In this document: piece after piece, positions 1 through 64,000 of the stretch
Layout of the letters: every line of letters begins with the position of its first letter
Position numbering within the stretch: the stretch's first letter is position 1
Source: Thermoplasmata archaeon
GTDB taxonomy: Archaea > Thermoplasmatota > Thermoplasmata > Thermoplasmatales > GCA-001856825
Reading direction: 5' to 3'
DNA length: 64,000 nucleotides
Assembly (NCBI GenBank): GCA_021797915.1
Contig: JAJZYT010000001.1
Location: 16,473 to 80,472, forward strand
Program-made: the position numbers and the translations under genes
Notes under the pieces: generated by a model
Databases searched by the model: none
What the model was told of the DNA's origin: nothing
The model's input: the letters and a program-made list of their open reading frames with translations, nothing else

Positions 1-128
1 TCAGAATTGGCTCGAGTAGGGAGATTATGGGTCAGCACAAAATAGGCACTACTCGGGCTATATCTCTTTACATTTTCATGATTTTGGCAGTGGGACTGGG
101 TGTTTTCTCAATTTTGCAGGTAATTTAG
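1..128 (+). CDS. C-terminal end of an unidentified membrane protein (partial)
   Basis: The frame beginning at base 3 is open from the window edge to a TAG at 126-128. It encodes about 41 residues. The last 24 or so form one strongly hydrophobic segment, with R-A-I-S-L-Y-I-F-M-I-L at its beginning, that runs almost to the stop. This is the pattern of a terminal transmembrane helix with a very short tail. An ATG at 27 could also start a tiny one-helix protein, but the open frame continues upstream of it, so a truncated larger protein is more likely. Too little is present to name the family. Confidence 0.5.
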   Translation, partial: RIGSSREIMGQHKIGTTRAISLYIFMILAVGLGVFSILQVI

Positions 129-283
129 TAAACAGAGCTCTCTAAATAGAACGAAATAGCAAAACAGCATCTATGAGATATTGGAAGTACTTTTCAAAGC
201 TAAAGCGAGTGAGTGTTATTCGAGATCACTTCTCATCAGTCTACTAAAGGAAATGTAGTTATTCTAATTCCCAATATTTCTCC

Positions 284-1618
284 ATGATTGTTTCTCCCCT
301 CGATTACCGATATGGCAGGGAAGAGGTCAAGGCTATATTCTCTGAAGAATCAAACCTGAGAAACATGCTCGAAGTGGAGGCAGCACTTGCACAGGCGGAA
401 GCGGAAGCGGGGATAGTGCCAAAGAAGGATGCAGACGAGATCCAAAAGCATGCAAATCTGGAGTCTGTCAGAATCGAAGAAGTAAAGAAAGTTGAGGGAG
501 AAATAGGTCACAACGTTATGGCGATTGTGAAAGTTCTATCCGCTGCATCTGGAGAAAGTGGCAAATTCGTCCATCTAGGAGCCACATCCAATGACATTAC
601 GGACACGGCCAATGCACTGCAATTCAAGAGATTTTACTCCGTCCTGACTGATGATTTATTCAAGCTCTCAGATGTGCTCTACGAAATATCAAAGAAGAAC
701 GAACACACTGTCATGATAGGAAGAACCCACGGGCAGCACGCATTACCAATCACCCTTGGTCTCAAGACGTCCGTCTATCTTTCTGAAGTGATGCGACACA
801 TCTCCAGAGTGGAAGAATCTCAAAAGAGGGTACTGGTTGGGAAGTTCATGGGTGCAGTCGGGACAGGCGCAGCCCTAGGCAAACAAACCATGAAAGTTCA
901 GACAATTCTAATGGAAAAACTCGGTTTGAAGGAAGAGGATGGTCCGACTCAGATAGTAGATAGAGATAGATATGTTGAGTATGTTTCGATAATTGCGAAC
1001 ATCGCAACTTCCCTCGAAAAATTTGGGACTGAGATCAGAAATTTGCAGAGACCCGAAATAGGCGAACTTCAAGAGCCGTTCGATGAGGCTAAGCAAGTAG
1101 GATCAAGCACAATGGCTCAGAAAATCAATCCCGTTAAATCGGAGAACATAGTATCATTGGCCAGAATAATACGAGGCTTCCTCAATCCAATGCACGAGTC
1201 GGCAATACTCTGGCACGAAAGAGACCTTACCAACAGCGCCTCTGAAAGATTCATCATCCCTTACGTTTCTATTCTAATAGACGACATTTTGAACAAAATG
1301 ATATCCGTATTCAAGGGACTGAAGGTCAATTCTGAGAACATGTTGCGGAATGTCTTAAGCGATGATCTTGTACTCGGTGAAGCTTATCTGATGGCACTAG
1401 TGAACAATGGATATGGGAGGCAGGAGGCCCACGAGATAGTCAGGCGGGCATCTATGGAGGTGAGGGAAAAGGGGGGGGAGCTGAGGAACAGGGTAGAAGA
1501 CTTGACTGGAAAGCAGATCAAGAAGTTGTCTCCGCTTGATTATACTGGCAACGCAGTTGAGATCACAGAGAAGATTCTTAGGAATTACGAAGAGGTTAAG
1601 AGAAATCGTGCATCTTGA
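284..1618 (+). CDS. purB: Adenylosuccinate lyase
   Basis: Catalyses fumarate elimination from SAICAR and from adenylosuccinate, two steps of purine and AMP synthesis in the cytoplasm. The 444-residue length fits the archaeal/bacterial short class. The protein opens with the usual S-P-L-D-Y-R-Y-G motif. It carries the fumarase/aspartase signature GSSTMAQKINP near residues 271-281 and an early TSNDITDT segment that holds active-site residues. The start is the first ATG of the frame and matches the family N-terminus. It is transcribed alone, 76 bases before a methyltransferase gene. purN lies elsewhere in the window, so purine genes are dispersed. Confidence 0.96.
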   Translation: MIVSPLDYRYGREEVKAIFSEESNLRNMLEVEAALAQAEAEAGIVPKKDADEIQKHANLESVRIEEVKKVEGEIGHNVMAIVKVLSAASGESGKFVHLGATSNDITDTANALQFKRFYSVLTDDLFKLSDVLYEISKKNEHTVMIGRTHGQHALPITLGLKTSVYLSEVMRHISRVEESQKRVLVGKFMGAVGTGAALGKQTMKVQTILMEKLGLKEEDGPTQIVDRDRYVEYVSIIANIATSLEKFGTEIRNLQRPEIGELQEPFDEAKQVGSSTMAQKINPVKSENIVSLARIIRGFLNPMHESAILWHERDLTNSASERFIIPYVSILIDDILNKMISVFKGLKVNSENMLRNVLSDDLVLGEAYLMALVNNGYGRQEAHEIVRRASMEVREKGGELRNRVEDLTGKQIKKLSPLDYTGNAVEITEKILRNYEEVKRNRAS

Positions 1619-1694
1619 GCAGGGTATGAGAAGGAGTTACCGACTATAAGGTTCAAATGACTTAATCTTCAGAGTTTAATTTGAAAGAGGGAGA

Positions 1695-2453
1695 ATGAAT
1701 AACTGGGAACGTTTCAATGAAAGATCGGAGAACTATGATCTTTACAGACCGAGGTATCCCGGTAAACTGCTTGACTTGCTTGAAAAGGAGACGGGTCTCG
1801 GTATGGACTCTGTCGTCGCAGACGTTGGGTCGGGAACAGGACTCCTCGCTGAATTAATCATCCAGTCAGGGTGCAATCTGTTCTGTATCGAACCGAATGA
1901 AGGAATGAGATCTATAGCACTCAAGAAGTTTACTGGGAACAAACTATGCACGATCCTAGGAGGAACCGCGGAGAACACCTCGCTGCATAGCGATTCCATT
2001 GATCTGATAACGGTCGGTCAGGCTTTTCATTGGTTCGAACCAAAGGCCACGAGAGTAGAATTCAAGCGTATCCTCAAACAGAACGGGCAGGTGTTGCTGG
2101 TCTGGAATACTCGTTCAAAATCTGAAGAAGGAATGAACGTTGAGTATGAGCGGTTGGTAAAAGAGTACAGCAAGGAATATCACGCAAGTGGAATGAGAGC
2201 CACAAATCCCAACTCAATAAACGAATTCTTCGGAGGGAATTACAGGTCCTTCAATATCAAGAATCTACAGAAGCTTGATCTGACCGGTCTAATTGGGAGA
2301 TACCTTTCTGCATCATACGCAGTGAAAGAAAACGATCCACTTTTTATCAAAATCAAGAAGGAGTTCACGGATGCATTCGAGAGATACGAGGTTAAAGGGA
2401 AAGTCTCAATCGATTACGAGACGGAAGTGGTGTTGGGAAAAATAGAAATGTGA
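1695..2453 (+). CDS. Class I SAM-dependent methyltransferase
   Basis: A 252-residue methyltransferase of the type-11 kind. The SAM-binding motif I reads VADVGSGTGLLAEL near residues 42-55. An acidic residue ends beta-2 (C-I-E-P-N-E), and motif IV is replaced by GQAFHWF, common in archaeal and yeast TMT1-like methyltransferases. The N-terminal N-E-R-S-E-N-Y-D-L-Y-R-P-R-Y-P is typical of the group whose members act on small acids or unknown substrates. A GGGAG just before the ATG may serve as ribosome binding site. The substrate cannot be told from sequence. Confidence 0.85.
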   Translation: MNNWERFNERSENYDLYRPRYPGKLLDLLEKETGLGMDSVVADVGSGTGLLAELIIQSGCNLFCIEPNEGMRSIALKKFTGNKLCTILGGTAENTSLHSDSIDLITVGQAFHWFEPKATRVEFKRILKQNGQVLLVWNTRSKSEEGMNVEYERLVKEYSKEYHASGMRATNPNSINEFFGGNYRSFNIKNLQKLDLTGLIGRYLSASYAVKENDPLFIKIKKEFTDAFERYEVKGKVSIDYETEVVLGKIEM

Positions 2454-2500
2454 CAGACCATCCGAACTAAACTTTTTATCGCATCACTGGTTGCTACCTG

Positions 2501-2713
2501 GTGGAGTCGGTAGGAAGGTTCTGTTTTTACAATTCGGATGGAACTTGCAACTTTCTGAGGAATGCGCCAACAAAGTGCAACCTGTGTCCTAACTTTATAT
2601 CATTTCGAAAAGAAGCGCTGAATTTTTCAGAAGACTCGAAGTTGCCGGTCGATTATTTTGACCTTCCGATGAGCAGGGCAACTGGCAACCAGTTCCAGAT
2701 GAGCTTGATCTAG
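2501..2713 (+). CDS. Small Cys-rich protein, possible metal binder
   Basis: A 70-residue protein starting with GTG. The N-terminal half holds four cysteines spaced C-x6-C-x8-C-x2-C (CFYNSDGTC then CNLC), consistent with a zinc site or a small iron-sulfur site. The C-terminal half has no recognisable motif. A TATA-like AACTTTTTATC about 30 bases upstream of the GTG supports a real, leaderless gene. Its end overlaps the convergent protease gene by 4 bases. The family is not recognised and no function is claimed. Confidence 0.6.
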   Translation: MESVGRFCFYNSDGTCNFLRNAPTKCNLCPNFISFRKEALNFSEDSKLPVDYFDLPMSRATGNQFQMSLI

Positions 2714-4185
2714 ATTATTCTAGGTATGATCAGTTCCCACAGTATCAGGAATAGTACAAACAGACTCACAGCGGTCACTATGGCATCCCTAGCCTTCCTG
2801 TTCTTCTGGAGCAGCGGAGTGTTAAGTAAAACATAACCTCCATCCAGTGGGACAATCGGAAGAAGGTTCATCAATCCAAGCGCGAAATTGAGCCAAAATA
2901 ACCAGTAGAACAGGTATTCCAGATTTAGCGCAACAGGGTTAGAATATATTGAAGAGAGAAGCGGAGAAGGTAGGGGAAGCTCGAAATGGAATGGCAGACC
3001 TATATACACGAAAAATCCGATCACACCGCCTGAAGTCGGATTCCTCAATAGGTTCAGGTAGGAATATTGATCAAAAAGTTCGAGTCCAAGAAGTGAAACG
3101 TCAATTCCCATGAATGGATCGGACTTTGGAATACCTGGGTTAGAAACGCCGGATGCCAACAGATACGAATATCTTGAGGCAAAGGTCAAGCTGAAATTGT
3201 TGTAGCCAGTCCCATTGAATGTTTCCACAGAAACTGTCTGCCCCGCCTTGTACGTTGCTTCAATGTTTTCAAAATTTGTGACGTTCGTGATAGTATGGTT
3301 TCCGAGGGCTATGACAACGCTACCTGGAGTAATTCCTGCATTGTACGCAGGATAATTCTTTAATACAGACGAGATGTAAACACCGTAAATCACGGATTCA
3401 GTCAGGTGTTGTCCATTTCGCAGAAGAGATACATTAACGTGACTACCAGGTGTCAAAGAGAGATCGGTGAGTGCAGTTACGTTGGATACTGATATTCCGT
3501 TGACAGATTGTATTATGTCTCCCGGATGGAAAGCCGAACCCACTGAGGTTATTGAGGTCTGGACAGGTGCACCGGAAACGGGGGCAAACGTGAAAGCGAT
3601 GAGGACTGCAAGCACTAGGAAAACGACAGCGAGGACTATATTAGTTCCAGGGCCAGCGGCAAAAATCTTGGCTCTTATCTTTGGTTCCACTTTTTTTGTT
3701 TCCTCTTCATCTGGTTCAACGAATGCCCCAACCGGTATAATGAACCACAATAGCCCCGTGCTTCTTACTGGAATCCCGAATCTTCTGGCAGCAATCCCGT
3801 GGGAAGCTTCGTGAAGTGCTACTGCAACTATCAAGCCTATTATCCCCCATACAATAGGTATTGCGGGGTTGATTCCGGGTAGTGCGAGCACATATGAAAG
3901 TGAAGGTACGGCACTCTTGGGGATTGACAGCACCAGGAATGCCTCGTAAATTAATAATGCAACACCAGCCGTAGCAAGAAAAGGCATTGCATAATAGAAG
4001 AAAGAAATGAAATAATCCCAGAATTTGTACTTCGAGATTCTTTCGATAGTCCTGACTCCCACCTGGGTCTTGATCAGCAGCGCAGGACCATATGGAGCAA
4101 CGTGGTTCTTGAGCTTGGTGACTGCCACGTAGAATACCAGTATCCAAGCTGCTACAAGTAAAGTTATGATTAGGAGCCAGTTCAC
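2710..4185 (-). CDS. Site-2-type membrane metalloprotease with PDZ domain (M50)
   Basis: Intramembrane zinc protease of the S2P/RseP class that would cleave membrane-anchored substrates. There are N-terminal helices at about 1-22 and 58-90. The zinc motif HEASH lies at 125-129 within a helix. A PDZ-like region spans about 205-330. Late helices carry the second motif LLPIVPLDGG, with the metal-binding Asp near 448. The PDZ region is rich in N-x-S/T sequons (for example NVT, NVS, NHT, NFS), as expected if it faces the outside in a glycosylating archaeon. The length of 491 is long for the family because of the PDZ insert. A shorter M50 paralogue lies at 13033-13677. Confidence 0.88.
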   Translation of the reverse strand: MNWLLIITLLVAAWILVFYVAVTKLKNHVAPYGPALLIKTQVGVRTIERISKYKFWDYFISFFYYAMPFLATAGVALLIYEAFLVLSIPKSAVPSLSYVLALPGINPAIPIVWGIIGLIVAVALHEASHGIAARRFGIPVRSTGLLWFIIPVGAFVEPDEEETKKVEPKIRAKIFAAGPGTNIVLAVVFLVLAVLIAFTFAPVSGAPVQTSITSVGSAFHPGDIIQSVNGISVSNVTALTDLSLTPGSHVNVSLLRNGQHLTESVIYGVYISSVLKNYPAYNAGITPGSVVIALGNHTITNVTNFENIEATYKAGQTVSVETFNGTGYNNFSLTFASRYSYLLASGVSNPGIPKSDPFMGIDVSLLGLELFDQYSYLNLLRNPTSGGVIGFFVYIGLPFHFELPLPSPLLSSIYSNPVALNLEYLFYWLFWLNFALGLMNLLPIVPLDGGYVLLNTPLLQKNRKARDAIVTAVSLFVLFLILWELIIPRII

Positions 4186-4521
4186 GGGTCGCCATCAGAA
4201 TTAGTTTATTAATCATTTCTTAGGAAGAAATTTGTACATTGAATGTCCAAAAAACTCCCTTTTCAGTCTCCCTTCTTTCTATCAAGGATTTTCTCCAGAG
4301 CCCCAAAGCGTTGCACACATTCCACGAAACTTTCTGTTCAATCTTCGAATTCAAGTATCGTAGCTTGATTAATATTGTAGAACTAGTACTGAGTCCTCCC
4401 CTCCACTCTCACTACCCCTGCTCTTCTCAACCTCCTGTGTTGAGATACTGCAGGACAGCCAATTCTTTGAATTTCTCGATGTAAAGCCAAAATTATTTAA
4501 GGTGACCTAATTCTACACTTA
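4186..4521. other. Intergenic region, no gene recognised
   Basis: This 336-base stretch separates the divergent protease and hydrolase genes. No frame has family-like sequence. It holds a short perfect inverted repeat, CTCAAC at 4426-4431 and GTTGAG at 4439-4444 with a 7-base spacer. It also holds an AATTATTTAA TATA-like box at 4491-4500, placed 22-31 bases before the next ATG. The rest is AT-rich with a C/T-rich run near 4395-4440. Confidence 0.5.
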
Positions 4522-5358
4522 ATGAATTCGCAAACTATGGCAGTAGAAAATGGTAGCATATATGTTGAGAGCAATGGAAGTGGAACGCCAATTGTGCTGA
4601 TCCACGCCGGATACCTCGACTGTAGAATGTGGGACAATCAGTTCGAGATGCTGTCAAAGGATAATATGGTGATAAGGTACGATGTGAGAGGGTATGGCAG
4701 GTCGAGTGAGCTCAATGGTATGTACTCGGATGCAAAGGATCTCAAGAATATCTTCGATAATTTGGAACTCAAGAAGGCAATATTAATCGGAGTCTCAAAC
4801 GGTGGAAGGATCGCATTGGATTTCGCAGTGGAATACCCTGAGTTCGTCCACGCGCTTGTGCTGATGGATTCGGGCATAAGCGGCTACAGGCCAGAGAATA
4901 CTGAAGAGGAGCACATATGGGATCAGTTCCAGTCTCACGAAACAAAGTACAACCAACTCATTAAAGAGGGGAATTTTAGGGGGGCAGCAGCTATAGATGT
5001 TGACCTTTGGACTAATCAAGTGCCAAACAAAGTCAGGGAAAAACTGCTGGATATTGCGACCGAAAATGCCAGGAAGTCTGCACGTTATGAATCAGGATTG
5101 CAGACATACCCAGTTCCTCCAGCATTTGATCGATTAGGCAATCTGAAGATGCCAGTACTAATCCTCGTAGGAAGCAAGGATTTGCCCGGCAGTGTTTTGC
5201 AAGGAAAGAGAATTCATACTATGATAGGGGGTTCTGTCCTCAAAATAATCGAAGGAGCTGACCATATTCCGAGCCTTTCTCGTCCTGATGAATTCAGCAA
5301 AGAAGTCCAGAACTTCTTGATCAGATTGACGTCCTCCGATACCAAATCCGTTAAGTGA
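4522..5358 (+). CDS. Alpha/beta hydrolase
   Basis: A 278-residue hydrolase fold protein of the 3-oxoadipate enol-lactonase/esterase type. The oxyanion-hole strand reads I-V-L-I-H-A-G. The nucleophile elbow is GVSNGG with Ser92, the acid is likely Asp220 in GSKD, and the catalytic His248 is in GADHIPSL. The order and spacing are canonical. A TATA-like box 22-31 bases before the ATG points to a leaderless message and supports this start over the ATG five codons on. No neighbour suggests a substrate. An esterase or lactonase is as far as the sequence allows. Confidence 0.88.
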   Translation: MNSQTMAVENGSIYVESNGSGTPIVLIHAGYLDCRMWDNQFEMLSKDNMVIRYDVRGYGRSSELNGMYSDAKDLKNIFDNLELKKAILIGVSNGGRIALDFAVEYPEFVHALVLMDSGISGYRPENTEEEHIWDQFQSHETKYNQLIKEGNFRGAAAIDVDLWTNQVPNKVREKLLDIATENARKSARYESGLQTYPVPPAFDRLGNLKMPVLILVGSKDLPGSVLQGKRIHTMIGGSVLKIIEGADHIPSLSRPDEFSKEVQNFLIRLTSSDTKSVK

Positions 5359-5420
5359 GATGCACCTTGGTGAAATGGAGTTCCCGCGGATCTCTATAAG
5401 GATATATACCAATCTTCATT

Positions 5421-5870
5421 GTGGACGAAATGCAGGGAAAAGTAGAATGGACGAACGATTCCACTTTCATAGCTTCGGGCGATTCTGGACACTACACGAT
5501 TCTTGATCATTCAGATGACAAGGCAAAACAGAAGGGAAGCTCCCCAACCGAAATGCTGCTTCAAGCGATGTGTGGGTGCACTGCAATGGATGTCATATCC
5601 ATTCTGAAGAAAAAGAAAGAACCAGTAGTGGGACTGGATGTGATAGCTGATGGAACCAGAGCGTCAGAACATCCCAAAGTTTTCACCGACATCAGTATGG
5701 AATACATCGCATATGGAAATGTGAAGAAAGAGAGTCTAGACCGGGCAATCTCTCTCAGTCAGGAAAAATATTGTAATATTTCCATCACTCTGAAGAGAGC
5801 AGGGGTCCGGGTAAATGTTTCGAGCAGAGTTGTTGTAGAAAGGGAAACGGCTGGTAACAAAACAACCTGA
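5421..5870 (+). CDS. OsmC family protein
   Basis: OsmC-fold protein, probably a thiol peroxidase or related thiol-dependent protein protecting against organic hydroperoxides. It is 149 residues long. The helix with the first redox cysteines reads MCGCTAMDVISILKKK (Cys51 and Cys53), which places it in the YhfA-like branch. The second cysteine lies in EKYCNISITL near 117. The listed start is GTG. An ATG three codons later is an alternative and would match most relatives. It is convergent with the DsrE-like gene, only 9 bases away. Confidence 0.85.
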   Translation: MDEMQGKVEWTNDSTFIASGDSGHYTILDHSDDKAKQKGSSPTEMLLQAMCGCTAMDVISILKKKKEPVVGLDVIADGTRASEHPKVFTDISMEYIAYGNVKKESLDRAISLSQEKYCNISITLKRAGVRVNVSSRVVVERETAGNKTT

Positions 5871-5879
5871 CTGGGCGGA

Positions 5880-6221
5880 TCAGAAAGATATTACTGTATA
5901 CCCTTGGGAAAGGAAGTAATCAATTCTGTCTCTGTAGTTTTCGAGACTTATTCCTTTTTCTTGAATTTCTACAGCTATACTCCGGCTCTTCGCTATACCA
6001 ACGCACGCAGAGTCTATGACGCCTTCATCGATTAATTTCTTCAGATTCTTAGCACGGTCTCCGGTGGCACTGGCAATAAGTCTCTCACTCTCTCCAAAGA
6101 ACAATATTTTCAGACTTTCAAACCTCTTCTCCTCGTTTAATTTCATTGCAGAATAGATGGCAGCATCAAACCTAGTTGGGGCCTCCTCACCACTCATCAC
6201 TAAATAAAGCACCTTTGTCAT
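5880..6221 (-). CDS. DsrE-like small protein
   Basis: A 113-residue protein resembling the DsrE/DsrF fold used in sulfur-carrier and peroxiredoxin-like complexes. It shows an initial strand V-L-Y-L-V-M-S-G-E-E, a central K-I-L-F-F-G-E-S strand-turn, and a G-V-x-D-S-A-C-V-G-I-A segment followed by the closing Y-T-V-I-S-F strand. The only cysteine is in SACVG, which may or may not be catalytic. It is transcribed towards osmC, which suggests no co-regulation. Family assignment is by overall pattern, so moderate confidence. Confidence 0.6.
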   Translation of the reverse strand: MTKVLYLVMSGEEAPTRFDAAIYSAMKLNEEKRFESLKILFFGESERLIASATGDRAKNLKKLIDEGVIDSACVGIAKSRSIAVEIQEKGISLENYRDRIDYFLSQGYTVISF

Positions 6222-6364
6222 GAAAGGTTATTCCTCCGGGAAATATAATCGTGCCTTCGCTCTAATTGCCAAGATAATCTCTCAAGATTTCCAAACACAA
6301 AATAGAATTAATCAAGGTGCTGGCAGTAGAATGTTACTCAGACGAAAATGAGTAACTCCCTAAG

Positions 6365-6376
6365 ATATATATAAAG
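6365..6376 (+). promoter_or_regulatory. TATA box of the aIF5A-agmatinase operon
   Basis: ATATATATAAAG lies 26-37 bases before the aIF5A ATG. This is the expected distance for an archaeal box driving a nearly leaderless transcript. No Shine-Dalgarno sequence is seen between the box and the ATG. Confidence 0.6.
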
Positions 6377-6401
6377 CACTACCTTTAACCTGAGATAATA
6401 G

Positions 6402-6788
6402 ATGACTTGGCAAGATTCAGAGGTCAGAGAGTTAAAGGAAAACAAATACATATTGTTAGATGACGAGCCCTGTAAGATCGTAGAGATCACCACATCCAAG
6501 CCTGGAAAGCATGGTGAAGCCAAGGCGAGGATAGTTGCTATCGGGGTCTTTGACAACACGAAGAGGAGCGTCGTTTATCCAACAAAGCACAAGATCAAGG
6601 TACCGATCATCGAGAAGAAGACTGCTCAGATTCTCAGCATTACTCAAACTGAAGGATTGTTTATGGATATGGAAACATTTGAGCAATTCAACATCCCGAT
6701 TCCAGAAGAGTTCAAGGAGAAGGCAGTGAGCGGAGTCGAGGTAGAGTACTGGGAGTCAATGGGCAAGAGAAAACTGATGAGAGTCTAA
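6402..6788 (+). CDS. Translation factor aIF5A (hypusine-containing)
   Basis: Promotes peptide-bond formation and termination at difficult sequences on the ribosome. The 128-residue protein has the modification loop [13 protein letters not shown]. Lys36 in G-K-H-G is the residue converted to (deoxy)hypusine in the family. An SH3-like N-terminal domain (about 1-70) and an OB-fold C-terminal domain (about 71-128) fit the expected layout. The stop is followed immediately by the ATG of agmatinase, whose product putrescine leads to the spermidine used for hypusine. The neighbourhood therefore makes metabolic sense. A strong TATA box sits just upstream. Confidence 0.96.
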
Positions 6789-7631
6789 ATGCCCTCACCC
6801 CTAAAATTCTGCGATTCCTCTGATAGCTATGAAAATGCCAAGTACATAATTTTCGGGGTTCCGTTTGATGCAACCGTATCCTATAGATCAGGGACAAAAT
6901 TTGCGCCAAATGAAATAAGAAAAGCATCATACAACATGGAGAGTTATTCGATATTCAGAGGGGTAGACCTCAAGAATTCTGGCATATTTGATATGGGGGA
7001 CATCGAAGAATACCACGACCCAGAAGATATGCTAGAAGAAGTCTATACTGTAGTTGACGGGATAGTATCCGACCACAAATTTCCGATTATGCTCGGTGGT
7101 GAACACAGCATTTCAACTGGTGCAATCAGGAGGATCAAGAGCAGAGTTGTCTTCATAGATGCCCACACTGACTTTAGGGACTCTTACATGGGAACAAAGA
7201 ACTCACACGCTTGCGTTGCCAGAAGGGCAACCGAAATAGTTGGAAAGGAAAATGTGGTGTCAGTAGGTATTCGTTCGGTGTCGATGGAAGAAATTAGAGA
7301 TGGTCCGCAGAAATATTTCACTAGTTTTGAAGTTAATTCCGACAGCAGTAAGTTGAAAACATTCCTCAATGAATTCGGCAAATCACCAATTTACTTTTCA
7401 ATAGATTTTGATGGTTTCGATCCTGCGTATGCACCGGGGGTTGGAACGCCTGAGCCGTTCGGTCTGAATCCAATGGTAGTAATGGACATTCTGGACTCTG
7501 TTGGAGATAAATTGGTAGGTCTGGATCTAAATGAGATTACGCCAACTTTCGATAATGGCAATACCTCTATGCTTGCTGCACGAATTATTCAAGAAGTTGT
7601 ATCTTATCTAGAATTGCCTAGAAATGAGTGA
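6789..7631 (+). CDS. speB: Agmatinase
   Basis: Binuclear manganese ureohydrolase converting agmatine to putrescine and urea. It is 280 residues long. The metal-binding signatures are present in order: GGEHS near 99-103, DAHTD near 123-127, and SIDFDGFDP near 206-214. The start follows the aIF5A stop with no gap and the end overlaps the DUF835 gene by 8 bases, so the three genes form one operon. Other ureohydrolases (arginase, formiminoglutamase) share the motifs. The archaeal context and the SpeH-like decarboxylase 3 kb away favour agmatinase. Confidence 0.9.
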   Translation: MPSPLKFCDSSDSYENAKYIIFGVPFDATVSYRSGTKFAPNEIRKASYNMESYSIFRGVDLKNSGIFDMGDIEEYHDPEDMLEEVYTVVDGIVSDHKFPIMLGGEHSISTGAIRRIKSRVVFIDAHTDFRDSYMGTKNSHACVARRATEIVGKENVVSVGIRSVSMEEIRDGPQKYFTSFEVNSDSSKLKTFLNEFGKSPIYFSIDFDGFDPAYAPGVGTPEPFGLNPMVVMDILDSVGDKLVGLDLNEITPTFDNGNTSMLAARIIQEVVSYLELPRNE

Positions 7632-8223
7632 CAATAAGGTATACAAAGAAGGCTACAAGGACGGAATCAAATTCGCTATTCTAGCAGCCAAAGCTCACGG
7701 AGTGAACGAGGAATTCATAAAGCGTCTGGAAAGGGAGTACTCGGGCGAAGATGGAGAGACGGCGGTGAAACTGGTTTATGGTGAAACCTACCTCATTTAT
7801 GAAAAGAGGAACCTGAAGGGGATGGAAATTATATCCGGCGTGGTGACGCAGGGCTTTCCAGCCATAGTGATGAGCAGGGATGCCAAGAGCGGACTCACAT
7901 CGTTTGGTAACGTAAAATTCGCACTCATTACTTACGATGAGTCGCTGGGAGGGTTCAACCCAACCCAGTTGAGTCAGATGCAGGAATATGTCATAAGCAA
8001 CCTGAAGGATCGTAGCGTCCTTTACCTGGATTGCTTAGATTATATCTTTTCCACTTCAACTTCGGTTCAGAACGTGATCAGATTCCTGACTGTCTTAAAA
8101 GACAAGGTCCTGGACAAGAACGGAATATTCATCCTGTCTTTGAACAAAGACGCTATCGGAAAAGCAGAATTATCAATGATAGAAAAAGAGTTCAAGAATA
8201 CGATCAAAATCAAGACGGACTAG
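7624..8223 (+). CDS. DUF835 domain protein
   Basis: A 199-residue cytoplasmic protein. The region from about residue 58 to the end has the DUF835 pattern. It includes a strand with Y-L-I-Y-E, then G-V-V-T-Q-G-F-P-A-I-V-M-S-R, then the conserved S-V-L-Y-L-D-C-L-D-Y-I strand, then V-I-R-F-L-T-V-L-K-D. DUF835 is common in Thermoplasmata and Thermococci, often attached to PAS or receiver domains; its function is unknown. Here it stands alone with a roughly 57-residue helical N-terminal extension (Y-K-E-G-Y-K-D-G-I-K-F). It is translationally coupled to agmatinase and overlaps the convergent L10e gene by 14 bases. Confidence 0.75.
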   Translation: MSDNKVYKEGYKDGIKFAILAAKAHGVNEEFIKRLEREYSGEDGETAVKLVYGETYLIYEKRNLKGMEIISGVVTQGFPAIVMSRDAKSGLTSFGNVKFALITYDESLGGFNPTQLSQMQEYVISNLKDRSVLYLDCLDYIFSTSTSVQNVIRFLTVLKDKVLDKNGIFILSLNKDAIGKAELSMIEKEFKNTIKIKTD

Positions 8224-8725
8224 CGAGGTTTATCACGTCCACCCTTGAGGGGGTAGGTATCTTGTGGGAGGCCATTCTGAGTGCTTCCTTCGCCTTATCC
8301 TCGCCAGACTTGGGTATCCTAACTATCAAGATTATCGAACCTGCCTTGACTCTTGCTGCAGTTCCAACTGGTCTTCCAAAAGCCAAGCTCATACCACTCG
8401 ATATTCTATCTGCTCCCGCACCGGTAGCCATTTTGTGTTCCCTGATAACGTGGTGTGGGAATGGTATAACTCTCATGAAATACCCCTTTTCTCCAAAGTC
8501 CTTGATAAGCAATCGATTAGACTTAACTCTGGCTGCCTCAAGCGCAGTGTGCCTAATCTGACACGACTCCTCTGCGACTAGTCTTAGCTCAAGATCATAA
8601 TTTCCATTGACGTCTCCACCTACATATTGCTGTATCCTTGATGCTGGGACTCCTCCCATGTACTCTCGCTTCGTATACGCGGGTCCGGTTATTTTCCTAT
8701 ACATCCTTCCCGGCTTTCTTACCAT
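8210..8725 (-). CDS. rpl10e: Large ribosomal subunit protein uL16 (archaeal L10e)
   Basis: Component of the 50S subunit near the A-site tRNA elbow. The 171-residue length is typical. It begins with R-K-P-G-R-M-Y-R-K-I, has the conserved KREYMGGVPASRI, a central IRHTALEAARVKSNRLL, and the loop HHVIREHKMATGAGADRISSGM that reaches toward the peptidyl transferase centre, then AFGRPVGTAARV. The family match is unambiguous. The gene is divergent from the RFC small-subunit gene; the roughly 100 bases between them must contain both promoters. Confidence 0.97.
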   Translation of the reverse strand: MVRKPGRMYRKITGPAYTKREYMGGVPASRIQQYVGGDVNGNYDLELRLVAEESCQIRHTALEAARVKSNRLLIKDFGEKGYFMRVIPFPHHVIREHKMATGAGADRISSGMSLAFGRPVGTAARVKAGSIILIVRIPKSGEDKAKEALRMASHKIPTPSRVDVINLASPS

Positions 8726-8822
8726 TTATACTACCTTTCAGGAAAATGATTCAGAATATATAATCATTCTGAGGTCATTCAACGAAAGGTTATTTAGCTG
8801 TAAACAATGATTACCAGAGGAA

Positions 8823-9776
8823 ATGGACGAAATCTGGATCGAGAAGTATAGACCGAAGAAACTCGATGAAGTTGTAGGTCAGTCAGTCGTTGTGGAGAGA
8901 CTCAGGAGTTATATAAAACAGAAGAACATACCACACCTCTTGTTTGCTGGCCCTCCAGGCACTGGGAAGACGACTGCTGCTACTGTTCTCGCTAGGGAAT
9001 TCTACGGGGAAGAGTGGAAAGAGAATTTTCTGGAACTGAATGCTTCTGACGACAGAGGTATTAAGATGGTCAGGGAGACGGTGAAAGATTATTCGAGGAT
9101 CCTCCCTAACAATCCACTTGGATTCAAGATTCTGTTTCTGGATGAAGCAGATTATATGACCGATGAAGCGCAAGCGGCCTTGAGAAGGACTATGGAGAAC
9201 TTCACCAGAACGACACGTTTCATTATTTCTTGCAATTATTCATCAAAGATAATTGAGCCAATCCAGTCGAGGGCAGCCATCTTCAGATTTAAGGCCCTGC
9301 CCACAGAATCCGTAGTATCGGCACTTGGAGAAATACTGAAAGTGGAAGGAATAGATTACGAGAAAAAATCATTGGATGTTATAGCAGAGTTATCGTACGG
9401 TGACATGAGAAAAGCAATAAATACTCTCCAAGTTGCGGCCACTTATTCGCCGAAAATAACTGTAAATTCCATTTACGAGGCCGCTGGTCTAGTTCACAAA
9501 GATTGGGCGGTACAGGTGCTGACGCTGGCCCTGAAGGGGGATATATCAAAGGCTAGATCAATGCTTGAAGAGGCAGTTATCAAGCAGGGAATTTCCGGGC
9601 AGGATGTGGTAGAGCAATTTCACCGCGTTGTTTATGATCTTCCGGTGGAGGATGAACTGAAGGCGGGTATCCTTTATTCGTTAGGTGAGATAGATTTCAG
9701 GATTTCTGAAGGTGCGAGAGAAATAATACAACTTGAAAGTTTTCTCGGGTATCTTTACAAGAAGGGTGCAAAATGA
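8823..9776 (+). CDS. rfcS: Replication factor C small subunit
   Basis: AAA+ subunit of the clamp loader that opens PCNA at primer-template junctions. It is 317 residues long. It begins W-I-E-K-Y-R-P-K-K-L and has Walker A GPPGTGKTT at 43-51, Walker B FLDEADYM near 108, the sensor I region, and the arginine-bearing box written here as QSRAAIFRF. The usual third residue of the SRC box, cysteine, is alanine; the arginine is kept. It pairs with the large subunit at 38722-39942. The Hjc-like nuclease gene starts 4 bases after its stop, so the two are co-transcribed. Confidence 0.97.
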   Translation: MDEIWIEKYRPKKLDEVVGQSVVVERLRSYIKQKNIPHLLFAGPPGTGKTTAATVLAREFYGEEWKENFLELNASDDRGIKMVRETVKDYSRILPNNPLGFKILFLDEADYMTDEAQAALRRTMENFTRTTRFIISCNYSSKIIEPIQSRAAIFRFKALPTESVVSALGEILKVEGIDYEKKSLDVIAELSYGDMRKAINTLQVAATYSPKITVNSIYEAAGLVHKDWAVQVLTLALKGDISKARSMLEEAVIKQGISGQDVVEQFHRVVYDLPVEDELKAGILYSLGEIDFRISEGAREIIQLESFLGYLYKKGAK

Positions 9777-9779
9777 GGG

Positions 9780-10286
9780 GTGGATGCTGCGGTAAACGGA
9801 ACTGTTTATGAGCGAGAGCTGAAACTGATACTGGCGGGAAACGAAGACAAGCTTGGTAAGATTGGCTGGATAAGAGAGGATGTGAAGGAAAGAATAAAGT
9901 CCAGGCCTTTTCTAGTTGTGAGGGCAGCAGGTAGTCACGGATTCGATATAATCATCATTAGACACGATCTGAGCATTCCCATTGAGATCAAGAGTTCCAA
10001 GGAAAAGATACTAAACTTCTCTTCTTCTTCGGCACGTTCTCAGGAACAGGCAGAAGAATATGTGGAAATGATATCAAAGACCGGTGTAATGCCGCTGTAC
10101 GCATTTAGGTTAAAGAGCGTGAATGGCGACCCCTGGAGAATTTTTACCTTTGATTCGCAGTATGAAGGAAGATACAGAATATTTGCAAAGAATATACCAA
10201 AATTAGAAGTCACTAAAGGAGGCTCTTATTCCATGAAGTGGGAGAAAGGTCTCCAGTTAACTTCTCTTTTAGAATATCTGTTTTGA
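9780..10286 (+). CDS. Hjc-like Holliday junction resolvase / restriction-fold endonuclease
   Basis: A 168-residue nuclease-fold protein starting with GTG. It shows the archaeal resolvase core: an early E-R-E-L helix (Glu12), then V-R-A-A-G-S-H-G-F-D with Asp56, then P-I-E-I-K-S with Glu69 and Lys71. This is the E...D...ExK arrangement of the PD-(D/E)xK superfamily. Hjc proteins are usually about 120-140 residues. This one has about 25 extra residues between the first helix and the R-A-A-G-S strand, and an extended C-terminus. It is co-transcribed with rfcS. The role in recombination or fork repair is inferred. Confidence 0.75.
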   Translation: MDAAVNGTVYERELKLILAGNEDKLGKIGWIREDVKERIKSRPFLVVRAAGSHGFDIIIIRHDLSIPIEIKSSKEKILNFSSSSARSQEQAEEYVEMISKTGVMPLYAFRLKSVNGDPWRIFTFDSQYEGRYRIFAKNIPKLEVTKGGSYSMKWEKGLQLTSLLEYLF

Positions 10287-10298
10287 TGCTTGTAGAAT

Positions 10299-10688
10299 CT
10301 ACGCCGTTGCTTCGACCAATTTCTCTTTCTGTACACCCCTTGGGAACTCTACACCCCTCTCGACACGCTTGTACTCAATGCTGGATGGAGTCAGTTTACC
10401 AAGGATATATTCAAGAGCATTCTCCGCATTTTCCGTTGGACCACAAGTAAAGATGTCAAGTGCAACCAGTCCATACTCTGGCCATGTATGAAAGCTAAGA
10501 TGTGATTCAGCAAGTAGTACGATGCCACTCACACCATTCGGTGTGAATTGATGATAATACGATCTGATTTTTGTAAGTTTACCGTACCGTACTGCAGATT
10601 CCACTATTGGCTGCATAGACTCTACCTTTGAAATTTTCTGAGGGTCAACCCCCTTAAGATCGCCTACAAGATGAATTCCTATGGACAC
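10299..10688 (-). CDS. speH: Pyruvoyl-dependent AdoMet (or arginine) decarboxylase, SpeH family
   Basis: A self-processing decarboxylase for spermidine synthesis. The 129-residue proenzyme has the cleavage site A-E-S-H-L-S-F-H-T-W-P-E. Cleavage between Glu61 and Ser62 would leave a pyruvoyl group on Ser62. His67 and Cys82 (F-T-C-G) match the processing and catalytic residues of the Thermotoga enzyme. In Crenarchaea a close paralogue decarboxylates arginine, and these few motifs do not separate the two. The agmatinase at 6789-7631 needs an arginine decarboxylase, so either activity, or both, is possible. The start is GTG, with a TATA-like box about 30-44 bases upstream. Confidence 0.85.
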   Translation of the reverse strand: MSIGIHLVGDLKGVDPQKISKVESMQPIVESAVRYGKLTKIRSYYHQFTPNGVSGIVLLAESHLSFHTWPEYGLVALDIFTCGPTENAENALEYILGKLTPSSIEYKRVERGVEFPRGVQKEKLVEATA

Positions 10689-11063
10689 CTACTTGTCACC
10701 GATTCCTGTGAAGAGAGACTTATATATAAAGTTTGATTTTTCACCCTTAAAGAAAATACTGGATTATTCACAATAAAACGAACACAAATCGTAATTCATG
10801 CTCCAAACAATATTACATCCCTATATTTCCAGCTATTACGATTTACAGATAGTATTGAATTTAACGAATGCCATCCACGCACGATTTTGAAGATATAATC
10901 AAATTCGTAACCGAGTAAAAATATTGATTAGAATTCTTGAATAAGTTGAGAATTAGAATGAACATGTAGGCTGTCTCTTATATAGTCTGAGAGAAAAGGT
11001 TAATAGGGTAGTCAGTCTGCAGATGCTGAGCAAAAAGCTCTAGACAAAGGATTGGTAGTATAT
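10689..11063. other. AT-rich intergenic region with promoters only
   Basis: This stretch lies between divergent speH and the ssDNA-binding protein gene. It carries a near-palindromic ACTTATATATAAAGT at 10718-10732, placed correctly to drive speH leftwards. The remaining roughly 330 bases are AT-rich and hold no frame with protein-like composition. I saw no tRNA fold or convincing C/D box RNA in it. The length is unusual for this compact genome. Confidence 0.5.
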
Positions 11064-11486
11064 ATGGACGAATTTACAAAAGTGAAGGATCTCAACCAGG
11101 GATCCAAGAGAGTGACTGTTTTGGCAAAGGTTTTGAATGTTGGCGAGGCAAAAGACATACAGACAAGATATGGCGAACAGAAAAAAGTAACCGAAGCAGT
11201 CCTAGGCGACGAGACGGCAAAAGTGACAATGTCACTCTGGAATGAACAGGCGAGCCAAGTAGAAAATGGCGACAGCGTTGTAGTTGAGAACGGCTACGTA
11301 AGCTTTGTTAGGGGACACATGAGACTCAACGTCGGAAAGTACGGAGCAATAAAGAAATCCGATTCCGCAGTTGAATCAGTAAATGAGTCTCTTGACATGA
11401 GTGAGAAGGAATATCAGCCTGATGAGGTTGATAGAAGACCCAGAAGAAGCTTCAACAACAACAGGAATTTCAGAAGCAGGTTCTAA
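11064..11486 (+). CDS. OB-fold single-stranded DNA-binding protein
   Basis: A 140-residue protein with a single OB fold (about 1-95) of the RPA/SOSS-B/Sulfolobus-SSB type: K-V-K-D-L, V-T-V-L-A-K-V-L-N-V-G, then A-V-L-G-D-E-T-A-K-V-T-M-S-L-W-N, and a final L-N-V-G-K-Y-G strand. The tail is acidic at first and then rich in Arg, Asn and Phe (R-R-P-R-R-S-F-N-N-N-R-N-F-R-S-R-F). A flexible tail is common in SSBs, though they usually end acidic. The ATG at 11064 is preferred; a TTG at 11052 preceded by AAAGGA is an alternative. Confidence 0.85.
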   Translation: MDEFTKVKDLNQGSKRVTVLAKVLNVGEAKDIQTRYGEQKKVTEAVLGDETAKVTMSLWNEQASQVENGDSVVVENGYVSFVRGHMRLNVGKYGAIKKSDSAVESVNESLDMSEKEYQPDEVDRRPRRSFNNNRNFRSRF

Positions 11487-11493
11487 GCGGAAT

Positions 11494-12117
11494 TTATTTT
11501 TCAATAATTCCGACGCAAAATTTTCCTTTTTTATCTTTTATTACAATTTCTTCAACGTCAAGATCGTATTGGAATATTATATCATAAACCCTTTTTAGAC
11601 TCGGAAAATCGCAGATCTTACAGTTGAGCGGCTCTTTTAGCGATACTTCCCCGTCTCGGTAATGGAATGAGATCAATGGAAGATTCTGACAATTGCTGCC
11701 GTACCTGAGCAGTGCAGTGCTATTGGTCAGTACCTCTACCCTCTCGTCTAGTCTTGTCGCAATAAACGGAACTCCAGTGTAGTTATTCTTGAATGTCTTA
11801 ATGTGACATTCCTTGCAGAGCGTGATGAGATTCTTAGTAGAATCGGAACCTCCTGCAATTCTAGGTACAATGTGATGAACTTCTACCTCCACTCTCAGTC
11901 GGCTCACTCCTTCCTTGTCCTCTGAAATCATCGGCGCTTTCCCACAAATTCTGCACTTATATTCGTCCCTTTCCAATGCGATTATCTTTGCAGTGTTCCA
12001 GGAGTTATCGGTCTCTTCTATGCTTCCAGAACTGACATAGTCGTAAACCTCCCCATATTGGGAGTATTTTCTGTTAAGTCTTTCCAGCCTTTCCTCAATG
12101 TTGCCTTTCATCGTCAA
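11494..12117 (-). CDS. HNH endonuclease
   Basis: A 207-residue protein with a beta-beta-alpha-metal nuclease domain at about 50-112. Zinc-ribbon cysteines sit at 55/58 (C-R-I-C) and 101/104 (C-K-E-C), and the catalytic HHIVPRIAGGSDSTKNLITL contains His81-His82 and Asn96. The N-terminal 45 residues are helical and polar. The C-terminal part holds another C-K-I-C pair of unknown role. HNH proteins occur in restriction, homing and phage systems, but no methylase or intron is next to it. Its end lies 8 bases from the end of the convergent SSB gene. Confidence 0.88.
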   Translation of the reverse strand: MTMKGNIEERLERLNRKYSQYGEVYDYVSSGSIEETDNSWNTAKIIALERDEYKCRICGKAPMISEDKEGVSRLRVEVEVHHIVPRIAGGSDSTKNLITLCKECHIKTFKNNYTGVPFIATRLDERVEVLTNSTALLRYGSNCQNLPLISFHYRDGEVSLKEPLNCKICDFPSLKRVYDIIFQYDLDVEEIVIKDKKGKFCVGIIEK

Positions 12118-12331
12118 TTCAATTTGAGGGTTAGATACGCATTAAGATAATATCATTGTGTTTCCAATCAAAATGACATGAAATTGAAAACACGAGATGG
12201 AAAATTTCTGAACTATTGCTCAAGTCAAAGTAAATTTGTAACCTATAATTAGTGGCGTATCAATCGACAAAAAACTCCTCGTTTTCCTACTTATATTTAT
12301 TAGCTAGTTTTCATAAGAGGATTGAATCAAA

Positions 12332-13012
12332 GTGAGTTTCACATTATCAGGTATTATTCAGTACTTTGTTCAAGAATCACTTGCATTGATGAGTAGTTTG
12401 GGACCTGCGGGAGTATTCCTCCTGATGGTCCTTGAGGGATTAGGACTTCCTTTCCCATCAGAAGTTATAATGGTATTTGCCGGTTTTCTCTCGGTTGGAA
12501 ATGTTGGACTGTTCGTGGTTTACGCTTTGGCGGGCTCTGTTGGAGGGTTCGTCGGAAATCTGCTATTGTACTATATTTCAGTGTACGGTGGTAGACCGTT
12601 GATTCTCTTTATAGGGAGGTACGTCGGTTTGAAGGAGGAGCATCTCCAGAGAACTGAGAAGTGGTTCGATGCACGAGGAGAGTGGACGGTATTTTTCGGA
12701 AGATTCGTCCCCGGATTTAGATCTTACATGAGTGTCCCTGCGGGAGTGTCAAAGATGAACGTTGTAAGGTTCTCAATTTTGACCTTCTCCGGATCACTGA
12801 TATGGTCTACTGCCCTCGAGGCCGGTGGATATGCCCTCGGTAGGTCGTGGAACAAGCTGGTTCCGATAATAAGCACCGTTGGAACAGTACTGCTTGTGAT
12901 ATTCGTATTAGCATTCTTGGGATATTTCATCTACAGGTTCTATGTGAAGAGAAAGAAGGAAGAAAAAGTTGGACCACCCGAAAATTCGCAACAGGCAAAA
13001 GGGATGAAGTAG
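12332..13012 (+). CDS. DedA/VTT family membrane protein
   Basis: A 226-residue polytopic membrane protein of the DedA family, whose members are thought to move lipids or support proton-linked transport in the cytoplasmic membrane. The core has E-G-L-G-L-P-F-P-S-E near 35-44, a glycine-rich re-entrant stretch, F-F-G-R-F-V-P-G-F-R-S near 126, and P-A-G-V-S-K-M, all diagnostic. Several hydrophobic helices follow, then a cytoplasmic K/E-rich tail. It starts with GTG. A TTATATTTAT box lies about 32-41 bases upstream. Confidence 0.9.
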   Translation: MSFTLSGIIQYFVQESLALMSSLGPAGVFLLMVLEGLGLPFPSEVIMVFAGFLSVGNVGLFVVYALAGSVGGFVGNLLLYYISVYGGRPLILFIGRYVGLKEEHLQRTEKWFDARGEWTVFFGRFVPGFRSYMSVPAGVSKMNVVRFSILTFSGSLIWSTALEAGGYALGRSWNKLVPIISTVGTVLLVIFVLAFLGYFIYRFYVKRKKEEKVGPPENSQQAKGMK

Positions 13013-13032
13013 TTTCTCAGGTAAGCTATATC

Positions 13033-13677
13033 TCAGAGGACTCCAAACGATATGAAGAAATATGCCACCAGAACGGCAGCGACTGCAAAAATTGCTCCCC
13101 AGTAAGTTTTGTTCCATGCGAAAACCTTACTTCCGTCGAGCGGTGGGAAAGGAATGAGGTTGAATAGTCCGAGCCAGAGATTTATGTAAACAAGGAAATA
13201 GACGGCTGCATAAAATTCAAAATGAAGTGGGACAAATAGAAGGACGGGCAACAGAGCAATTCCCATAACAAGGTTTGCTATTGGTCCTGCCATAGCTATC
13301 TTGCCTTCCCTTATCGGATTTCTGTAGCTGGCAAAGTATACGGCGCCTGGAAGTGCAAAAAGAAAGCCAATGAGTCCAGTTACGATCGTTAGCACGAGTC
13401 CTAGGGGCCACATTCTAAACTCGGACCAGGCCCCAAAGTGAATCGCAGTGAATTTGTGGCTCATTTCATGTATAAGAAAAGCGGTAATGGTCATCAAAAA
13501 ACCTATTCCCAACGCAGACAAGATTGGCAGCTTAAGAGGAACACCGTTCACTTTGAATGTTGTACGGTATATGATGAGGAAAAGAGCTACAGAGAGAGTG
13601 ACCACTGAAATGGCAATGTCTTGAACCTCTTTCTTAGAGAAGTTGCTTTTCTTGTACGTAATGGTGTAGGTGGCCAT
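13033..13677 (-). CDS. Site-2 protease family metalloprotease, short form (M50)
   Basis: A 214-residue intramembrane zinc protease without a PDZ domain. Zinc motif HEMSH is at 70-74 inside a hydrophobic helix. The second motif NLIPFPPLDGSKV lies near 170-182 and supplies the Asp ligand. About six hydrophobic helices cover the chain. It is a different subfamily from the PDZ-containing M50 at 2710-4185. It is convergent with the DedA gene and divergent from the metallo-beta-lactamase-fold gene, so it is its own unit. Confidence 0.88.
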   Translation of the reverse strand: MATYTITYKKSNFSKKEVQDIAISVVTLSVALFLIIYRTTFKVNGVPLKLPILSALGIGFLMTITAFLIHEMSHKFTAIHFGAWSEFRMWPLGLVLTIVTGLIGFLFALPGAVYFASYRNPIREGKIAMAGPIANLVMGIALLPVLLFVPLHFEFYAAVYFLVYINLWLGLFNLIPFPPLDGSKVFAWNKTYWGAIFAVAAVLVAYFFISFGVL

Positions 13678-13794
13678 CTGGCCATGAAGTCAATTTTAAT
13701 ATATAATCTGAGCAGTCTATTTTGAAAATACATAGGCGTCCTCACAAAATATTTATCAATCAATTTTGTCAATGGTTCAAGGAGAGGAAAAAGA

Positions 13795-14454
13795 ATGGTA
13801 AAACTAACCTGGTATGGCCATGCCGCGTGGCAGATTGATTTTAACGATGCCACCGTGGTGGTCGATCCGTTTCTGAACAATAATCCAAAATCACCCATAA
13901 AGGCAGAAAATCTGAAAAAAGTGGATTTTGTGATAGTGACCCACAACCACGATGACCACCTTGGAGATGCGTTCGAAATTACCAAGAACAAGGGTGCCAA
14001 ACTGATATCGATGTTTGAAAACGTTCTCCCAGGTTCAGAGAAAGGCATACCCGACGAAAACCTGGTAGGAATGAACATTGGCAACCAGGTAAACTTTGGT
14101 AAGATCAAGGTTGGTCTGGTTCCTGCGGTACACAGTGGGAACTGTGCAGGAGCTGTGATAACGGGGGACGGAGTAACAATTTATCACGCAGGGGATACTG
14201 GACTATTCGGAGACATGAAACTTATAGGCCAGATGTACAAACCAAAGGTCTCACTGCTGCCAACGGGGGGATTCTTCACGATGGGACCGAAAGAGGCGGC
14301 GATGGCAGCAAGGATGATCGGGTCAGAAATCGTCATGCCTATGCACTATGGCACATTCCCACCAATTGACTCGAATCCAAACGAGTTTCGCGATGCGCTG
14401 GGAGACGAGTTCAAGGTTCCAATTATGAAACCTGGAGAGTCATTCATAGTATAA
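13795..14454 (+). CDS. Metal-dependent hydrolase, UPF0173 metallo-beta-lactamase fold
   Basis: A 219-residue protein with W-Y-G-H-A-A-W at 6-12, metal motif THNHDDH at 49-55, HAGDTG near 137 and M-P-M-H-Y-G-T-F-P near 182. These are the markers of the UPF0173 group of metallo-beta-lactamase-fold hydrolases. The natural substrate of this group is not established; relatives of the fold act on N-acyl phospholipids, lactones or nucleic acids. A purine-rich GAGAGGAAAAAGA precedes the start, one of the few visible ribosome-binding-like sites here. A TATA-like AAATATTTATC lies further upstream. Confidence 0.88.
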   Translation: MVKLTWYGHAAWQIDFNDATVVVDPFLNNNPKSPIKAENLKKVDFVIVTHNHDDHLGDAFEITKNKGAKLISMFENVLPGSEKGIPDENLVGMNIGNQVNFGKIKVGLVPAVHSGNCAGAVITGDGVTIYHAGDTGLFGDMKLIGQMYKPKVSLLPTGGFFTMGPKEAAMAARMIGSEIVMPMHYGTFPPIDSNPNEFRDALGDEFKVPIMKPGESFIV

Positions 14455-14480
14455 CAAATAAAAGACAAAGGCTAAATTTC

Positions 14481-15440
14481 TTGATTTCCTATTCAGATGT
14501 GCCCACGGAAAACTATCTCGGTTTCGACATTGGAGGAACAAAGATCACTGCAGTACTTGCATCGAGCGAAGGTCGAGTGAAGAAAAGATTAGAAGTTAAG
14601 ACGAGGAAGTTCAGAGGGGTAGCAGAACTAATCGACCAGATACAGGTGACAGGAAAACAGTTTGACCATTTTGATGAAGTAGGCGTCATATTCCCCGCAC
14701 CTATTTCTAACAGTGGTATCTCATTAACTGCACCCAACCTCATCGGATGGGATGAAGTCAACATTCGGAAAAGGTTGAAGCAGATCTTTCACAGAGAAGT
14801 GTTCATAGAGAATGATGCTACTGCCCAAGCTATATCCGTCAAACTTTTTGACAAGGGAAAGAAGTACAGGAACTATGTCTATCTCGTTGTGGGGACAGGA
14901 ATTGGAGGAGGGATATTTTTCAACAATGAAGTCTACAGGGGTGGAAATGGATACGCAGGGGAGCTCGGACACACGGTAGTACTCGCAAATGGCCCACTAT
15001 GTGGTTGCGGTCGGAGGGGCTGCATAGAATCTCTTGCCTCCGGGCGGTCGCTCGCCAGGAGAGCAATTGAAAACTCCAAAGAAGTAAGGAACTCCCCATT
15101 CTTATCTTCTATACCGCTAGAAAGGATTTCGGCCGAGGATATTTTTAGCGGGCGAAAACTCGGAGACCATTTCTGCACTTTTCTGGTGGATGAAACGGTG
15201 TATTACCTATCTGTAGCTATAGCCAACTACGTAAATGAGTTTGACCCAGAGGCCATATTTCTGGGGGGAGGCATGATGAAAAATGACCCTGCGTTTGTGT
15301 CAGAACTAAAGGATGCAGTGGACAATGAGCTCGGGAAGTATTACAGAGACGTTCCTATTATGAGGGTTGCGGACAGAACAGTAGAATTGGCCCCGATAGC
15401 ACTTCCAATCTACGAAACAATGAAACGAAAAAAGAACTGA
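14481..15440 (+). CDS. ROK family sugar kinase (glucokinase-like)
   Basis: Phosphorylates a hexose or related sugar, or acts as a ROK regulator-like kinase. The 319-residue protein has phosphate-1 motif D-I-G-G-T-K, E-N-D-A-T-A-Q-A with the catalytic Asp, phosphate-2 GTGIGGGIF, and the ROK zinc site CGCGRRGCIES near 176-186. No DNA-binding domain is present, so a kinase is favoured over a repressor. The start is TTG at 14481 or GTG at 14499; the latter gives a more typical N-terminus. It sits just before the gluconate dehydratase cluster, which suggests glucose or a derived acid as substrate. Confidence 0.85.
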   Translation: MISYSDVPTENYLGFDIGGTKITAVLASSEGRVKKRLEVKTRKFRGVAELIDQIQVTGKQFDHFDEVGVIFPAPISNSGISLTAPNLIGWDEVNIRKRLKQIFHREVFIENDATAQAISVKLFDKGKKYRNYVYLVVGTGIGGGIFFNNEVYRGGNGYAGELGHTVVLANGPLCGCGRRGCIESLASGRSLARRAIENSKEVRNSPFLSSIPLERISAEDIFSGRKLGDHFCTFLVDETVYYLSVAIANYVNEFDPEAIFLGGGMMKNDPAFVSELKDAVDNELGKYYRDVPIMRVADRTVELAPIALPIYETMKRKKN

Positions 15441-15525
15441 CTTTAGGATCTTCATATATCTGTACAGCGACATTGAGTGCCATGGAGTGAGAAATGTTTT
15501 TAGCCATATTTCTATGAATAGCCAT

Positions 15526-16704
15526 ATGTCGAAAATAAAAGATATAGAGATATTGGAGTTGGGAGAGGAAGGAGAGAAGTCCAGTCCTTGGAGTTCCACA
15601 ATTCTTGTCCTTAGGCTCATAACAAGCGATGGGGAGATGGGTTATGGTGAGGCCCCAACTACATTGATGACTCGACCTGTTTATGAGGAAATGAGGGAAG
15701 TTGGAAGAATATTCCTTAACAAAGAAGTTGATGATATTAGGAAAAACTACCTTGAATTTTACAAGCACTCCTTCTATCTGCCTGTATCTATGGAATCAAC
15801 CGCCGCCCTAAGTGCATTTGAGATAGCATCCTGGGACATAGTGGGCAAACAATATGGGGCTCCTATCTACAATCTACTGGGAGGAAGGGTCACGGAAGAT
15901 GTAAGAGCTTATGCAAACGGCTGGTACGACGAATGCATAACCCCCCAAGACTTCCTGACCAAGGCAAAGGAAGTAGAAAGGATGGGGTTCACTGCAGCAA
16001 AGTTTGACCCATTTGGGCCAAATTATGACAAGATAGATGAAAAGGGGGTCGAAAAGGCGAGAAAGATAATTGAGACCCTAAAGGAGAAAACGAAATTGGA
16101 TCTTCTCATAGAGTGTCACGGGAGATTTTCTGCGAATTCTGCTATCAGGATGGCAGAGGGAATCGAGGACCTTGACCCATTTTTTGTGGAGGAACCAGTT
16201 CATCCAGATCAGATTACCGGTTTGAAGAGACTCAGGGAGAGGACGGATGTGAGGATAGCACTTGGCGAGAGAGTTCTGAACAAGAATCTATTCCTGCCAT
16301 ACTTTACATCAGACTTGGTAGACGTTATTCAGCCGGATGTAACAAACGTCGGGGGAATAATACAGGGCAAAGAATCAGCCATTCTGGCCGATTCGTTTGG
16401 AGTGGAAGTAGCTTACCATAATGCATTCGGACCAATTCAAACCGCAGCCACACTCCACCTAGATTACAGCATATCGAATTTTCTGATCCAGGAGAGCTTC
16501 GAGAAATTCTGGCCTAAGTGGAAGAAGGGGCTGGTCAAGTCAGGATACAATCTGGATGATGGACATTTCTCCCTGAGCGGGAAACCAGGCCTGGGGATTG
16601 AGATTGATGAGAAGATTATCGACACCTACAAGACACAAAGAATGGAACCATTCAACCCGAATGAACCTCCTTGGGTAGTCAAAGGAACATTCAAAGCAAG
16701 GTGA
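15526..16704 (+). CDS. D-gluconate dehydratase (enolase superfamily)
   Basis: Dehydrates D-gluconate (and probably D-galactonate) to 2-keto-3-deoxy-sugar acid, the committing step of the non-phosphorylative Entner-Doudoroff pathway. The 392-residue chain follows the Sulfolobus gluconate dehydratase closely from start to end. It has Y-A-N-G-W-Y, A-A-K-F-D-P-F-G-P, I-E-C-H-G-R-F-S-A-N-S-A, VEEPVHP, ALGERV, QPDVTNVGG, A-Y-H-N-A-F-G-P-I-Q and a closing W-V-V-K-G-T. These give the acid/base Lys and the three acidic metal ligands. The ATG at 15526 is chosen because it matches the family N-terminus; the frame is open back to a GTG at 15487. The stop overlaps the next gene's start. Confidence 0.93.
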   Translation: MSKIKDIEILELGEEGEKSSPWSSTILVLRLITSDGEMGYGEAPTTLMTRPVYEEMREVGRIFLNKEVDDIRKNYLEFYKHSFYLPVSMESTAALSAFEIASWDIVGKQYGAPIYNLLGGRVTEDVRAYANGWYDECITPQDFLTKAKEVERMGFTAAKFDPFGPNYDKIDEKGVEKARKIIETLKEKTKLDLLIECHGRFSANSAIRMAEGIEDLDPFFVEEPVHPDQITGLKRLRERTDVRIALGERVLNKNLFLPYFTSDLVDVIQPDVTNVGGIIQGKESAILADSFGVEVAYHNAFGPIQTAATLHLDYSISNFLIQESFEKFWPKWKKGLVKSGYNLDDGHFSLSGKPGLGIEIDEKIIDTYKTQRMEPFNPNEPPWVVKGTFKAR

Positions 16705-17324
16705 TTCAATTGCACATATATGACCTGTCGGTCCCGCTTGAGAAACACACACCATATTTTAAGGGTGATCCGGTGCCCCTAATTGAACAGTACAAGACAA
16801 TAGAGAGGGATGGATACAACATAAAGTCACTGACCATTGGAACTCATACGGGGACTCACCTGGATGCACCGGCGCACTTCATAAAGGGAGGGAAGACCAT
16901 AGATCAACTGGATCTGTCAGATCTCAGGGGATCCGGAACATGCATTTCTTACGACCCATCGGCAAAGATAGTGTTGCCTGAGAAACACCACGAGATAATC
17001 CTCCTGTACACTGGATATAATACGAAATGGAGTACTTACGGTACTTTTGAGAATTTTACTTACATAAACAAGGAAGATGCAGAGACCCTCAGAGAATACG
17101 GCGTGAAGCTCGTTGGAATAGATTCTCCATCTGCTGAAATTCAGGACTCCAAGGGGTTTGAGACTCATCATATCCTTCTCGGCAGTTTGATACCGATAGT
17201 TGAGAATCTTAACTCTTTGACACTGGCAAAATTAGTAAATCACACATTCTCAGTGGAGGTAATGCCAATCTTGGTAAATGGTGGAGATGGAGCTCCCGCA
17301 AGAGTAATCGCGATAGAGGAATGA
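16701..17324 (+). CDS. Cyclase-family metal-dependent hydrolase; candidate gluconolactonase
   Basis: A 207-residue member of the cyclase family (PF04199), which includes kynurenine formamidase and isatin hydrolase. The signature metal motif is H-T-G-T-H-L-D-A-P-A-H-F near 45-56. Further family features are the I-D-S-P-S-A-E segment and E-T-H-H-I-L-L near 148-154. The GTG at 16701 overlaps the gluconate dehydratase stop as GTGA, and the glucose dehydrogenase ATG overlaps its own stop. It is therefore translationally locked between the enzyme that makes gluconolactone and the enzyme that uses gluconate. I infer that it hydrolyses the lactone; a formamidase is the alternative. Confidence 0.85.
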   Translation: MIQLHIYDLSVPLEKHTPYFKGDPVPLIEQYKTIERDGYNIKSLTIGTHTGTHLDAPAHFIKGGKTIDQLDLSDLRGSGTCISYDPSAKIVLPEKHHEIILLYTGYNTKWSTYGTFENFTYINKEDAETLREYGVKLVGIDSPSAEIQDSKGFETHHILLGSLIPIVENLNSLTLAKLVNHTFSVEVMPILVNGGDGAPARVIAIEE

Positions 17325-18394
17325 GCATGAGAGCAATAACAACAGTTCCCCCAGGTGGAGGAGTCAAGCTGTCAGAGGTAAATGAAGAAAAGGGCGATGG
17401 TATCAGAGTAAGAACATTTAGAACTGGAATATGTGGTACGGACAAGGAGATTGCAGCAGGGAAGCTTTCTTTTGCAAGACCCGAAATTGGAAATTCATTG
17501 ATAATCGGACACGAGGCAGTGGGTGTCGTAACAGAATCAAACGGAAATTACGAATTCAAGGAAGGAGATATTGTGGTCCCTATGGTGAGAAGACCCGGGA
17601 GCTGCAGAATGTGCAGATTGGGAAGACAGGACTATTGTGAAGATGGAGAATTTGTGGAAGCGGGAATCAGGGGGAAGAACGGGTTCATGAGGGATGAATT
17701 CACAGAGGATCCGCGTTTTCTGGTCAGAGTGGAGAACAAGTCAATACAGGATCTCGCAGTGCTCACGGAGCCACTCAAGAATGTGATGAAGATGAAGGAA
17801 ATATTCCAATTTCTCAGAATGAGGATCCCATGGTATTGCGAGGATTCTACTCTCTCCTGCAAGAACATGTATGTGTTTGGAACTGGGACTGAGGGACTCC
17901 TTATCTCGATTGTTTTCAAAACGTTGGGCTTGAACGTGATTGAAGTCAACAGGCACCCTCTTGACGAGAATGTGATGAATTACTTGGAACGGAACAAGAT
18001 CGATTATCTAGATACTTCTTCAGAAGGTATTGACAAAAAGGTGAAGGATAAACCGATGGATGCTGCAATTGACGCGGTTGGTTCGATGGACGTACTGAGG
18101 GAGATTACCGATAATATCAGGAACAACGGAATAGCAATCATGTTCGGTACGAGCGGTCAACTTCCATCCTCAAACTTCGATGTGCTAGAGAACTTGGTGG
18201 ACAGAAATCTTACGATAGCTGGGAGTGTCGATGGAGCAAAAGCTCACTATTCCGATGCTGTGAAGTTCATTGAAACTCATGGCAAAGTAATGGAGATGGA
18301 TAAATTGATAACGGGAACCTATGAACCAGATAACTTGAAGATATTTATGGAGAAAGAAAAACAGGAGATAAAAAAGGTAATAGCTTGGTCGTGA
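17321..18394 (+). CDS. gdh: Glucose 1-dehydrogenase, zinc MDR type
   Basis: Oxidises D-glucose (and galactose) to the 1,5-lactone with NADP+ or NAD+, the first step of the archaeal Entner-Doudoroff pathway. The 357-residue chain resembles the Thermoplasma acidophilum enzyme. It has catalytic zinc ligands in G-I-C-G-T-D and G-H-E-A-V-G, and a structural lobe GSCRMCRLGRQDYC with three cysteines. The conserved E-A-G-I-R-G-K-N-G-F-M-R-D follows, then the dinucleotide-binding F-G-T-G-T-E-G-L, and N-R-H-P after beta-2, which suggests NADP use. Its ATG overlaps the upstream stop by four bases. Confidence 0.93.
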   Translation: MSMRAITTVPPGGGVKLSEVNEEKGDGIRVRTFRTGICGTDKEIAAGKLSFARPEIGNSLIIGHEAVGVVTESNGNYEFKEGDIVVPMVRRPGSCRMCRLGRQDYCEDGEFVEAGIRGKNGFMRDEFTEDPRFLVRVENKSIQDLAVLTEPLKNVMKMKEIFQFLRMRIPWYCEDSTLSCKNMYVFGTGTEGLLISIVFKTLGLNVIEVNRHPLDENVMNYLERNKIDYLDTSSEGIDKKVKDKPMDAAIDAVGSMDVLREITDNIRNNGIAIMFGTSGQLPSSNFDVLENLVDRNLTIAGSVDGAKAHYSDAVKFIETHGKVMEMDKLITGTYEPDNLKIFMEKEKQEIKKVIAWS

Positions 18395-18416
18395 TTTTCC
18401 CTCAAGGAGCTAAATC

Positions 18417-19604
18417 TTGAGGAGTGGACTTCGTAACATCTACATCTACACATTTTTCTACACATTTCTCCTTCTAAATCCAATATGGGTCCTGTATTTA
18501 CTGAATATCGGGTATAGTATTTTTTATGTTACTGTTCTGGACGTAGTCTTCTATCTCACAATAGTTCTTACAAGTATTCCAATGGGACGAATCACAGATT
18601 CCATTGGGAGGAAGAAGGCATTGTTCATTTCATCGATTCTAACGGGAGTGGGGATCATATTTTTTGGACTGTTCCAGTCATTCTTGGGCATCGCAATCAG
18701 CTATGTCGTATGGGGAATAGGTGTTGCAATAAATTCTGTTGCACTTGAGAGTGTGACGTATGAATACACGATGTCTCACGAAATGAAGTATCTGCAGATC
18801 ATCGGTGTTGTAAACTTTTTGTCAGCAATATCAGTTGCTATCGCATCCCTTCTAGGAGGTTATATCGGAGAGTACATAGGACTGAAAGTTGTTGTTATTC
18901 TGACCGCATTCGTAGTTCTGTCATCGTCACTTTTCACTCTAAAGTTGAAAGAGAGGAAGAGAGAACTCACCCGTAACAAGTTCTCGCTGAAGTTAGGGAA
19001 TTACATAAAGGATAGAAGAATCTTGAGCATAATTCTGCTCAGAGTCGCACTATTGCTCAACATCAACATGATGCTAATTTTCAAGCAGCCGTACTACAAG
19101 GAAATGGGAATAGATACCGGGATGATAGGAGTGATATTTTTTGTGGACGTGCTCCTGAGGGGCCTTGCTTCCCTGAACACGCACCGTTTGGCTTTCATTG
19201 CTAGGAATAGATTCTTCGCCATGCTGCTCTTCACTTCGCTCACCTTCTTCACCATCTACATCCCTGGCCTGATTGAAAATTGGATATCCCTTGTTTTCTT
19301 GATACTCAATTCGGTAATATTCGGATTCTATTCAAACATCCTGAGCGAGGAAGTCAATGAACTGGTGCCTTCAGAGGTCAGGGCAACCGTTCTGTCAGTG
19401 ATATTTCTCGTGAGTTCACTCCTTACTGCGGTCGCAGAACCATTCTTGGGTTATTCTGCGACGGTAATCGGACTTGAGAAGACACTGCTGATATTCAGCA
19501 TGATTTTCTTGATCTTGTCAACTCTAGCGATATTCATCCATATTATGGGGAGGGACAGCACTAGTTTCAAACTGGAACTAGACAAGAAGGGAAGTCAATC
19601 CTGA
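18417..19604 (+). CDS. MFS transporter, probable sugar or sugar-acid permease
   Basis: A 395-residue protein with about 12 hydrophobic segments. The MFS loop motif G-R-I-T-D-S-I-G-R-K-K-A-L-F lies between helices 2 and 3 (about 52-65). The start appears to be TTG, since no ATG or GTG is available in frame before the first helix. It lies 22 bases after glucose dehydrogenase, so it is probably in the same unit and may import the pathway's substrate. Specificity cannot be read from sequence. Its end overlaps the convergent DUF309 gene by 10 bases. Confidence 0.8.
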   Translation: MRSGLRNIYIYTFFYTFLLLNPIWVLYLLNIGYSIFYVTVLDVVFYLTIVLTSIPMGRITDSIGRKKALFISSILTGVGIIFFGLFQSFLGIAISYVVWGIGVAINSVALESVTYEYTMSHEMKYLQIIGVVNFLSAISVAIASLLGGYIGEYIGLKVVVILTAFVVLSSSLFTLKLKERKRELTRNKFSLKLGNYIKDRRILSIILLRVALLLNINMMLIFKQPYYKEMGIDTGMIGVIFFVDVLLRGLASLNTHRLAFIARNRFFAMLLFTSLTFFTIYIPGLIENWISLVFLILNSVIFGFYSNILSEEVNELVPSEVRATVLSVIFLVSSLLTAVAEPFLGYSATVIGLEKTLLIFSMIFLILSTLAIFIHIMGRDSTSFKLELDKKGSQS

Positions 19605-20140
19605 ATCATTCTGATAGAGCGATCTCTGATCTTCTCCAAAATGAAATTGTCCAAGGGATAGGAAAATTGGCAAATTTCAATCCCTTCCACGAACTTAGCC
19701 AGTTCTTTCTTCGCCTCCACAAAAAGACGCATTGCATTTGACTTATGATCCATCTGAAAGTGTACCATCGAGACGCAGAGAAGCACTACTCCATGAAAGA
19801 ACTTACTTCTATGGTCTTGGAAGTGCTTCCAGTAATCTTCGAACAACTCGTGTGCAAGCCAGTATTTTTCTTCGCCCACCAAATTGAAGCCTTCAACTAT
19901 ACCATCCTTCAATTCACTTGTCGTACCAAGCAGTAGAGATTCACCACGTACAAAGACGCAAATCTCATAGAAATCATTCAGCGCTGAAATGTATTCCAAT
20001 CCGTCTTCAACGGTTTGGAACCTCAAGTCGACTTCTAGTGAGTTTTTTCCATGCCTTAGGATTTGAAATTTGCTAGTCCCAAATCTCAGTGAGTCCATAT
20101 TCCAAGTAAACAATAGTATCCGAAATTTCCAATCCAGCAT
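19595..20140 (-). CDS. DUF309 family protein
   Basis: A 181-residue protein. The C-terminal half has the DUF309 pattern: H-E-L-F-E-D-Y-W-K, then F-F-H-G-V-V-L-L-C-V-S-M-V-H-F-Q, then A-M-R-L-F-V-E-A-K-K-E-L. DUF309 is an all-helical domain with conserved His, Glu and Trp and no known activity. The N-terminal half (about 1-80) is a separate strand-rich part without recognised family. A TATATGAG-like box just before the first ATG suggests that translation may really start at Met15. Confidence 0.72.
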   Translation of the reverse strand: MLDWKFRILLFTWNMDSLRFGTSKFQILRHGKNSLEVDLRFQTVEDGLEYISALNDFYEICVFVRGESLLLGTTSELKDGIVEGFNLVGEEKYWLAHELFEDYWKHFQDHRSKFFHGVVLLCVSMVHFQMDHKSNAMRLFVEAKKELAKFVEGIEICQFSYPLDNFILEKIRDRSIRMIQD

Positions 20141-20256
20141 TGATTGCTTATATGAGTTCCGGACTTAAAATTGAGCCCATCATCAGCGCTTACAATTTAT
20201 TGATAAGATTTTCAGAATATAATAGACAAAATTGAATAGCTGTAGGTGCAATCGGG

Positions 20257-20781
20257 TTGGCAAGAATGAAGAAAACAGTCTTGAATAAGGGTGAGGTGAA
20301 GATTTCCCCTCTACCTCCGGACAGATGGGAAGATTTTAAGAGTCTTAGATTGCGAAGTCTCAAGGAGGAACCGATGGCATTCCTAAGTTCATACGATGAC
20401 GAGGCAAACCTGAGTAAAGATGAATGGGAGAGAAGAATCAAGAATGTTGTGTTTGCCATTGTTGATGGAAAACCAATTGGAATGATGACTTTTGTTCTGA
20501 GGGGAAGGGTTAAGAACCGCCACATTGCTGACATTTTTGGAGTTTATGTTGAAAAGAAATTTAGAGAAAAGGGAATAGGGAATAGACTGCTGAGGCACGT
20601 CATTTCCCGGATTAAGAAGAATGATAGAATTTCAAAGATATCACTTTCAGTGGTAGCAGACCAGACTCCTGCGGTAAGCTTGTACATGAAATATGGATTT
20701 AAGGTGGTAGGGATCTTAGAAAGAGAGCTCAAACTCAATGGAAACTATTACGACGAGCTTGTAATGGAAAAAATCCTTTGA
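20257..20781 (+). CDS. GNAT family N-acetyltransferase
   Basis: A 174-residue acetyltransferase fold. It has an early P-L-P-P-D-R-W-E-D-F helix, strand pair V-V-F-A-I-V-D-G-K-P-I-G-M-M-T-F, the acetyl-CoA loop VYVEKKFREKGIGNRLL near 99-115, the L-S-V-V-A-D-Q-T-P-A-V-S-L-Y segment and Y-G-F-K-V-V-G. The pattern resembles small-molecule or protein N-terminal acetyltransferases; the substrate is unknown. The frame opens at TTG 20257; an ATG three codons on is equally plausible. No operon partner is seen. Confidence 0.85.
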   Translation: MARMKKTVLNKGEVKISPLPPDRWEDFKSLRLRSLKEEPMAFLSSYDDEANLSKDEWERRIKNVVFAIVDGKPIGMMTFVLRGRVKNRHIADIFGVYVEKKFREKGIGNRLLRHVISRIKKNDRISKISLSVVADQTPAVSLYMKYGFKVVGILERELKLNGNYYDELVMEKIL

Positions 20782-21090
20782 AAAACCTAAACTTTGTTCT
20801 GTATCTTGCTGAGTTCTACGGATGTTTCGATTGAAAAAACTTTGAACTCTATTTGCTTAGTAAAGACACGTATAGATCGAATTGGACAGTTATAATAGTC
20901 GTGTTGATTGTAGTTTTTTCATTGTTTCGCTTATGAAATAGTGCATTGTTTCTTTTCGACTGTGGACTGCCTCACAAAGCATGCATAAGCTCATGGATAC
21001 CTTGTGCTGAACATTTCCTTCAACTTTTCAAATTAGAACGTAATTGAAGTGTTCATTTAACCATATTGCAGCCAGACTTCAGTGTAATCA
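20782..21090. other. AT-rich intergenic region, nothing recognised
   Basis: About 309 bases lie between the GNAT gene and tRNA-Ser. I see no protein-like frame on either strand, no repeat and no stable long hairpin. TATA-like strings such as AGTTATAATAG near 20889 occur, but without a gene at the right distance. Confidence 0.4.
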
Positions 21091-21174
21091 CGCCGTGGGG
21101 GAGATTTGAACTCCCGATCTCGTGAGAGAACCAGATCTCAAGTCTGGCGCGTTAGGCCGCTTCGCTACCACGGC
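21091..21174 (-). tRNA. tRNA-Ser (anticodon UGA)
   Basis: On the minus strand the sequence folds as a class II tRNA. The acceptor stem is GCCGTGG/CCACGGC with discriminator G. The D arm contains the CGGCC loop. The anticodon stem is CCAGA/TCTGG with loop CTTGAGA, giving anticodon TGA. A 15-base extra arm containing TTCTC follows, then T arm GGGAG-TTCAAAT-CTCCC. The long extra arm and discriminator G identify serine. There is no intron and the CCA end is not encoded. Confidence 0.95.
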
Positions 21175-21212
21175 TCAACGGTTATTTACGTGATTGATAT
21201 AACCTTTTACTG

Positions 21213-22211
21213 ATGGATTTTACAGGGGTTTTGAAGAAAATAAAGGAAGATGACAGGTACAAGGCTGCAAAGTCGGTGGCTGTCCAGCTACCGGAGGGAA
21301 TGAAGAGAAGAATAGGAGACATCACAAAAGAGTTCAAGGATAAAGAGCTCGTTTTTGTGGGAGATCCGTTTTGGGGTGCTTGTGACTTACCTCAAAACGG
21401 GAACTGGGACCTACTTGTACAGTTTGGACACAGTCCAATTCCTAACCTAGGTTCATTTTCCAATGTGATTTTTGAAGAAATCCAAGAAGAATTGGATTTT
21501 GATATAGAAGGTGCAAAAATTCCTTTCCATTCCTTGATCCTGACGTCGAACGTCACTTATTCGAACCAACTTCCGAGAATCAAGAAGAAGCTTGAGGATT
21601 CTGGTATCGCCGTTACTCTGAAGAAGGGAGACTCCAGAGTATTCTATCCTGGTCAGATATTGGGGTGTAATATCTCTACTGCGAGAGGAACAGAGGAAAA
21701 CGTCCTTTTCATAGGTGAAGGAGTCTTTCACCCACTGGGAATTGCCCTCGGTTTACCTGAAAAGAGAGTAATAGCCTTCAACCCGAAGACGGGAGAATAT
21801 CTTGACATGGAAAGGGAGAAGAGAAAGTTCCTTGCACAGCGGTATAACGCAATTGACATAGCTTCAAGAGCCAAGAAATTCGGTATTATAGTATCCACCA
21901 AGGTCGGACAGACAAGGTACTCCCTGGCGAGAGTGGCTTCAAAATTATTGAATGAAGCTGGAAGAATATCGTTCATCATTACTCTTGACCTGGTAAGGGA
22001 CGAAGAGCTCCTGAATTTCCCAGCTGAAGTGTATGTAAATACTGCATGCCCGAGAGTAACCGTCGAGGATTACGGCACCTTCTCCAGACCAGTCATCTCA
22101 TTCTATGAGCTCCAGATGGCACTTGGTCTCAAAGATAAAAGTAGATATATATTCGATGAAATTGTTATGACGGATGAAATTGGCAGTACTAGTTTCCGGA
22201 AACGGGACTAA
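21213..22211 (+). CDS. dph2: Diphthamide synthase Dph2 (3-amino-3-carboxypropyl transferase)
   Basis: Transfers the aminocarboxypropyl group of SAM to a histidine of elongation factor aEF2, using a non-canonical radical SAM [4Fe-4S] cluster. It is 332 residues long. The three widely spaced cluster cysteines are visible: Cys57 in G-A-C-D-L, one in L-G-C-N-I-S-T-A-R-G, and one in N-T-A-C-P-R-V-T-V-E-D-Y. The N-terminal Q-L-P-E-G and V-F-V-G-D are family marks. Its last 38 bases overlap the start of purN in another frame, which suggests translational coupling. Confidence 0.93.
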   Translation: MDFTGVLKKIKEDDRYKAAKSVAVQLPEGMKRRIGDITKEFKDKELVFVGDPFWGACDLPQNGNWDLLVQFGHSPIPNLGSFSNVIFEEIQEELDFDIEGAKIPFHSLILTSNVTYSNQLPRIKKKLEDSGIAVTLKKGDSRVFYPGQILGCNISTARGTEENVLFIGEGVFHPLGIALGLPEKRVIAFNPKTGEYLDMEREKRKFLAQRYNAIDIASRAKKFGIIVSTKVGQTRYSLARVASKLLNEAGRISFIITLDLVRDEELLNFPAEVYVNTACPRVTVEDYGTFSRPVISFYELQMALGLKDKSRYIFDEIVMTDEIGSTSFRKRD

Positions 22212-22761
22212 CCTACAATCCATAATTGACTCTGTCGACGATGGTTACCTCCCCAAAGTACAGATTTCATACGTTGTTTCCAGCAATCCGGAAGCTTACG
22301 CCTTGAAGAGAGCAGAAAAGAAAAATATCAACACAATAGTTATCCAGAAAAAGGACATTACTTCCATCCTGAAGCCAATTTTCGAAGAAGTGGACTTGAT
22401 AGTTCTTGCTGGGTTCCTCTGGATACTTCCCGATGAACTCTTGAATATTCGGCCCATAATCAATGTTCATCCCTCCCTGCTCCCCCTCTTTGGTGGGAAG
22501 GGAATGTATGGAACTAAGGTGAGCAGTGCAATTCTAAACAGTGGGATGAAGGTCTCCGGGCCAACAGTTCATTTGGTGACCAATGACATAGATGGTGGTC
22601 CAATAATATTGCAGAAATGTCTGGAAGTGATGGACGATGATACTCCTGAAAGTCTCCTAGAAAGAACGCACCCCCTAGAGCATCAGATACTCGTAGAAGC
22701 GATCAAACTAATGAGTGAAAAGGAATATAAAATAGAAAGGAAAAGAGTAATCTTTTCCTAA
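22174..22761 (+). CDS. purN: Phosphoribosylglycinamide formyltransferase
   Basis: Transfers formyl from 10-formyl-THF (or an equivalent) to GAR in purine synthesis. The 195-residue protein starts K-L-A-V-L-V-S-G-N-G-T-N-L-Q-S-I-I. The catalytic Asn and His are in I-N-V-H-P-S-L-L-P, and the catalytic Asp is in V-T-N-D-I-D-G-G-P. The loop after H-P-S-L-L-P reads LFGGKGMYG, where many relatives have FPGxHG, so folate contacts may differ slightly. The ATG lies inside dph2, a 38-base overlap that is long but supported by the fit of the first residues to the family. Confidence 0.92.
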   Translation: MKLAVLVSGNGTNLQSIIDSVDDGYLPKVQISYVVSSNPEAYALKRAEKKNINTIVIQKKDITSILKPIFEEVDLIVLAGFLWILPDELLNIRPIINVHPSLLPLFGGKGMYGTKVSSAILNSGMKVSGPTVHLVTNDIDGGPIILQKCLEVMDDDTPESLLERTHPLEHQILVEAIKLMSEKEYKIERKRVIFS

Positions 22762-22763
22762 GT

Positions 22764-24506
22764 TCAAGCTATCTTTCTTCCGATCGAGTTCTCGTAGTAA
22801 GCTATTACCTTTGCTTTGTCTTCGTCAGAATACTTCCTGAAGAATTTCTCCTCTTTGAGGATCTTCCCTGTCTTCTCTTCATAGGCCTTTGGTTCCATGG
22901 AGAATCTCCTCTGGGTTGCATCCCTGTAAAGCTCAGGTATAACGTTGAAGGCGCAGAAAGGAACTACCTTGCCGTCTGGCATAGCGTAGTGAATATCGCA
23001 TCTCTCCACCCTGTCGACATCGTACGTGTAAGGATCCATGAAGTGCATGAATCCCACGAACATTGACTTGTAGTGGAAAGCTTTCAGTCCGTGGTAGTCT
23101 CCGCCAGTGAATGCTCCGAATATCATTTCCCTCATCTTGAAACCTTCCGGTGCGTGCTTTTCGTCCACGAAAGTATTCAGTTTTCTTAGGAGTGCAGTCA
23201 GTGCAGATGCCTTCTTAAGGGACTTCACTTTAGACTCGTTTATGTCGGTAGACAACTCGTTCAGATACTCGAACAGCCCTTCCACGTCTATGAACTTCGT
23301 GATGGGTATGATCGATCCGTCTGGTTGCTTGAATATGTACGTTCCCATTCCGCAAGCGAAGTGAATGCTCAACCTATAGGTAGGCTTGCCCTTCAGTGCT
23401 TCTACGAAGTTTGTGACTGCAGTCGTGCTAGGAACTGTGAAGAATGCTTCCCTTCCAATAGCTCCATCAGTCTGTGCTTCGATCTTCTTGATGCAGCCTG
23501 GTATCGTGACCCTCTGTCTCTCTCTGAGTTTGTCTGGCATTCTTCCAACGAGTGAAACTGGCTGGAAGTTTACGCTTCGAACAACGTCAATGTTAGAGAG
23601 ACCAAACTTAATTATATCTCCAAGCTCACCGTCATTGACTCCACCGATAACAGTCGGAACAAGTACAACTCCAACGTTTGCCTTTCTGTATGTATTCAGC
23701 GCTTCCGGGATTTCCCAGAAGTTCTTCGGATTCGATCTAGGGGTCACACCATCGAATGATGTGTAGATAACGTTTGACCCAGCGTCACGGCACTTCTCTA
23801 TAAATTCTAAATCCCTGGATGCCCTGATGCTGTTTGTATTCAGCTGGACGTGCTCATATCCCTCTTCCCTTGCGATCTTTATGATTTCAGGGAGGTCCTC
23901 TCTCATCGTTGGCTCTCCACCAGTGAGCTGAACTGCGTTGGCTCCAACTGGCTTCTCATTCCTCATTCTCCTGAGCATCATCCTAATTTGCTCTTGGGTC
24001 GGCTCGTAAATGGGGTCGTTCTCCTTTGCATAGAAGAAACAGTACCAGCACGATAGATCGCATCTGTTTGTGAGAACAACGTTTCCCAGTCCAGTGTGGC
24101 TCTTGTGTTTGACGCAAAGACCGCAGTGAGTCGGGCAATTGATCTTTTCTGCGGCAAGGCTGATCATAGGGTTCTCAAGTTTGATACCCTTGTCAAGCCA
24201 CTTCTTAGCCTTCATGTACATGTCATAGTCTTCCCAATACTTCTCCTTCGTAACACCGTGTTCCGGGCACTCCTTGATCATTCTGACCTCGCCACCCTCT
24301 GCATAGACCAGGGCAGGAATCTTCATCCTGTCAAACTTGTTTTCTGCAACACACTCTGGACACAGAGATGCCGTTACTCTGATGGCTAACATACCGGGGT
24401 TGATCAAATGGCCGAATTTCTCGTAAACTTCATCCAAATTTTTCATCTTTGAATTTGGACTGATTTCGAATTCCGGAGATAGTATGGATTCGAATGCTTG
24501 ATCCAT
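22764..24506 (-). CDS. Radical SAM protein, tetraether lipid synthase (Tes)-like
   Basis: A 580-residue radical SAM enzyme. It has an N-terminal zinc/rubredoxin-like site (C49-P-E-C52 and C80 in E-C-P-E-H-G), an extra cysteine cluster C124/C128/C131, the SAM cluster motif C149-D-L-S-C-W-Y-C156, and Q-L-T-G-G-E-P-T. More cysteines follow late in the chain (F-A-C-G-M-G, E-R-C-D, P-F-C-A-F-N). This layout matches the MJ0619/MA1486 family. The Methanosarcina member joins two archaeol tails to form tetraether lipids. Thermoplasmatales membranes are rich in tetraethers, so this role is likely. It is monocistronic with a TATA-like TTTAATA upstream. Confidence 0.78.
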   Translation of the reverse strand: MDQAFESILSPEFEISPNSKMKNLDEVYEKFGHLINPGMLAIRVTASLCPECVAENKFDRMKIPALVYAEGGEVRMIKECPEHGVTKEKYWEDYDMYMKAKKWLDKGIKLENPMISLAAEKINCPTHCGLCVKHKSHTGLGNVVLTNRCDLSCWYCFFYAKENDPIYEPTQEQIRMMLRRMRNEKPVGANAVQLTGGEPTMREDLPEIIKIAREEGYEHVQLNTNSIRASRDLEFIEKCRDAGSNVIYTSFDGVTPRSNPKNFWEIPEALNTYRKANVGVVLVPTVIGGVNDGELGDIIKFGLSNIDVVRSVNFQPVSLVGRMPDKLRERQRVTIPGCIKKIEAQTDGAIGREAFFTVPSTTAVTNFVEALKGKPTYRLSIHFACGMGTYIFKQPDGSIIPITKFIDVEGLFEYLNELSTDINESKVKSLKKASALTALLRKLNTFVDEKHAPEGFKMREMIFGAFTGGDYHGLKAFHYKSMFVGFMHFMDPYTYDVDRVERCDIHYAMPDGKVVPFCAFNVIPELYRDATQRRFSMEPKAYEEKTGKILKEEKFFRKYSDEDKAKVIAYYENSIGRKIA

Positions 24507-24830
24507 AGCGCTACAAATTATGACCCTATTAAAGAGCTTTTGTATTTACTACAGCTAAGAAAGGCGGTATTGTATCTTTCCTAGCTAATAACAGAAATAT
24601 TTAAACTGCCTTTTATTTTATTTGTAGAAATTGGCGCAAAAATCTATGTAATCACTCCTGCAACCCGCTGTAGTTGTGCGTATAACAATCACTCTAATCA
24701 TGATCTTTGAAAATAATTCTTATATAAAGTAACACAATTTTACACACCTCCAAGAAAAGAAGAAATTAGCTCAAGAATAAGACGGATTATAATATAAGCA
24801 CATTCTAATATAAGATGACAATCCATCAGT
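24507..24830. other. Intergenic region with promoters and a TAATATAAG direct repeat
   Basis: About 324 bases lie between the divergent Tes-like and PhoU-like genes. TAATATAAG occurs twice, at 24790-24798 and 24806-24814, 16 bases apart and 17-41 bases before the PhoU-like GTG. One copy may be the TATA box and the other a second box or operator. A further TTATATAAAG lies near 24719. No protein-coding frame is seen. Confidence 0.5.
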
Positions 24831-25781
24831 GTGGAAATAAGAAAGATACAGAAAACAGGGGGAAGCACTCTTGTGGTATCACTTCCAAAGGTCTGGTGTC
24901 AGAACTTCGATTTAAAGGTTGGTTCTAAGGTTATGCTCAATTACAACGACAAGGGTGGAATTATGATGGAACCTTTTGAAAAGAGCCAGACTTCCACCGG
25001 AGCAGTGATGGATATCAAGAAGAATGCAGATATGGAAAACGAGATGAGGATGCTGATCTCCAAATACATCCAGGGGGTCAAGAGAATAAACATCCGGTCA
25101 GAGGACAAGAAGGCGATGGATGATGTGATACACAGGTTCCTGGAATTCACAATAGGATTCGAGATCATCGATGAAAAAACGAATGAGGCAACACTGGAGG
25201 ACCTTATTTCCCTTCCAATGCTCACATTCGAGAAGGGTATGAGGAGAATGGTCACCCTCGTGAGGAGCATAGTGACGGAATCGATCAGTGATCAGAAGAT
25301 CCCATTTGACTACATTCTTCAAAAAGAGGATGAGGTCGACAAATTCAACATTTACATCCAGAGACTGTTCAGCCAGAGTTTGAAGGATTATTCCGTACTG
25401 CAGTTGAACAATATTTCTTCGTCAGAAGCGCTCTCCTATCTGCTGGTTTCCAGAGCACTGGAAAGGATAGCTGACCACGGATTGAGAATATACAGTCTCC
25501 TCGGACAGAAGAAATTGAACAATTCAGACTTGAAGAATTACATCAAATCTGCCACCGAGATAATGAACAGGTCTATGGAGTACTTTTTCAAGAAGGACGT
25601 GCTCAGCGCAAATCTCGAAATCTCAAAGAAGGAATATTTCAAGAGTGAAAGGGACAACATAAATCGCTCCCTCAGGGGTAAAGCAGACGGGATTCTATTG
25701 GCGGAAATACTTGAGGACGCAGAAAGGATAGCCTTGTATTCAACGGATATATGCGAGCTGATAATGGACTACTTCGAGTAA
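24831..25781 (+). CDS. PhoU-domain protein with AbrB-like N-terminus (archaeal phosphate uptake regulator)
   Basis: A 316-residue protein starting with GTG. Residues 1-48 resemble the swapped-hairpin AbrB/SpoVT DNA-binding fold (R-K-I-Q-K-T-G-G-S-T-L-V-V-S-L-P-K). Two helical PhoU repeats follow, with E-x3-D-x2-hydrophobic patterns such as K-E-D-E-V-D-K-F-N and S-R-A-L-E-R-I-A-D-H. The same architecture occurs widely in archaea next to pstSCAB or alone and is thought to tune phosphate transport or sensing. No pst genes are in this window. A tandem TAATATAAG repeat just upstream may be a self-binding site. Confidence 0.82.
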   Translation: MEIRKIQKTGGSTLVVSLPKVWCQNFDLKVGSKVMLNYNDKGGIMMEPFEKSQTSTGAVMDIKKNADMENEMRMLISKYIQGVKRINIRSEDKKAMDDVIHRFLEFTIGFEIIDEKTNEATLEDLISLPMLTFEKGMRRMVTLVRSIVTESISDQKIPFDYILQKEDEVDKFNIYIQRLFSQSLKDYSVLQLNNISSSEALSYLLVSRALERIADHGLRIYSLLGQKKLNNSDLKNYIKSATEIMNRSMEYFFKKDVLSANLEISKKEYFKSERDNINRSLRGKADGILLAEILEDAERIALYSTDICELIMDYFE

Positions 25782-25843
25782 GGGACAATATATCAAGTGA
25801 TGAATGGTAGTGAACAAGACTGGTAAAAAAGAGATGAATAGAA

Positions 25844-26746
25844 ATGACTGAGATAATGAATGGTGGCGGTTCTGACCCAACAGAACTCAGAAGGCTCATT
25901 TCAAGGGGTATGGTTGTTACTCCTGGAGTTTTTAACGGGATAAGTGCGTTGATTGCAGAAAAACACGGATTCAGAGCCCTTTACCTTTCTGGATCTGGAG
26001 TAGCAGGCGGTATGGGTTTGCCAGATCTATCTCTTACGAGTTTGAGTGATGTGGTTGAAGAGGTTAGAAGAATAAAGCTAGTTAGTGGACTCCCATTAAT
26101 AGTTGATGTGGACACTGGCTTTGGAGAAGTACTGAATGTTGAAAGAACGCTGAAGGAGATTGAGAGGGCGGGGGCTTCTGCAATTCACATCGAAGATCAG
26201 GTTTTACCAAAGAAATGCGGTCATCTGGAGGGAAAGAAACTGGTTGAAGTAGAAGAGATGGTCGAAAAGATTCAGGCGGCAAGCAAGTCAAAGAAGAACA
26301 AGGATTTCATAGTGATTGCAAGAACTGATGCAAGAAGCGTGGATGGGATTGACAGTGCTATAGAGCGTGCAAAGCTCTACCAGAGGGCAGGAGCAGATGG
26401 AATATTCCCGGAGGCCTTGGAATCAGAAGAAGAATTCAAGGAATTTGCAAAAAAAGTCAAAGGAATACTGCTAGCAAACATGACGGAATTTGGAAAGAGT
26501 CCGCTTCTTTCCGCTAAAGAATTAGAGAAACTGGGCTACAGAATAGTGATTTTCCCTCTGACTGCGTTCAGGGGAGCACTCAAAAAGATAGACGAAGTCT
26601 ATTCTGATCTGTCCAAGAAAGGAACTCAGAGGGAATTTATCTCAAACATGATGTCCAGAAAAGAATATTATGATTTGATAAACTATTCCTCGTACGAAGA
26701 CGAAGACAAGAAATTGAAAGAGAAATCTACAAAAATAATGCGGTAA
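25844..26746 (+). CDS. prpB: Methylisocitrate lyase / isocitrate lyase family
   Basis: A 300-residue TIM-barrel enzyme of the isocitrate lyase/PEP mutase superfamily. The active-site loop is K-K-C-G-H-L-E-G-K near 119-127, with the catalytic Cys of lyases. V-D-V-D-T-G-F-G-E, H-I-E-D-Q and A-R-T-D-A-R supply magnesium and substrate contacts. The short length and KKCGHLEGK favour 2-methylisocitrate lyase (pyruvate plus succinate) over isocitrate lyase. A citrate synthase at 47852-49012 could act as methylcitrate synthase in the same propionate route. The tRNA-Ala gene follows its stop by 11 bases. Confidence 0.87.
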   Translation: MTEIMNGGGSDPTELRRLISRGMVVTPGVFNGISALIAEKHGFRALYLSGSGVAGGMGLPDLSLTSLSDVVEEVRRIKLVSGLPLIVDVDTGFGEVLNVERTLKEIERAGASAIHIEDQVLPKKCGHLEGKKLVEVEEMVEKIQAASKSKKNKDFIVIARTDARSVDGIDSAIERAKLYQRAGADGIFPEALESEEEFKEFAKKVKGILLANMTEFGKSPLLSAKELEKLGYRIVIFPLTAFRGALKKIDEVYSDLSKKGTQREFISNMMSRKEYYDLINYSSYEDEDKKLKEKSTKIMR

Positions 26747-26757
26747 TCCGCCACTTC

Positions 26758-26829
26758 GGGCCGGTAGATCAGCGGAAGATCGCTTGCTTCGCAAGCAAGA
26801 GGTCTCGGGTTCAAATCCCGACCGGTCCA
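26758..26829 (+). tRNA. tRNA-Ala (anticodon CGC)
   Basis: The acceptor stem GGGCCGG pairs with CCGGTCC and contains the G3-U70 wobble that identifies alanine. Discriminator A. The D arm is GATC/GATC. The anticodon stem is CTTGC/GCAAG with loop TTCGCAA, giving anticodon CGC. The T arm is TCGGG-TTCAAAT-CCCGA. There is no intron and the 3' CCA is not encoded beyond the A. Its 3' end is duplicated twice downstream, marking it as an integration target. Confidence 0.95.
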
Positions 26830-26837
26830 TTCTAACC
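26811..26837 (+). repeat. Attachment-site copy 1: tRNA-Ala 3' end
   Basis: This is the intact T-loop-to-3'-end segment of tRNA-Ala plus 8 bases beyond. Degenerate direct copies occur at 27534-27560 (25 of 27 identical) and 28674-28693 (18 of the first 20 identical). tRNA 3' ends are the standard attB of archaeal tyrosine recombinases. Confidence 0.7.
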
Positions 26838-26886
26838 TCAATTGACTTTCATGATTGTAAAAACACGATCAAGAAAGTGAGACTAG

Positions 26887-27141
26887 TCACTTGTAGATGT
26901 TCCTTCTATGACCCAGTGATCTAACAATGATAACTCTTCGATTTTCTTCAATGTCCACAATCACTCTGTAGTCACCGACTCGTAACTTGTACTCTGTCCT
27001 CCCGACTAATCTCACAAAGAACCTGTGCGGATCACTTCTTGTGCTTTCTATCTTGTGGATAATCCTCTTGGATACAGGAATATCCAGGCCTCGAAGCTGA
27101 AAAAGAGATTCCTCTGAATATTCAACTTCAAAGTCTGTCAC
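26887..27141 (-). CDS. RelE/ParE-type toxin
   Basis: An 84-residue toxin of the RelE superfamily, probably a ribosome-dependent mRNA nuclease. It shows F-E-V-E-Y-S-E-E-S, a paired helix with S-K-R-I-I-H-K-I, R-L-V-G-R-T-E-Y-K-L-R-V-G-D-Y-R-V-I-V-D and the closing V-R-S-L-G-H-R-R-N-I-Y-K. The basic residues of the L-R-V-G-D-Y-R and G-H-R segments are the usual catalytic surface. It overlaps the antitoxin gene by 4 bases. It is clearly related to the toxin at 28386-28640, which lies in the opposite orientation. Confidence 0.88.
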   Translation of the reverse strand: MTDFEVEYSEESLFQLRGLDIPVSKRIIHKIESTRSDPHRFFVRLVGRTEYKLRVGDYRVIVDIEENRRVIIVRSLGHRRNIYK

Positions 27142-27380
27142 TGGATTCCCAACTGCTTCTTCACTTCTTCTGAGGTGTGTGTCTTCTTCTCTTTCATATC
27201 AAGGAGGCCTCTAAGCAGGGAAGCCCTAAAATCCTCAGTGTAAACTCCTTCATCATCTCCCTCAGGAATTAGTGACATGAGTGCATTCAGCAACTCATCA
27301 TATGTCATCCTCTTGTATGCTCTTAGCCCATTCAGTTTCTCTCTTGTAGATCGGCTAATTTGTATGGTGGTGTAATCCAT
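27138..27380 (-). CDS. Antitoxin with ribbon-helix-helix-like N-terminus
   Basis: An 80-residue protein if started at the ATG complement at 27378-27380. The frame is open to 27446, but the ATG start gives the family-like N-terminus D-Y-T-T-I-Q-I-S-R-S-T-R-E-K-L. This is a DNA-binding strand followed by helices (M-T-Y-D-E-L-L-N-A-L). The C-terminal E-E-V-K-K-Q-L-G would wrap the toxin. Antitoxin precedes toxin with a 4-base overlap, as usual for self-repressed operons. It shares its C-terminal pattern with the antitoxin at 28165-28386. Confidence 0.82.
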   Translation of the reverse strand: MDYTTIQISRSTREKLNGLRAYKRMTYDELLNALMSLIPEGDDEGVYTEDFRASLLRGLLDMKEKKTHTSEEVKKQLGIQ

Positions 27381-27520
27381 GTATATACCCTGTATAACTA
27401 ATGTATAATGACAATATAACTCTTGTCTTTCAGCCAATTTGGACACAGGCGTCGAGTAATGCCAAGGTATTATGATGTAATGGATAGTTTCCTTTGTTTG
27501 TGTAGAGCAGAAAGTATCAA

Positions 27521-27560
27521 CTTAGAACTTTAGTCAAATCCCGACTGGTCCATTCTCACC
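27521..27560 (+). repeat. Attachment-site copy 2, degenerate tRNA-Ala 3' end
   Basis: Bases 27534-27560 match the tRNA-Ala 3' end and flank with 2 mismatches in 27. Together with the preceding 13 bases, 27521-27553 also match 28661-28693 at 28 of 33 positions. Copies 2 and 3 thus share flanking sequence that the tRNA gene lacks. It lies between the first toxin-antitoxin module and the GNAT remnant. Confidence 0.68.
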
Positions 27561-27595
27561 ATGGACCGTTTCCTTTTACGCCCAGTTCTTACGGT

Positions 27596-27967
27596 TTGTT
27601 GTTAAGTCATGTTTTTGTTACTGCAGAATACCCCATATTTATCGCGGAGGATGGGGACGGTAAGGTGGATGCCTACATCGTGTGCAAGATAATTGATGGT
27701 GTAGTGTGGGTCGAATCTCTTTTTGTCTCGGAACAGGAGAGGAGAAAAGGTATTGCTACACGCCTGTATCTTGAGACGGAAAAAGTAGCACAGGAGCTAG
27801 GCAATTCAACACTTTATAACTGGGGCCATCCAAACAACGACAAAATGATTGCTTTTCTTTCACGAATGGGCTATGATGTTCTGAATCTCATCGAGGTTAG
27901 GAAAAAACTGAACAACGAGGAAATAACAGGCATGGTCAAAGTGGGGGACCATGATTACCACTACTGA
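27596..27967 (+). pseudogene. GNAT acetyltransferase, probably 5'-truncated
   Basis: A 123-residue frame beginning TTG-TTG. It has the GNAT core: P-I-F-I-A-E-D-G-D-G-K-V-D-A-Y-I, V-W-V-E-S-L-F-V, acetyl-CoA loop Q-E-R-R-K-G-I-A-T-R-L-Y, and N-D-K-M-I-A-F-L-S-R-M-G-Y-D. The usual first helix and strand (about 35-45 residues) are missing. In the same frame the sequence stays open upstream through attachment copy 2 to a stop at 27503-27505, with no ATG or GTG start. This fits a gene whose 5' end was replaced by an integration event. It could still be translated as a short protein. Confidence 0.55.
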
Positions 27968-28164
27968 GTTTTAACCGATCGAAAGCAATAAGAGCTCGAA
28001 ACAGAACCGCAATACCCGATAACGTCCATTTACTTTTCCAAGGGCGCACTAAAATCAAACAAGCCCTCAAATTCACTGAGAAGTCTCCATAGTTCCCGGT
28101 GGTGTGCTTGAACCAATAGTTTCTATAAGACAAAACTTTATACTATCGAACACTATAGACAACT

Positions 28165-28386
28165 ATGACCATTTCAACGATACAGATAAAGGTGGAAACC
28201 AAGAAGACATTGCAGTCAATGAAATTACACCCAAGAGAAACCTATGAGGAAGTGATCGAAAGGATGATTGAAGATACTAGCGAACTTAAGGAGCAAACAA
28301 GGGAAGAGATAGAAGAGGCTAGAAAAGAAATCGAATCTGGAAAATTCGTCACACATGAACAGGTAAAAAAGGATCTTGGGCTCTAA
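28165..28386 (+). CDS. Antitoxin with ribbon-helix-helix-like N-terminus
   Basis: A 73-residue protein starting ATG. The N-terminus T-I-S-T-I-Q-I-K-V-E-T-K-K-T-L resembles a DNA-contacting strand followed by Y-E-E-V-I-E-R-M-I. The C-terminal half is highly charged and helical, ending H-E-Q-V-K-K-D-L-G-L, similar to the antitoxin at 27138-27380. Its stop overlaps the toxin start by one base. An AAACTTTATACTATCG box lies 20-35 bases upstream, fitting a leaderless transcript. Confidence 0.85.
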   Translation: MTISTIQIKVETKKTLQSMKLHPRETYEEVIERMIEDTSELKEQTREEIEEARKEIESGKFVTHEQVKKDLGL

Positions 28387-28640
28387 TGGAATACGAAATT
28401 GTCTGGTCCATTCCTGCGACTAAACAGCTTAAAAGCCTTGACAGATCTATTGCCAAGAGAATTTATGAAAAGGTGGATGCTTTGTCTCAAAACCCGGAAC
28501 GGTATGTAGAGAAGCTCGTTCGATATCCGTATTACAGGCTAAGAGTTGGAGATTATAGAGTGATCCTTGACATTAAGCATGAATCTGTTAGAATATTGAT
28601 CTTGAAGGTAGGCCATAGAAGCATTGTCTACGACCGATAG
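28386..28640 (+). CDS. RelE/ParE-type toxin
   Basis: An 84-residue RelE-superfamily toxin: Y-E-I-V-W-S-I-P-A-T-K-Q-L, the helical pair with A-K-R-I-Y-E-K-V, Y-Y-R-L-R-V-G-D-Y-R-V-I-L-D-I and the closing V-G-H-R-S-I-V-Y. It is the same size and shares the L-R-V-G-D-Y-R-V-I core with the toxin at 26887-27141, so the two modules are diverged paralogues. The antitoxin is immediately upstream. The third attachment-like repeat begins 20 bases after its stop. Confidence 0.9.
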   Translation: MEYEIVWSIPATKQLKSLDRSIAKRIYEKVDALSQNPERYVEKLVRYPYYRLRVGDYRVILDIKHESVRILILKVGHRSIVYDR

Positions 28641-28660
28641 ATCTCTTAATTCAGAGTTCG

Positions 28661-28693
28661 CTTAAAACTTTAATCAAATCTCAACCGGTCCAT
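28661..28693 (+). repeat. Attachment-site copy 3, degenerate tRNA-Ala 3' end
   Basis: Bases 28674-28693 match the last 18 bases of the tRNA-Ala gene plus 1-2 bases beyond at 18 of 20 positions. The whole 33-base block matches 27521-27553 at 28 positions. It closes the segment that carries the GNAT remnant and the second toxin-antitoxin module. Confidence 0.62.
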
Positions 28694-28712
28694 ATCCAAT
28701 CATGTTCGGAAC

Positions 28713-29111
28713 TCAATCCAGTGAGGTTTTCTCCACCAGATGCAGCAATGGCAACAAACTCTTTCTGACGTTATGGCCAAATCTGGAGAGTGAGTAAGTA
28801 ACCCCATCCGCTCCTTTATGTCTCTGGATCAAACGGAAATCCTGAAGCTCTTTCAGCCTCTTGGAGATGATTGTTGAACTTGAATAAGGAATGTCTTTGA
28901 GTATCTCATTAAAATTCTTCATGTTTCCTCTGTTCCCTATTACGCCCAGCACCATCATTGTGTATTTCTTTCCGATCAGGTTAAGAAGAGGAAGAGAAGG
29001 ATCAATACATACGGTAAAATCACGGTCTTCGATCATGCAGGCTTTGCTTTTATTTTCAAGTCTCCTCAGGTCATCGTTTGTTGTTGTAACCAATATAATC
29101 AAAGAGCTCAA
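28713..29111 (-). CDS. HxlR-type winged-helix regulator
   Basis: A 132-residue transcriptional regulator. The HxlR domain spans about 40-125. It has L-N-L-I-G-K-K-Y-T-M-M-V-L, F-N-E-I-L-K-D-I-P-Y-S-S-S-T-I-I-S-K-R-L-K-E-L (recognition helix) and a wing with D-G-V-T-Y-S-L-S-R-F-G. Cys25 and Cys35 lie in the N-terminal arm where HxlR proteins often carry a redox or metal-sensing cysteine. It is divergent from the HMA-merA operon across only 61 bases, so it probably controls that operon. Translation could instead begin at Met26, which would drop Cys25. Confidence 0.82.
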   Translation of the reverse strand: MSSLIILVTTTNDDLRRLENKSKACMIEDRDFTVCIDPSLPLLNLIGKKYTMMVLGVIGNRGNMKNFNEILKDIPYSSSTIISKRLKELQDFRLIQRHKGADGVTYSLSRFGHNVRKSLLPLLHLVEKTSLD

Positions 29112-29127
29112 ACCATTCAGGTAAAAA

Positions 29128-29147
29128 AAAGTTTACTTTTGAACTTT
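29128..29147. promoter_or_regulatory. Candidate operator: inverted repeat AAAGTT-N8-AACTTT
   Basis: A perfect 6-base inverted repeat with an 8-base spacer sits in the 61-base gap between the divergent HxlR gene and the HMA-merA operon. It overlaps or abuts the likely TATA element (CTTTAATA at 29144-29151). This is where a dimeric HxlR regulator would block transcription. The role is inferred from position only. Confidence 0.4.
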
Positions 29148-29172
29148 AATACTTTTCTGCGATAAGGAGGAT

Positions 29173-29406
29173 ATGGCTGAAAGGAAAGTAACTATGAGGG
29201 TTTTTGGCATGACTTGCGATGACTGCGTAAGAACGGTAAGTGATGGACTGAAAAAGGAAGGTGCAGATGTATTGTCCGTATCATTGGAGGATGGCATGGC
29301 AATTGTAAAGATAGATGATGCTAAAATTTCAGCAGAGAAACTTGTTAAAGCCTCTGTATTTGGAGAAGAATCCCATTACAAGGCACAGCTGAGAAAAGTA
29401 GAGTAA
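29173..29406 (+). CDS. Heavy-metal-associated (MerP/CopZ-like) metal-binding protein
   Basis: A 77-residue cytoplasmic HMA-domain protein without signal peptide. The metal site is G-M-T-C-D-D-C at 12-18, with Cys15 and Cys18. The ferredoxin-like fold continues with V-L-S-V-S-L-E-D-G-M-A-I-V-K-I. It would bind a soft metal such as Hg(II), Cu(I) or Ag(I) and hand it to the reductase encoded 2 bases downstream. AAGGAGG lies two bases before the ATG, closer than usual. The two acidic residues between the cysteines differ from the A-A or P-S of common copper chaperones. Confidence 0.88.
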   Translation: MAERKVTMRVFGMTCDDCVRTVSDGLKKEGADVLSVSLEDGMAIVKIDDAKISAEKLVKASVFGEESHYKAQLRKVE

Positions 29407-29407
29407 T

Positions 29408-30832
29408 ATGGCCCAGGAATATGATCTAGTGATCATTGGGAGAGGTGCCGCGGCATTCTCTGCCGCAATAAGGACAAGCGAGATCACTTCTAACCAAGCA
29501 GCCATTGCAATGATAGGTTTCGGCCCGATCGGGGGGACGTGCGTTAATGTTGGTTGTGTCCCTTCAAAATATATCATAGAGGCTTCAAAGGCAGCCAGCA
29601 CGCAGCGGAATCCCAGGTATCCTGGAATTGAACCCTCAGATCCTTCAATTGCCTTCGACAAACTCATGGAATCTCTCAGAGAAGCTGTTAAAGAGGAGAG
29701 GAAGAGCAAGTATGAGGATGTTCTGAAATTTTATCCCAACATAACATTGTATGAAGGAAAAGCGAGTTTTATCTCCAGCGACACAGTAAAAGTAACATCC
29801 AAACTGGGAGAAGAGAATGTAAAAGGATACAATTTCATCATAGCCACAGGCTCCAGTCCCAAGATTCCACAGATTGAAGGCCTTGAAGAGATCGGCTACT
29901 TGACCAGTGATAGTGTGTGGTCTCTCAATGAGCTTCCGGGTGAGGTCGGTATCCTGGGTGGGGGATTTGTTGGCCTGGAGATCGGTCAGGCCTTGCACAG
30001 ACTTGGTTCAAGTGTCAGGATAATAAAGAAACACGATACCATAGCCAGAGGAATTGAAAGGGAAGTTGGGAGCGAACTTATAAGGGCTCTGGAGAATGAT
30101 GGGATTTCATTTTTAACAGAGAGAGACATTGAGAAAGTTTACAGGAGAGGAGATAAAAAAATCATCAGTACCAAGTATAAAGGAAAAAGCGAAGAAATAG
30201 AGGTAGATGAGATTCTGATCGCATCGGGCAGGAAATCAAACGTAGAAGGTCTCTCACTTGAAAACGCTCGTGTTGAATATTCAGATAACGGCATTAAGGT
30301 GAATGATGATTTCTCCACGAGGAACCCCTTGATCTACGCAGCTGGAGATGTGGTGGATCAGAGATACAGATTGGAGACCCTTGCTGCAAGAGAAGGTGCC
30401 GTTATAGCATCGAATATTTTCCAACATTCATCGAAAGGGGTCAGTCTTCAAGAAGTCCCATGGGCAATTTTTACCGAGCCCCAACTGGCATCTGTCGGTT
30501 ACACGGAGGATGAATACAACAGGAACTTTGGAAAGGCAATTAGCAGGGTGCTTCCTCTAGTTACGGTGCCGAAAGCGAGAATATTGAGAGAAGATACAGG
30601 GATGTTCAAGATTGTAGCTGATGAGAATACGGGAAAGATTGTTGGCATCCACGTACTGGCGCCTTATGCGGCAGAGTTCATTATAGAAGGCGTGATGGCA
30701 ATCAAAAATGGATATACGTATCACGATATCATAGATAACAGTCATATCTTCCCCACTGTGGCAGAAGGCATCAAGTTGACTTCTCAGTCGTTCACCAGAG
30801 ATATGGCAAAGATGTCGTGTTGCATGGAGTGA
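29408..30832 (+). CDS. merA: Mercuric reductase-like flavoprotein disulfide reductase
   Basis: FAD/NAD(P)H-dependent reductase, 474 residues. The FAD motif is I-I-G-R-G-A-A-A-F. The redox pair GGTCVNVGCVPSK holds Cys45 and Cys50. A central NAD(P) motif G-G-G-F-V-G-L-E-I-G-Q and the second FAD motif Y-A-A-G-D-V follow. The C-terminus ends M-S-C-C-M-E, the vicinal Cys pair (471-472) that delivers Hg(II) to the active site in MerA. No N-terminal HMA is fused; it is the separate gene just upstream. The C-terminal pair separates it from lipoamide dehydrogenase. It reduces Hg(II) to volatile Hg(0), if the assignment is right. Confidence 0.88.
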   Translation: MAQEYDLVIIGRGAAAFSAAIRTSEITSNQAAIAMIGFGPIGGTCVNVGCVPSKYIIEASKAASTQRNPRYPGIEPSDPSIAFDKLMESLREAVKEERKSKYEDVLKFYPNITLYEGKASFISSDTVKVTSKLGEENVKGYNFIIATGSSPKIPQIEGLEEIGYLTSDSVWSLNELPGEVGILGGGFVGLEIGQALHRLGSSVRIIKKHDTIARGIEREVGSELIRALENDGISFLTERDIEKVYRRGDKKIISTKYKGKSEEIEVDEILIASGRKSNVEGLSLENARVEYSDNGIKVNDDFSTRNPLIYAAGDVVDQRYRLETLAAREGAVIASNIFQHSSKGVSLQEVPWAIFTEPQLASVGYTEDEYNRNFGKAISRVLPLVTVPKARILREDTGMFKIVADENTGKIVGIHVLAPYAAEFIIEGVMAIKNGYTYHDIIDNSHIFPTVAEGIKLTSQSFTRDMAKMSCCME

Positions 30833-30837
30833 TAGAA

Positions 30838-31212
30838 ATGAAAGTGAAAGAAATAGTCTCAAAATTTGGATTCGCAGAAACAGTGGAGCTTCTTGAGAGA
30901 TCTGTGGATGAGAATGGCCTGAAGGTCGTCTCAGTCATAGATGCACAGGCTAATTTGAAGAAGATTGGAGTTGAGATAAAAGGGAATAAAATCTTGGAAG
31001 TCTTTAACCCGAAGCTTGCCATGGAAGTTTTTGACAGCGATCTGAGGGCAGGGATAGTTCCACCCTTGAGAATTTACATCTACGAGGAAAGTGACAAAAC
31101 CCATGTGGCAGTCCAGAACGCAGTTGAACTTTTCTCAACATTTAATGGATTGCTGGACATTGCCCAAAGGTTAGACAAAATACTCAACATTGTGATCATG
31201 GCAATTCAATAA
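30838..31212 (+). CDS. DUF302 domain protein
   Basis: A 124-residue protein if started at the ATG at 30838, six bases after the merA stop. The frame is also open into the end of merA. It shows the DUF302 layout: E-R-S-V-D-E-N-G-L-K-V-V-S-V-I-D-A-Q-A-N-L, then K-I-L-E-V-F-N-P-K-L-A-M-E-V, then G-I-V-P-P-L-R-I-Y-I-Y-E-E-S. DUF302 has no proven biochemical role. Operon placement with HMA and MerA suggests a part in metal or thiol stress. It lacks cysteines, so it is not itself a thiol metal ligand. Confidence 0.8.
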   Translation: MKVKEIVSKFGFAETVELLERSVDENGLKVVSVIDAQANLKKIGVEIKGNKILEVFNPKLAMEVFDSDLRAGIVPPLRIYIYEESDKTHVAVQNAVELFSTFNGLLDIAQRLDKILNIVIMAIQ

Positions 31213-31435
31213 CTTCTTGTTTGAAGGATTCGCAATATGGAAACAGGAACTTCAAGGATTAGAAACTTAACCTCTGCTATAACTCATTTTCCCCAAAAAA
31301 CGAGAACCGGAAATTAACGTTTCAAGAGAGAGCATTGAAGAAATAATAACATACAGTGACTTGTCCGAGATACTTGAGAAAATGTGAAGGGCTAATGCAA
31401 TTGGATAAGTTGAGCATACGGGAAAGAAGAACCCA
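31213..31435. other. Non-coding or decayed sequence after the mer operon
   Basis: No intact gene. One frame near 31280-31386 reads ...P-E-I-N-V-S-R-E-S-I-E-E-I-I-T-Y-S-D-L and continues S-E-I-L-E-K-M before a stop. It looks like the tail of a lost protein but has no start codon. The block fits the generally decayed character of 31.2-32.5 kb. Confidence 0.35.
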
Positions 31436-31756
31436 TCACTGCTTTAGAGACAAAAACAGCGAGATGAAAGCGCTAAGGCCCATTGCATTCATTCCCATAA
31501 GAAGGACAACGAGATTCTCGCCAAAGTTTTTTGATAGATGATAGTATGCGAACAGGCCTGTCGCAGACTGGAGAAGAAAGAGGCCAGAAAATACAAGTAT
31601 ACCTATGAGCGACCTAGCTCTAATCCTCCTGTATCCCGAAACATAAAGAACCCGAATTATAGTGAGAAGAACCAGTTCAGTCAACAGGATGAATATGTTT
31701 GGAAGCCAGAATATTCCGATCTTCTGACCCTTTCCCCCTTGAACGGCTATCGCCAA
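31436..31756 (-). CDS. Small membrane protein, unknown
   Basis: A 106-residue protein with three hydrophobic segments at about 14-38, 47-70 and 80-104. Short basic loops (Y-R-R-I-R-A-R-S) suggest a cytoplasmic side between the first two. It lies downstream of a damaged winged-helix gene in the same direction. Pairs of a winged-helix regulator and a small membrane protein are common in Thermoplasmatales and haloarchaea, where the membrane protein may modulate the regulator. No named family is claimed. Confidence 0.5.
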   Translation of the reverse strand: MAIAVQGGKGQKIGIFWLPNIFILLTELVLLTIIRVLYVSGYRRIRARSLIGILVFSGLFLLQSATGLFAYYHLSKNFGENLVVLLMGMNAMGLSAFISLFLSLKQ

Positions 31757-31786
31757 TCAATTTCTGGTTATTCGTTAGGCAAGGAG

Positions 31787-32028
31787 ACGGAAAATAAACC
31801 TTACTGTATTTTCACCCTCAGAATGATTAGGTGATTCCTTTCAAGCATTCCTATGTGATGTTCGACCGTTCTGTAGTTTACCGCTGGGGTATTGCTTATC
31901 CTGTTGATATTTGAAGGTTCATTTCTTATAAGTTCGACGATCTTCAATCTCATCTCCACTCCTCGGGTTGCAACAAATAGCCGCCCAAGTAACCTTCTGA
32001 ACTCGTTTGCAAAGGCATCATCCTGCAA
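31787..32028 (-). pseudogene. Winged-helix regulator with apparent frameshift
   Basis: The frame starting at TTG 32028 encodes R-G-V-E-M-R-L-K-I-V-E-L-I, then N-R-I-S-N, then V-N-Y-R-T-V-E-H-H-I-G-M-L-E-R-N-H-L-I-I, an ArsR-like winged-helix domain. It then changes to L-R-V-K-I-Q and stops at 31801. Shifting frame by one base right after L-I-I gives E-G-E-N-T-V-R-F-I-F-R-L-L-A and a stop near 31787. That is what relatives have at this point (S-E-G-E-x-x-G-x-x-Y/F). A one-base loss near 31818 is therefore likely, either real decay or a sequencing error. Confidence 0.55.
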
Positions 32029-32085
32029 GGCAAACGTTTCTTTGTATTGAGAAAAATATTTGAAGACATGGTAAAAAATTAAAGT

Positions 32086-32292
32086 TTGGTAAATGGCAAT
32101 TATCAGGGCAACGGGAGCGGCATTGGTCCCTATCCTTTGCTTTATGGGCCTCAGAACGGATTGATATATGTGGGTGATCTCATAACGAGAAACGTTTCCG
32201 TCGTGAATCCACTCACAAACAAAGTAGAATTCAACATATCTGGCGTTGGCTCCCCAATAGGGTTGGCCCTTGATCCTTCTAACAACTATATA
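32086..32292 (+). pseudogene. Fragment of a YVTN beta-propeller protein
   Basis: About 70 residues match slightly more than one blade of a YVTN/NHL-like surface beta-propeller: N-G-L-I-Y-V-G-D-L-I-T-R-N-V-S-V-V-N-P-L-T-N-K-V, then G-S-P-I-G-L-A-L-D-P-S-N-N-Y-I. After N-N-Y-I the frame turns into unrelated S-P-A-P-I-P-S-L and stops at 32319. Neither a signal peptide nor more blades are present; full proteins have six or more. It is an internal fragment with a breakpoint near 32292. Confidence 0.6.
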
Positions 32293-32460
32293 TCCCCTGC
32301 TCCCATCCCGTCTTTGTAAAGAACTTCTCCAGTATCTCCTTCTGTCCGTCGTTGGATCCTTGTTTCACTTCATCTAGTGTTGAAGCTTAGAAAAACCCAA
32401 AAGCAAGTGTCTTTTTAATCTCAGGAAATGATTGCACTACTTTTAATAATGTCTCATGTT
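32293..32460 (-). pseudogene. Decayed antisense gene remnant
   Basis: On the minus strand two short protein-like stretches lie in succession. One is K-H-E-T-L-L-K-V-V-Q-S-F-P-E-I-K-K-T-L ending in a stop; the other is L-D-E-V-K-Q-G-S-N-D-G-Q-K-E-I-L-E-K-F-F, running to 32293 where the propeller fragment begins. Codon-like structure with internal stops and no start suggests an old gene remnant. The parent family is not recognised. Confidence 0.3.
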
Positions 32461-32502
32461 TAGCTACATTACTGAAACTGATAGGAAAGGGGTGAGCTGA
32501 AG

Positions 32503-32904
32503 GTGGCAGGAGATCCATCGGAACAGATCGATGAAATCATCAGAAAAACTGATGACTGGCGTGGGAGCATGATGTCAAATCTACGTGAAATCATAAAACA
32601 GGCAGATCCCGAGATAGTCGAAGAGGTAAAGTGGAAAAAACACTCCAATCCCCTGGGAGTTCCAGTTTGGTCTTCAGAGGGAATAATTTGTATCGGTAAC
32701 ATCCTCAAGAAAGCGGTTAGACTTACCTTCTCAAAAGGATCACAGATATCTGATCCATCAAAACTGTTTAACACTCGATTAGACAGCAAGACTGTCCGTG
32801 CAGTTGACTTTTTTGAGGGAGATAGGATCGATGAGAAAGCGCTTACAAATATTGTTCAAAGAGCTGTGACTTTGAATCTGGAGAGATCGAAACTGAAAAA
32901 GTGA
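32503..32904 (+). CDS. DUF1801 family protein
   Basis: A 133-residue protein starting GTG after a purine-rich GGGGTGAGCTGAAG. It has the DUF1801/YdhG features: I-D-E-I-I-R-K-T-D-D-W-R-G, L-R-E-I-I-K-Q-A-D-P-E-I-V-E-E-V-K-W-K, then V-W-S-S-E-G-I-I-C-I-G and a V-R-L-T-F-S-K-G strand with D-x-S-K-L-F-N. The fold resembles frataxin-like proteins; its function is not established. It is on the plus strand and convergent with the following methyltransferase. Confidence 0.78.
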   Translation: MAGDPSEQIDEIIRKTDDWRGSMMSNLREIIKQADPEIVEEVKWKKHSNPLGVPVWSSEGIICIGNILKKAVRLTFSKGSQISDPSKLFNTRLDSKTVRAVDFFEGDRIDEKALTNIVQRAVTLNLERSKLKK

Positions 32905-32916
32905 AGTGCAGAAGTC

Positions 32917-33495
32917 TCACCGTTTCCTAAGAATCTTGATTCCGTACTTCCACTTGCCTTGACCTTCTCCAGGGCCGTCTTCTATTAGTTCAGAAAAGGA
33001 AGTCAAGAACTTGGTATCGGTCTTATCATGGGGGAAGAAGTCTCCAATCACAAAATATCCTTTCCTTTTCAGTACAGCGAATACATTTTCATAACCTGCG
33101 AATCTCCTTCTACCTAGATTGTGAAATACCAAGCTCGATATCACGAGATCGTACTTCACTTTGGATCTAATGGGGAGAGTTAGATCATGTTCGAAGAAAT
33201 GAACTCTTGAATCAACCTCCAAGAGTTTCATGTTATTCTCTGCTTTTATCATTGAAGAGTGAGATAGACTGCTGTTATCAAATGTATCTATTCCAGTAAT
33301 TACACCTTCCGGGAATGTCTTGGCAGCCACGTATGAAAGAAACCCCAACCCGCACCCAGCATCGAGTATCCGTATCACCGAATGAGGTTCATAAAGCGTC
33401 AAGAGTACTGCGGAAAAAGCACCTGCCACTCTATTTCTCATCTCCCTGGATTCGTCTGGATTAGAATGATGATAAGTCCCGAAATCTACTGTCAC
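32917..33495 (-). CDS. Class I SAM-dependent methyltransferase
   Basis: A 192-residue methyltransferase. Motif I is I-L-D-A-G-C-G-L-G-F-L-S-Y near 43-55. The beta-2 end is G-I-D-T-F, beta-3 H-F-F-E-H-D-L-T-L, and motif IV Y-D-L-V-I-S-S-L-V-F-H-N-L. An N-terminal Y-H-H-S-N-P-D-E-S helical cap precedes the core. The substrate is unknown. It is smaller than the methyltransferase at 1695-2453 and not obviously its close paralogue. It is divergent from hutH. Confidence 0.82.
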   Translation of the reverse strand: MTVDFGTYHHSNPDESREMRNRVAGAFSAVLLTLYEPHSVIRILDAGCGLGFLSYVAAKTFPEGVITGIDTFDNSSLSHSSMIKAENNMKLLEVDSRVHFFEHDLTLPIRSKVKYDLVISSLVFHNLGRRRFAGYENVFAVLKRKGYFVIGDFFPHDKTDTKFLTSFSELIEDGPGEGQGKWKYGIKILRKR

Positions 33496-33592
33496 AGTAG
33501 CAGCACCATTATTTCCAATTTAGCTTTAACCAAAGGGGGTCCAAGGTAGGGTTGAAAGTGTTAATATTTATTCCCGTCATCTATTCTAAGTC

Positions 33593-35086
33593 ATGATTGT
33601 ACTCACTGGCAACGACTTGACTCTGGCCCAAGTAATAAGGTGTGCTGAGGGAGAAGAGAAAGTCGTTATTTCAAAGGGGGCTACAGAAAGGGTAAAGTCC
33701 AGCAGAAAAAAAATTGAAGATTATATCAGTTCTGGGGCGCCTATATATGGTGTAAACACTGGTTTTGGTGACTTGATAAGTGAAAGGATCGGTCCGGACA
33801 AGATCAAAGAACTCCAGAGGAATCTGATAAGGTCCCATTCTTCAGGTTACGGAAAACCGCTTGACAGAAAAACGGTGAGGGCGATGATTCTGGTCAGGGC
33901 AAACTCCCTATCCAAGGGCTATTCCGGTGTGAGGAGCGAACTTGTGCAATCCCTTGTCGATCTTTTGAACAATAACGTGATTCCTTTCATTCCAGAGAAG
34001 GGAAGCGTTGGTTCTTCAGGTGATCTGTCACCACTGTCTCATCTAGCTCTTGTGCTTATGGGAGAGGGGCGGGCAGTCGAAGACGGTAAGGTGCTGGACA
34101 CTAAAGAAGTTCTGAGTAAGAAAGGACTAAAGCCACTCGCCCTCGAATCAAAGGAAGGACTCTCTTTGATCAATGGTACTTCGTATATGTTGTCGAATCT
34201 CTCGCTGGGATATGACGACTCTGAGAATCTATTCAGGCATGCCCTTATTGCAGCAGGAATGTCAATGCATCTTCTTAGTGCCACTGAAAAGGCACTTGAT
34301 TGTGGTTTGTTCGAGGCAAGGGGACATAAAGAACAGGGTACCGTTGCGAGAGCGATCAGGAACATCGTGCAAGGAAGCGATCGAATAAGAAAGGGGACGG
34401 AATCCAAAGTACAGGATGCCTACTCCCTAAGGTGTATTCCAACTGTCTTGGGTTCGATACTCCAAACAATGAATTACGTCCGTGGAGTGGTGAGTGCAGA
34501 ATTGAACGCAGCAACCGATAACCCGCTGGTGTTCGATGAGGTGATATCCGGATGCAACTTCCATGGTGAGCCTCTTGCACTAGCAGCTGACTATCTTTCT
34601 ATCGCAATGACAGAGCTGGGCAACATTTCGGAAAGGAGATCATTCAGAATGCTCGACAAGTCTCTTTCAGGACTGGCCCCATTCCTAGCGGAAAAGCCTG
34701 GAGTTGAATCCGGGTTAATGATTCCGCAGTATGTAGCTGCCGCTCTGTGCAATGAAAACAAGGTACTGGTATATCCTTCCTCTGCAGACAACATACCGAC
34801 ATCCGCAAACCAAGAAGACCATAACTCGATGGGTGCCACCTCTACCAGGAAAATGAGGGAAATTATATGGAATGTAAAGGGGATAGTCGCAATCGAAATG
34901 CTCATCTCCTATAGAGGGATGGAAATGTATGGAGTTTCGGGGAAGCACCTGAACACTGTTTATTCGATCTTGAACGATACCATCGGCGATTTCAGGGGAG
35001 ATATGGAAACGACAACTTTGGTGGAGAAGATAACAAGGTTGATTGACTCAGGCAAAATGCTAGAGGAGATTCCAATCAGACTGTGA
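33593..35086 (+). CDS. hutH: Histidine ammonia-lyase
   Basis: Converts L-histidine to urocanate and ammonia, the first step of histidine catabolism. The 497-residue chain has Y-G-V-N-T-G-F-G near 52-59, the MIO region G-S-V-G-S-S-G-D-L-S-P-L-S-H with Ser141-Ser142-Gly143, N-A-A-T-D-N-P-L-V-F, and a C-terminal N-Q-E-D-H-N-S-M-G-A. The prosthetic-group tripeptide is SSG instead of the usual ASG. Phenylalanine or tyrosine ammonia-lyase are possible alternatives, but length and the Q-E-D-H-N-S-M-G block favour histidine. No other hut genes are adjacent. Confidence 0.92.
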   Translation: MIVLTGNDLTLAQVIRCAEGEEKVVISKGATERVKSSRKKIEDYISSGAPIYGVNTGFGDLISERIGPDKIKELQRNLIRSHSSGYGKPLDRKTVRAMILVRANSLSKGYSGVRSELVQSLVDLLNNNVIPFIPEKGSVGSSGDLSPLSHLALVLMGEGRAVEDGKVLDTKEVLSKKGLKPLALESKEGLSLINGTSYMLSNLSLGYDDSENLFRHALIAAGMSMHLLSATEKALDCGLFEARGHKEQGTVARAIRNIVQGSDRIRKGTESKVQDAYSLRCIPTVLGSILQTMNYVRGVVSAELNAATDNPLVFDEVISGCNFHGEPLALAADYLSIAMTELGNISERRSFRMLDKSLSGLAPFLAEKPGVESGLMIPQYVAAALCNENKVLVYPSSADNIPTSANQEDHNSMGATSTRKMREIIWNVKGIVAIEMLISYRGMEMYGVSGKHLNTVYSILNDTIGDFRGDMETTTLVEKITRLIDSGKMLEEIPIRL

Positions 35087-35255
35087 TCTGCTTCTTCTTC
35101 CTCGAGCAAATAGCAAACTCATCACCATCAAAGAATACCTCTCTCTCTGGATACTGTTTCCTTACTTCTTCTACCATGTCAAGGATTTCCTTTACGGTGA
35201 GATTCGTATTTCTCCCTATTTTCCGGTGAACTATTTTGTCTTCAAGGGAGTCCAT
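35076..35255 (-). CDS. Small protein of 59 residues, unknown
   Basis: A minus-strand ATG-to-TGA frame between hutH and hisS. It has a protein-like sequence: basic N-terminus (S-L-E-D-K-I-V-H-R-K-I-G-R-N-T), a helix V-K-E-I-L-D-M-V-E-E-V-R-K-Q-Y, then E-R-E-V-F-F-D-G-D-E-F-A-I-C-S-R-K-K-K. A TATA-like AACTTTTATA lies 25-34 bases upstream of the ATG, as for leaderless archaeal genes. Its end overlaps hutH by 11 bases. The family is not recognised. The regular helix-then-strand layout and promoter argue that it is real. Confidence 0.6.
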   Translation of the reverse strand: MDSLEDKIVHRKIGRNTNLTVKEILDMVEEVRKQYPEREVFFDGDEFAICSRKKKQITV

Positions 35256-35320
35256 CTATGGTTCGTTATTCGTATGGTACTATAAAAGTTTCTTGAAATC
35301 CCACTTTTTAGCTTTGAGTG

Positions 35321-36586
35321 CTATTTCATGGCTCCAAACAGCTCGTCAGTGCCGGTCAAGGGAATCTCTTTCTGCTGTCCAGAGGAAAGTATTTTTAGTG
35401 ATACTGTTTCCTTTATGGCCTCGTTCTCGCCCAGTATTACCACGTACTCGTATCCCATTTTGGAGGCATAGTCAAGTTGTTTGCTGATACCTCGTTCCAT
35501 CACGTTGAGATCTACTTTCAGACCAATGCTCCGAAGAACAGATGCGACCCTGGTAGAGTATATCCTCCCCTGCTGATCTATAGGCGCAAGGAATATCTGT
35601 TTCCCGCCCTTATGTACCCAGAGCCCCTTGGATTTCATTATATTTTCTAACACAACATCTCCCATTGCAAATCCTGTGGCCGGTGTGTTTTCTCCTCCAA
35701 GCTGTCCGATAACGTTATCATACCTTCCCCCTCCAAGAATTGACCTGAATTTATCCTCTCTGTCCGATGCCTCGAAGACGCACCCGGTGTAGTAGGCTAT
35801 CCCTCTGACTATCTTGAGATCTATTTCTATATCAACTCCAACAGAAGAGCTGACGAAATCCCTAATCTTGAACAAATTCTGAAGTTCTGGATCATCGTAT
35901 CCTTCGAGTATTTTCCCATCCACAAACGAGCTCAGGACGCCCAAGTCAATTCCATTTTCTTTCACGAACGATTCTCTGTCAGGCTGGCTGATCTTCGACC
36001 AGCGATCCAGAACGTAATAGACCTCCTCCCTCTTACCCGGAAGGTACTTCTCAATGAGCCTGTCTATCAATATTCTCGAACTGACCCTTATTTTCGTGAA
36101 TCCGATTATTCCAAGGCTCTTCAGTATGTAGGCCCCTAGTGATATAAGCTCTGCATCTGCTAGGTAGCTCTCGCTGCCAATAATGTCTGCATTGAGCTGG
36201 TAGAATTCTCTCGTCCTGCCGGACTGGGGTTCCTCATATCTCCAGAATTTCTGAACACTGAACCACTTCAGAGGTTTCACCAAATCTTTTCTCGCAGCTA
36301 CCATTCTGGACACAGTGGGAGTCAGCTCTGGTATCAGGGCAATCTCTCTCTCACCCTTGTCCCGGAAAGAAAACATTTGGTTCATGATCTCCATCCCGGA
36401 CTTGTTTGCAAAAAGTTCGACGTTCTCGACCGAAGGCCCATCTATTTCTTTGAAACCGAATTGCCTGCAGGAATCTTTCATGGTCCGAAATACATCGCTC
36501 CTGATTTCCTGCTCTTCCGGGTAGAAATCCCTGAATCCTCTCAGCCTCTCAACCATTCTTCTAGCACTCTCTCTTTCTACATCCAC
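35321..36586 (-). CDS. hisS: Histidyl-tRNA synthetase
   Basis: Class II aminoacyl-tRNA synthetase, 421 residues. N-terminal L-R-G-F-R-D-F-Y-P-E-E is the family start. Motif 2 is F-W-R-Y-E-E-P-Q-S-G-R-T-R-E-F-Y-Q, with the histidine-specific loop following in A-D-I-I-G. The second histidine motif is G-I-A-Y-Y-T-G-C-V-F-E, and motif 3 is A-T-G-F-A-M-G. The C-terminal anticodon-binding domain starts near 325 (I-F-L-A-P-I-D-Q-Q). No frameshift is seen. The 59-residue gene follows 65 bases downstream with its own promoter. Confidence 0.96.
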   Translation of the reverse strand: MDVERESARRMVERLRGFRDFYPEEQEIRSDVFRTMKDSCRQFGFKEIDGPSVENVELFANKSGMEIMNQMFSFRDKGEREIALIPELTPTVSRMVAARKDLVKPLKWFSVQKFWRYEEPQSGRTREFYQLNADIIGSESYLADAELISLGAYILKSLGIIGFTKIRVSSRILIDRLIEKYLPGKREEVYYVLDRWSKISQPDRESFVKENGIDLGVLSSFVDGKILEGYDDPELQNLFKIRDFVSSSVGVDIEIDLKIVRGIAYYTGCVFEASDREDKFRSILGGGRYDNVIGQLGGENTPATGFAMGDVVLENIMKSKGLWVHKGGKQIFLAPIDQQGRIYSTRVASVLRSIGLKVDLNVMERGISKQLDYASKMGYEYVVILGENEAIKETVSLKILSSGQQKEIPLTGTDELFGAMK

Positions 36587-36675
36587 ATAACTATGTTAAA
36601 ATTTGCCCCGCTTAGCATAACCAGAGAGGCGCGGACTAATCATAAATAATAAAAGGAGATAAAGAGTGGAGATCT

Positions 36676-37869
36676 ATGAAAATATCTGTTGAAAACAACA
36701 GTTTAAAGGTTCCTGACGTCGTTGATATTCCATTCATCGAAGGGGATGGTATTGGCCCGGATATTACAAGGGCTACAAAGAAAGTTATAGACGAAGCACT
36801 AAGAGTCAGCTACGGAAACGAAAGAAAATTTAACTGGATCGAGCTGCTCGCCGGGGAGAAGGCGATATCGAAGTTCAATACACCTCTACCCGATGACACA
36901 GTCAACAAGATTACTGAATACAGAATAGCTCTGAAGGGTCCCCTTACGACACCGGTCGGAGGAGGCTTCAGGAGCATCAATGTCACTCTAAGACAGAAAA
37001 TGGATCTATATGCAAACGTTCGGCCCGTGAAGTATTATCCTGGTTTGCCGAGTCCGCTGAAGAGTCCAGAGAAGGTGGATATGGTCGTTTTCAGGGAAAA
37101 CACGGAAGATGTTTACATGGGGATAGAGTTCCCATCCAACAGCAAGGAAGCCGAACAGGTAATCGAGCTCATGGCCAAGTTCGGACATCCTATTAGAAAT
37201 GGGTCCGGAATCGGAATAAAGCCCATAAGCAAGTTTGCCACCACAAGAATAGCCAAGATGGCGATTGACTATGCATTCGAAAATGGAAGGAAAAGCGTCA
37301 CCATCATGCACAAAGGGAACATAATGAAGTACACGGAAGGGGCATTCAAGGAATGGTCATACGAAACTTCAAGGCAGTTCGGTGACAGAGTAGTGAACGA
37401 GACAGAAACTGCGGGCAAAAACATGAGCGGGAAGATAGTCATAAAAGACAGGATTGCAGACAACATGTTTCAGCAAATTTTGCTCAGACCCGACGAGTAC
37501 GACATACTCCTCTGTCCAAATCTAAACGGCGACTATATCTCAGACGCGCTCGCAGCGCAGGTCGGTGGAATTGGAGTAGCCCCCTCGGGAAACATCGGAG
37601 ACAACTACGCAGTATTCGAAGCAGTTCACGGCTCTGCCCCAAAGTATGCGAACCTAGATGTCGCAGACCCATCTTCGTTGCTGCTTTCCGCGGTAATGAT
37701 GCTGCGCTACATCAAGTGGAACGAACCAGCAAATCTCATAGAGAAAGCGTTCGTCGACACCCTGAGAGACAAACAGGTTCCTCAGGACCTTGCAAGACAT
37801 CTCGGAATCAAGGCACTCAAGACATCTGAATTCGCTGAAAGTATCGTGCAGCATATGAGCGCAAGGTGA
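36676..37869 (+). CDS. icd: Isocitrate dehydrogenase
   Basis: Oxidative decarboxylation of isocitrate to 2-oxoglutarate in the citric acid cycle. It is 397 residues long. The chain shows I-P-F-I-E-G-D-G-I-G-P-D, the substrate-binding G-G-F-R-S-I-N-V-T-L-R-Q-K-M-D-L-Y-A-N-V-R-P, R-E-N-T-E-D-V-Y-M-G-I-E, the catalytic Lys region M-H-K-G-N-I-M-K-Y-T-E-G, and H-G-S-A-P-K-Y-A near the coenzyme site. The S-I-N-V-T-L-R-Q loop is specific for isocitrate over isopropylmalate. Cofactor choice is probably NADP but is not proven here. Confidence 0.95.
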   Translation: MKISVENNSLKVPDVVDIPFIEGDGIGPDITRATKKVIDEALRVSYGNERKFNWIELLAGEKAISKFNTPLPDDTVNKITEYRIALKGPLTTPVGGGFRSINVTLRQKMDLYANVRPVKYYPGLPSPLKSPEKVDMVVFRENTEDVYMGIEFPSNSKEAEQVIELMAKFGHPIRNGSGIGIKPISKFATTRIAKMAIDYAFENGRKSVTIMHKGNIMKYTEGAFKEWSYETSRQFGDRVVNETETAGKNMSGKIVIKDRIADNMFQQILLRPDEYDILLCPNLNGDYISDALAAQVGGIGVAPSGNIGDNYAVFEAVHGSAPKYANLDVADPSSLLLSAVMMLRYIKWNEPANLIEKAFVDTLRDKQVPQDLARHLGIKALKTSEFAESIVQHMSAR

Positions 37870-37898
37870 GCATTGTAGCGTAAAGATACAGCTAACTA

Positions 37899-37920
37899 TT
37901 TATATATACTATATATAAGC
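37899..37920 (+). promoter_or_regulatory. Tandem TATA boxes before the tbp gene
   Basis: Two TATA elements lie side by side, TTTATATATA at about 37900-37909 and CTATATATAAG at 37909-37919. The first is centred about 27 bases before the ATG, right for a leaderless start. The second would sit over or just before the start site and could let TBP bind its own gene's start region. Confidence 0.5.
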
Positions 37921-37930
37921 TGCGAAAATT

Positions 37931-38488
37931 ATGGCTGAAGAAGAAAACATAGCGATTGAGAATATAGTTGCATCAACATCACTCGCAGATAAGTTAGATT
38001 TAAGCAAAATAGCACTTGCATTGGAAGGGTCGGAATACGAGCCAGAACAGTTTCCGGGTTTGATATACAGGCTGGCAGAGCCGAAGACCGCTGTCCTGAT
38101 TTTCAGGTCAGGAAAGGTCAACTGTACCGGTGCAAAAACGATAGACTCAGTCAACAAGACAATAAGCACAATAGTCGACAAGCTCAAGAAGACAGGAATA
38201 GCCGTAAACAGCAACCCAGATATCGTCGTGCAGAACATTGTCGCCGTTTATGACCTACACATGCAACTTAATCTGACAAACATCGCAATGTCGCTCGGAC
38301 TGGAAAATGTGGAATATGAGCCTGAGCAGTTCCCAGGTCTTGTGTACAGGATAGAGGAGCCCAAGGTCGTTTTGTTACTATTCGGTTCCGGGAAGGTAGT
38401 TTGTACCGGGGCAAAGGAGAAGGGAGAAATCTCTCAAGCCGTCAAGATACTGAAGAAGGATCTTGAGAAAATAACAGCAGTCAAATGA
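37931..38488 (+). CDS. tbp: TATA-box-binding protein
   Basis: General archaeal transcription factor that bends promoter DNA and recruits TFB. The 185-residue protein is two imperfect direct repeats. The first has E-Y-E-P-E-Q-F-P-G-L-I-Y-R-L-A-E-P-K near 36-53 and L-I-F-R-S-G-K-V-N-C-T-G-A-K. The second has E-Y-E-P-E-Q-F-P-G-L-V-Y-R-I-E-E-P-K and F-G-S-G-K-V-V-C-T-G-A-K. There is no long acidic tail. The stop overlaps the next ATG by 4 bases. Confidence 0.98.
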   Translation: MAEEENIAIENIVASTSLADKLDLSKIALALEGSEYEPEQFPGLIYRLAEPKTAVLIFRSGKVNCTGAKTIDSVNKTISTIVDKLKKTGIAVNSNPDIVVQNIVAVYDLHMQLNLTNIAMSLGLENVEYEPEQFPGLVYRIEEPKVVLLLFGSGKVVCTGAKEKGEISQAVKILKKDLEKITAVK

Positions 38489-38727
38489 CCGTGAAGGAAA
38501 AGACGGGAAGAAAGAGATACGTCCATTTCGACAACCCTACATCGGATAAGCTGCGCTGGCTGGTCCAGCAACTCGATGATTCCAGGGTTGTGAACTATCA
38601 CGGCATCACAGCGATGCGGGTAAAGCACTCTCAACTGTCATATCTGAGAGAGCTCTCTGAGAAATCGGGAATCAACATTGACATGGTGTCGGGGACGCTA
38701 AAGGCACTTAGGAAAAAAGTATCATAG
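38485..38727 (+). CDS. Short protein resembling RNase P subunit Pop5 (Rnp2)
   Basis: An 80-residue basic protein translationally coupled to tbp (ATGA overlap). The start G-R-K-R-Y-V-H-F resembles the R-K-R-Y-I-A-F strand of Pop5. The ending V-K-H-S-Q-L-S-Y-L-R-E-L followed by M-V-S-G-T-L-K-A-L-R-K-K resembles the Pop5 segment with V-S-G-T-I-K-x-x-R-K. It is shorter than typical Pop5 proteins (about 110-140 residues); the helical middle is reduced. The assignment is tentative. If it is wrong, this is an unknown basic RNA-binding-like protein. Confidence 0.5.
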   Translation: MTVKEKTGRKRYVHFDNPTSDKLRWLVQQLDDSRVVNYHGITAMRVKHSQLSYLRELSEKSGINIDMVSGTLKALRKKVS

Positions 38728-39942
38728 GTCCAGCGAAAAAACGTCTTCCATATCCAGACCAGTCATTCCCCCGATTTTCTTCCTCAGTTCCTCATCTCTT
38801 TGAAGGAGGTAATAGAAGTATGGGAGGGAATCCCTGTTCATGAATGCTGAAGACTTGTGAACATACCTGCCCATTATCATAGAAAAGTCCTTTCTAATCC
38901 CTCTGTACTTCTTCAGTGATCCCATGTTCTTGATGAGAGAGGGAAATGCAAATTTTTCAAATCTTTCGCTCTTCAACTGAAGGATGGAAACGTAAGACAT
39001 CAGATCGTTGGCATAGGACCAGAGTGAGTAGTTCATTCTCCGTCCAACCCTGCCCAGAAACAGGTCTGCTTTCCCGATGTTGTCGAGCGCATTTACAAAA
39101 TCGTCTATCCTTGCATGCAGAGGGTACACGTTCTCGAGGAGGTACAGTATGAAATCGTTGGGGTCCATTCCGACATTCATTATCTCTGCCCTTATGCCCC
39201 TTATGTCTTTTCTGTGACCGTGAATGATGTCGTTTATCACCGTATAGGTGCTCAAAGTAAGATCCCTTTCACTCGTTTCATATACTTGTCCGATTCCTTG
39301 GAGATCATTGACCGCTGCCCTCATGTCTCCGTTTGCGTTTTCTGCGATTGCGTTGATTCTATCAGGCGGAGCGTATATGCTCTCGTTCTGAAGTATCTCT
39401 TTCAGTACACTCACAATCTGAGTCTTCATGTACCTCCTGAATTCAATCGCTTCGCACTTGTCTGCTATTGACCTTCCCGTAGTGGACGACTTGAGAGCAT
39501 AGAAGTCGTTGGCAATCAGGATTACTGGATTCAGAGTTTTATCCAGCAAGTTGGATATTGCTGCTTTTCCTCCTGCGTCTGAACCTTCAACATTTCGCTC
39601 GTATAGAGAATCCACTTCATCCATCACTATCAGTTTCTTCCGGTTCTTTTCATCGGAGATGGAGGAGTAAAGTGATCCCTTTGTCGCATTCTGTTCAATG
39701 GCTGCCTTTGATCGGATGTCGGATGCATTGAATTCCACGTACTCCCAGTCCATCTCTTTGGCAAGTGCGATTGCTGAGGAAGTCTTGCCAGTTCCCGGAG
39801 CTCCGTAAATTATCAACCCTCTCTTTGAAGGCGTCCCACTTTCCCATTTCCTTGCCCAAGAAATCATCGACTCCACTGTCTTGTCTCTTCGCAACTGACT
39901 CAAAAGGGAGGGCCTGTATTTCTCAGTCCAAGGGATTTCCAC
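38722..39942 (-). CDS. rfcL: Replication factor C large subunit
   Basis: AAA+ large subunit of the clamp loader, 406 residues. It begins I-P-W-T-E-K-Y-R-P-S-L-L-S-Q-L and has Walker A Y-G-A-P-G-T-G-K-T-S near 45-54, E-F-N-A-S-D-I-R-S, and Walker B V-M-D-E-V-D-S-L. The collar domain follows. The C-terminal charged extension seen in many archaeal RFC-L proteins is short; the chain ends E-D-V-F-S-L-D-L, which may act as a PCNA-binding tail. It partners the small subunit at 8823-9776. It is convergent with the Pop5-like gene, overlapping 6 bases. Confidence 0.95.
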   Translation of the reverse strand: MEIPWTEKYRPSLLSQLRRDKTVESMISWARKWESGTPSKRGLIIYGAPGTGKTSSAIALAKEMDWEYVEFNASDIRSKAAIEQNATKGSLYSSISDEKNRKKLIVMDEVDSLYERNVEGSDAGGKAAISNLLDKTLNPVILIANDFYALKSSTTGRSIADKCEAIEFRRYMKTQIVSVLKEILQNESIYAPPDRINAIAENANGDMRAAVNDLQGIGQVYETSERDLTLSTYTVINDIIHGHRKDIRGIRAEIMNVGMDPNDFILYLLENVYPLHARIDDFVNALDNIGKADLFLGRVGRRMNYSLWSYANDLMSYVSILQLKSERFEKFAFPSLIKNMGSLKKYRGIRKDFSMIMGRYVHKSSAFMNRDSLPYFYYLLQRDEELRKKIGGMTGLDMEDVFSLDL

Positions 39943-40022
39943 GCTTATGGATTATTCTGTGGTTTAAACATTTGTCTGTTTGGGAGACAAAGATTAAATT
40001 AATCCTTTGCAGTTTTGGAATC

Positions 40023-41054
40023 ATGAAGATAAACATTGACGGCAAGACCAGTGACTTTAAGGCCGTTTGGTACGAAGAACCTGTAATAAAAATGATTGAT
40101 CAGAGAATCTTGCCAGAGAGTTTCAAGATTGTGGACATAAGGAACACGAAGGAACTCTATGATGCGATAAAGGATATGACTGTGAGGGGAGCTCCATCGA
40201 TTGGGGCTGCGGCTGCCTACGGGGTTGCCCAAGCTCGTGCTTTAGGGAAGGATATAGAAGAGGCGGGGAAACTCATAAAGTCTGCGAGACCAACGGCTTA
40301 CGATCTATTCTTTGCAGTTGATTTTGTTCTGCAACACAAGGAGGAAGCTAGTAGATATGCGGAGAAGTACGTCGATTCTATAGTGGAAAGGTCCCGTCTG
40401 ATTGGAGTCAACGGCAATGAATTGATTGGAAATAGCAAGAAGATATTGACTCACTGCAATGCAGGGGCCCTCGCATCAGTTGATTACGGAACTGCCTTAT
40501 CTCCAATCAGGAAAGCAAAGGAGAGCGGAAAGAATCCATTCGTTTGGGTGGATGAGACAAGACCAAGGTTACAGGGTGCAAGATTGACTGCATGGGAACT
40601 GGTTCAGGAAGGTATCGAGCACAAAGTGATAGCAGACAACGCTGCTGGTTTCCTGATGGATAGAGGGCAGGTTGACCTCGCAATAGTTGGAGCTGACAGG
40701 ATAACCAAGAACGGGGATTTTGCAAACAAGATAGGTACCTACGAAAAGGCGGTCTTAGCAAAGGAGAATGGGGTGAGTTTCTATGTTGCAGCTCCGCTGA
40801 GCACGTTTGATTTCAGTATTGAAAATGGCAGAGACATACCAATTGAGGTAAGATCGGAAGAAGAAGTCAAGGACATAAAGGGTATGGCCATTTCACCGAG
40901 GGAGTCCCAGGCATACAACCCCGCCTTCGACGTGACACCAAACAGGTACGTGACTGCTTACATTACAGAGTACGGGGTATACAAGAGCTCAGAACTTCAG
41001 AAACTGAAAGGCAAGGGAAAAGAGTCTATCATAGAGCAAATTGGAAACATTTGA
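40023..41054 (+). CDS. mtnA: S-methyl-5-thioribose-1-phosphate isomerase (MtnA) / eIF2B-like
   Basis: Isomerises methylthioribose-1-phosphate in methionine salvage. It is 343 residues long from the ATG at 40023. The frame is open far upstream, but only this start gives the family N-terminus and it has a TTAAATTA box about 25 bases before it. Signature parts are D-M-T-V-R-G-A-P-S-I-G-A-A-A, catalytic Cys in T-H-C-N-A-G-A-L-A, V-D-E-T-R-P-R-L-Q-G-A-R-L-T-A-W-E-L, and catalytic Asp in V-G-A-D-R-I-T-K-N-G-D-F-A-N-K-I-G-T. Polyamine synthesis in this cell yields methylthioadenosine, giving it work. The related ribose-1,5-bisphosphate isomerase is less likely. Confidence 0.92.
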   Translation: MKINIDGKTSDFKAVWYEEPVIKMIDQRILPESFKIVDIRNTKELYDAIKDMTVRGAPSIGAAAAYGVAQARALGKDIEEAGKLIKSARPTAYDLFFAVDFVLQHKEEASRYAEKYVDSIVERSRLIGVNGNELIGNSKKILTHCNAGALASVDYGTALSPIRKAKESGKNPFVWVDETRPRLQGARLTAWELVQEGIEHKVIADNAAGFLMDRGQVDLAIVGADRITKNGDFANKIGTYEKAVLAKENGVSFYVAAPLSTFDFSIENGRDIPIEVRSEEEVKDIKGMAISPRESQAYNPAFDVTPNRYVTAYITEYGVYKSSELQKLKGKGKESIIEQIGNI

Positions 41055-41093
41055 AAAGAATTTTATCAATGGTTCGATAATCATTGACAATCC

Positions 41094-43049
41094 TTGACTC
41101 AAAGAAATGTCCTCTGGAAATCCGACGAACTGTGTGAGAAGTCAAACCTACGAAAGTATATTGGCTGGGTCAATCGTGAATATGGCAAGGACTTCGCGAA
41201 GTATGAAGAACTCAGACAGTGGTCGATCAAGAATATTTCTGATTTCTGGGAATCGATCCTCCGGTACTTTAACGTCAAAATTGAGGGATCTTACTCCAAG
41301 GTATTGAACACTGAAGAGATGCCAGGGAACAAGTGGTTTGAGGGGCTCAAGCTCAATTATGCCGAGAATAACCTGAATCTGGCGGATCAGGAGGAAATTG
41401 CACTATTTTTCAACGAGTCAGGACAGAAGAGGAAAATCTCAAGAAAGGAGTTCACGGAACAATCTGGAGCAATACAAAGGTTCCTTACCGATTCTGGTGT
41501 AGTAGCAGGAGACAGAGTTGCATCTTTCCTACCAAATGTGCCTGAAGCAATGGAAGCTCTTTATGCAACTTCTGCACTGGGGGGAATCTGGTCTAGCTCC
41601 TCTCCGGATTTTGGTTCCGAAGCAATCCTGGACAGATTCAAGCAGATAAGTCCTAAGGTGCTGTTTGCTCCGGATAGCTACACATATAATGGAAAAAAAT
41701 ACGACAAGATTGAAACAGTGAAACGAGTTGTCGACCAGATTCCCAGTATCAAACGTGTCGCGATCCTTGGTGATCCTATTCAAAATGTACCGGGCAACTT
41801 CGTTTCTATGGAATCAATTGTCAACGATAAGAGAGATCTGAGCTTCCATAGAGTTCCTTTCGATCATCCCCTTTGGATACTTTATTCCTCGGGAACCACT
41901 GGTCCCCCCAAGGCAATTGTCCACAGTCAGGGAGGAATCTTGCTGGAACACTTGAAACTGCTGAGCCTGCACTACAATCAGAAAAAGGGTGACAGATTCT
42001 TCTGGTTCACAACAACAGGATGGATGATGTGGAACGTGCTTGTGAGCTCTATAGGTACCGGGGCAACTGCGGTGATGTATGATGGAAACTCTACTTTTCC
42101 AGACAATTATAGTCTGTGGAAAATTGCTGAGGAGAATAATATATCATTCTTTGGAACAAGTGCTGCTTACATTTCTTATCTAATGAAGGAGAAGGCAAAT
42201 CTTGTCGATAGATACCCGCTCAAGAATCTCGTTGCAATAGGATCCACGGGTTCGCCTCTCTCTAATGAAGCATTCAGGTACGTATACGAGAGCATCAAGA
42301 AGAATGTCTGGCTGGCATCAATCAGCGGAGGAACTGACCTTTGCACGGCATTTCTCGGTGGATGCGCATGCTTACCTGTGATAGAAGGTGAGCTTCAGTG
42401 CATAGACCTTGGGGCGGACATACACTCCTTCGACGAAGAGGGAGCGCCTGTCCTTGACCAGGTGGGCGAACTAGTCATCAAGAAACCGATGCCTTCAATG
42501 CCGATCTACCTCTGGAACGACAACGGAGAAAAATTGAAGGAAACATACTTCTCAAATTACCCTGGGGTATGGCGACACGGAGACTGGTTGTCAATAACTC
42601 AGGATGGTTCTGCGACAATCTACGGACGTTCCGACTCAACTCTCAAACGAAGGGGAATAAGAATCGGCACGGCGGAGATATATGGGGTTCTTGACGGAAT
42701 TGACGAGATAAGAGACAGCATAATTGTGGGAATTGAATTGGAGGGAGGAGAGTATTACATGCCGCTCTTTGTCGTAACGGAGAACACGGGGGACTTTGAA
42801 AAGGTGAAGAAGAATATTGTGAAGAGCCTTAGAGTCGCATTATCTCCGCGCCACGTGCCTGATGAAATCATACGTGTCGCACAGATTCCGAGAACGATCA
42901 ATGGAAAGAAAATGGAAGTTCCTCTGAAGAAACTGCTGATGGGCATTCCGGCTGAAAGAGCGATGAACTTGGGCTCGATGGCAAATCCGGAATCCCTGAA
43001 GGAGTTCTCTGATATAGCCAAGAGGATCAGAACAAAACAACATCAGTAG
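41094..43049 (+). CDS. Acetoacetyl-CoA synthetase
   Basis: ATP-dependent ligase forming acetoacetyl-CoA from acetoacetate, 651 residues, of the acyl-adenylate superfamily. The N-terminal part W-F-E-G-L-K-L-N-Y-A-E-N-N-L is characteristic of the acetoacetate branch. The ATP-binding loop reads Y-S-S-G-T-T-G-P-P-K-A-I-V-H-S. G-G-T-D-L-C-T-A-F-L-G-G and R-H-G-D-W-L-S-I-T follow. The C-terminal catalytic Lys lies in R-T-I-N-G-K-K-M-E-V-P. The start is TTG. It may run with mtnA, 39 bases upstream. It suggests use of ketone-body or amino-acid breakdown products, or feeding of the mevalonate pathway. Confidence 0.93.
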   Translation: MTQRNVLWKSDELCEKSNLRKYIGWVNREYGKDFAKYEELRQWSIKNISDFWESILRYFNVKIEGSYSKVLNTEEMPGNKWFEGLKLNYAENNLNLADQEEIALFFNESGQKRKISRKEFTEQSGAIQRFLTDSGVVAGDRVASFLPNVPEAMEALYATSALGGIWSSSSPDFGSEAILDRFKQISPKVLFAPDSYTYNGKKYDKIETVKRVVDQIPSIKRVAILGDPIQNVPGNFVSMESIVNDKRDLSFHRVPFDHPLWILYSSGTTGPPKAIVHSQGGILLEHLKLLSLHYNQKKGDRFFWFTTTGWMMWNVLVSSIGTGATAVMYDGNSTFPDNYSLWKIAEENNISFFGTSAAYISYLMKEKANLVDRYPLKNLVAIGSTGSPLSNEAFRYVYESIKKNVWLASISGGTDLCTAFLGGCACLPVIEGELQCIDLGADIHSFDEEGAPVLDQVGELVIKKPMPSMPIYLWNDNGEKLKETYFSNYPGVWRHGDWLSITQDGSATIYGRSDSTLKRRGIRIGTAEIYGVLDGIDEIRDSIIVGIELEGGEYYMPLFVVTENTGDFEKVKKNIVKSLRVALSPRHVPDEIIRVAQIPRTINGKKMEVPLKKLLMGIPAERAMNLGSMANPESLKEFSDIAKRIRTKQHQ

Positions 43050-43072
43050 AACGTTCGATTACCTTCTTAAAA

Positions 43073-44242
43073 TCATCCGGAGTGAATCTTTTCCCACATC
43101 TGCTTGGCAAGTTTTCCGTCGTACAAGAATTTGGAATAAAGTTCTTCGCTCCTTTCCCTCTTCTTTCTGTGCTCTTCAAGCAATTGATTGACCTTCTGAG
43201 CCAGTATTTTCTTAATCTCCCCAGTCAACATTTTACCGGTGGAATATTCATTTGCAATTCTCTGTATAGCGCTGTCATCGTCCTCAAAAATATAGAACAA
43301 CCACTGATAAGGGACGTCGACCTTTAGGTCAGCTCCCAAGCTTCTTTGCAATTCGGTGGTCGCCTGCCCACCCGAGAAAGCGTATTTCATTATCTTCTTC
43401 TCGACCGTCTTTGGCGGGTCTGAGAGATATACAGCCGACTCTGGTATGGACGAGCTCATTTTGCCGTCCGATCCCGTTAGTGGGGGGAGGAACTTGCTGT
43501 GAATCTCCGCAGCTTTGTAGAAGCCGAGAGACTCTGCAAGGTCCCTCTGGAGTCTCCAGTAAGGATCCTGGTCTATCGCTGCGGGAATCAGGCATCTTTT
43601 CTTTTCAAACATTGTTGGGAAGATCTGTATCGCAGGGTAAAATAGGATTCCAATGTTGGAAGAAGCGTCCATTCCGAATGTGGCTTTTATCTGCGAGAAA
43701 TTCAGTTTCTTTGCGATGGACGTGACGAGGGGGTACATGTTTTTGATATATTCCGTGTCTTTGAAGATGAACGTCTTTTCCGGATTAAATCCGACAGCGA
43801 TTATGTCCAATATATTCTGATGTGCCCACTCAGAGGTTTGCTCAAGTGTGTAGTCCTGATTTCTCATGAATTTCTCGTCGTCCGTAATCTCAATATAGAC
43901 ATTAACGTCGAATATGTCCTGGAGCCACTTCGTAAATAGGAAGGGAACGAGGTGACCAATGTGCATCCCAAGTGAAGGAGCCCTCCCGGTGTAGAGAAAG
44001 AATCCATTTCCGTTCTTGTAGTCTTTGATTATCAGGTCAAGGTCCCTATGGGAGAAAAATATGTTTCGCCTGAGCATAACGTGCATTTTTCCCCCTGAAA
44101 ATCTGGATATCTCCCTCAGTAGATCCGGTGTGATCTTCTGAGTGCCAAACTGTTGGATCAATCTTTCATAGTCGACTTTTCCCGTAACTTCCCAAGGGGT
44201 GACCTTGAAATTGTCTTCCGCCACATTGAGTAATGCGGACAC
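43073..44242 (-). CDS. trpS: Tryptophanyl-tRNA synthetase
   Basis: Class I synthetase, 389 residues, archaeal/eukaryotic type. It has an N-terminal extension with V-T-P-W-E-V-T-G-K-V-D-Y, typical of this branch. HIGH is at 94-97 (L-G-M-H-I-G-H-L). I-E-I-T-D-D-E-K-F lies in the tryptophan pocket region. A-I-D-Q-D-P-Y-W-R-L is the archaeal/eukaryal signature, and the signature loop is G-K-M-S-S-S-I-P near 264. It is divergent from the PEBP-family gene. Confidence 0.96.
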   Translation of the reverse strand: MSALLNVAEDNFKVTPWEVTGKVDYERLIQQFGTQKITPDLLREISRFSGGKMHVMLRRNIFFSHRDLDLIIKDYKNGNGFFLYTGRAPSLGMHIGHLVPFLFTKWLQDIFDVNVYIEITDDEKFMRNQDYTLEQTSEWAHQNILDIIAVGFNPEKTFIFKDTEYIKNMYPLVTSIAKKLNFSQIKATFGMDASSNIGILFYPAIQIFPTMFEKKRCLIPAAIDQDPYWRLQRDLAESLGFYKAAEIHSKFLPPLTGSDGKMSSSIPESAVYLSDPPKTVEKKIMKYAFSGGQATTELQRSLGADLKVDVPYQWLFYIFEDDDSAIQRIANEYSTGKMLTGEIKKILAQKVNQLLEEHRKKRERSEELYSKFLYDGKLAKQMWEKIHSG

Positions 44243-44338
44243 TTAATAAAATCATTTTTGGCTGTCTTTCAAAACAGATCATTTGAGAAATTGGAGCTTT
44301 CACGGAAATTACTTCTATCGAAACAGGCATGGACAATC

Positions 44339-44803
44339 ATGTCACTCAGCATCGAAATAAAAGGCATCAAGCAGGGCGAAACAATACCGGTCGATTTCAC
44401 CTGTGACGGAAAGAATTATTCTCCTCAAATAAACATCAAAGAAACTCCCTATGGGTCAAAGTCACTTGCTCTAATTGTTGAAGACCCAGATGCGCCAGTT
44501 GGACTCTTTGTGCACTGGGTAATCTTCAACATTCCTCCTGACACCAAAACGATCAATGAGAATATTGAAAAGTCGGTGAAAACAAGGGACGGCTATTTTC
44601 AGGGAAAGAATGATTTTGGAAAGTTGGGTTATGACGGACCTTGTCCTCCAAGGGGCCATGGATTCCACAGATATTTTTTCAAACTCTATGCCCTGAACTC
44701 GGTCTTGGACTTCGAAGGAGTTGGGACGAGAGAAAAAGTGATAAAGTCAATGGGCGGTAAGATACTGGGTCAGGCTGAAGCAATGGGTAGGTATGAGCGT
44801 TGA
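44339..44803 (+). CDS. PEBP / YbhB-YbcL (Raf kinase inhibitor-like) family protein
   Basis: A 154-residue cytoplasmic protein from the ATG at 44339. The frame is open back to 44258, but the earlier part is unlike the family. The core reads F-T-C-D-G-K-N-Y-S-P-Q-I, then V-E-D-P-D-A-P-V-G-L-F-V-H-W-V-I-F-N-I-P, then Y-D-G-P-C-P-P-R-G-H-G-F-H-R-Y-F-F-K-L-Y-A-L. The D-P-D-A-P and G-P-x-P-P-x-G-x-x-H-R-Y motifs form the ligand-binding pocket. The role in archaea is unknown. Its stop is one base from the convergent iron-transporter gene. Confidence 0.9.
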   Translation: MSLSIEIKGIKQGETIPVDFTCDGKNYSPQINIKETPYGSKSLALIVEDPDAPVGLFVHWVIFNIPPDTKTINENIEKSVKTRDGYFQGKNDFGKLGYDGPCPPRGHGFHRYFFKLYALNSVLDFEGVGTREKVIKSMGGKILGQAEAMGRYER

Positions 44804-44804
44804 A

Positions 44805-45743
44805 TCAGCCGAGATAGCCGATGAAGTGATGGGCTATCAACCCAATCGCAAAGGTGGCTAGGAATCCAAGAGTTACAAGTCCAAGTGAACGGAGCAAGTC
44901 CTTTCGGAGTTTCCCATTTGATTGGATAGAGATCACAGAAGTTACAATGCTGTCGACAATTATGACTAGCACAAAAGAGATGATCAACGCTGTATACCGC
45001 TGAAGAAACAGGAATGGAAATATGGGTACAATTGCTCCTATAAAATAATAAAGAGCAGTGTTGCCTGCTGCTCTCTTTGCAGAATAACCATCCGTTGAGA
45101 CTATCTGTCCTTTTGCACGCTCAGAAAGATAGGCCCCTATTGTCATTGAAACAAGTCCAGAAGCACCGAAGACTATCCCTCCCACAGCAACATAGACATT
45201 GTTGATAAAGACCCCGGTAAGTCCTGCAACACTGGCAAGCACCTCTATTAGCCCATCAGACATTCCGTAAATTGCATCCCTCACCTTGTCTGCGTTTCCT
45301 TTGAGTTCTGTGCTCATCTGGATGAAGGCGTCCTCGTGATCCTTTTCGTCAGCCAGAATCTTGTTGAGTTGCTCTCTTTCCCACAGTTCAGTTGATTCTT
45401 TTTCTAAGTAATCGGAATATTCCTTGATTGCATCTACCTCTCCGCGCTCCAGATATTGGACGAGGAACGAAATTCCAAAAATTTTCTGAAGAAAACCAAG
45501 ATAAGAATAATACCACGTATTTCTATTCTTGAAAGGGGGGGGAGTTCTGCCCTTTTTCTTGATAAGTTCGGCCCAGAAGTCAGAGTGATGAGACTCTATT
45601 GCTGCCAGTTCCATGAGCTTCATAGCTATATCCTGTTTCCTCTCGCTCCTCCTCCAAGATGTCATGATCCTCTTCGAAATCCTTTTGTAAAGGCTAGCGT
45701 CATTCAGCTCATTCTCATAAAATGTTTCAGGACTACTGACCAC
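44805..45743 (-). CDS. Membrane-bound ferritin-like / VIT1 iron transporter fusion
   Basis: A 312-residue two-domain protein. Residues about 1-140 form a ferritin-like four-helix domain with iron-ligand candidates in L-A-A-I-E-S-H-H-S-D-F-W and D-E-K-D-H-E-D-A-F. Residues about 145-312 form a VIT1/CCC1 membrane domain: D-A-I-Y-G-M-S-D-G-L-I-E-V-L-A-S-V-A-G-L-T-G, then G-A-Y-L-S-E-R-A-K. This is the architecture of MbfA-type exporters that remove ferrous iron and limit peroxide damage. For an acidophile in iron-rich water such a pump is plausible. Manganese is an alternative substrate. Confidence 0.85.
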   Translation of the reverse strand: MVSSPETFYENELNDASLYKRISKRIMTSWRRSERKQDIAMKLMELAAIESHHSDFWAELIKKKGRTPPPFKNRNTWYYSYLGFLQKIFGISFLVQYLERGEVDAIKEYSDYLEKESTELWEREQLNKILADEKDHEDAFIQMSTELKGNADKVRDAIYGMSDGLIEVLASVAGLTGVFINNVYVAVGGIVFGASGLVSMTIGAYLSERAKGQIVSTDGYSAKRAAGNTALYYFIGAIVPIFPFLFLQRYTALIISFVLVIIVDSIVTSVISIQSNGKLRKDLLRSLGLVTLGFLATFAIGLIAHHFIGYLG

Positions 45744-45851
45744 TCTGATGCATCATTAAATCGTTAATAACGCTTTCTGGAATTGCGTTTCAAATGCACT
45801 AAAAAGAAGGAAAGAATAAATCTATTCAGGCAATACGGGAAGAGTGATAAT

Positions 45852-47171
45852 ATGACCCAGAATGTTTTAATCATGGGAGCAGCAGGACGTGATTTCCACA
45901 ACTTCAATACGTACTTCAGGGATAAGAAGGAGTACAACGTTGTTGGATTCACAGCCACTCAAATACCAAACATTGAAGGAAGGACCTATCCGAAGGAGCT
46001 GGCCGGTAAACTTTATCCAAAGGGAATACCAATCCATCCGGAATCTGACCTAACCAAGCTCATAAAGGAGAAGAAGGTGGATCTAGTTGTATTTTCATAC
46101 TCCGATGTGCCCCACGAATACGTGATGCACAAAGGATCAGAGGTCTTGGCGGCGGGCGCTAATTTCCTAATGCTCGGACCCAAGGATACGCAAGTCAAGA
46201 GCAAGAAACCATTGATCTCGATCTGCGCAGTCAGAACTGGTTCAGGAAAATCCCAAACAACCAGGAGGGTCGAAGACATCCTCACAGGGATGGGAAAGAA
46301 GGTAGTCGCGATTCGGCATCCAATGCCATACGGCAATCTTCTTGATCAGAAAGTGCAGAGATTTGCTACAATGGACGATTTGGTGAAACAGAAATGCACT
46401 ATCGAGGAACGGGAGGAATACGAACCCCACATCAAGAGGAATGTTGTAATATACGCTGGAGTGGATTATGAGGCAATTCTGAGGCAGGCCGAGAAGGAAG
46501 GGGATATAGTTCTCTGGGATGGAGGGAACAACGACTTTTCATTCTACAAGAGTGACCTGGAGATCGTTGTTGCAGATCCGCACAGAGCTGGTCACGAGAT
46601 GAAATATCATCCAGGTGAAGTTAACCTGAGGTCAGCCGATGTCATAGTGATCAACAAGGAAGAAACGGCAACACTGGACAACATAAACATCGTGAGAGAA
46701 AATATAAGGAAAGTTAACCCGAAGGCGATAGTAGTGGACGGAGCATCCCCCTTCTTCAGTGCAGATTCCGAGAAGGTCAGGGGAAAGAGAGTCCTAGCGA
46801 TAGAGGATGGTCCAACACTTACTCATGGCGAAATGAGCTACGGCGCGGCAGTGCTATTTTCCATCAAGTATGGCGCTTCGGAGCTCGCAGACGCCAAGGA
46901 CTATGCCAAGGGCACGATCAAGGGAGTTTACGAGAAGTACAAGCAAATCCACAACTATCTCCCAGCAATGGGATATTCTCCCAAGCAGATAAAAGATCTA
47001 GAAGCAACCATAAACGCAACTCCGGCAGACGTCGTTGTCTCCGGAACTCCAATAGACTTGACAAAAGTGGTAAAGATAAACAAGCCACTCATAAATGTGA
47101 AGTATGAGCTTCAGGAAATAGGGAAACCAGACCTGACTGACATCTTAGCTAAATTCGTCAAGACACACTAA
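45852..47171 (+). CDS. COG2403-family GTPase-like protein (often annotated cyclic 2,3-diphosphoglycerate synthetase)
   Basis: A 439-residue protein from the ATG at 45852; the earlier part of the frame (from 45783) is unlike the family. It has an N-terminal Rossmann-like part N-V-L-I-M-G-A-A-G-R-D-F-H-N-F and T-A-T-Q-I-P-N-I-E-G-R. A P-loop-like R-T-G-S-G-K-S-Q-T-T follows near 141, with V-I-N-K-E-E-T-A and H-G-E-M-S-Y-G-A-A later. Databases name these proteins cyclic 2,3-diphosphoglycerate synthetase by homology or simply predicted GTPase; I know no decisive proof for either in this order. It is convergent with srp19 with a 14-base overlap. Confidence 0.8.
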   Translation: MTQNVLIMGAAGRDFHNFNTYFRDKKEYNVVGFTATQIPNIEGRTYPKELAGKLYPKGIPIHPESDLTKLIKEKKVDLVVFSYSDVPHEYVMHKGSEVLAAGANFLMLGPKDTQVKSKKPLISICAVRTGSGKSQTTRRVEDILTGMGKKVVAIRHPMPYGNLLDQKVQRFATMDDLVKQKCTIEEREEYEPHIKRNVVIYAGVDYEAILRQAEKEGDIVLWDGGNNDFSFYKSDLEIVVADPHRAGHEMKYHPGEVNLRSADVIVINKEETATLDNINIVRENIRKVNPKAIVVDGASPFFSADSEKVRGKRVLAIEDGPTLTHGEMSYGAAVLFSIKYGASELADAKDYAKGTIKGVYEKYKQIHNYLPAMGYSPKQIKDLEATINATPADVVVSGTPIDLTKVVKINKPLINVKYELQEIGKPDLTDILAKFVKTH

Positions 47172-47409
47172 TTGCTAATTCTTCTATTTTTTTTATTAAA
47201 TTTTCTTTGCTTCCTTCCCATTCCACTTCAATTTTTTTTTCTGCTCTTGAAGGAGATTTGGGATATCTAGCTTCATAAACCTGGAAATCCAGGTTCATAG
47301 ACTTCAAAATATCTATCAGTTTTTCGGAAGGAAAATTCTTCTTTACCCTTCTACCCATCTTGCGGGTTACTGCAGTATTAAAATAGGTCTCCCAGAGCGT
47401 TCGCTTCAT
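47158..47409 (-). CDS. srp19: Signal recognition particle 19 kDa protein
   Basis: Binds helices 6 and 8 of 7S RNA and prepares it for SRP54. The 83-residue length fits archaeal SRP19. The pattern L-W-E-T-Y-F-N-T-A-V-T-R-K-M-G-R-R-V-K-K, then E-A-R-Y-P-K-S-P-S-R, matches the R-x-x-G-R-R and Y-P-R-x-W segments of the family, though W is absent here. It overlaps rps8e by 4 bases. The SRP RNA itself is at about 61.8 kb in this window. Confidence 0.85.
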   Translation of the reverse strand: MKRTLWETYFNTAVTRKMGRRVKKNFPSEKLIDILKSMNLDFQVYEARYPKSPSRAEKKIEVEWEGSKENLIKKIEELAISVS

Positions 47410-47789
47410 TTCTGAATAAGTACTGCGTTGATTCTTCCGCTCTGCCCTGGCCTTGATGTCACACGAGCGTTTCCCAACTCTGTAACGACTATGGCCCCCT
47501 TTGTTATGATGTTTCTCTGGGCAAAGTGCGGATCTGCGATATTCTCCTTCACGTTGAGGATCTTAACTTTCTTTGTGACCCTAGCCTTTGGATCCGTGAC
47601 ATTTATTTCGTTTCCTTTTAGCAGGGCAGACTTGTTATTTCCTCCCATTCCTCTGACTTGTTTCCTCTTTACATTTCCAAGTACGGTCAGTGTTGGTTCG
47701 TTTCCTAGCTCGAATCTCTTTTTGTGTCTGTTCGACCTGAGTTTGCCACCACTAATTTTAGCACTTGCTCTTCCGTGATATATGGCCAT
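47406..47789 (-). CDS. rps8e: Small ribosomal subunit protein eS8
   Basis: A 127-residue basic ribosomal protein. It has the family's S-G-G-K-L-R-S-N-R-H-K-K-R-F-E-L-G, then V-R-G-M-G-G-N-N-K and the C-terminal I-I-T-K-G-A-I-V-V-T-E-L-G-N-A-R-V-T-S-R-P-G-Q-S-G-type ending with V-N-A-V-L-style closing strand (here I-N-A-V-L-I-Q-K). It is the first gene of the rps8e-srp19 pair and lies 62 bases after citrate synthase on the same strand. Confidence 0.96.
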   Translation of the reverse strand: MAIYHGRASAKISGGKLRSNRHKKRFELGNEPTLTVLGNVKRKQVRGMGGNNKSALLKGNEINVTDPKARVTKKVKILNVKENIADPHFAQRNIITKGAIVVTELGNARVTSRPGQSGRINAVLIQK

Positions 47790-47851
47790 GTGAAATCGCT
47801 ATGGTGAAAAAGTAGTTAAATGTTTCACCTTGATTTCGACTAAAAAGCAAA

Positions 47852-49012
47852 TCACCGCTGGGCTATCGGAACGTACGGCAAGTCAAGCGAGCCCACGTAC
47901 CATTCTACGGGCCTCACGAGCTTATTGTTTCCCCAGTACTCGACCACGTGGGAACCCCAACCAGCCATTCTTGATGCTACGAATATGGGGGTGAACAGGT
48001 GGCCATCAATTCCCAAGACCCTGTAGAGCGGTCCTGCAAAGAAATCAACGTTTGGCCAGATGCCCTTGGTAGCTCCTAGTTTCTCAACCATCATTTTTTC
48101 TGCCCTCAAGGCAATCTGGAGAAGTCTTTTCACTTCGTCCGAGGGCTCCTTCGCGAGGCTCTCATCCAAGAATCTCCTCACGATCTTGGCCCTTGGATCA
48201 TACGTCTTGTATATCCTATGACCGAACCCCATGATTCTCTGCTTGCCTTCCAGGGCTTCTTCGATGTATTTTTCAGTGTTATTTGGATCTCCTATTGCAT
48301 TCATCATACTCAATGCTGCCTCATCTGCCCCGCCGTGAAGAGGTCCCTTCAGAGTTCCAATCCCTGAAGTAGTTGCAGAATAAACGTCTGCCAGAGTGGA
48401 AGCAGTGACAAGAACGGAAAAAGTCGATGCGTTTGTACTGTGTTCTGCGTGAAGAATGAACATAAGGTCTATGAGTTTGCTCTCGAACTCGTTCGGTTTC
48501 TTGCCTGTGAGCATGTAAAGGAAATTTGCTGAATGACCGAGCGATGGATCCGGAGGAATGTATTCCTTGTTATCTCTAAATCTTCCAGTTGCAGCCGCAA
48601 TGGATGCGGTCTTGGCGATAAGCGTCACGATTTTATCTAGGGTTGAGGCCGGTTCCCTGTTATTTGGTTCCTTATCATACATAACGAGCATAGACGTTGC
48701 AGTTCTCATAACGTCCATCGGGTGGCTCTTCTTCGCCATCACTTTTATCAGATCAATAACTTCCTTCGGCAGATCCCTTCTTTCCTTCAGCTTTTTTGTG
48801 AACTCCTCATATTCCTTAGAAGATGGGAGTTTACCATTTAGTAGGAGGTAAGAAACTTCTTCGTAGTTTGACTGATCTGCAAGGCTTTCTATCGAATATC
48901 CTCTGTACCACAGTTTGCCATTCAGACCATCCACCTTAGAAATAGAACTTTCGTCAACGTAAATTCCATCCAATCCATAGTTAATGACTGGTTTTGCGCT
49001 CACAATAATCAA
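47852..49012 (-). CDS. gltA: Citrate synthase
   Basis: Condenses acetyl-CoA and oxaloacetate; archaeal enzymes of this class often also accept propionyl-CoA. It is 386 residues long. Y-R-G-Y-S-I-E-S-L-A-D lies near 36. The three catalytic regions are H-A-E-H-S-T-N-A-S-T-F near 185, G-P-L-H-G-G-A-D-E-A, and M-G-F-G-H-R-I-Y-K-T-Y-D-P-R-A. N-V-D-F-F-A-G is near the C-terminus, followed by S-H-V-V-E-Y. The listed start is TTG; a GTG three codons later is equally good. A methylisocitrate lyase at 25.8 kb makes a methylcitrate synthase side role possible. Confidence 0.94.
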   Translation of the reverse strand: MIIVSAKPVINYGLDGIYVDESSISKVDGLNGKLWYRGYSIESLADQSNYEEVSYLLLNGKLPSSKEYEEFTKKLKERRDLPKEVIDLIKVMAKKSHPMDVMRTATSMLVMYDKEPNNREPASTLDKIVTLIAKTASIAAATGRFRDNKEYIPPDPSLGHSANFLYMLTGKKPNEFESKLIDLMFILHAEHSTNASTFSVLVTASTLADVYSATTSGIGTLKGPLHGGADEAALSMMNAIGDPNNTEKYIEEALEGKQRIMGFGHRIYKTYDPRAKIVRRFLDESLAKEPSDEVKRLLQIALRAEKMMVEKLGATKGIWPNVDFFAGPLYRVLGIDGHLFTPIFVASRMAGWGSHVVEYWGNNKLVRPVEWYVGSLDLPYVPIAQR

Positions 49013-49106
49013 ATCAGATAATCGATGTTAAATACTTAACATTAGCTTAATCGTCTAAGCAAAAATCAAAGAAGAAACCTTATTTCTTTGCAGTGAATAT
49101 ATTAGA

Positions 49107-50363
49107 ATGAAACTCGCACTTGTAATGGTGCTGTTCTTAGCATTAGTGGTTGTTTTTTCAATTCCATCTGCTCACGCAAATACTCATTCCTTAGTCATAA
49201 TAAACTTCAGTTACCCCGTGGACAGCGGCGCACAGGATTATTTCCAGTCTGTACTGTCGTATGCAGTTTCACATAATGATCCTGTGATTATTGTGATGAA
49301 TACTCCTGGAGGGTACTTGACAAATGCGTTTGCAATAGTAAATTACACAATTGCTGCAGAAAAGACGATCAACATCACGACATACGTTCCGTCAGGGGAC
49401 ATGGCGGCATCGGCCGGCTCCTACATAGCACTTTCTTCCAACTACGTTTATATGGGTAATTCTAGCTTCATCGGTCCATCAAAGCCGTACATCATAGGCG
49501 GGAGTGCACTTGAAGAACAGCACGTCACAAACGCGTCTTACTCTTTCATGGAATCACTTGCCCAAACGCACGGTTGGAATCAATCAGGGGTTTATCAGAT
49601 GGTCGAAAACAATGTCGCTTATACTGCTCAGAATGCCTCAAGGATTGGACTAGTATCAGGGCTATCTGATAGCCTGGCTGGAGTGCTTCAGCAACGGGGG
49701 TACCAAAACCTTCCCCAAATTCAGTTCTATGAGAACGATGTTCAACAGCTGGAATCGTTCCTCTCGAATTCCACGGTCGCAGATTTCCTGATACTCATTG
49801 GAGCTGTCGCGATACTACTCGACATATTCCACGGATCTATAGCTCTAAGCGTGGCAGGCATTGTTGCCCTTGCGCTAGGATTCTGGGGTGTCACTCTAAT
49901 CAGCTTCCAGCCTATAGCAGTTCTGTTGATGGTACTGGGAATTGCCCTCATATTCTTGGAAATAAAACTTGGCCACGGTCTGGCAATGGTTGCAGGAGTG
50001 ATTCTTGTCATTGCAGGTGGACTGATTTTGCTCATAGGGGTCAGTTACTCCGCCAAAGGCCCAATAATTACCGGATCAAATTATGCCTTGATTGCACTGG
50101 AGGCAACGGTGCTCCCCATAGGGGCTCTCTATCTGATCGGTATCAGAAAGGCAGCGCTGAGCAAGCCTGCAAGAGTGGGCCCTCAGATCATAGTAGGGAA
50201 GAAGGGCAAGGCAATCACTGACATAGAACCTGGAAAAAAAGGAGTAGTTAATGTGTTGTCAGAAGAGTGGAGCGCAATCTCTTCTGAAGCTATAATGAAG
50301 GGAGAGGAGATTGAGGTCTTGAGTTATAGTGAAGGACTTGCAACGGTCAAGAAATCTTCTTGA
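49107..50363 (+). CDS. NfeD-type membrane serine protease homologue (long form)
   Basis: A 418-residue protein. It has a signal peptide at about 1-24 ending A-H-A, a ClpP-like domain at about 25-215 with T-P-G-G-Y and S102 in M-A-A-S-A-G-S-Y, four to five hydrophobic helices at about 225-350, and a C-terminal OB-fold at about 355-418. Pyrococcus PH1510 of this family cleaves the C-terminus of its stomatin partner with a Ser-Lys dyad. The lysine expected before S-L-A-Q appears to be Glu149 here. Sequons in the outer domain (NIT, NSS, NAS, NQS) fit an external location. A short NfeD and a stomatin follow. Confidence 0.85.
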   Translation: MKLALVMVLFLALVVVFSIPSAHANTHSLVIINFSYPVDSGAQDYFQSVLSYAVSHNDPVIIVMNTPGGYLTNAFAIVNYTIAAEKTINITTYVPSGDMAASAGSYIALSSNYVYMGNSSFIGPSKPYIIGGSALEEQHVTNASYSFMESLAQTHGWNQSGVYQMVENNVAYTAQNASRIGLVSGLSDSLAGVLQQRGYQNLPQIQFYENDVQQLESFLSNSTVADFLILIGAVAILLDIFHGSIALSVAGIVALALGFWGVTLISFQPIAVLLMVLGIALIFLEIKLGHGLAMVAGVILVIAGGLILLIGVSYSAKGPIITGSNYALIALEATVLPIGALYLIGIRKAALSKPARVGPQIIVGKKGKAITDIEPGKKGVVNVLSEEWSAISSEAIMKGEEIEVLSYSEGLATVKKSS

Positions 50364-50763
50364 CCCTGACGGTCACGTTGTCGCTCTGGACTTCGGTTAT
50401 GGTGACGAGCTCATTGTCCGAGGTATCCGAGTCGCAGACGAAGCTCCAGTCTTCATTGACGACCGTGACGGTTCCGACGACGTTTGCGGGGACTCCATTT
50501 ATGACCCTTCCGGTCTGTCCTACCAAGGTTTCGACATGAAAGTATTTCTTCGTGATTCTGTGAGAAATGGTTATCCTAAAACCAACGTAGAGTAGTAACG
50601 CTATTAGAAAAAATACGATCGAGAAAGCAAGAATGAATGTGTTGTTCATCCCTGTTGCTAAGTATTCGACCAACAGTATGATCGCAAAAATAAGAATTAT
50701 GGCAACAGGAATTACGGTCCTGAAGCCATATTTTAAGGCAAAGTCACTGGGTTCCTTTGTCAT
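50347..50763 (-). CDS. Short NfeD-like membrane protein
   Basis: A 138-residue protein with two hydrophobic helices at about 14-36 and 43-66 and a C-terminal OB-fold-like beta domain (V-G-Q-T-G-R-V-I-N-G-V-P-A-N-V-V-G-T-V-T, then V-x-V-K-K). Short NfeD proteins are encoded next to stomatins and thought to stabilise stomatin rings. It lies 8 bases downstream of the stomatin gene, so the two form one operon, and is convergent with the long NfeD gene with a 17-base overlap. Confidence 0.8.
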   Translation of the reverse strand: MTKEPSDFALKYGFRTVIPVAIILIFAIILLVEYLATGMNNTFILAFSIVFFLIALLLYVGFRITISHRITKKYFHVETLVGQTGRVINGVPANVVGTVTVVNEDWSFVCDSDTSDNELVTITEVQSDNVTVRVKKIS

Positions 50764-50771
50764 TGTTCTAC

Positions 50772-51695
50772 TTATTCTTTCTTGTTATTTGAGGCTGATG
50801 CCGCCCGAAGGGTTTCAGTGAATGGCCTGAACATTTCAGTGAATTCCATAGGTATCACGTACTTGGTCGAATTGCTCGATCCCAGAGTTTTCATCATGTC
50901 GAGATACTGGAGTGCCATCGTTTTCTGGTCTATTTCCTTGGCTGCACTGAATATCGTTGTGAGCGCCATGGCGTATCCCTCTGCCCTCAATATTGCAGAT
51001 TGCCTGTCTCCTTCAGCCCTCAGTATGTTGGATTGCTTGTCTCCCTCTGCGACTGTGATAGTTGCCTGTTTCTTTCCTTCAGCTTCTGTGACCACAGCTC
51101 TCCTTGATCTTTCAGCGCTCATCTGCATTATCATTGCATCCGATACGTTCTTTGGAGGCAGTATTTCCCTGATTTCCACGTTGGTCACTTTTACTCCCCA
51201 CCTGGTCGTTACTTCATCAAGCTTCGTCCTCAGTATTGCGTTAATGTTCTCTCTCTTTGATAGAACTTCATCAAGAATTATGTCTCCCACGACTGCCCTC
51301 AATGTAGTTGTAGCAATTCCCATCGCAGCTCCTTCAAAATTCTGTACCTGAATGACAGAGTCTGAAGCGCTGATGACCTTGAAATAAATGATGAAATCGA
51401 CGTCCACCGGTGCATTATCTTTCGTGATGCAGGTCTGATGAGGAATGGTGAGGAATCTCTCTCTAAGGTCGACCCTTACTGGAACATCAATTATCGGGTA
51501 GATGAATACTATCCCTGGTCCCTTCTGAGCAAGTGCCCTACCAAATCTGAAAACGACAATTCTCTGATATTCTCTCACTATTTTAATCGAATAAAATAAA
51601 AATGCCAGTAGAATTATCGCAACCAGAGCAATGAGGGCGTCCTCACCCACGTTAGTAGAGATTGCTAGTGCTGTTGCCATATATGGGATTATCAT
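50772..51695 (-). CDS. Stomatin/SPFH family membrane protein
   Basis: A 307-residue protein from the ATG complement at 51693-51695; the frame is open to 51776, but the upstream part overlaps the divergent promoter. It has an N-terminal helix (A-L-I-A-L-V-A-I-I-L-L-A-F-L) and then the SPFH domain: Y-Q-R-I-V-V-F-R-F-G-R, G-P-G-I-V-F-I-Y-P-I-I-D, R-E-R-F-L-T-I-P. A heptad-like Ala/Glu-rich coiled coil follows (E-A-E-G-K-K-Q-A-T-I, A-E-G-D-K-Q-S, A-E-G-D-R-Q-S). Its length and motifs are canonical. It probably forms membrane rings together with the adjacent NfeD proteins. Confidence 0.93.
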   Translation of the reverse strand: MIIPYMATALAISTNVGEDALIALVAIILLAFLFYSIKIVREYQRIVVFRFGRALAQKGPGIVFIYPIIDVPVRVDLRERFLTIPHQTCITKDNAPVDVDFIIYFKVISASDSVIQVQNFEGAAMGIATTTLRAVVGDIILDEVLSKRENINAILRTKLDEVTTRWGVKVTNVEIREILPPKNVSDAMIMQMSAERSRRAVVTEAEGKKQATITVAEGDKQSNILRAEGDRQSAILRAEGYAMALTTIFSAAKEIDQKTMALQYLDMMKTLGSSNSTKYVIPMEFTEMFRPFTETLRAASASNNKKE

Positions 51696-51792
51696 AGCAG
51701 TCCATCGATAGTTCGTATTAATGTTTTTTGAGGATTGGTCAGAGAGAGAACCAAAGTCAAAAATTATTAATATCATCTTTTCCTATCAAAAT

Positions 51793-52221
51793 ATGGCCAA
51801 GGTTGACTACAATTCTAAACCTATTGATGACAATTTCTTTGACAAGCAAGATGAGTTTCCAATCACTGGAAATCACGCTGGTCACGAGGTCAGGGCCGAA
51901 GGCAAGGAAAGGCTAGATAAGGATGGAAAAGCCTATCCAACTAAACTAGGAATCCACGGGACTAATGTAGCTGTTGACTGGGAGTCTTGTATAGCAGACG
52001 GATCCTGTATGGATGTGTGCCCTGTCAACGTTTACGAGTGGTTCCTGAATGCAGGAAACAAGGGGACGGGCAACGACAAGAAGGTTGCTGAAGGAACGGA
52101 TGAATGGAACAAGTACAGAACGGACAAGTGCGATCCAATCAGGGAGACGGACTGCATTTTCTGCAACGCTTGTGTTACTGCCTGCCCAGTAAGTGCCATT
52201 TCTGTGGCTATGAGAAAGTAA
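51793..52221 (+). CDS. zfx: Zinc-containing ferredoxin
   Basis: Soluble electron carrier for 2-oxoacid and aldehyde oxidoreductases. It is 142 residues long from the ATG at 51793, which has AAATTATTAATATC about 20-35 bases upstream. The N-terminal extension carries zinc-ligand histidines (His28, His31, His55). Cluster one is C66-I-A-D-G-S-C72-M-D-V-C76-P, where the five-residue gap is typical of a [3Fe-4S] site. Cluster two is C121-I-F-C-N-A-C-V-T-A-C131-P. This matches Thermoplasma and Sulfolobus ferredoxins. A 28-residue loop between clusters (G-N-K-G-T-G-N-D-K-K) is also typical. Confidence 0.95.
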   Translation: MAKVDYNSKPIDDNFFDKQDEFPITGNHAGHEVRAEGKERLDKDGKAYPTKLGIHGTNVAVDWESCIADGSCMDVCPVNVYEWFLNAGNKGTGNDKKVAEGTDEWNKYRTDKCDPIRETDCIFCNACVTACPVSAISVAMRK

Positions 52222-52339
52222 TACGATCGACTACCTTTCAAAATTCTGACCTATTCTATTTTATTCTTCTTCAATTCCTTTTCCTCAAGTATTTCCGTCC
52301 AGGTGAGGAAGCAGTTGCTCAGTAGCTGATCTTCCTTCT

Positions 52340-53131
52340 TCATAACAGATTCTTCTTGAAGTGCGACTCTGTTTTCTCCCAAGCATCTTCTGCAGCTTCC
52401 TTTACGTAAGCAGCCCCGTCAGTGTTTGCGAAGGCGTGTCTAGTATTCGGGTAAATCTTCAGCTCAATCTGCTTCTTGAATTTCAGAAAATTCGTTATTG
52501 CTTCCGGTATCCCAGCATTTATTCCCGGATCCTCTCCCGCATAAAGTGCCAACACTGGACCTTTCATCTTCGAGATATCATTAAGGTCCGGCGGATTTGC
52601 TCCGTAATAGACCACAGTAGCATCAAATGGAAGTTGGGTTGATATTCTATATGAGAGACCACCGCCCATGCAGAATCCAACAACGCCGTACTTTAAAGGT
52701 TTGAAATTACTCTTCAGATATTCATACGCCATTGCAAGATCCTTTGCCATTTTCAATTGTAGTTGATCTCTTCCCATCATGAGCTTGGTTATCACTTCTC
52801 TCTGTTCGGCCGTAGCTCTTTCCATCACTGCCTTTATTGATTCTGGTTCTCCCCTTTTTTCCGCAGGAATTTCGAAGAAGAGCCTCATAGCCATCGCTAT
52901 GTTCTCCTGTGTGAATAGATCGTATTCCTCCTTTCTTGAGTACAAGTGTGGAGCGATTACAAGAAATCCAAGGGAAGATAAACGCCTTGAATAATTCTTG
53001 ATGAAGTTCGTTAGACCCCATATCTCTTGGATCACGATAATAGCGCTCTTTGAATTCCGGTTCCCTACGAGAAATGACTTGACATTTGAACCATCAAAAG
53101 TTGGATATTCAATTGTTTCTCCCTCGTCCAT
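52340..53131 (-). CDS. Dienelactone hydrolase family protein
   Basis: A 263-residue alpha/beta hydrolase. It has V-I-V-I-Q-E-I-W-G-L with the family Glu that activates the nucleophile, nucleophile G-F-C-M-G-G with Cys near 153, acid in Y-A-G-E-D-P-G-I, and His in N-T-R-H-A-F-A. Between strands 3 and 5 there is an extra helical stretch (residues about 85-125) with repeated E-R-A-T-A-E-Q-R. The substrate is unknown; carboxymethylenebutenolidase is the family name but other lactones or esters are likely. Confidence 0.88.
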   Translation of the reverse strand: MDEGETIEYPTFDGSNVKSFLVGNRNSKSAIIVIQEIWGLTNFIKNYSRRLSSLGFLVIAPHLYSRKEEYDLFTQENIAMAMRLFFEIPAEKRGEPESIKAVMERATAEQREVITKLMMGRDQLQLKMAKDLAMAYEYLKSNFKPLKYGVVGFCMGGGLSYRISTQLPFDATVVYYGANPPDLNDISKMKGPVLALYAGEDPGINAGIPEAITNFLKFKKQIELKIYPNTRHAFANTDGAAYVKEAAEDAWEKTESHFKKNLL

Positions 53132-53191
53132 AGCATGACATCTGATATTTTAATTAAGGTTTTCTAAAGGGCTTGCTCGATAAGGGAGTCA

Positions 53192-53719
53192 CTACTTTTC
53201 TATCCTTCTAAACTCTTTAAAACCGAACTTAATGATTTCTTTCACATTGGAGAAGGTTTCGAGCCCTTCGATTTCACTCTCGTCTACCCACTTGCAGTCC
53301 GAGGATTCTTCATTATTCTTGAATTCAGAACTCGTCGCTTTCCCGAGATAAATCATGTCAAAGTGTTCGTGAGGTCCTTCGGAGTAGGGGACGAGTTCAT
53401 TCATTAAAACAAGAGGTTGTGGTGTACTTCTTGCAGATACGGCATCGATAGTGAAATCACTCGTAGAGAGGATTTCAAAAGAGGCACCGGTTTCTTCCTT
53501 GGATTCCCGTATGGCGCATTCTAGCGGATTCTCATTCTCCTCAATGTGACCACCTGGATAGATCCAAATTCCAAGCTTCCTGTGCTTTACTAGAAGGGCC
53601 TTCCTTCCGTTCTCATTTAAAATCAAGACTCCTGCGACGATGCATTTCTTCAATATTTCACCCAATCTCCAAAAGATACAATTGATTGTGCAAATATTTT
53701 GTTCTCTTATTCGAATCAT
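53192..53719 (-). CDS. Nudix hydrolase
   Basis: Cleaves nucleoside diphosphate-linked compounds. The Nudix box is G-G-H-I-E-E-N-E-N-P-L-E-C-A-I-R-E-S-K-E starting near residue 56 and continuing E-T-G-A, a full GX5EX7REUXEEXGU match. The frame is open for 175 residues, but the first 20-25 do not look like the family. A TTG within the stretch reading W-R-L-G-E-I-L-K-K is a likelier start, giving about 157 residues. The specific substrate is unknown. It is divergent from the intron-containing tRNA-Ser region. Confidence 0.87.
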   Translation of the reverse strand: MIRIREQNICTINCIFWRLGEILKKCIVAGVLILNENGRKALLVKHRKLGIWIYPGGHIEENENPLECAIRESKEETGASFEILSTSDFTIDAVSARSTPQPLVLMNELVPYSEGPHEHFDMIYLGKATSSEFKNNEESSDCKWVDESEIEGLETFSNVKEIIKFGFKEFRRIEK

Positions 53720-53799
53720 GAACAGTTATAATTCCACCCGCTCTAGCACTTCAACATTGCAATTGAAGGTTCATTCGAATCCCTTTTTTACGTTAAAAA

Positions 53800-53896
53800 C
53801 GCCGAGGGGGAGATTTGAACTCCCGATCTCTTGCGAGAACAAGCTATCTGTAAATCCGTTCCAGGCTTGCGCCTTCCCGGGCTGGGCCACCTCGGC
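53800..53896 (-). tRNA. tRNA-Ser (anticodon GGA) with 13-base intron
   Basis: The minus strand folds with acceptor GCCGAGG/CCTCGGC, discriminator G, a D arm with the CCCGGGAA loop, and anticodon stem CAAGC/GCTTG. A 15-base extra arm and T arm GGGAG-TTCAAAT-CTCCC follow. The anticodon loop reads CTGGAA, then 13 extra bases (plus-strand 53846-53858), then A. Removing them gives loop CTGGAAA with anticodon GGA. The intron lies between positions 37 and 38, the canonical archaeal site. The T arm and extra arm closely resemble the other tRNA-Ser here. Confidence 0.9.
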
Positions 53897-53951
53897 TGTA
53901 CTCTACCTCAAATGCACAAGGTTTATTATTATTTCCACGTTTCCAGCAACA

Positions 53952-54713
53952 ATGGAGCTTCTTGAGGGAACGACTGAAGTTCTGGATATTTTCACCAAAG
54001 AATTTGTTAGTAAGAAGGATGTCATTTTGGGTATTTCGGGGGGGATTGATTCAGCACTAGTAGGCTACATTCTGAAGAAGAACATCAGTAAGGAAAAGAT
54101 CCACCTTTACTCACTTCCTTTCGGTAAAGAGAACCGAGATGTGAAGAAGGTTTCAGATTTCCTGAAACTTCCATACGAAACTATACAGATGGACAAGGCG
54201 CTTGAGTTTTTTAAGAACACTTCTAAGGATGCAAGACTGTTGGGTAACATCAAGGCGAGACTGAGAATGACCTACCTGTACTCTGTCGCCAATAAGTACA
54301 ATGGTCTGGTAGCAGGAACTTCAAACAAAAGTGAGCTCCTCACCGGTTATTTTACAAAATTCGGTGACGGTGGTTCCGATTTTCAGATAATAGGCGACCT
54401 GTACAAGACCCAGGTATATGAGATAGCTAGAAGGTACAACTTCCCAGATTGGCTGATGACGAAGTCACCGTCAGCTGACTTGTGGGAGGGGCAGACGGAC
54501 GAGAAAGAACTGGGGATTTCTTACCAGAAATTGGACAAAATATTGGAGTGCTTGGAATACTTGAAAACACCAGAACAGTGCAAGTTCGAAGGAATCAGTA
54601 CAAAAGAGGTAAAGAGGATATACACATTGGTCCAGAGCAGTGCTCACAAGAGGGTCAATCTGTACATCCCTAAGGTGAGTTTCCGTTCTGTCGGTTCTGA
54701 TTGGATGGAATAA
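53952..54713 (+). CDS. nadE: NAD+ synthetase, ammonia-dependent
   Basis: Amidates deamido-NAD to NAD+. The protein is 253 residues from the ATG at 53952; the frame is open further upstream, but that part overlaps the tRNA gene. The PP-loop is L-G-I-S-G-G-I-D-S-A-L-V near 28-39. N-I-K-A-R-L-R-M-T-Y lies near 98, A-G-T-S-N-K-S-E-L-L-T-G-Y near 122, and K-F-G-D-G-G-S-D and K-S-P-S-A-D-L-W near 175. No glutaminase domain is present, so free ammonia is the donor. Confidence 0.95.
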   Translation: MELLEGTTEVLDIFTKEFVSKKDVILGISGGIDSALVGYILKKNISKEKIHLYSLPFGKENRDVKKVSDFLKLPYETIQMDKALEFFKNTSKDARLLGNIKARLRMTYLYSVANKYNGLVAGTSNKSELLTGYFTKFGDGGSDFQIIGDLYKTQVYEIARRYNFPDWLMTKSPSADLWEGQTDEKELGISYQKLDKILECLEYLKTPEQCKFEGISTKEVKRIYTLVQSSAHKRVNLYIPKVSFRSVGSDWME

Positions 54714-55100
54714 TCATTGCGACGGCGACTGCTTGGCGGTGTTTTGATATGCTCGTATGAGGTCGTCGAATTTTATGTATGCTATGACCATGAATAGACC
54801 AACTACGATGAATCCAAATATCAATCCCACTATCATCCAGATGAGGGTCTTTTCCTTCGCAGCAGATAGCTTTCTCTGCTCTGTCATCCTTATGATCTCC
54901 CTGCATTCGTAGAACACTACTATGTCTATAACACCAAATATTGCAGTTATTCCAAAAGTAATGATCCCTGTGATCAGGAGGATTATACCCACAATGAGTG
55001 ACAGAACCCAGGCAATCGTCAGCATGTCCTTTATCGTCGACTTCTCTGGCGCATCGAAGATTTGTTGATTCGAGCCAGCATTGTCTGGTTGATTTACCAC
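54714..55100 (-). CDS. Small membrane protein, unknown
   Basis: A 128-residue protein with a hydrophilic N-terminus of about 25 residues. Hydrophobic segments lie at about 27-47, 48-65 and 86-108, with a charged loop between the second and third (E-C-R-E-I-I-R-M-T-E-Q-R-K). The glycine-isoleucine-rich G-I-I-L-L-I-T-G-I-I-T-F-G pattern resembles DUF4064-like proteins but is not diagnostic. It is convergent with nadE with no gap. No role can be inferred. Confidence 0.65.
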   Translation of the reverse strand: MVNQPDNAGSNQQIFDAPEKSTIKDMLTIAWVLSLIVGIILLITGIITFGITAIFGVIDIVVFYECREIIRMTEQRKLSAAKEKTLIWMIVGLIFGFIVVGLFMVIAYIKFDDLIRAYQNTAKQSPSQ

Positions 55101-55149
55101 ATCTACTCAGTCAAAGAGTTGATATAAGGTTAACTACAGAACTTGAAAA

Positions 55150-55485
55150 TTACACTAACTTGAATTTGCCAGTCAGAGAGTCGATTACGGGCTCTTCGTC
55201 TGGTCCAAAACCCGCGCACGTCAGCGTGTCAGGCTCAAGTTGTGTAAGGCCAGCATCTCTAATCGGGCAGCAGCTGACTCCTATGGACCTTGCCTTGTTG
55301 ACCAGCTCCTGAAGTTCCTTCTCATCTTGGACCCATACAACTATCTTTTTTTGTCCCTCAGAAATCCACTGAGTCCTCTTCTCGGAGACTTTCATGGAAC
55401 ACTGTACAGCTGCGTGTGCGACCTGAGCAGCTATCTTGCCTTTGCCCATACCGAGGTCCTTTCTGACGGCTATGGCCATTTTCAC
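55150..55485 (-). CDS. pth2: Peptidyl-tRNA hydrolase, archaeal type (Pth2)
   Basis: Releases tRNA from dropped-off peptidyl-tRNA. The 111-residue length is exact for the family. It has V-R-K-D-L-G-M-G-K-G-K-I-A-A-Q-V-A-H-A-A near 7-26, V-V-W-V-Q-D-E-K-E-L, and D-A-G-L-T-Q-L-E-P-D-T-L-T-C-A-G-F-G-P near 77-95, all conserved. The conserved Lys, Asp and Thr of the catalytic surface are in place. It is divergent from the membrane-transglutaminase operon. Confidence 0.96.
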   Translation of the reverse strand: MKMAIAVRKDLGMGKGKIAAQVAHAAVQCSMKVSEKRTQWISEGQKKIVVWVQDEKELQELVNKARSIGVSCCPIRDAGLTQLEPDTLTCAGFGPDEEPVIDSLTGKFKLV

Positions 55486-55529
55486 TATGTCAGAAATTAT
55501 AATTACTATTTATTTTATCACCTCGGAGA

Positions 55530-56162
55530 ATGAATTTCTATCCTGCGATTCTGATACCTTTGGCGATTTTCACTCCACTGTTTTATCTGAACTGGAACAG
55601 AATCGACAAGGTAGTAGAGGAGTCGCTGTTCGGGCGTTTCCTCCTCTTCGGACTTTTACTTGGAATCGTGTACGTATTCCTATTTCTATACACCTTCTAC
55701 ACGCTCTCGAGGTACATCGATCTGATGCTTTTCTCCGTAATGCTGTTTCTTCCGTTGCTTTCGGCAGGCGAGCAGCTTTCAATACTCACCGGAAAATACA
55801 GGACAAGGAAGGATCTCATCCAGCTCTCCACCTCTCTTGGGGGTGCGTTCTCCTTTCCTGTCTCTTTTGCGATCGCCCTTGTTACCTATACATCAACGAT
55901 AAACTACATCTTCGTGGCCCTGGTGGCTCTATTTGCTTTCCTCGCTAATGTGATGTCGGCTTCACTTCTGTCCATTGGTATTGCAAAAAATAGGGTCCTG
56001 CTTTACTACAATTTTGCTTTCCTGGTTCAGATGATGTTCTCATCTTCAATATTCGTAGAATATCTATTCGGTTCTTACGCACTGATCACAATTATTCCAG
56101 AAATTGCAGTTGCAATACTATTATATATGAAATTCTTTCAAGAGAGGCTAGGGTCAAATTAG
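55530..56162 (+). CDS. Polytopic membrane protein, unknown
   Basis: A 210-residue protein with about six hydrophobic helices (roughly 3-20, 36-58, 63-82, 98-120, 122-150 and 160-200). A single charged loop, Y-R-T-R-K-D-L-I, lies near 91-98. The stop is followed at once by the ATG of the transglutaminase-like protein, so the two are probably made together. The family is not recognised. The pairing suggests a membrane partner for the secreted domain. Confidence 0.65.
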   Translation: MNFYPAILIPLAIFTPLFYLNWNRIDKVVEESLFGRFLLFGLLLGIVYVFLFLYTFYTLSRYIDLMLFSVMLFLPLLSAGEQLSILTGKYRTRKDLIQLSTSLGGAFSFPVSFAIALVTYTSTINYIFVALVALFAFLANVMSASLLSIGIAKNRVLLYYNFAFLVQMMFSSSIFVEYLFGSYALITIIPEIAVAILLYMKFFQERLGSN

Positions 56163-57275
56163 ATGGGAGCGGCAGTAAAGGGAATAGTTGTTGCAATTGC
56201 TGTAATAATGGCGTTTACAGCCGTTTACTATGTAGTTGAGGATACAAATCTACTCAACGGTGTTGTCACAACCACAACTTCTTCTTACCAAATTCCTTCC
56301 GAGATCACGACTCATTTTTCCAGAAACTTCACATTCACATCATCTTCTAGTTCGGGGGAAACTTTCACCTTTTACTTCACCCCAACCATAAACGATTCCC
56401 TTCAACAAAGTAACATTGCTATCAGCCACTCTTCCAAAGTTAATGAAACAGTCAAGAGCTCTCAAAACAGGACTTTTGTAGCTCTGCAAATAAGCCCAGG
56501 GAACTCCTATGTTAATATCTCATACAACATCAACTCTTACTCAAAAATTTGGAAAAACGATACAAATTCTTCAGGGCTGATATCTCAGATACCATCTAGT
56601 CTGAAGAATGAATATGATCATCCGGAGTACTTCAATTCTTCAGGGAGCAGTCGAGAGGTCATTAACCCTTCCTTCTTTAGGAACATCACCCTGAACCTGA
56701 CAAAGAACGACACCACTGTAGTTGAAAAGCTCAGGTCGATCTATAATTACATCGTTCAGAACTACAGGTATAACATTACCTACAATCTTGGCAATGTACC
56801 ACTCTCAGCCCAACAGGTCTATCAACTCAAGGAAGGGGATTGCGAAGAGCTTTCCTATCTGTTCGAGTCAATGAGCAGGAGCATCGGAATCCCATCTTGG
56901 ACGCAGTACGGTCTTCTCATCCAAGATACGAACGGACAGACAAGTTTGGGAGAACACGCTTGGGTGCAGACTTACATTCCCATTTCCAATGGAACGGGAA
57001 ATTTTGTGAACATTGATCTCACGGTAGAGGTAGGTGGTAAGGACCTTGGCAGGGGGTTCCTGGTCAAATTCCCATACTCTCTTGTGGAATGGACAGACAA
57101 CGGAAACTCAACCGCAATGGTTGCTTACCACACGGAGCTACTTGCCCCGTCTAATGGTATAAATATAGCCGTACAGGAGAATGACAGGGTCTATTCGTTC
57201 ACGGAGTATGGCAATATAACGATCGCACAGGCCAATCTTTTTTATCTTCCCGGGGCTTACACATCTAAAGATTAG
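56163..57275 (+). CDS. Membrane-anchored transglutaminase-like protein
   Basis: A 370-residue protein with an N-terminal hydrophobic anchor at about 5-23 and then an external part. The transglutaminase core lies at about 185-300. The catalytic Cys is in K-E-G-D-C-E-E-L-S-Y-L-F, His in G-E-H-A-W-V-Q-T-Y, and Asp in V-N-I-D-L-T-V. The region between anchor and core is very rich in N-x-S/T sequons (over ten), fitting heavy surface N-glycosylation. It may be a protease or amidase acting on surface proteins. It follows its membrane partner directly. Confidence 0.82.
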   Translation: MGAAVKGIVVAIAVIMAFTAVYYVVEDTNLLNGVVTTTTSSYQIPSEITTHFSRNFTFTSSSSSGETFTFYFTPTINDSLQQSNIAISHSSKVNETVKSSQNRTFVALQISPGNSYVNISYNINSYSKIWKNDTNSSGLISQIPSSLKNEYDHPEYFNSSGSSREVINPSFFRNITLNLTKNDTTVVEKLRSIYNYIVQNYRYNITYNLGNVPLSAQQVYQLKEGDCEELSYLFESMSRSIGIPSWTQYGLLIQDTNGQTSLGEHAWVQTYIPISNGTGNFVNIDLTVEVGGKDLGRGFLVKFPYSLVEWTDNGNSTAMVAYHTELLAPSNGINIAVQENDRVYSFTEYGNITIAQANLFYLPGAYTSKD

Positions 57276-57277
57276 GT

Positions 57278-57772
57278 ATGATGATTCCTTCCATTACGCT
57301 AAGTAAAAAGAAGATAGACCAAGTGGATGCACTCGATAAATACGAGTCTGGTCCCCTTTGGCTAATTGACGAAGATTACAAGAACGGAAGGGAGCTGAAT
57401 TTCAAGAGATATGACGAGCTGTCAGGAATATATGAGCTCTATCTGGATGCAGAAATTTCATCGGTTGATGATGTAGCGGATGCAATAACCGGCGGTGCTA
57501 CGATGGTCACGGTATCAGAAATGATGGACAGGGAAAAGCTGAGGAGAGCACTCTTCTACACAGAATCACTGATATTATACATAAGAGACAAGAGGGAGGT
57601 CGCAGACTACTTTTTTGCGAACGGAGGAAATAAAGTGTACTCTGACACATACCTGTTTGACGGAAACGCTGTGCAATTCACAAGTAAACTAAATTGTGAT
57701 CGATGCAACACCATTATCCCTATAGGAGGATTCGATGGTAGAAGAAATACGGAAGCTCCTTCTCTACCTTAA
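57278..57772 (+). CDS. HisA/HisF-like half-barrel protein
   Basis: A 164-residue protein. The stretch P-L-W-L-I-D-E-D-Y-K-N-G-R-E-L-N-F, then L-Y-L-D-A-E-I-S-S-V-D-D-V-A-D-A-I-T-G-G-A, then T-M-V-T-V-S-E resembles the middle of COG1411 HisA-like TIM barrels. Those proteins have a D-L-D-A-I-x-G strand and a D-A-G-(I/V)-x-S-x-E-D-V strand. Complete relatives have about 220-240 residues; the first one or two barrel units appear reduced or missing. It overlaps the DUF2240 gene by 38 bases. The assignment is tentative and no histidine-pathway role is claimed. Confidence 0.5.
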   Translation: MMIPSITLSKKKIDQVDALDKYESGPLWLIDEDYKNGRELNFKRYDELSGIYELYLDAEISSVDDVADAITGGATMVTVSEMMDREKLRRALFYTESLILYIRDKREVADYFFANGGNKVYSDTYLFDGNAVQFTSKLNCDRCNTIIPIGGFDGRRNTEAPSLP

Positions 57773-58181
57773 GAAGTCCACTGGAAAATACGAGTTCAGT
57801 GAGGCAGAGATACTGACTACATTGTCAATAAAGGCAAGATTCCTCACCCCTGACCAAGTGAGGGAGTTCTTGAAAGTAGCCATAGATCAGAGATGTCTTA
57901 AACACGCAGACGATCTATATTCAATCACTTGTTCAATAAACGGAATCGAACTGAGCCTGAACTACAAGCCGAATTACGATGCTCTAATGAATGAAAGCGA
58001 AGGAGAGGACATTACAGAGACTATAATTGGGCTAATAACTGCAAGTACCAAGATGAATAAGAGGGACGTCATTTCAGAAATCAATAAGCTGAGGGAGAAG
58101 AATCCCTTCTTGAGCGCAAAAGTAGCATCCATGATTGTAGCGAGATTGAATGGGGTAGACGTTTCACGCTTCCTCAATTAG
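57735..58181 (+). CDS. DUF2240 family protein
   Basis: A 148-residue cytoplasmic protein. The first 60 residues form a winged-helix-like domain (F-S-E-A-E-I-L-T-T-L-S-I-K-A-R-F-L-T-P-D-Q-V-R-E-F-L). A linker and a helical C-terminal domain follow (I-T-E-T-I-I-G-L-I, then K-R-D-V-I-S-E-I-N-K and S-A-K-V-A-S-M-I-V-A-R). This is the layout of DUF2240, restricted to Euryarchaeota and of unknown function. It is the last gene of the membrane-transglutaminase operon, overlapping its upstream neighbour. Confidence 0.72.
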   Translation: MVEEIRKLLLYLKKSTGKYEFSEAEILTTLSIKARFLTPDQVREFLKVAIDQRCLKHADDLYSITCSINGIELSLNYKPNYDALMNESEGEDITETIIGLITASTKMNKRDVISEINKLREKNPFLSAKVASMIVARLNGVDVSRFLN

Positions 58182-58187
58182 AAGAGA

Positions 58188-58925
58188 CTACTTGACAAAT
58201 TCCTGCGGATCCTTGTTCAGGTATGAAGCGTACTTCGTTGCAAGGTCGTACTGATCCTGTTCCATCGCAATGTCAGAGGCAGCGTCAAAAATCTCAGAAT
58301 AGTTGGTTACCGCTCTGATCCTCTCCTCCTTTCTCTTCAGTTTCGCACCCTCGCTCAGGATTTTCTTGATGACCCTGTCAAGCGTTTTAAGAGGTGCCTC
58401 GCCTCCCTTCTCTTCAACGAGAAGATATGCGTAATTGACCGCGGCCTGCGCCATCATGTCAATGTTATTTGAGGATTCCGCATCCTGAATAGCTTTTTCG
58501 AACAGGCTAGAGGCTTCCTTGAAATCTTCAAGTATTGTCGCAAGTGAAATCATGGAGTAAATGTACTCTCCTTTGTCATTGAGTTTCTGGTATATCTCGA
58601 GTGCCTTTCTACCGTACTCCACAGCCTTCTTGCCGTCTTCAAGAACTGTTATCTGCGACAGCAGGAGATTTGCCTCTGCCACTCTTTTCTGATCATTCTT
58701 CTCCAACGATATCTTTAGTGCCTCTTCTGCAAACTGTTTGGCCATTTCAGAGTTTGGGATCTCCTGGTAGAGAAAGCATTCTGACTTTATCTTAAGAATG
58801 TCAGATTTCGACAATTGATCCTGCAAGGAATTTATGTTTTCGTCAATGTATTTTACGCAGTCGTTCAGGTTTCCGCTGTCTTCGAGTTCCCTTGCCTTCT
58901 CAATGATTTCGTTGTCCATTTCCAT
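58188..58925 (-). CDS. Tetratricopeptide-repeat-like protein
   Basis: A 245-residue all-helical, acidic protein. Successive helix pairs with TPR-like spacing are visible: Q-F-A-E-E-A-L-K-I-S-L-E, V-A-E-A-N-L-L-L-S-Q, A-V-E-Y-G-R-K-A-L-E-I-Y-Q-K-L-N-D, Y-S-M-I-S-L-A, and A-V-N-Y-A-Y-L-L-V-E. Conserved Ala and Tyr occur at the positions expected for TPR consensus. It is probably a protein-protein interaction scaffold. Its start overlaps the end of rpe by 26 bases, suggesting co-expression, but the functional link is unclear. Confidence 0.75.
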   Translation of the reverse strand: MEMDNEIIEKARELEDSGNLNDCVKYIDENINSLQDQLSKSDILKIKSECFLYQEIPNSEMAKQFAEEALKISLEKNDQKRVAEANLLLSQITVLEDGKKAVEYGRKALEIYQKLNDKGEYIYSMISLATILEDFKEASSLFEKAIQDAESSNNIDMMAQAAVNYAYLLVEEKGGEAPLKTLDRVIKKILSEGAKLKRKEERIRAVTNYSEIFDAASDIAMEQDQYDLATKYASYLNKDPQEFVK

Positions 58926-59574
58926 TCTCTCTCATACAACTTTCTAGAGATTTAACATTTTCCTCAATGTTCCCCGAGAAGATGGCAGATGCGCTGACTA
59001 TTATATCTGGTCCCAGGGCAGCGATGCGGGAAATGTTATTTTTCTTTATGCCTCCGTCAACACCTATCAGGAAATCCAGTTTCATTGTCTTCCTGTATTC
59101 TGCAAGCAGAGGTATCTTTTGAGCAGCTTCCTCAATCATGCTCTGGCCCGAGAAGCCAGGTTCAACAGTCATTACTAGTACATACTTCACCGCGGGCAAG
59201 AGTGCTTCAATACTCGATACAGATGTTTTTGGATTTATGGAAAGTCCCGGCATTGAGCCTCGCCTTTCTATTTCCTTCAACACCCTGGCAGTTTGTACAG
59301 GCGCTTCATAATGGATTGTTACTAATTTGGAAAATGAGCAGTACTTATCAAGGTACATGTCAGGATTGTCTACCATCAAGTGACTCTCAATGTTAACTCC
59401 GAATTTTTTCTTGATTACATCTCCAAAAGGAATTCCCATTGTAAGGTTTGGAACAAAGTGACCATCCATCACGTCAAGATGCACCCAGTTCACTCCTGAC
59501 CGGATGGCAGTTCCTATATCCCTTTCAAGGTTCAAGAGATCTGCGGAAAGTATCGATGCAGACAACTCAGTCAT
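58900..59574 (-). CDS. rpe: Ribulose-phosphate 3-epimerase
   Basis: Interconverts ribulose-5-phosphate and xylulose-5-phosphate. It is 224 residues long. It begins L-S-A-S-I-L-S-A-D and has W-V-H-L-D-V-M-D-G-H-F-V-P-N-L-T with catalytic Asp and metal His, E-S-H-L-M-V, M-T-V-E-P-G-F-S-G-Q near 131, and I-G-V-D-G-G-I near 170 with the second catalytic Asp. The motifs are complete. Its presence implies part of the pentose-phosphate network besides the Entner-Doudoroff enzymes at 15-18 kb. Confidence 0.95.
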   Translation of the reverse strand: MTELSASILSADLLNLERDIGTAIRSGVNWVHLDVMDGHFVPNLTMGIPFGDVIKKKFGVNIESHLMVDNPDMYLDKYCSFSKLVTIHYEAPVQTARVLKEIERRGSMPGLSINPKTSVSSIEALLPAVKYVLVMTVEPGFSGQSMIEEAAQKIPLLAEYRKTMKLDFLIGVDGGIKKNNISRIAALGPDIIVSASAIFSGNIEENVKSLESCMRENGNGQRNH

Positions 59575-59666
59575 TTTTCTTCAAAGCTGATTGTGAACTT
59601 GCCTAATAAATGTTTGATTTGGCTCACTGCACGCAATTGCTAAATACCTTTGGAAAATCGCCTATC

Positions 59667-60131
59667 ATGAAAGGGGAATACGATTCTCTAGACATACGAA
59701 TCCTCAACGTCCTAAGAGACGATGCGACCGTGGGTTACAACGAGATATCGAGGAGGGTCAAATCTCCCCCGACGACTGTCTTTCAGAGAGTCAAGAGGAT
59801 GAAGGACCGGGATATAATAAAAAAAGTGGTCCCACTGATAGACCACGACAAACTCGACTACAAACTGACCGCCTTCGTAACGATTTCAATCAGCGATATC
59901 AAAGAACTCGACAGGATAGCCAAAGAGCTTTCCAGATTTGATGAAGTTTTGGACGTTCACCACACTTCAGGTGATAGTGATCTACTCCTCAAGGTCAAGG
60001 TTAAAGATAGCTCTGAGCTGAAGGATTTCGAGGTGGAGAAGGTTGGGGCGATAAAAGGAATCAGAGCGGTGGGAACTACCCTTAGTCTGGGAATTTTCAA
60101 AGAAGAGTTTTCAGTAAAATTGAGACCATAG
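59667..60131 (+). CDS. Lrp/AsnC family transcription regulator
   Basis: A 154-residue regulator from the ATG at 59667; the frame is open to 59610, but the family starts here. The N-terminal helix-turn-helix reads D-I-R-I-L-N-V-L-R-D-D-A-T-V-G-Y-N-E-I-S-R-R and ends T-T-V-F-Q-R-V-K-R-M. The C-terminal RAM ligand domain follows from about 65 (K-L-T-A-F-V-T-I-S-I, then H-T-S-G-D-S-D-L-L-L-K-V). The stop is followed directly by the ABC ATPase ATG, so it probably controls that exporter. Confidence 0.9.
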   Translation: MKGEYDSLDIRILNVLRDDATVGYNEISRRVKSPPTTVFQRVKRMKDRDIIKKVVPLIDHDKLDYKLTAFVTISISDIKELDRIAKELSRFDEVLDVHHTSGDSDLLLKVKVKDSSELKDFEVEKVGAIKGIRAVGTTLSLGIFKEEFSVKLRP

Positions 60132-60971
60132 ATGATCGAGATCAAAGGGGTCTCCAAGAGATACGATAGGCATCTCTATGCCCTGAAAGGAGTGAATGCT
60201 ACTCTCAAGGAAAGGGTGACGACGGTTATAGGCCGGAATGGTGCAGGGAAGACCACTCTCGTCAGGATACTTTCCACCCAGTTGTTCCCAACGTCCGGGA
60301 CTGCAGAAATTGAAGGTCTGGACATACTGAAAGATACAAAGAAAGTGAGGGAAGTGATCAGCAGCATCCCTCAGGAATCACAGCTCATAGGTATTCTTTC
60401 ACCACTTGAACAGATGCAACTCTACCTGATGGCCAGAGGATTCTCTTCCTCTCAAGCTAAAAGAGAATCAGAGTACGCACTGGACGAACTTGAAATGTAT
60501 GAATTCAGGAATGCGCCTTCGGATACGCTCTCAGGAGGAATGAAGAGGAAAGTGTTTGTGGCAATGGCACTTGCGGCAAAATCGCCAGTCATTTTTCTCG
60601 ACGAACCAACTACGGGACTTGACCCCTTGTCAAGGATAGAAGTGTGGTCTGCAATCAAGAGACTTTCTTCGAAGATTATACTGACTACTCACTACATGGA
60701 AGAAGCTCAGGAACTCTCGAACGAAGTTCTAGTCATTGACCAGGGTAACATAATCACACATGGTACTGTGAAAAGTCTACTCTCCACCTTTGATGGAAAG
60801 ATGAGGGCAGAAAAATTGGAGGGGACGGAGTTCGACATAAAGATCGCAAACGTTTCGATAAAATACATCGATGCCAACGAGGTAGATGAATTTGTGAGAA
60901 AGGGCTACGACATCAAGAGGATCAATCTGGACGACATATTTCTGTCCAAAGGAGTGATGCTTGAATCCTAA
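60132..60971 (+). CDS. ABC transporter ATP-binding protein
   Basis: A 279-residue ATPase of the multidrug/antibiotic exporter type. Walker A is G-R-N-G-A-G-K-T-T near 33-41, the Q-loop S-I-P-Q-E-S, signature L-S-G-G-M-K-R-K-V near 135, Walker B V-I-F-L-D-E-P-T-T-G-L-D-P, and switch T-T-H-Y-M-E-E-A. The C-terminal 65 residues are a regulatory tail common in drug-exporter ATPases. It overlaps the permease gene by 11 bases. Substrate unknown. Confidence 0.93.
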   Translation: MIEIKGVSKRYDRHLYALKGVNATLKERVTTVIGRNGAGKTTLVRILSTQLFPTSGTAEIEGLDILKDTKKVREVISSIPQESQLIGILSPLEQMQLYLMARGFSSSQAKRESEYALDELEMYEFRNAPSDTLSGGMKRKVFVAMALAAKSPVIFLDEPTTGLDPLSRIEVWSAIKRLSSKIILTTHYMEEAQELSNEVLVIDQGNIITHGTVKSLLSTFDGKMRAEKLEGTEFDIKIANVSIKYIDANEVDEFVRKGYDIKRINLDDIFLSKGVMLES

Positions 60972-61698
60972 ATTTGTCCTATACTTTGCTTGGTACTATG
61001 GCTTTTATGTTATCAAGAGGGGACCCTCATACCTATTGGCGTCTCTGTCGCTTCCTCTCGCCCTGCTATTTATGGTTACTATTTTCACGCACGGAACCCT
61101 GATAGCTTTTGCTATCGCTGGAGGACCTATAGCCATAGTAGCAGCAAACAGCATCAACGGGGCAGCTGACGCTGCTTTCTTCAGAATTCAGATAAGGATC
61201 CAGGATCTCTATGTTGCAACGAGTCTAACTTCTCAGGATTACATGTTTGCCCTCTCCATGAGCTATCTCGTTTTCTCTCTTCCAGGTATTGTTCTTTACG
61301 CCATTCTGGGAGCATACTTCAAAGTCTTCACACTTTCCTCGGCACTTCCCATAATAGGGATACTCATCCTACTGACTCTTGCAATTTCAAATCTTTCGTT
61401 CATCATAGCTGGTCTCCTGAAACACATTAGAAATGTCTGGGGTATCACTGCAATTCTTTCCATCATAATGACCGTTCTTCCTCCAACCTTCTATCCTTTT
61501 TATTACCTTCCAAGAGGAGTTATATATATACTGTCAGTTTCTCCCGTCACTCCAGCGGCTGTGTTGTTTCAGGGGGTATTGTTTCCTAAGGCCGTTGGGA
61601 TGTACTCATCCGTTCAGCTACCGATGTTTGTCATACTCATAGCGGAGACTCTTGTTCTCATCTTTCTAGGAAGAAGATTCATCAGATGGAGAGAATAA
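60961..61698 (+). CDS. ABC transporter permease
   Basis: A 245-residue protein with six hydrophobic helices (about 12-35, 42-64, 95-125, 127-153, 160-185 and 218-240), the layout of ABC-2 type export permeases. The start TTG or in-frame alternative overlaps the ATPase end. The region between helices 2 and 3 contains F-F-R-I-Q-I-R-I-Q-D-L-Y-V-A-T-S-L-T, the coupling-helix stretch seen in this class. Together with the ATPase and the Lrp regulator it forms a three-gene unit. Confidence 0.85.
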   Translation: MNPKFVLYFAWYYGFYVIKRGPSYLLASLSLPLALLFMVTIFTHGTLIAFAIAGGPIAIVAANSINGAADAAFFRIQIRIQDLYVATSLTSQDYMFALSMSYLVFSLPGIVLYAILGAYFKVFTLSSALPIIGILILLTLAISNLSFIIAGLLKHIRNVWGITAILSIIMTVLPPTFYPFYYLPRGVIYILSVSPVTPAAVLFQGVLFPKAVGMYSSVQLPMFVILIAETLVLIFLGRRFIRWRE

Positions 61699-61755
61699 TT
61701 GTTCAATTTTCTCCCATTCCAGACAAACTTTTTAATCAGAAGATTGATTGACAGT

Positions 61756-62064
61756 ACGCCGGGCTGGCTGGGAGGGTAGGCGTCTCCTGTTACTCGAAAC
61801 CGTCTATACGCGAGGGCGACAGCCGATATAGAAGGCAACCTTGAGGATGCGAACCCTTGATGTTCAGCGAAACTCTGTCCCACCAGATCCAGGTTGTGTA
61901 CATCTCACCCGGAGGGGGGAGCGGTATTCGTTATCACGGGAATCCGCCAGGACCGGAAGGGAGCAACGGTTACGTGGACCTTGGATGCCGGTGGGGGCAC
62001 GGAGCGGAGAATTGATGGGGAGCTCGCGTCTATCAATCGCCCTTTGATGTCGGTGGCCCGGTAT
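61756..62064 (+). ncRNA. 7S signal recognition particle RNA
   Basis: A GC-rich island of about 310 bases in AT-richer surroundings. The ends pair as helix 1: CCGGGC at 61759-61764 with GCCCGG at 62056-62061. The 5' Alu domain contains the U-G-U-N-R-like TGTTA near 61788. The S domain contains the helix 8 SRP54 site GACCGGAAGGGAGCAAC at about 61951-61967, with a GGAA tetraloop. An ACTTTTTAATC TATA-like box lies about 30 bases upstream. Exact ends are approximate by a few bases. Its protein partner srp19 is at 47 kb. Confidence 0.92.
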
Positions 62065-62165
62065 TATGATCCCTACATTGACCGAACACAAGATATCCCC
62101 GCGGTGTAGTTTGTAAAGAATGAAGGATGCTCAAGTGTTAAATATTCATTGAAAATTGTGCACCG

Positions 62166-63269
62166 TTGACAAATAAGAAAACGATTCACGACTCAATTTA
62201 CGGATCTATAGAACTGGAGGATACTGCCTCTAAGATAATTGAAACAAAGGAATTTCAACGACTTAATACAATCAAGCAACTTGGATTCACCTATCTCGTA
62301 TTCCCCGGGGCGACACACTCAAGGTTCGAACACTCGCTTGGAACTCACTATTTGGCAAGGGAGGCTTCAAGTAGGCTTGATCTGAAGAAGGAAGACGTTG
62401 TAGATGTCTCTCTTGCAGGGCTGCTGCACGATGTTGGGCACTCACCATTTTCACATGCCCTTGAAGATTCGATGGTAAAACTCTATGGTAAAGATCATTT
62501 GGATGTAACGATCGACATCATAGATGGCAAGTCACCGGAGAATGAGCTGAGTGATATCCTGGGACAGCACAAACGTGCAGTTGTAAACATACTGAAAGGA
62601 AAGAAAGGAGTCCTAAGTCGACTAATCTCTGGTAATGGCGATGTTGACCAGATTGACTACCTCGGAAGAGACTCTCACTATACAGGAGTCGCGCTTGGTG
62701 CCGTTGACATTTCAAGAATCCTGAGGGTACTCACAATTCACGAAGGAGAATTCTGCGTGGAGGAAAGGGGGCTACCATCCGTCGAAGGGCTTATGGTTGC
62801 CCGAATGCTGATGTACCGGACGGTCTACAGGCACAAGACTGCATTGATAGCAGCTTCTCTTGCAAACGATGCACTGGAAGTGCTGAACCCCGATTTCGAC
62901 GAGTTCGTGCAGTGGAACGATTGTGATTTCATTGCAGAACTTAAAAAGAAAAGTCCAAAAACGTATGAATCCATAAAACAAAGGAAGATTCCGAAGGGAT
63001 TAATCGTGAAGGAAGATGAAGAGAAATTTGGAGAATTAGTCGATTCCCTTGAAGGTAGCCTTGTGTCATGTCAGTACTTCAAGTCTCCGTACAAGAAGGA
63101 GGTCCTGAACGTATTGACTGACTCAGGTATAAGGCCAATCACTGATTTTTCCTCCATAATGGAATTTTTGGAAAGGGAACTGGAGGGAGTGGGCTTATTG
63201 GTTTTCGAAAATGCGAAAGAAATGGGAATTAGGGATGCCCTGAGGAGAAAGAATATTGCTAGCCAATAG
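62166..63269 (+). CDS. HD-domain phosphohydrolase (SAMHD1/dGTPase-like)
   Basis: A 367-residue metal-dependent phosphohydrolase, probably a dNTP triphosphohydrolase. It has I-H-D-S-I-Y-G, then H-S-R-F-E-H-S-L-G (first His), then L-L-H-D-V-G-H-S-P-F-S-H near 87 (HD pair), then D-V-D-Q-I-D-Y-L-G-R-D with the last Asp. This is the full H...HD...D set in the COG1078 arrangement. The start is TTG, with GTTAAATATTC about 20-30 bases upstream. It follows the SRP RNA and is not obviously linked to it. Confidence 0.9.
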   Translation: MTNKKTIHDSIYGSIELEDTASKIIETKEFQRLNTIKQLGFTYLVFPGATHSRFEHSLGTHYLAREASSRLDLKKEDVVDVSLAGLLHDVGHSPFSHALEDSMVKLYGKDHLDVTIDIIDGKSPENELSDILGQHKRAVVNILKGKKGVLSRLISGNGDVDQIDYLGRDSHYTGVALGAVDISRILRVLTIHEGEFCVEERGLPSVEGLMVARMLMYRTVYRHKTALIAASLANDALEVLNPDFDEFVQWNDCDFIAELKKKSPKTYESIKQRKIPKGLIVKEDEEKFGELVDSLEGSLVSCQYFKSPYKKEVLNVLTDSGIRPITDFSSIMEFLERELEGVGLLVFENAKEMGIRDALRRKNIASQ

Positions 63270-63301
63270 CAAATAATTATAGATTATCATCATTTACGGC
63301 T

Positions 63302-63862
63302 ATGATTAAACCTATCGGGAGGAGAGCGAGGGATATTGTGATGAAGGATCCCGTGACTTTCAGCTCTTTTCCAGATAAGGAGATGTATCTCTGCTTTCTT
63401 CCGGAAATGACTGGAGAAGAGGAGAATTTTCTGATTGAATCGATGAACAACTTCCTCGTTATGCTCTTTCCTATGGGGGTCGAATTTTCAGAAAATGTTG
63501 TCCAGAGCCAGGATATTTTGAACAGAATGGAACGGCGTCATTCCAAGATCGTGCTTTTTGATGACGATATGAGAAGGTTTCCCAATTATGCATTTTCGAA
63601 ACTGGTTGAGTTCAAGGAGCACCTGATATATCTGCTCCATATGGCTTACTCCCAGAGAAATTCAATATTCCTAGGAAGGGATGCGGAGGGGATGAGCTAT
63701 GCCAAGATAAAATACGACCCATTCACCGCAATAGATGCTGTCAGAACTAGTCCGTGGTATATTCCTGGAAAGGAAGAGGTATTTTCGTTTTCGAAATATA
63801 ATGCTGGTCACATTGTTGCTCCGGACATCGGAGAAATATTCGCGGTAACGTTCAAAGACTGA
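63302..63862 (+). CDS. Unrecognised protein
   Basis: A 186-residue protein without transmembrane segments. It has a basic N-terminus (P-I-G-R-R-A-R-D-I), an acidic middle (T-G-E-E-E-N-F, F-D-D-D-M-R-R-F) and a C-terminal part reading I-F-L-G-R-D-A-E-G-M-S-Y-A-K-I-K-Y-D-P-F. No motif is known to me. The ATG is preceded by ATTATAGATTATCATCATTTACGGCT, which holds TATA-like strings. It lies 32 bases after the HD gene and may be co-transcribed with it. Confidence 0.6.
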   Translation: MIKPIGRRARDIVMKDPVTFSSFPDKEMYLCFLPEMTGEEENFLIESMNNFLVMLFPMGVEFSENVVQSQDILNRMERRHSKIVLFDDDMRRFPNYAFSKLVEFKEHLIYLLHMAYSQRNSIFLGRDAEGMSYAKIKYDPFTAIDAVRTSPWYIPGKEEVFSFSKYNAGHIVAPDIGEIFAVTFKD

Positions 63863-63924
63863 AAATTCAATAGACCGAATTACAGAGGCTTAGTAGTAAA
63901 ATTGTCAATTAAACGATAAAGTGA

Positions 63925-64000
63925 ATGTCAGAGAAAATTAGATTAATAAATAAAGTCTCTGGAGGCATGGATGCGGAGAAACTTTTTGATCTTAACCAGA
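63925..64000 (+). CDS. 5' end of an unidentified gene (partial)
   Basis: An ATG at 63925 opens a frame that continues to the window edge: S-E-K-I-R-L-I-N-K-V-S-G-G-M-D-A-E-K-L-F-style residues. An AAACGATAAAG string precedes it. Only 25 residues are available, so no family can be named. Confidence 0.45.
   Translation, partial: MSEKIRLINKVSGGMDAEKLFDLNQ

Follow-up and report, generated by a model that had tools for sequence, protein, structure and literature searches.

A PF04199-family hydrolase as a predicted gluconolactonase in a glucose-oxidation gene cluster of Thermoplasmatales

The lactone-opening step of archaeal Entner-Doudoroff pathways often has no gene assigned to it, or is left to spontaneous hydrolysis. 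The hydrolase family PF04199 includes amidohydrolases such as kynurenine formamidase (KynB) and isatin hydrolase, but also trans-dienelactone hydrolase and the Mn-stimulated carboxylesterase MGS0169 (PMC5341072). In KynB, the metal ligands are H50, H54, D56, H161 and E173, with H60 as the base, together with S149, P148 and D198 (PMC4243253). The trans-dienelactone hydrolase of Pseudomonas reinekei MT1 and MGS0169 have a modified motif with Gln for the first two His residues (PMC5341072), and isatin hydrolases carry the signature GLQC/GLAS (PMC6117287). A first, sequence-only reading of the locus described here took the family to act normally on amide or formamide bonds and lactone opening to be a new activity; ester and lactone hydrolysis are already represented in PF04199 (PMC5341072), and since trans-dienelactone hydrolase and MGS0169 are members, lactone opening is not new chemistry for the family. 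What would be new, if the role proposed below holds, is the sugar-lactone substrate class, along with a replacement of SMP-30 in archaea. In the open-access literature that was searched, we found no sugar lactonase assigned to PF04199.

The locus belongs to a Thermoplasmatales assembly (1.32 Mb, 29 contigs, 89% complete) and lies in the window, i.e. the whole stretch of 64,000 nucleotides that was analyzed. A single forward-strand run of five ORFs (14481-19604) encodes a ROK kinase, a gluconate dehydratase (GAD), a PF04199 hydrolase (HYD), a glucose dehydrogenase (GDH) and an MFS transporter, and profile matches to the respective families confirmed that the arrangement first read from the sequence is real. 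A relative, the MAG 'Thermoplasmatales archaeon isolate IK54', encodes a 98%-identical HYD. The features are:

13795-14454, forward strand: UPF0173 metallo-beta-lactamase-fold protein (NCBIfam PRK00685, 235 bits)
14481-15440, forward strand: ROK-family sugar kinase, glucokinase-like (PF00480, 204 bits; best solved relatives the ROK glucokinases 3vov and 3vgk)
15487-16704, forward strand: GAD, very likely a D-gluconate/D-galactonate dehydratase (enolase-superfamily domains; NCBIfam NF040790, 583 bits)
16698-16704, forward strand: Shine-Dalgarno-like AAGGTGA, overlapping the GAD stop and probably serving TTG 16710 (sequence; junctions of 14 orthologues)
16710-17324, forward strand: HYD, PF04199 metal hydrolase of 204 aa, predicted gluconolactonase (aldonolactonase) (PF04199, 2.6e-23)
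16845-16877, forward strand: HTGTHLDAPAH metal/catalytic motif with H46, H50, D52 and H56 (invariant in 15/15 rows)
17327-18394, forward strand: GDH, Zn-dependent glucose 1-dehydrogenase (PF16912, 70.8 bits, cut-off 34.9)
18417-19604, forward strand: MFS transporter, MFS_1 (PF07690, 98 bits; kept downstream in family f1 by synteny)

The best NCBIfam model for GAD, NF040790, describes the archaeal bifunctional gluconate/galactonate dehydratase, and as the score falls below the 750-bit equivalog cut-off, the name is very likely but uncertified by the model. GDH has its best solved-structure matches in the archaeal enzymes 3wic (Glucose 1-dehydrogenase, 1.4e-71) and 2cd9, and HYD scored 83.2 bits against PF04199 (cut-off 23.1), with no other Pfam family matched. 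The 4-base overlaps earlier described at the GAD-HYD and HYD-GDH junctions do exist in the window (GTGA at 16701 and ATGA at 17321), but are probably the product of mis-called starts. In the 98%-identical relative the overlapping GTG frame hits a stop at once (GTG ATT TAA), and the start codons conserved among 14 orthologues follow the stop of the gene before them by 1-8 nt, most often with GGTGA or GAGG, resembling a Shine-Dalgarno sequence, ahead of them. Given these junctions, HYD likely starts at TTG 16710 and GDH at ATG 17327, GDH having an alternative upstream ATG at 17321, and GAD probably starts at ATG 15526, as judged from orthologues that align from residue 12-14. The tight coupling of the cluster genes stands; the exact overlap falls away.

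HYD orthologues (E below 1e-40) were found in 15 of the 117 genomes of the order that were searched, all in the Thermoplasmatales families f1 and f2, and the GAD and GDH orthologues of these families occur in the same 15 genomes. Within the 20 f1/f2 genomes, all those with GAD and GDH carry HYD in the cluster (15/15), four (G037, G001, G002 and G004) lack the three genes together, and in G032 HYD and GDH could not be scored because its GAD runs off the contig end. The adjacency to gad and gdh that had been suggested as a check thus holds in every f1/f2 genome that has the pathway. The 13 f1 clusters, in which the ROK gene is kept upstream, are not independent, since the flanking housekeeping genes are syntenic too, and the adjacency of HYD within f1 could partly reflect inherited synteny. 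The ROK gene is missing from the f2 clusters. One of these (G003) keeps the order GAD-HYD-GDH, followed by a convergent gene for a DHDPS-family aldolase (KDG-aldolase family); in the other (G005), GAD is convergent to a HYD-GDH pair, genes for a GH15 glucoamylase and a DHDPS aldolase adjoin HYD, and GH57 and glycogen-debranching genes lie on the other flank. The position of HYD between the GDH and GAD genes, found in 15 species in two arrangements, is far beyond chance, as it recurs in two families and once with an altered gene order. The strongest pointer to the function of HYD is this linkage, retained through rearrangement in a block of genes leading from glycogen to pyruvate.

The cluster is not found throughout Thermoplasmatales. 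In Thermoplasma and related genomes gad and gdh are separated, and many of these genomes have SMP-30 instead. The genome that we take to be that of Thermoplasma acidophilum has only an alpha-type PF04199 copy (see below), a gad far from gdh, and SMP-30. The aldolase family PF00701 (DHDPS/KDG-aldolase) is absent from the genome that holds the window (G000). A truncated pathway in this organism was rejected, as the assembly is incomplete and all other f1 genomes (14/14) carry PF00701, making an assembly gap the most likely cause.

Fourteen cluster HYDs form a single clade (support 100/97), recovered again as one group in a further comparison and known only from GAD/GDH clusters. Two further PF04199 clades of the order have other neighbors: clade alpha adjoins amino-acid permease, aminotransferase and aldehyde dehydrogenase genes, and clade beta adjoins citrate synthase, PIN-domain and electron-transfer-flavoprotein genes. 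No gad or gdh was found beside alpha or beta copies among the PF04199 loci of the order that were examined, and both clades were ruled out as HYD orthologues by tree and gene context.

The AlphaFold model of HYD (pLDDT 95.3, 26 sequences) has the KynB/isatin-hydrolase fold (Foldseek 2.8e-18 to 4cog; TM 0.89 to 4co9) and also matches MJ0783, isatin hydrolase and others. The HTGTHLDAPAH motif picked out in the sequence-only reading is present, and the KynB ligands H50, H54, D56, H161 and E173 align to H46, H50, D52, H153 and E165 of HYD, with KynB H60, S149, P148 and D198 aligning to H56, S141, P140 and D193. Like the motif residues, the distal H153 and E165 as well as P140, S141 and D193 are invariant in 15/15 rows. 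Three pocket residues of KynB are swapped in HYD (W20 to F17, V40 to Y36, L158 to F150), and the HYD clade has a YTG..N..W motif in which Y100, T101, G102 and W107 are invariant. With catalytic residues invariant and pocket residues changed, the catalytic engine of HYD appears intact and its pocket is not that of KynB, though F or Y also stands at the W20 position in roughly 18% of the annotated KynBs.

The analysis shows how the genes are ordered and conserved, the modeled fold of HYD and which residues it keeps; from this we infer that HYD is a gluconolactonase (aldonolactonase) with a glucose-derived lactone as its main substrate, with a probability of roughly 0.77; that it acts on some sugar lactone is very probable. 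The original suggestion that HYD opens the lactone is supported by the co-occurrence and adjacency with gad and gdh, and the aldonolactonase role draws further support from the strictness of that linkage, the lack of SMP-30 and tryptophan dioxygenase, the altered pocket, the family's precedent for ester and lactone hydrolysis, the clade-alpha paralogues taken as controls and the sugar-acid parallels described below. HYD would then be a cytosolic, metal-dependent enzyme of a non-phosphorylative or semi-phosphorylative Entner-Doudoroff pathway, in which GDH would convert D-glucose (probably D-galactose too) into the 1,5-lactone, HYD would open the lactone ring, GAD would turn the free aldonate into 2-keto-3-deoxy-aldonate, and the DHDPS-family aldolase would cleave this product. 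For metal and catalysis we infer from the example of kynurenine formamidase that H46/H50/D52 and H153/E165 would bind a single divalent metal or a pair of them (Zn or Mn), that H56 would deprotonate a metal-bound water, and that the resulting hydroxide would attack the lactone carbonyl near S141.

Glucono-1,5-lactone also hydrolyzes spontaneously, so that a dedicated lactonase is not strictly required, and HYD might instead serve mainly another aldonolactone (D-galactono-, D-xylono- or L-arabinono-) or a broad range of them, with the glucose flux going partly through spontaneous opening. The bifunctional gluconate/galactonate dehydratase family to which GAD is closest would fit such a role, as would the presence of further PF04199 lineages in other sugar-acid clusters, but the glucoamylase, GH57 and glycogen-debranching genes around the f2 cluster point to glucose, and we consider this reading unlikely.

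Of the parallel loci, L140 (4241-9858) encodes a sugar transporter, an SDR/epimerase-type dehydrogenase, a PF04199 protein, a SAF plus GD_AH_C (galactarate/altronate-type) dehydratase and an alcohol dehydrogenase, and L141, L142 and L147 resemble it by gene sizes. The PF04199 protein of this type, whose gene lies between those of the SDR/epimerase-type dehydrogenase and the dehydratase, is by gene context a candidate sugar lactonase, possibly for aldarolactones. An assignment of the L140 SDR as uronate dehydrogenase was not confirmed, none being named among the matches listed (60 structure hits) and the NCBIfam hits lying below cut-off. Locus L114 (2784-9999) combines an MFS transporter, a PF04199 protein, an HTH_10 regulator, an alcohol dehydrogenase, an L-rhamnonate-dehydratase-like protein and an FAA hydrolase close to 2,4-didehydro-3-deoxy-L-rhamnonate hydrolase (diketo-rhamnonate hydrolase). 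It is conceivable, at slightly less than even odds, that at least three Thermoplasmatales PF04199 lineages, those of the gluconate, galactarate/altronate-type and L-rhamnonate-type clusters, are the missing aldono- or aldaro-lactonases of sugar-oxidation pathways in archaea, as a non-homologous replacement of SMP-30.

Other PF04199 contexts were also seen. In L134 (2827-7327), L137 and L138, which form a lineage related to the other parallels, the gene accompanies an enolase-superfamily sugar-acid dehydratase, a sugar transporter and an isocitrate/isopropylmalate/tartrate-type dehydrogenase, a pathway with no obvious lactone. In L143 (5844-8922), L144 and L146 its neighbors encode a 336-aa protein resembling ketol-acid reductoisomerase and an MFS transporter. 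Three loci from gut Clostridia MAGs (L051, L052 and L059) have a distant PF04199 gene after one for a ROK kinase, and in L059 genes for a GH2 glycosidase and a HAD phosphatase lie upstream.

It is improbable that HYD is a kynurenine formamidase or other amide/formamide hydrolase with no role in sugar oxidation despite its place in the cluster. An amide substrate may be compatible with the HYD residues alone, the active site being so KynB-like; KynB is both the nearest fold and the nearest characterized sequence match, and the only NCBIfam match is arylformamidase (TIGR03035), though at 93.4 bits against an equivalog cut-off of 223.05. The pocket substitutions speak against this, as does the strict co-occurrence with GAD and GDH, with linkage kept through rearrangement. 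In addition, tryptophan dioxygenase (PF03301) was found in 0/15 f1 genomes, and kynureninase (TIGR01814) gave nothing above cut-off in f1 genomes. Tryptophan-degradation genes next to the orthologues, the finding that the sequence-only reading had set against its own proposal, were looked for and are absent, and the kynurenine formamidase assignment was rejected on the absence of these pathway genes.

The prediction of HYD as the gluconolactonase also bears comparison with other lactonase candidates. SMP-30 gluconolactonase (PF08450) was found in 0/20 f1/f2 genomes, including the one that holds the window, and gives strong matches of full or almost full length in 26 f6 genomes; as a point against the prediction, many f6 genomes have GAD and GDH without either a cluster-type HYD or SMP-30. 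Phosphogluconolactonase-like PF10282 was rejected, with none in the window's genome and the matches in relatives being mostly partial stretches inside larger frames. That the lactonase is instead the UPF0173 protein, with HYD serving another purpose, is most improbable, for although the UPF0173 gene precedes the ROK gene by 26 bases in the same orientation and distantly matches an ascorbate-6-phosphate lactonase model (30.8 bits), it occurs in 104/117 genomes, including families without GAD or GDH, and is missing from the f2 clusters, where HYD remains with GDH, so that it was judged a neighbor rather than part of the pathway. With SMP-30 and PF10282 absent, UPF0173 ubiquitous, tryptophan dioxygenase absent and no kynureninase above cut-off, HYD is the sole pathway-linked hydrolase.

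A PF04199 sugar lactonase, if true, would fill a gap in the glucose pathway of uncultured acidophiles and correct a family-wide mis-annotation, such genes being readily called arylformamidase or cyclase. Compared with described systems, HYD shares with MJ0783 (2b0a), an uncharacterized archaeal PF04199 protein with a long branch and unsure tree position, 32% identity by fold alignment and the YTG..W motif. Isatin hydrolase (4j0n, 4m8d, 5nmp) is alike in superfamily, metal motif and ring-opening hydrolysis, but only 18-19% identical, and its GLQC/GLAS is replaced in HYD by the KynB-type I-x-E motif (IVE). Bacterial KynB (4co9, 4cog, 4cob) agrees with HYD in fold (TM 0.84-0.89), size and all metal and catalytic residues, whereas HYD has 25-28% identity to it, scores under the arylformamidase cut-off, has W20, V40 and L158 replaced, and lies in a sugar-oxidation context without tryptophan-degradation genes. 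Trans-dienelactone hydrolase and the esterase MGS0169, metal-dependent members of the same Pfam family, hydrolyze a lactone and esters, respectively, but have an aromatic-pathway or unknown substrate, while the motif of HYD is the classical one with His and its gene context is that of a sugar pathway. SMP-30/gluconolactonase is an unrelated beta-propeller, and HYD, which has no PF08450 match, is nevertheless predicted to catalyze the same reaction at the same position in the pathway.
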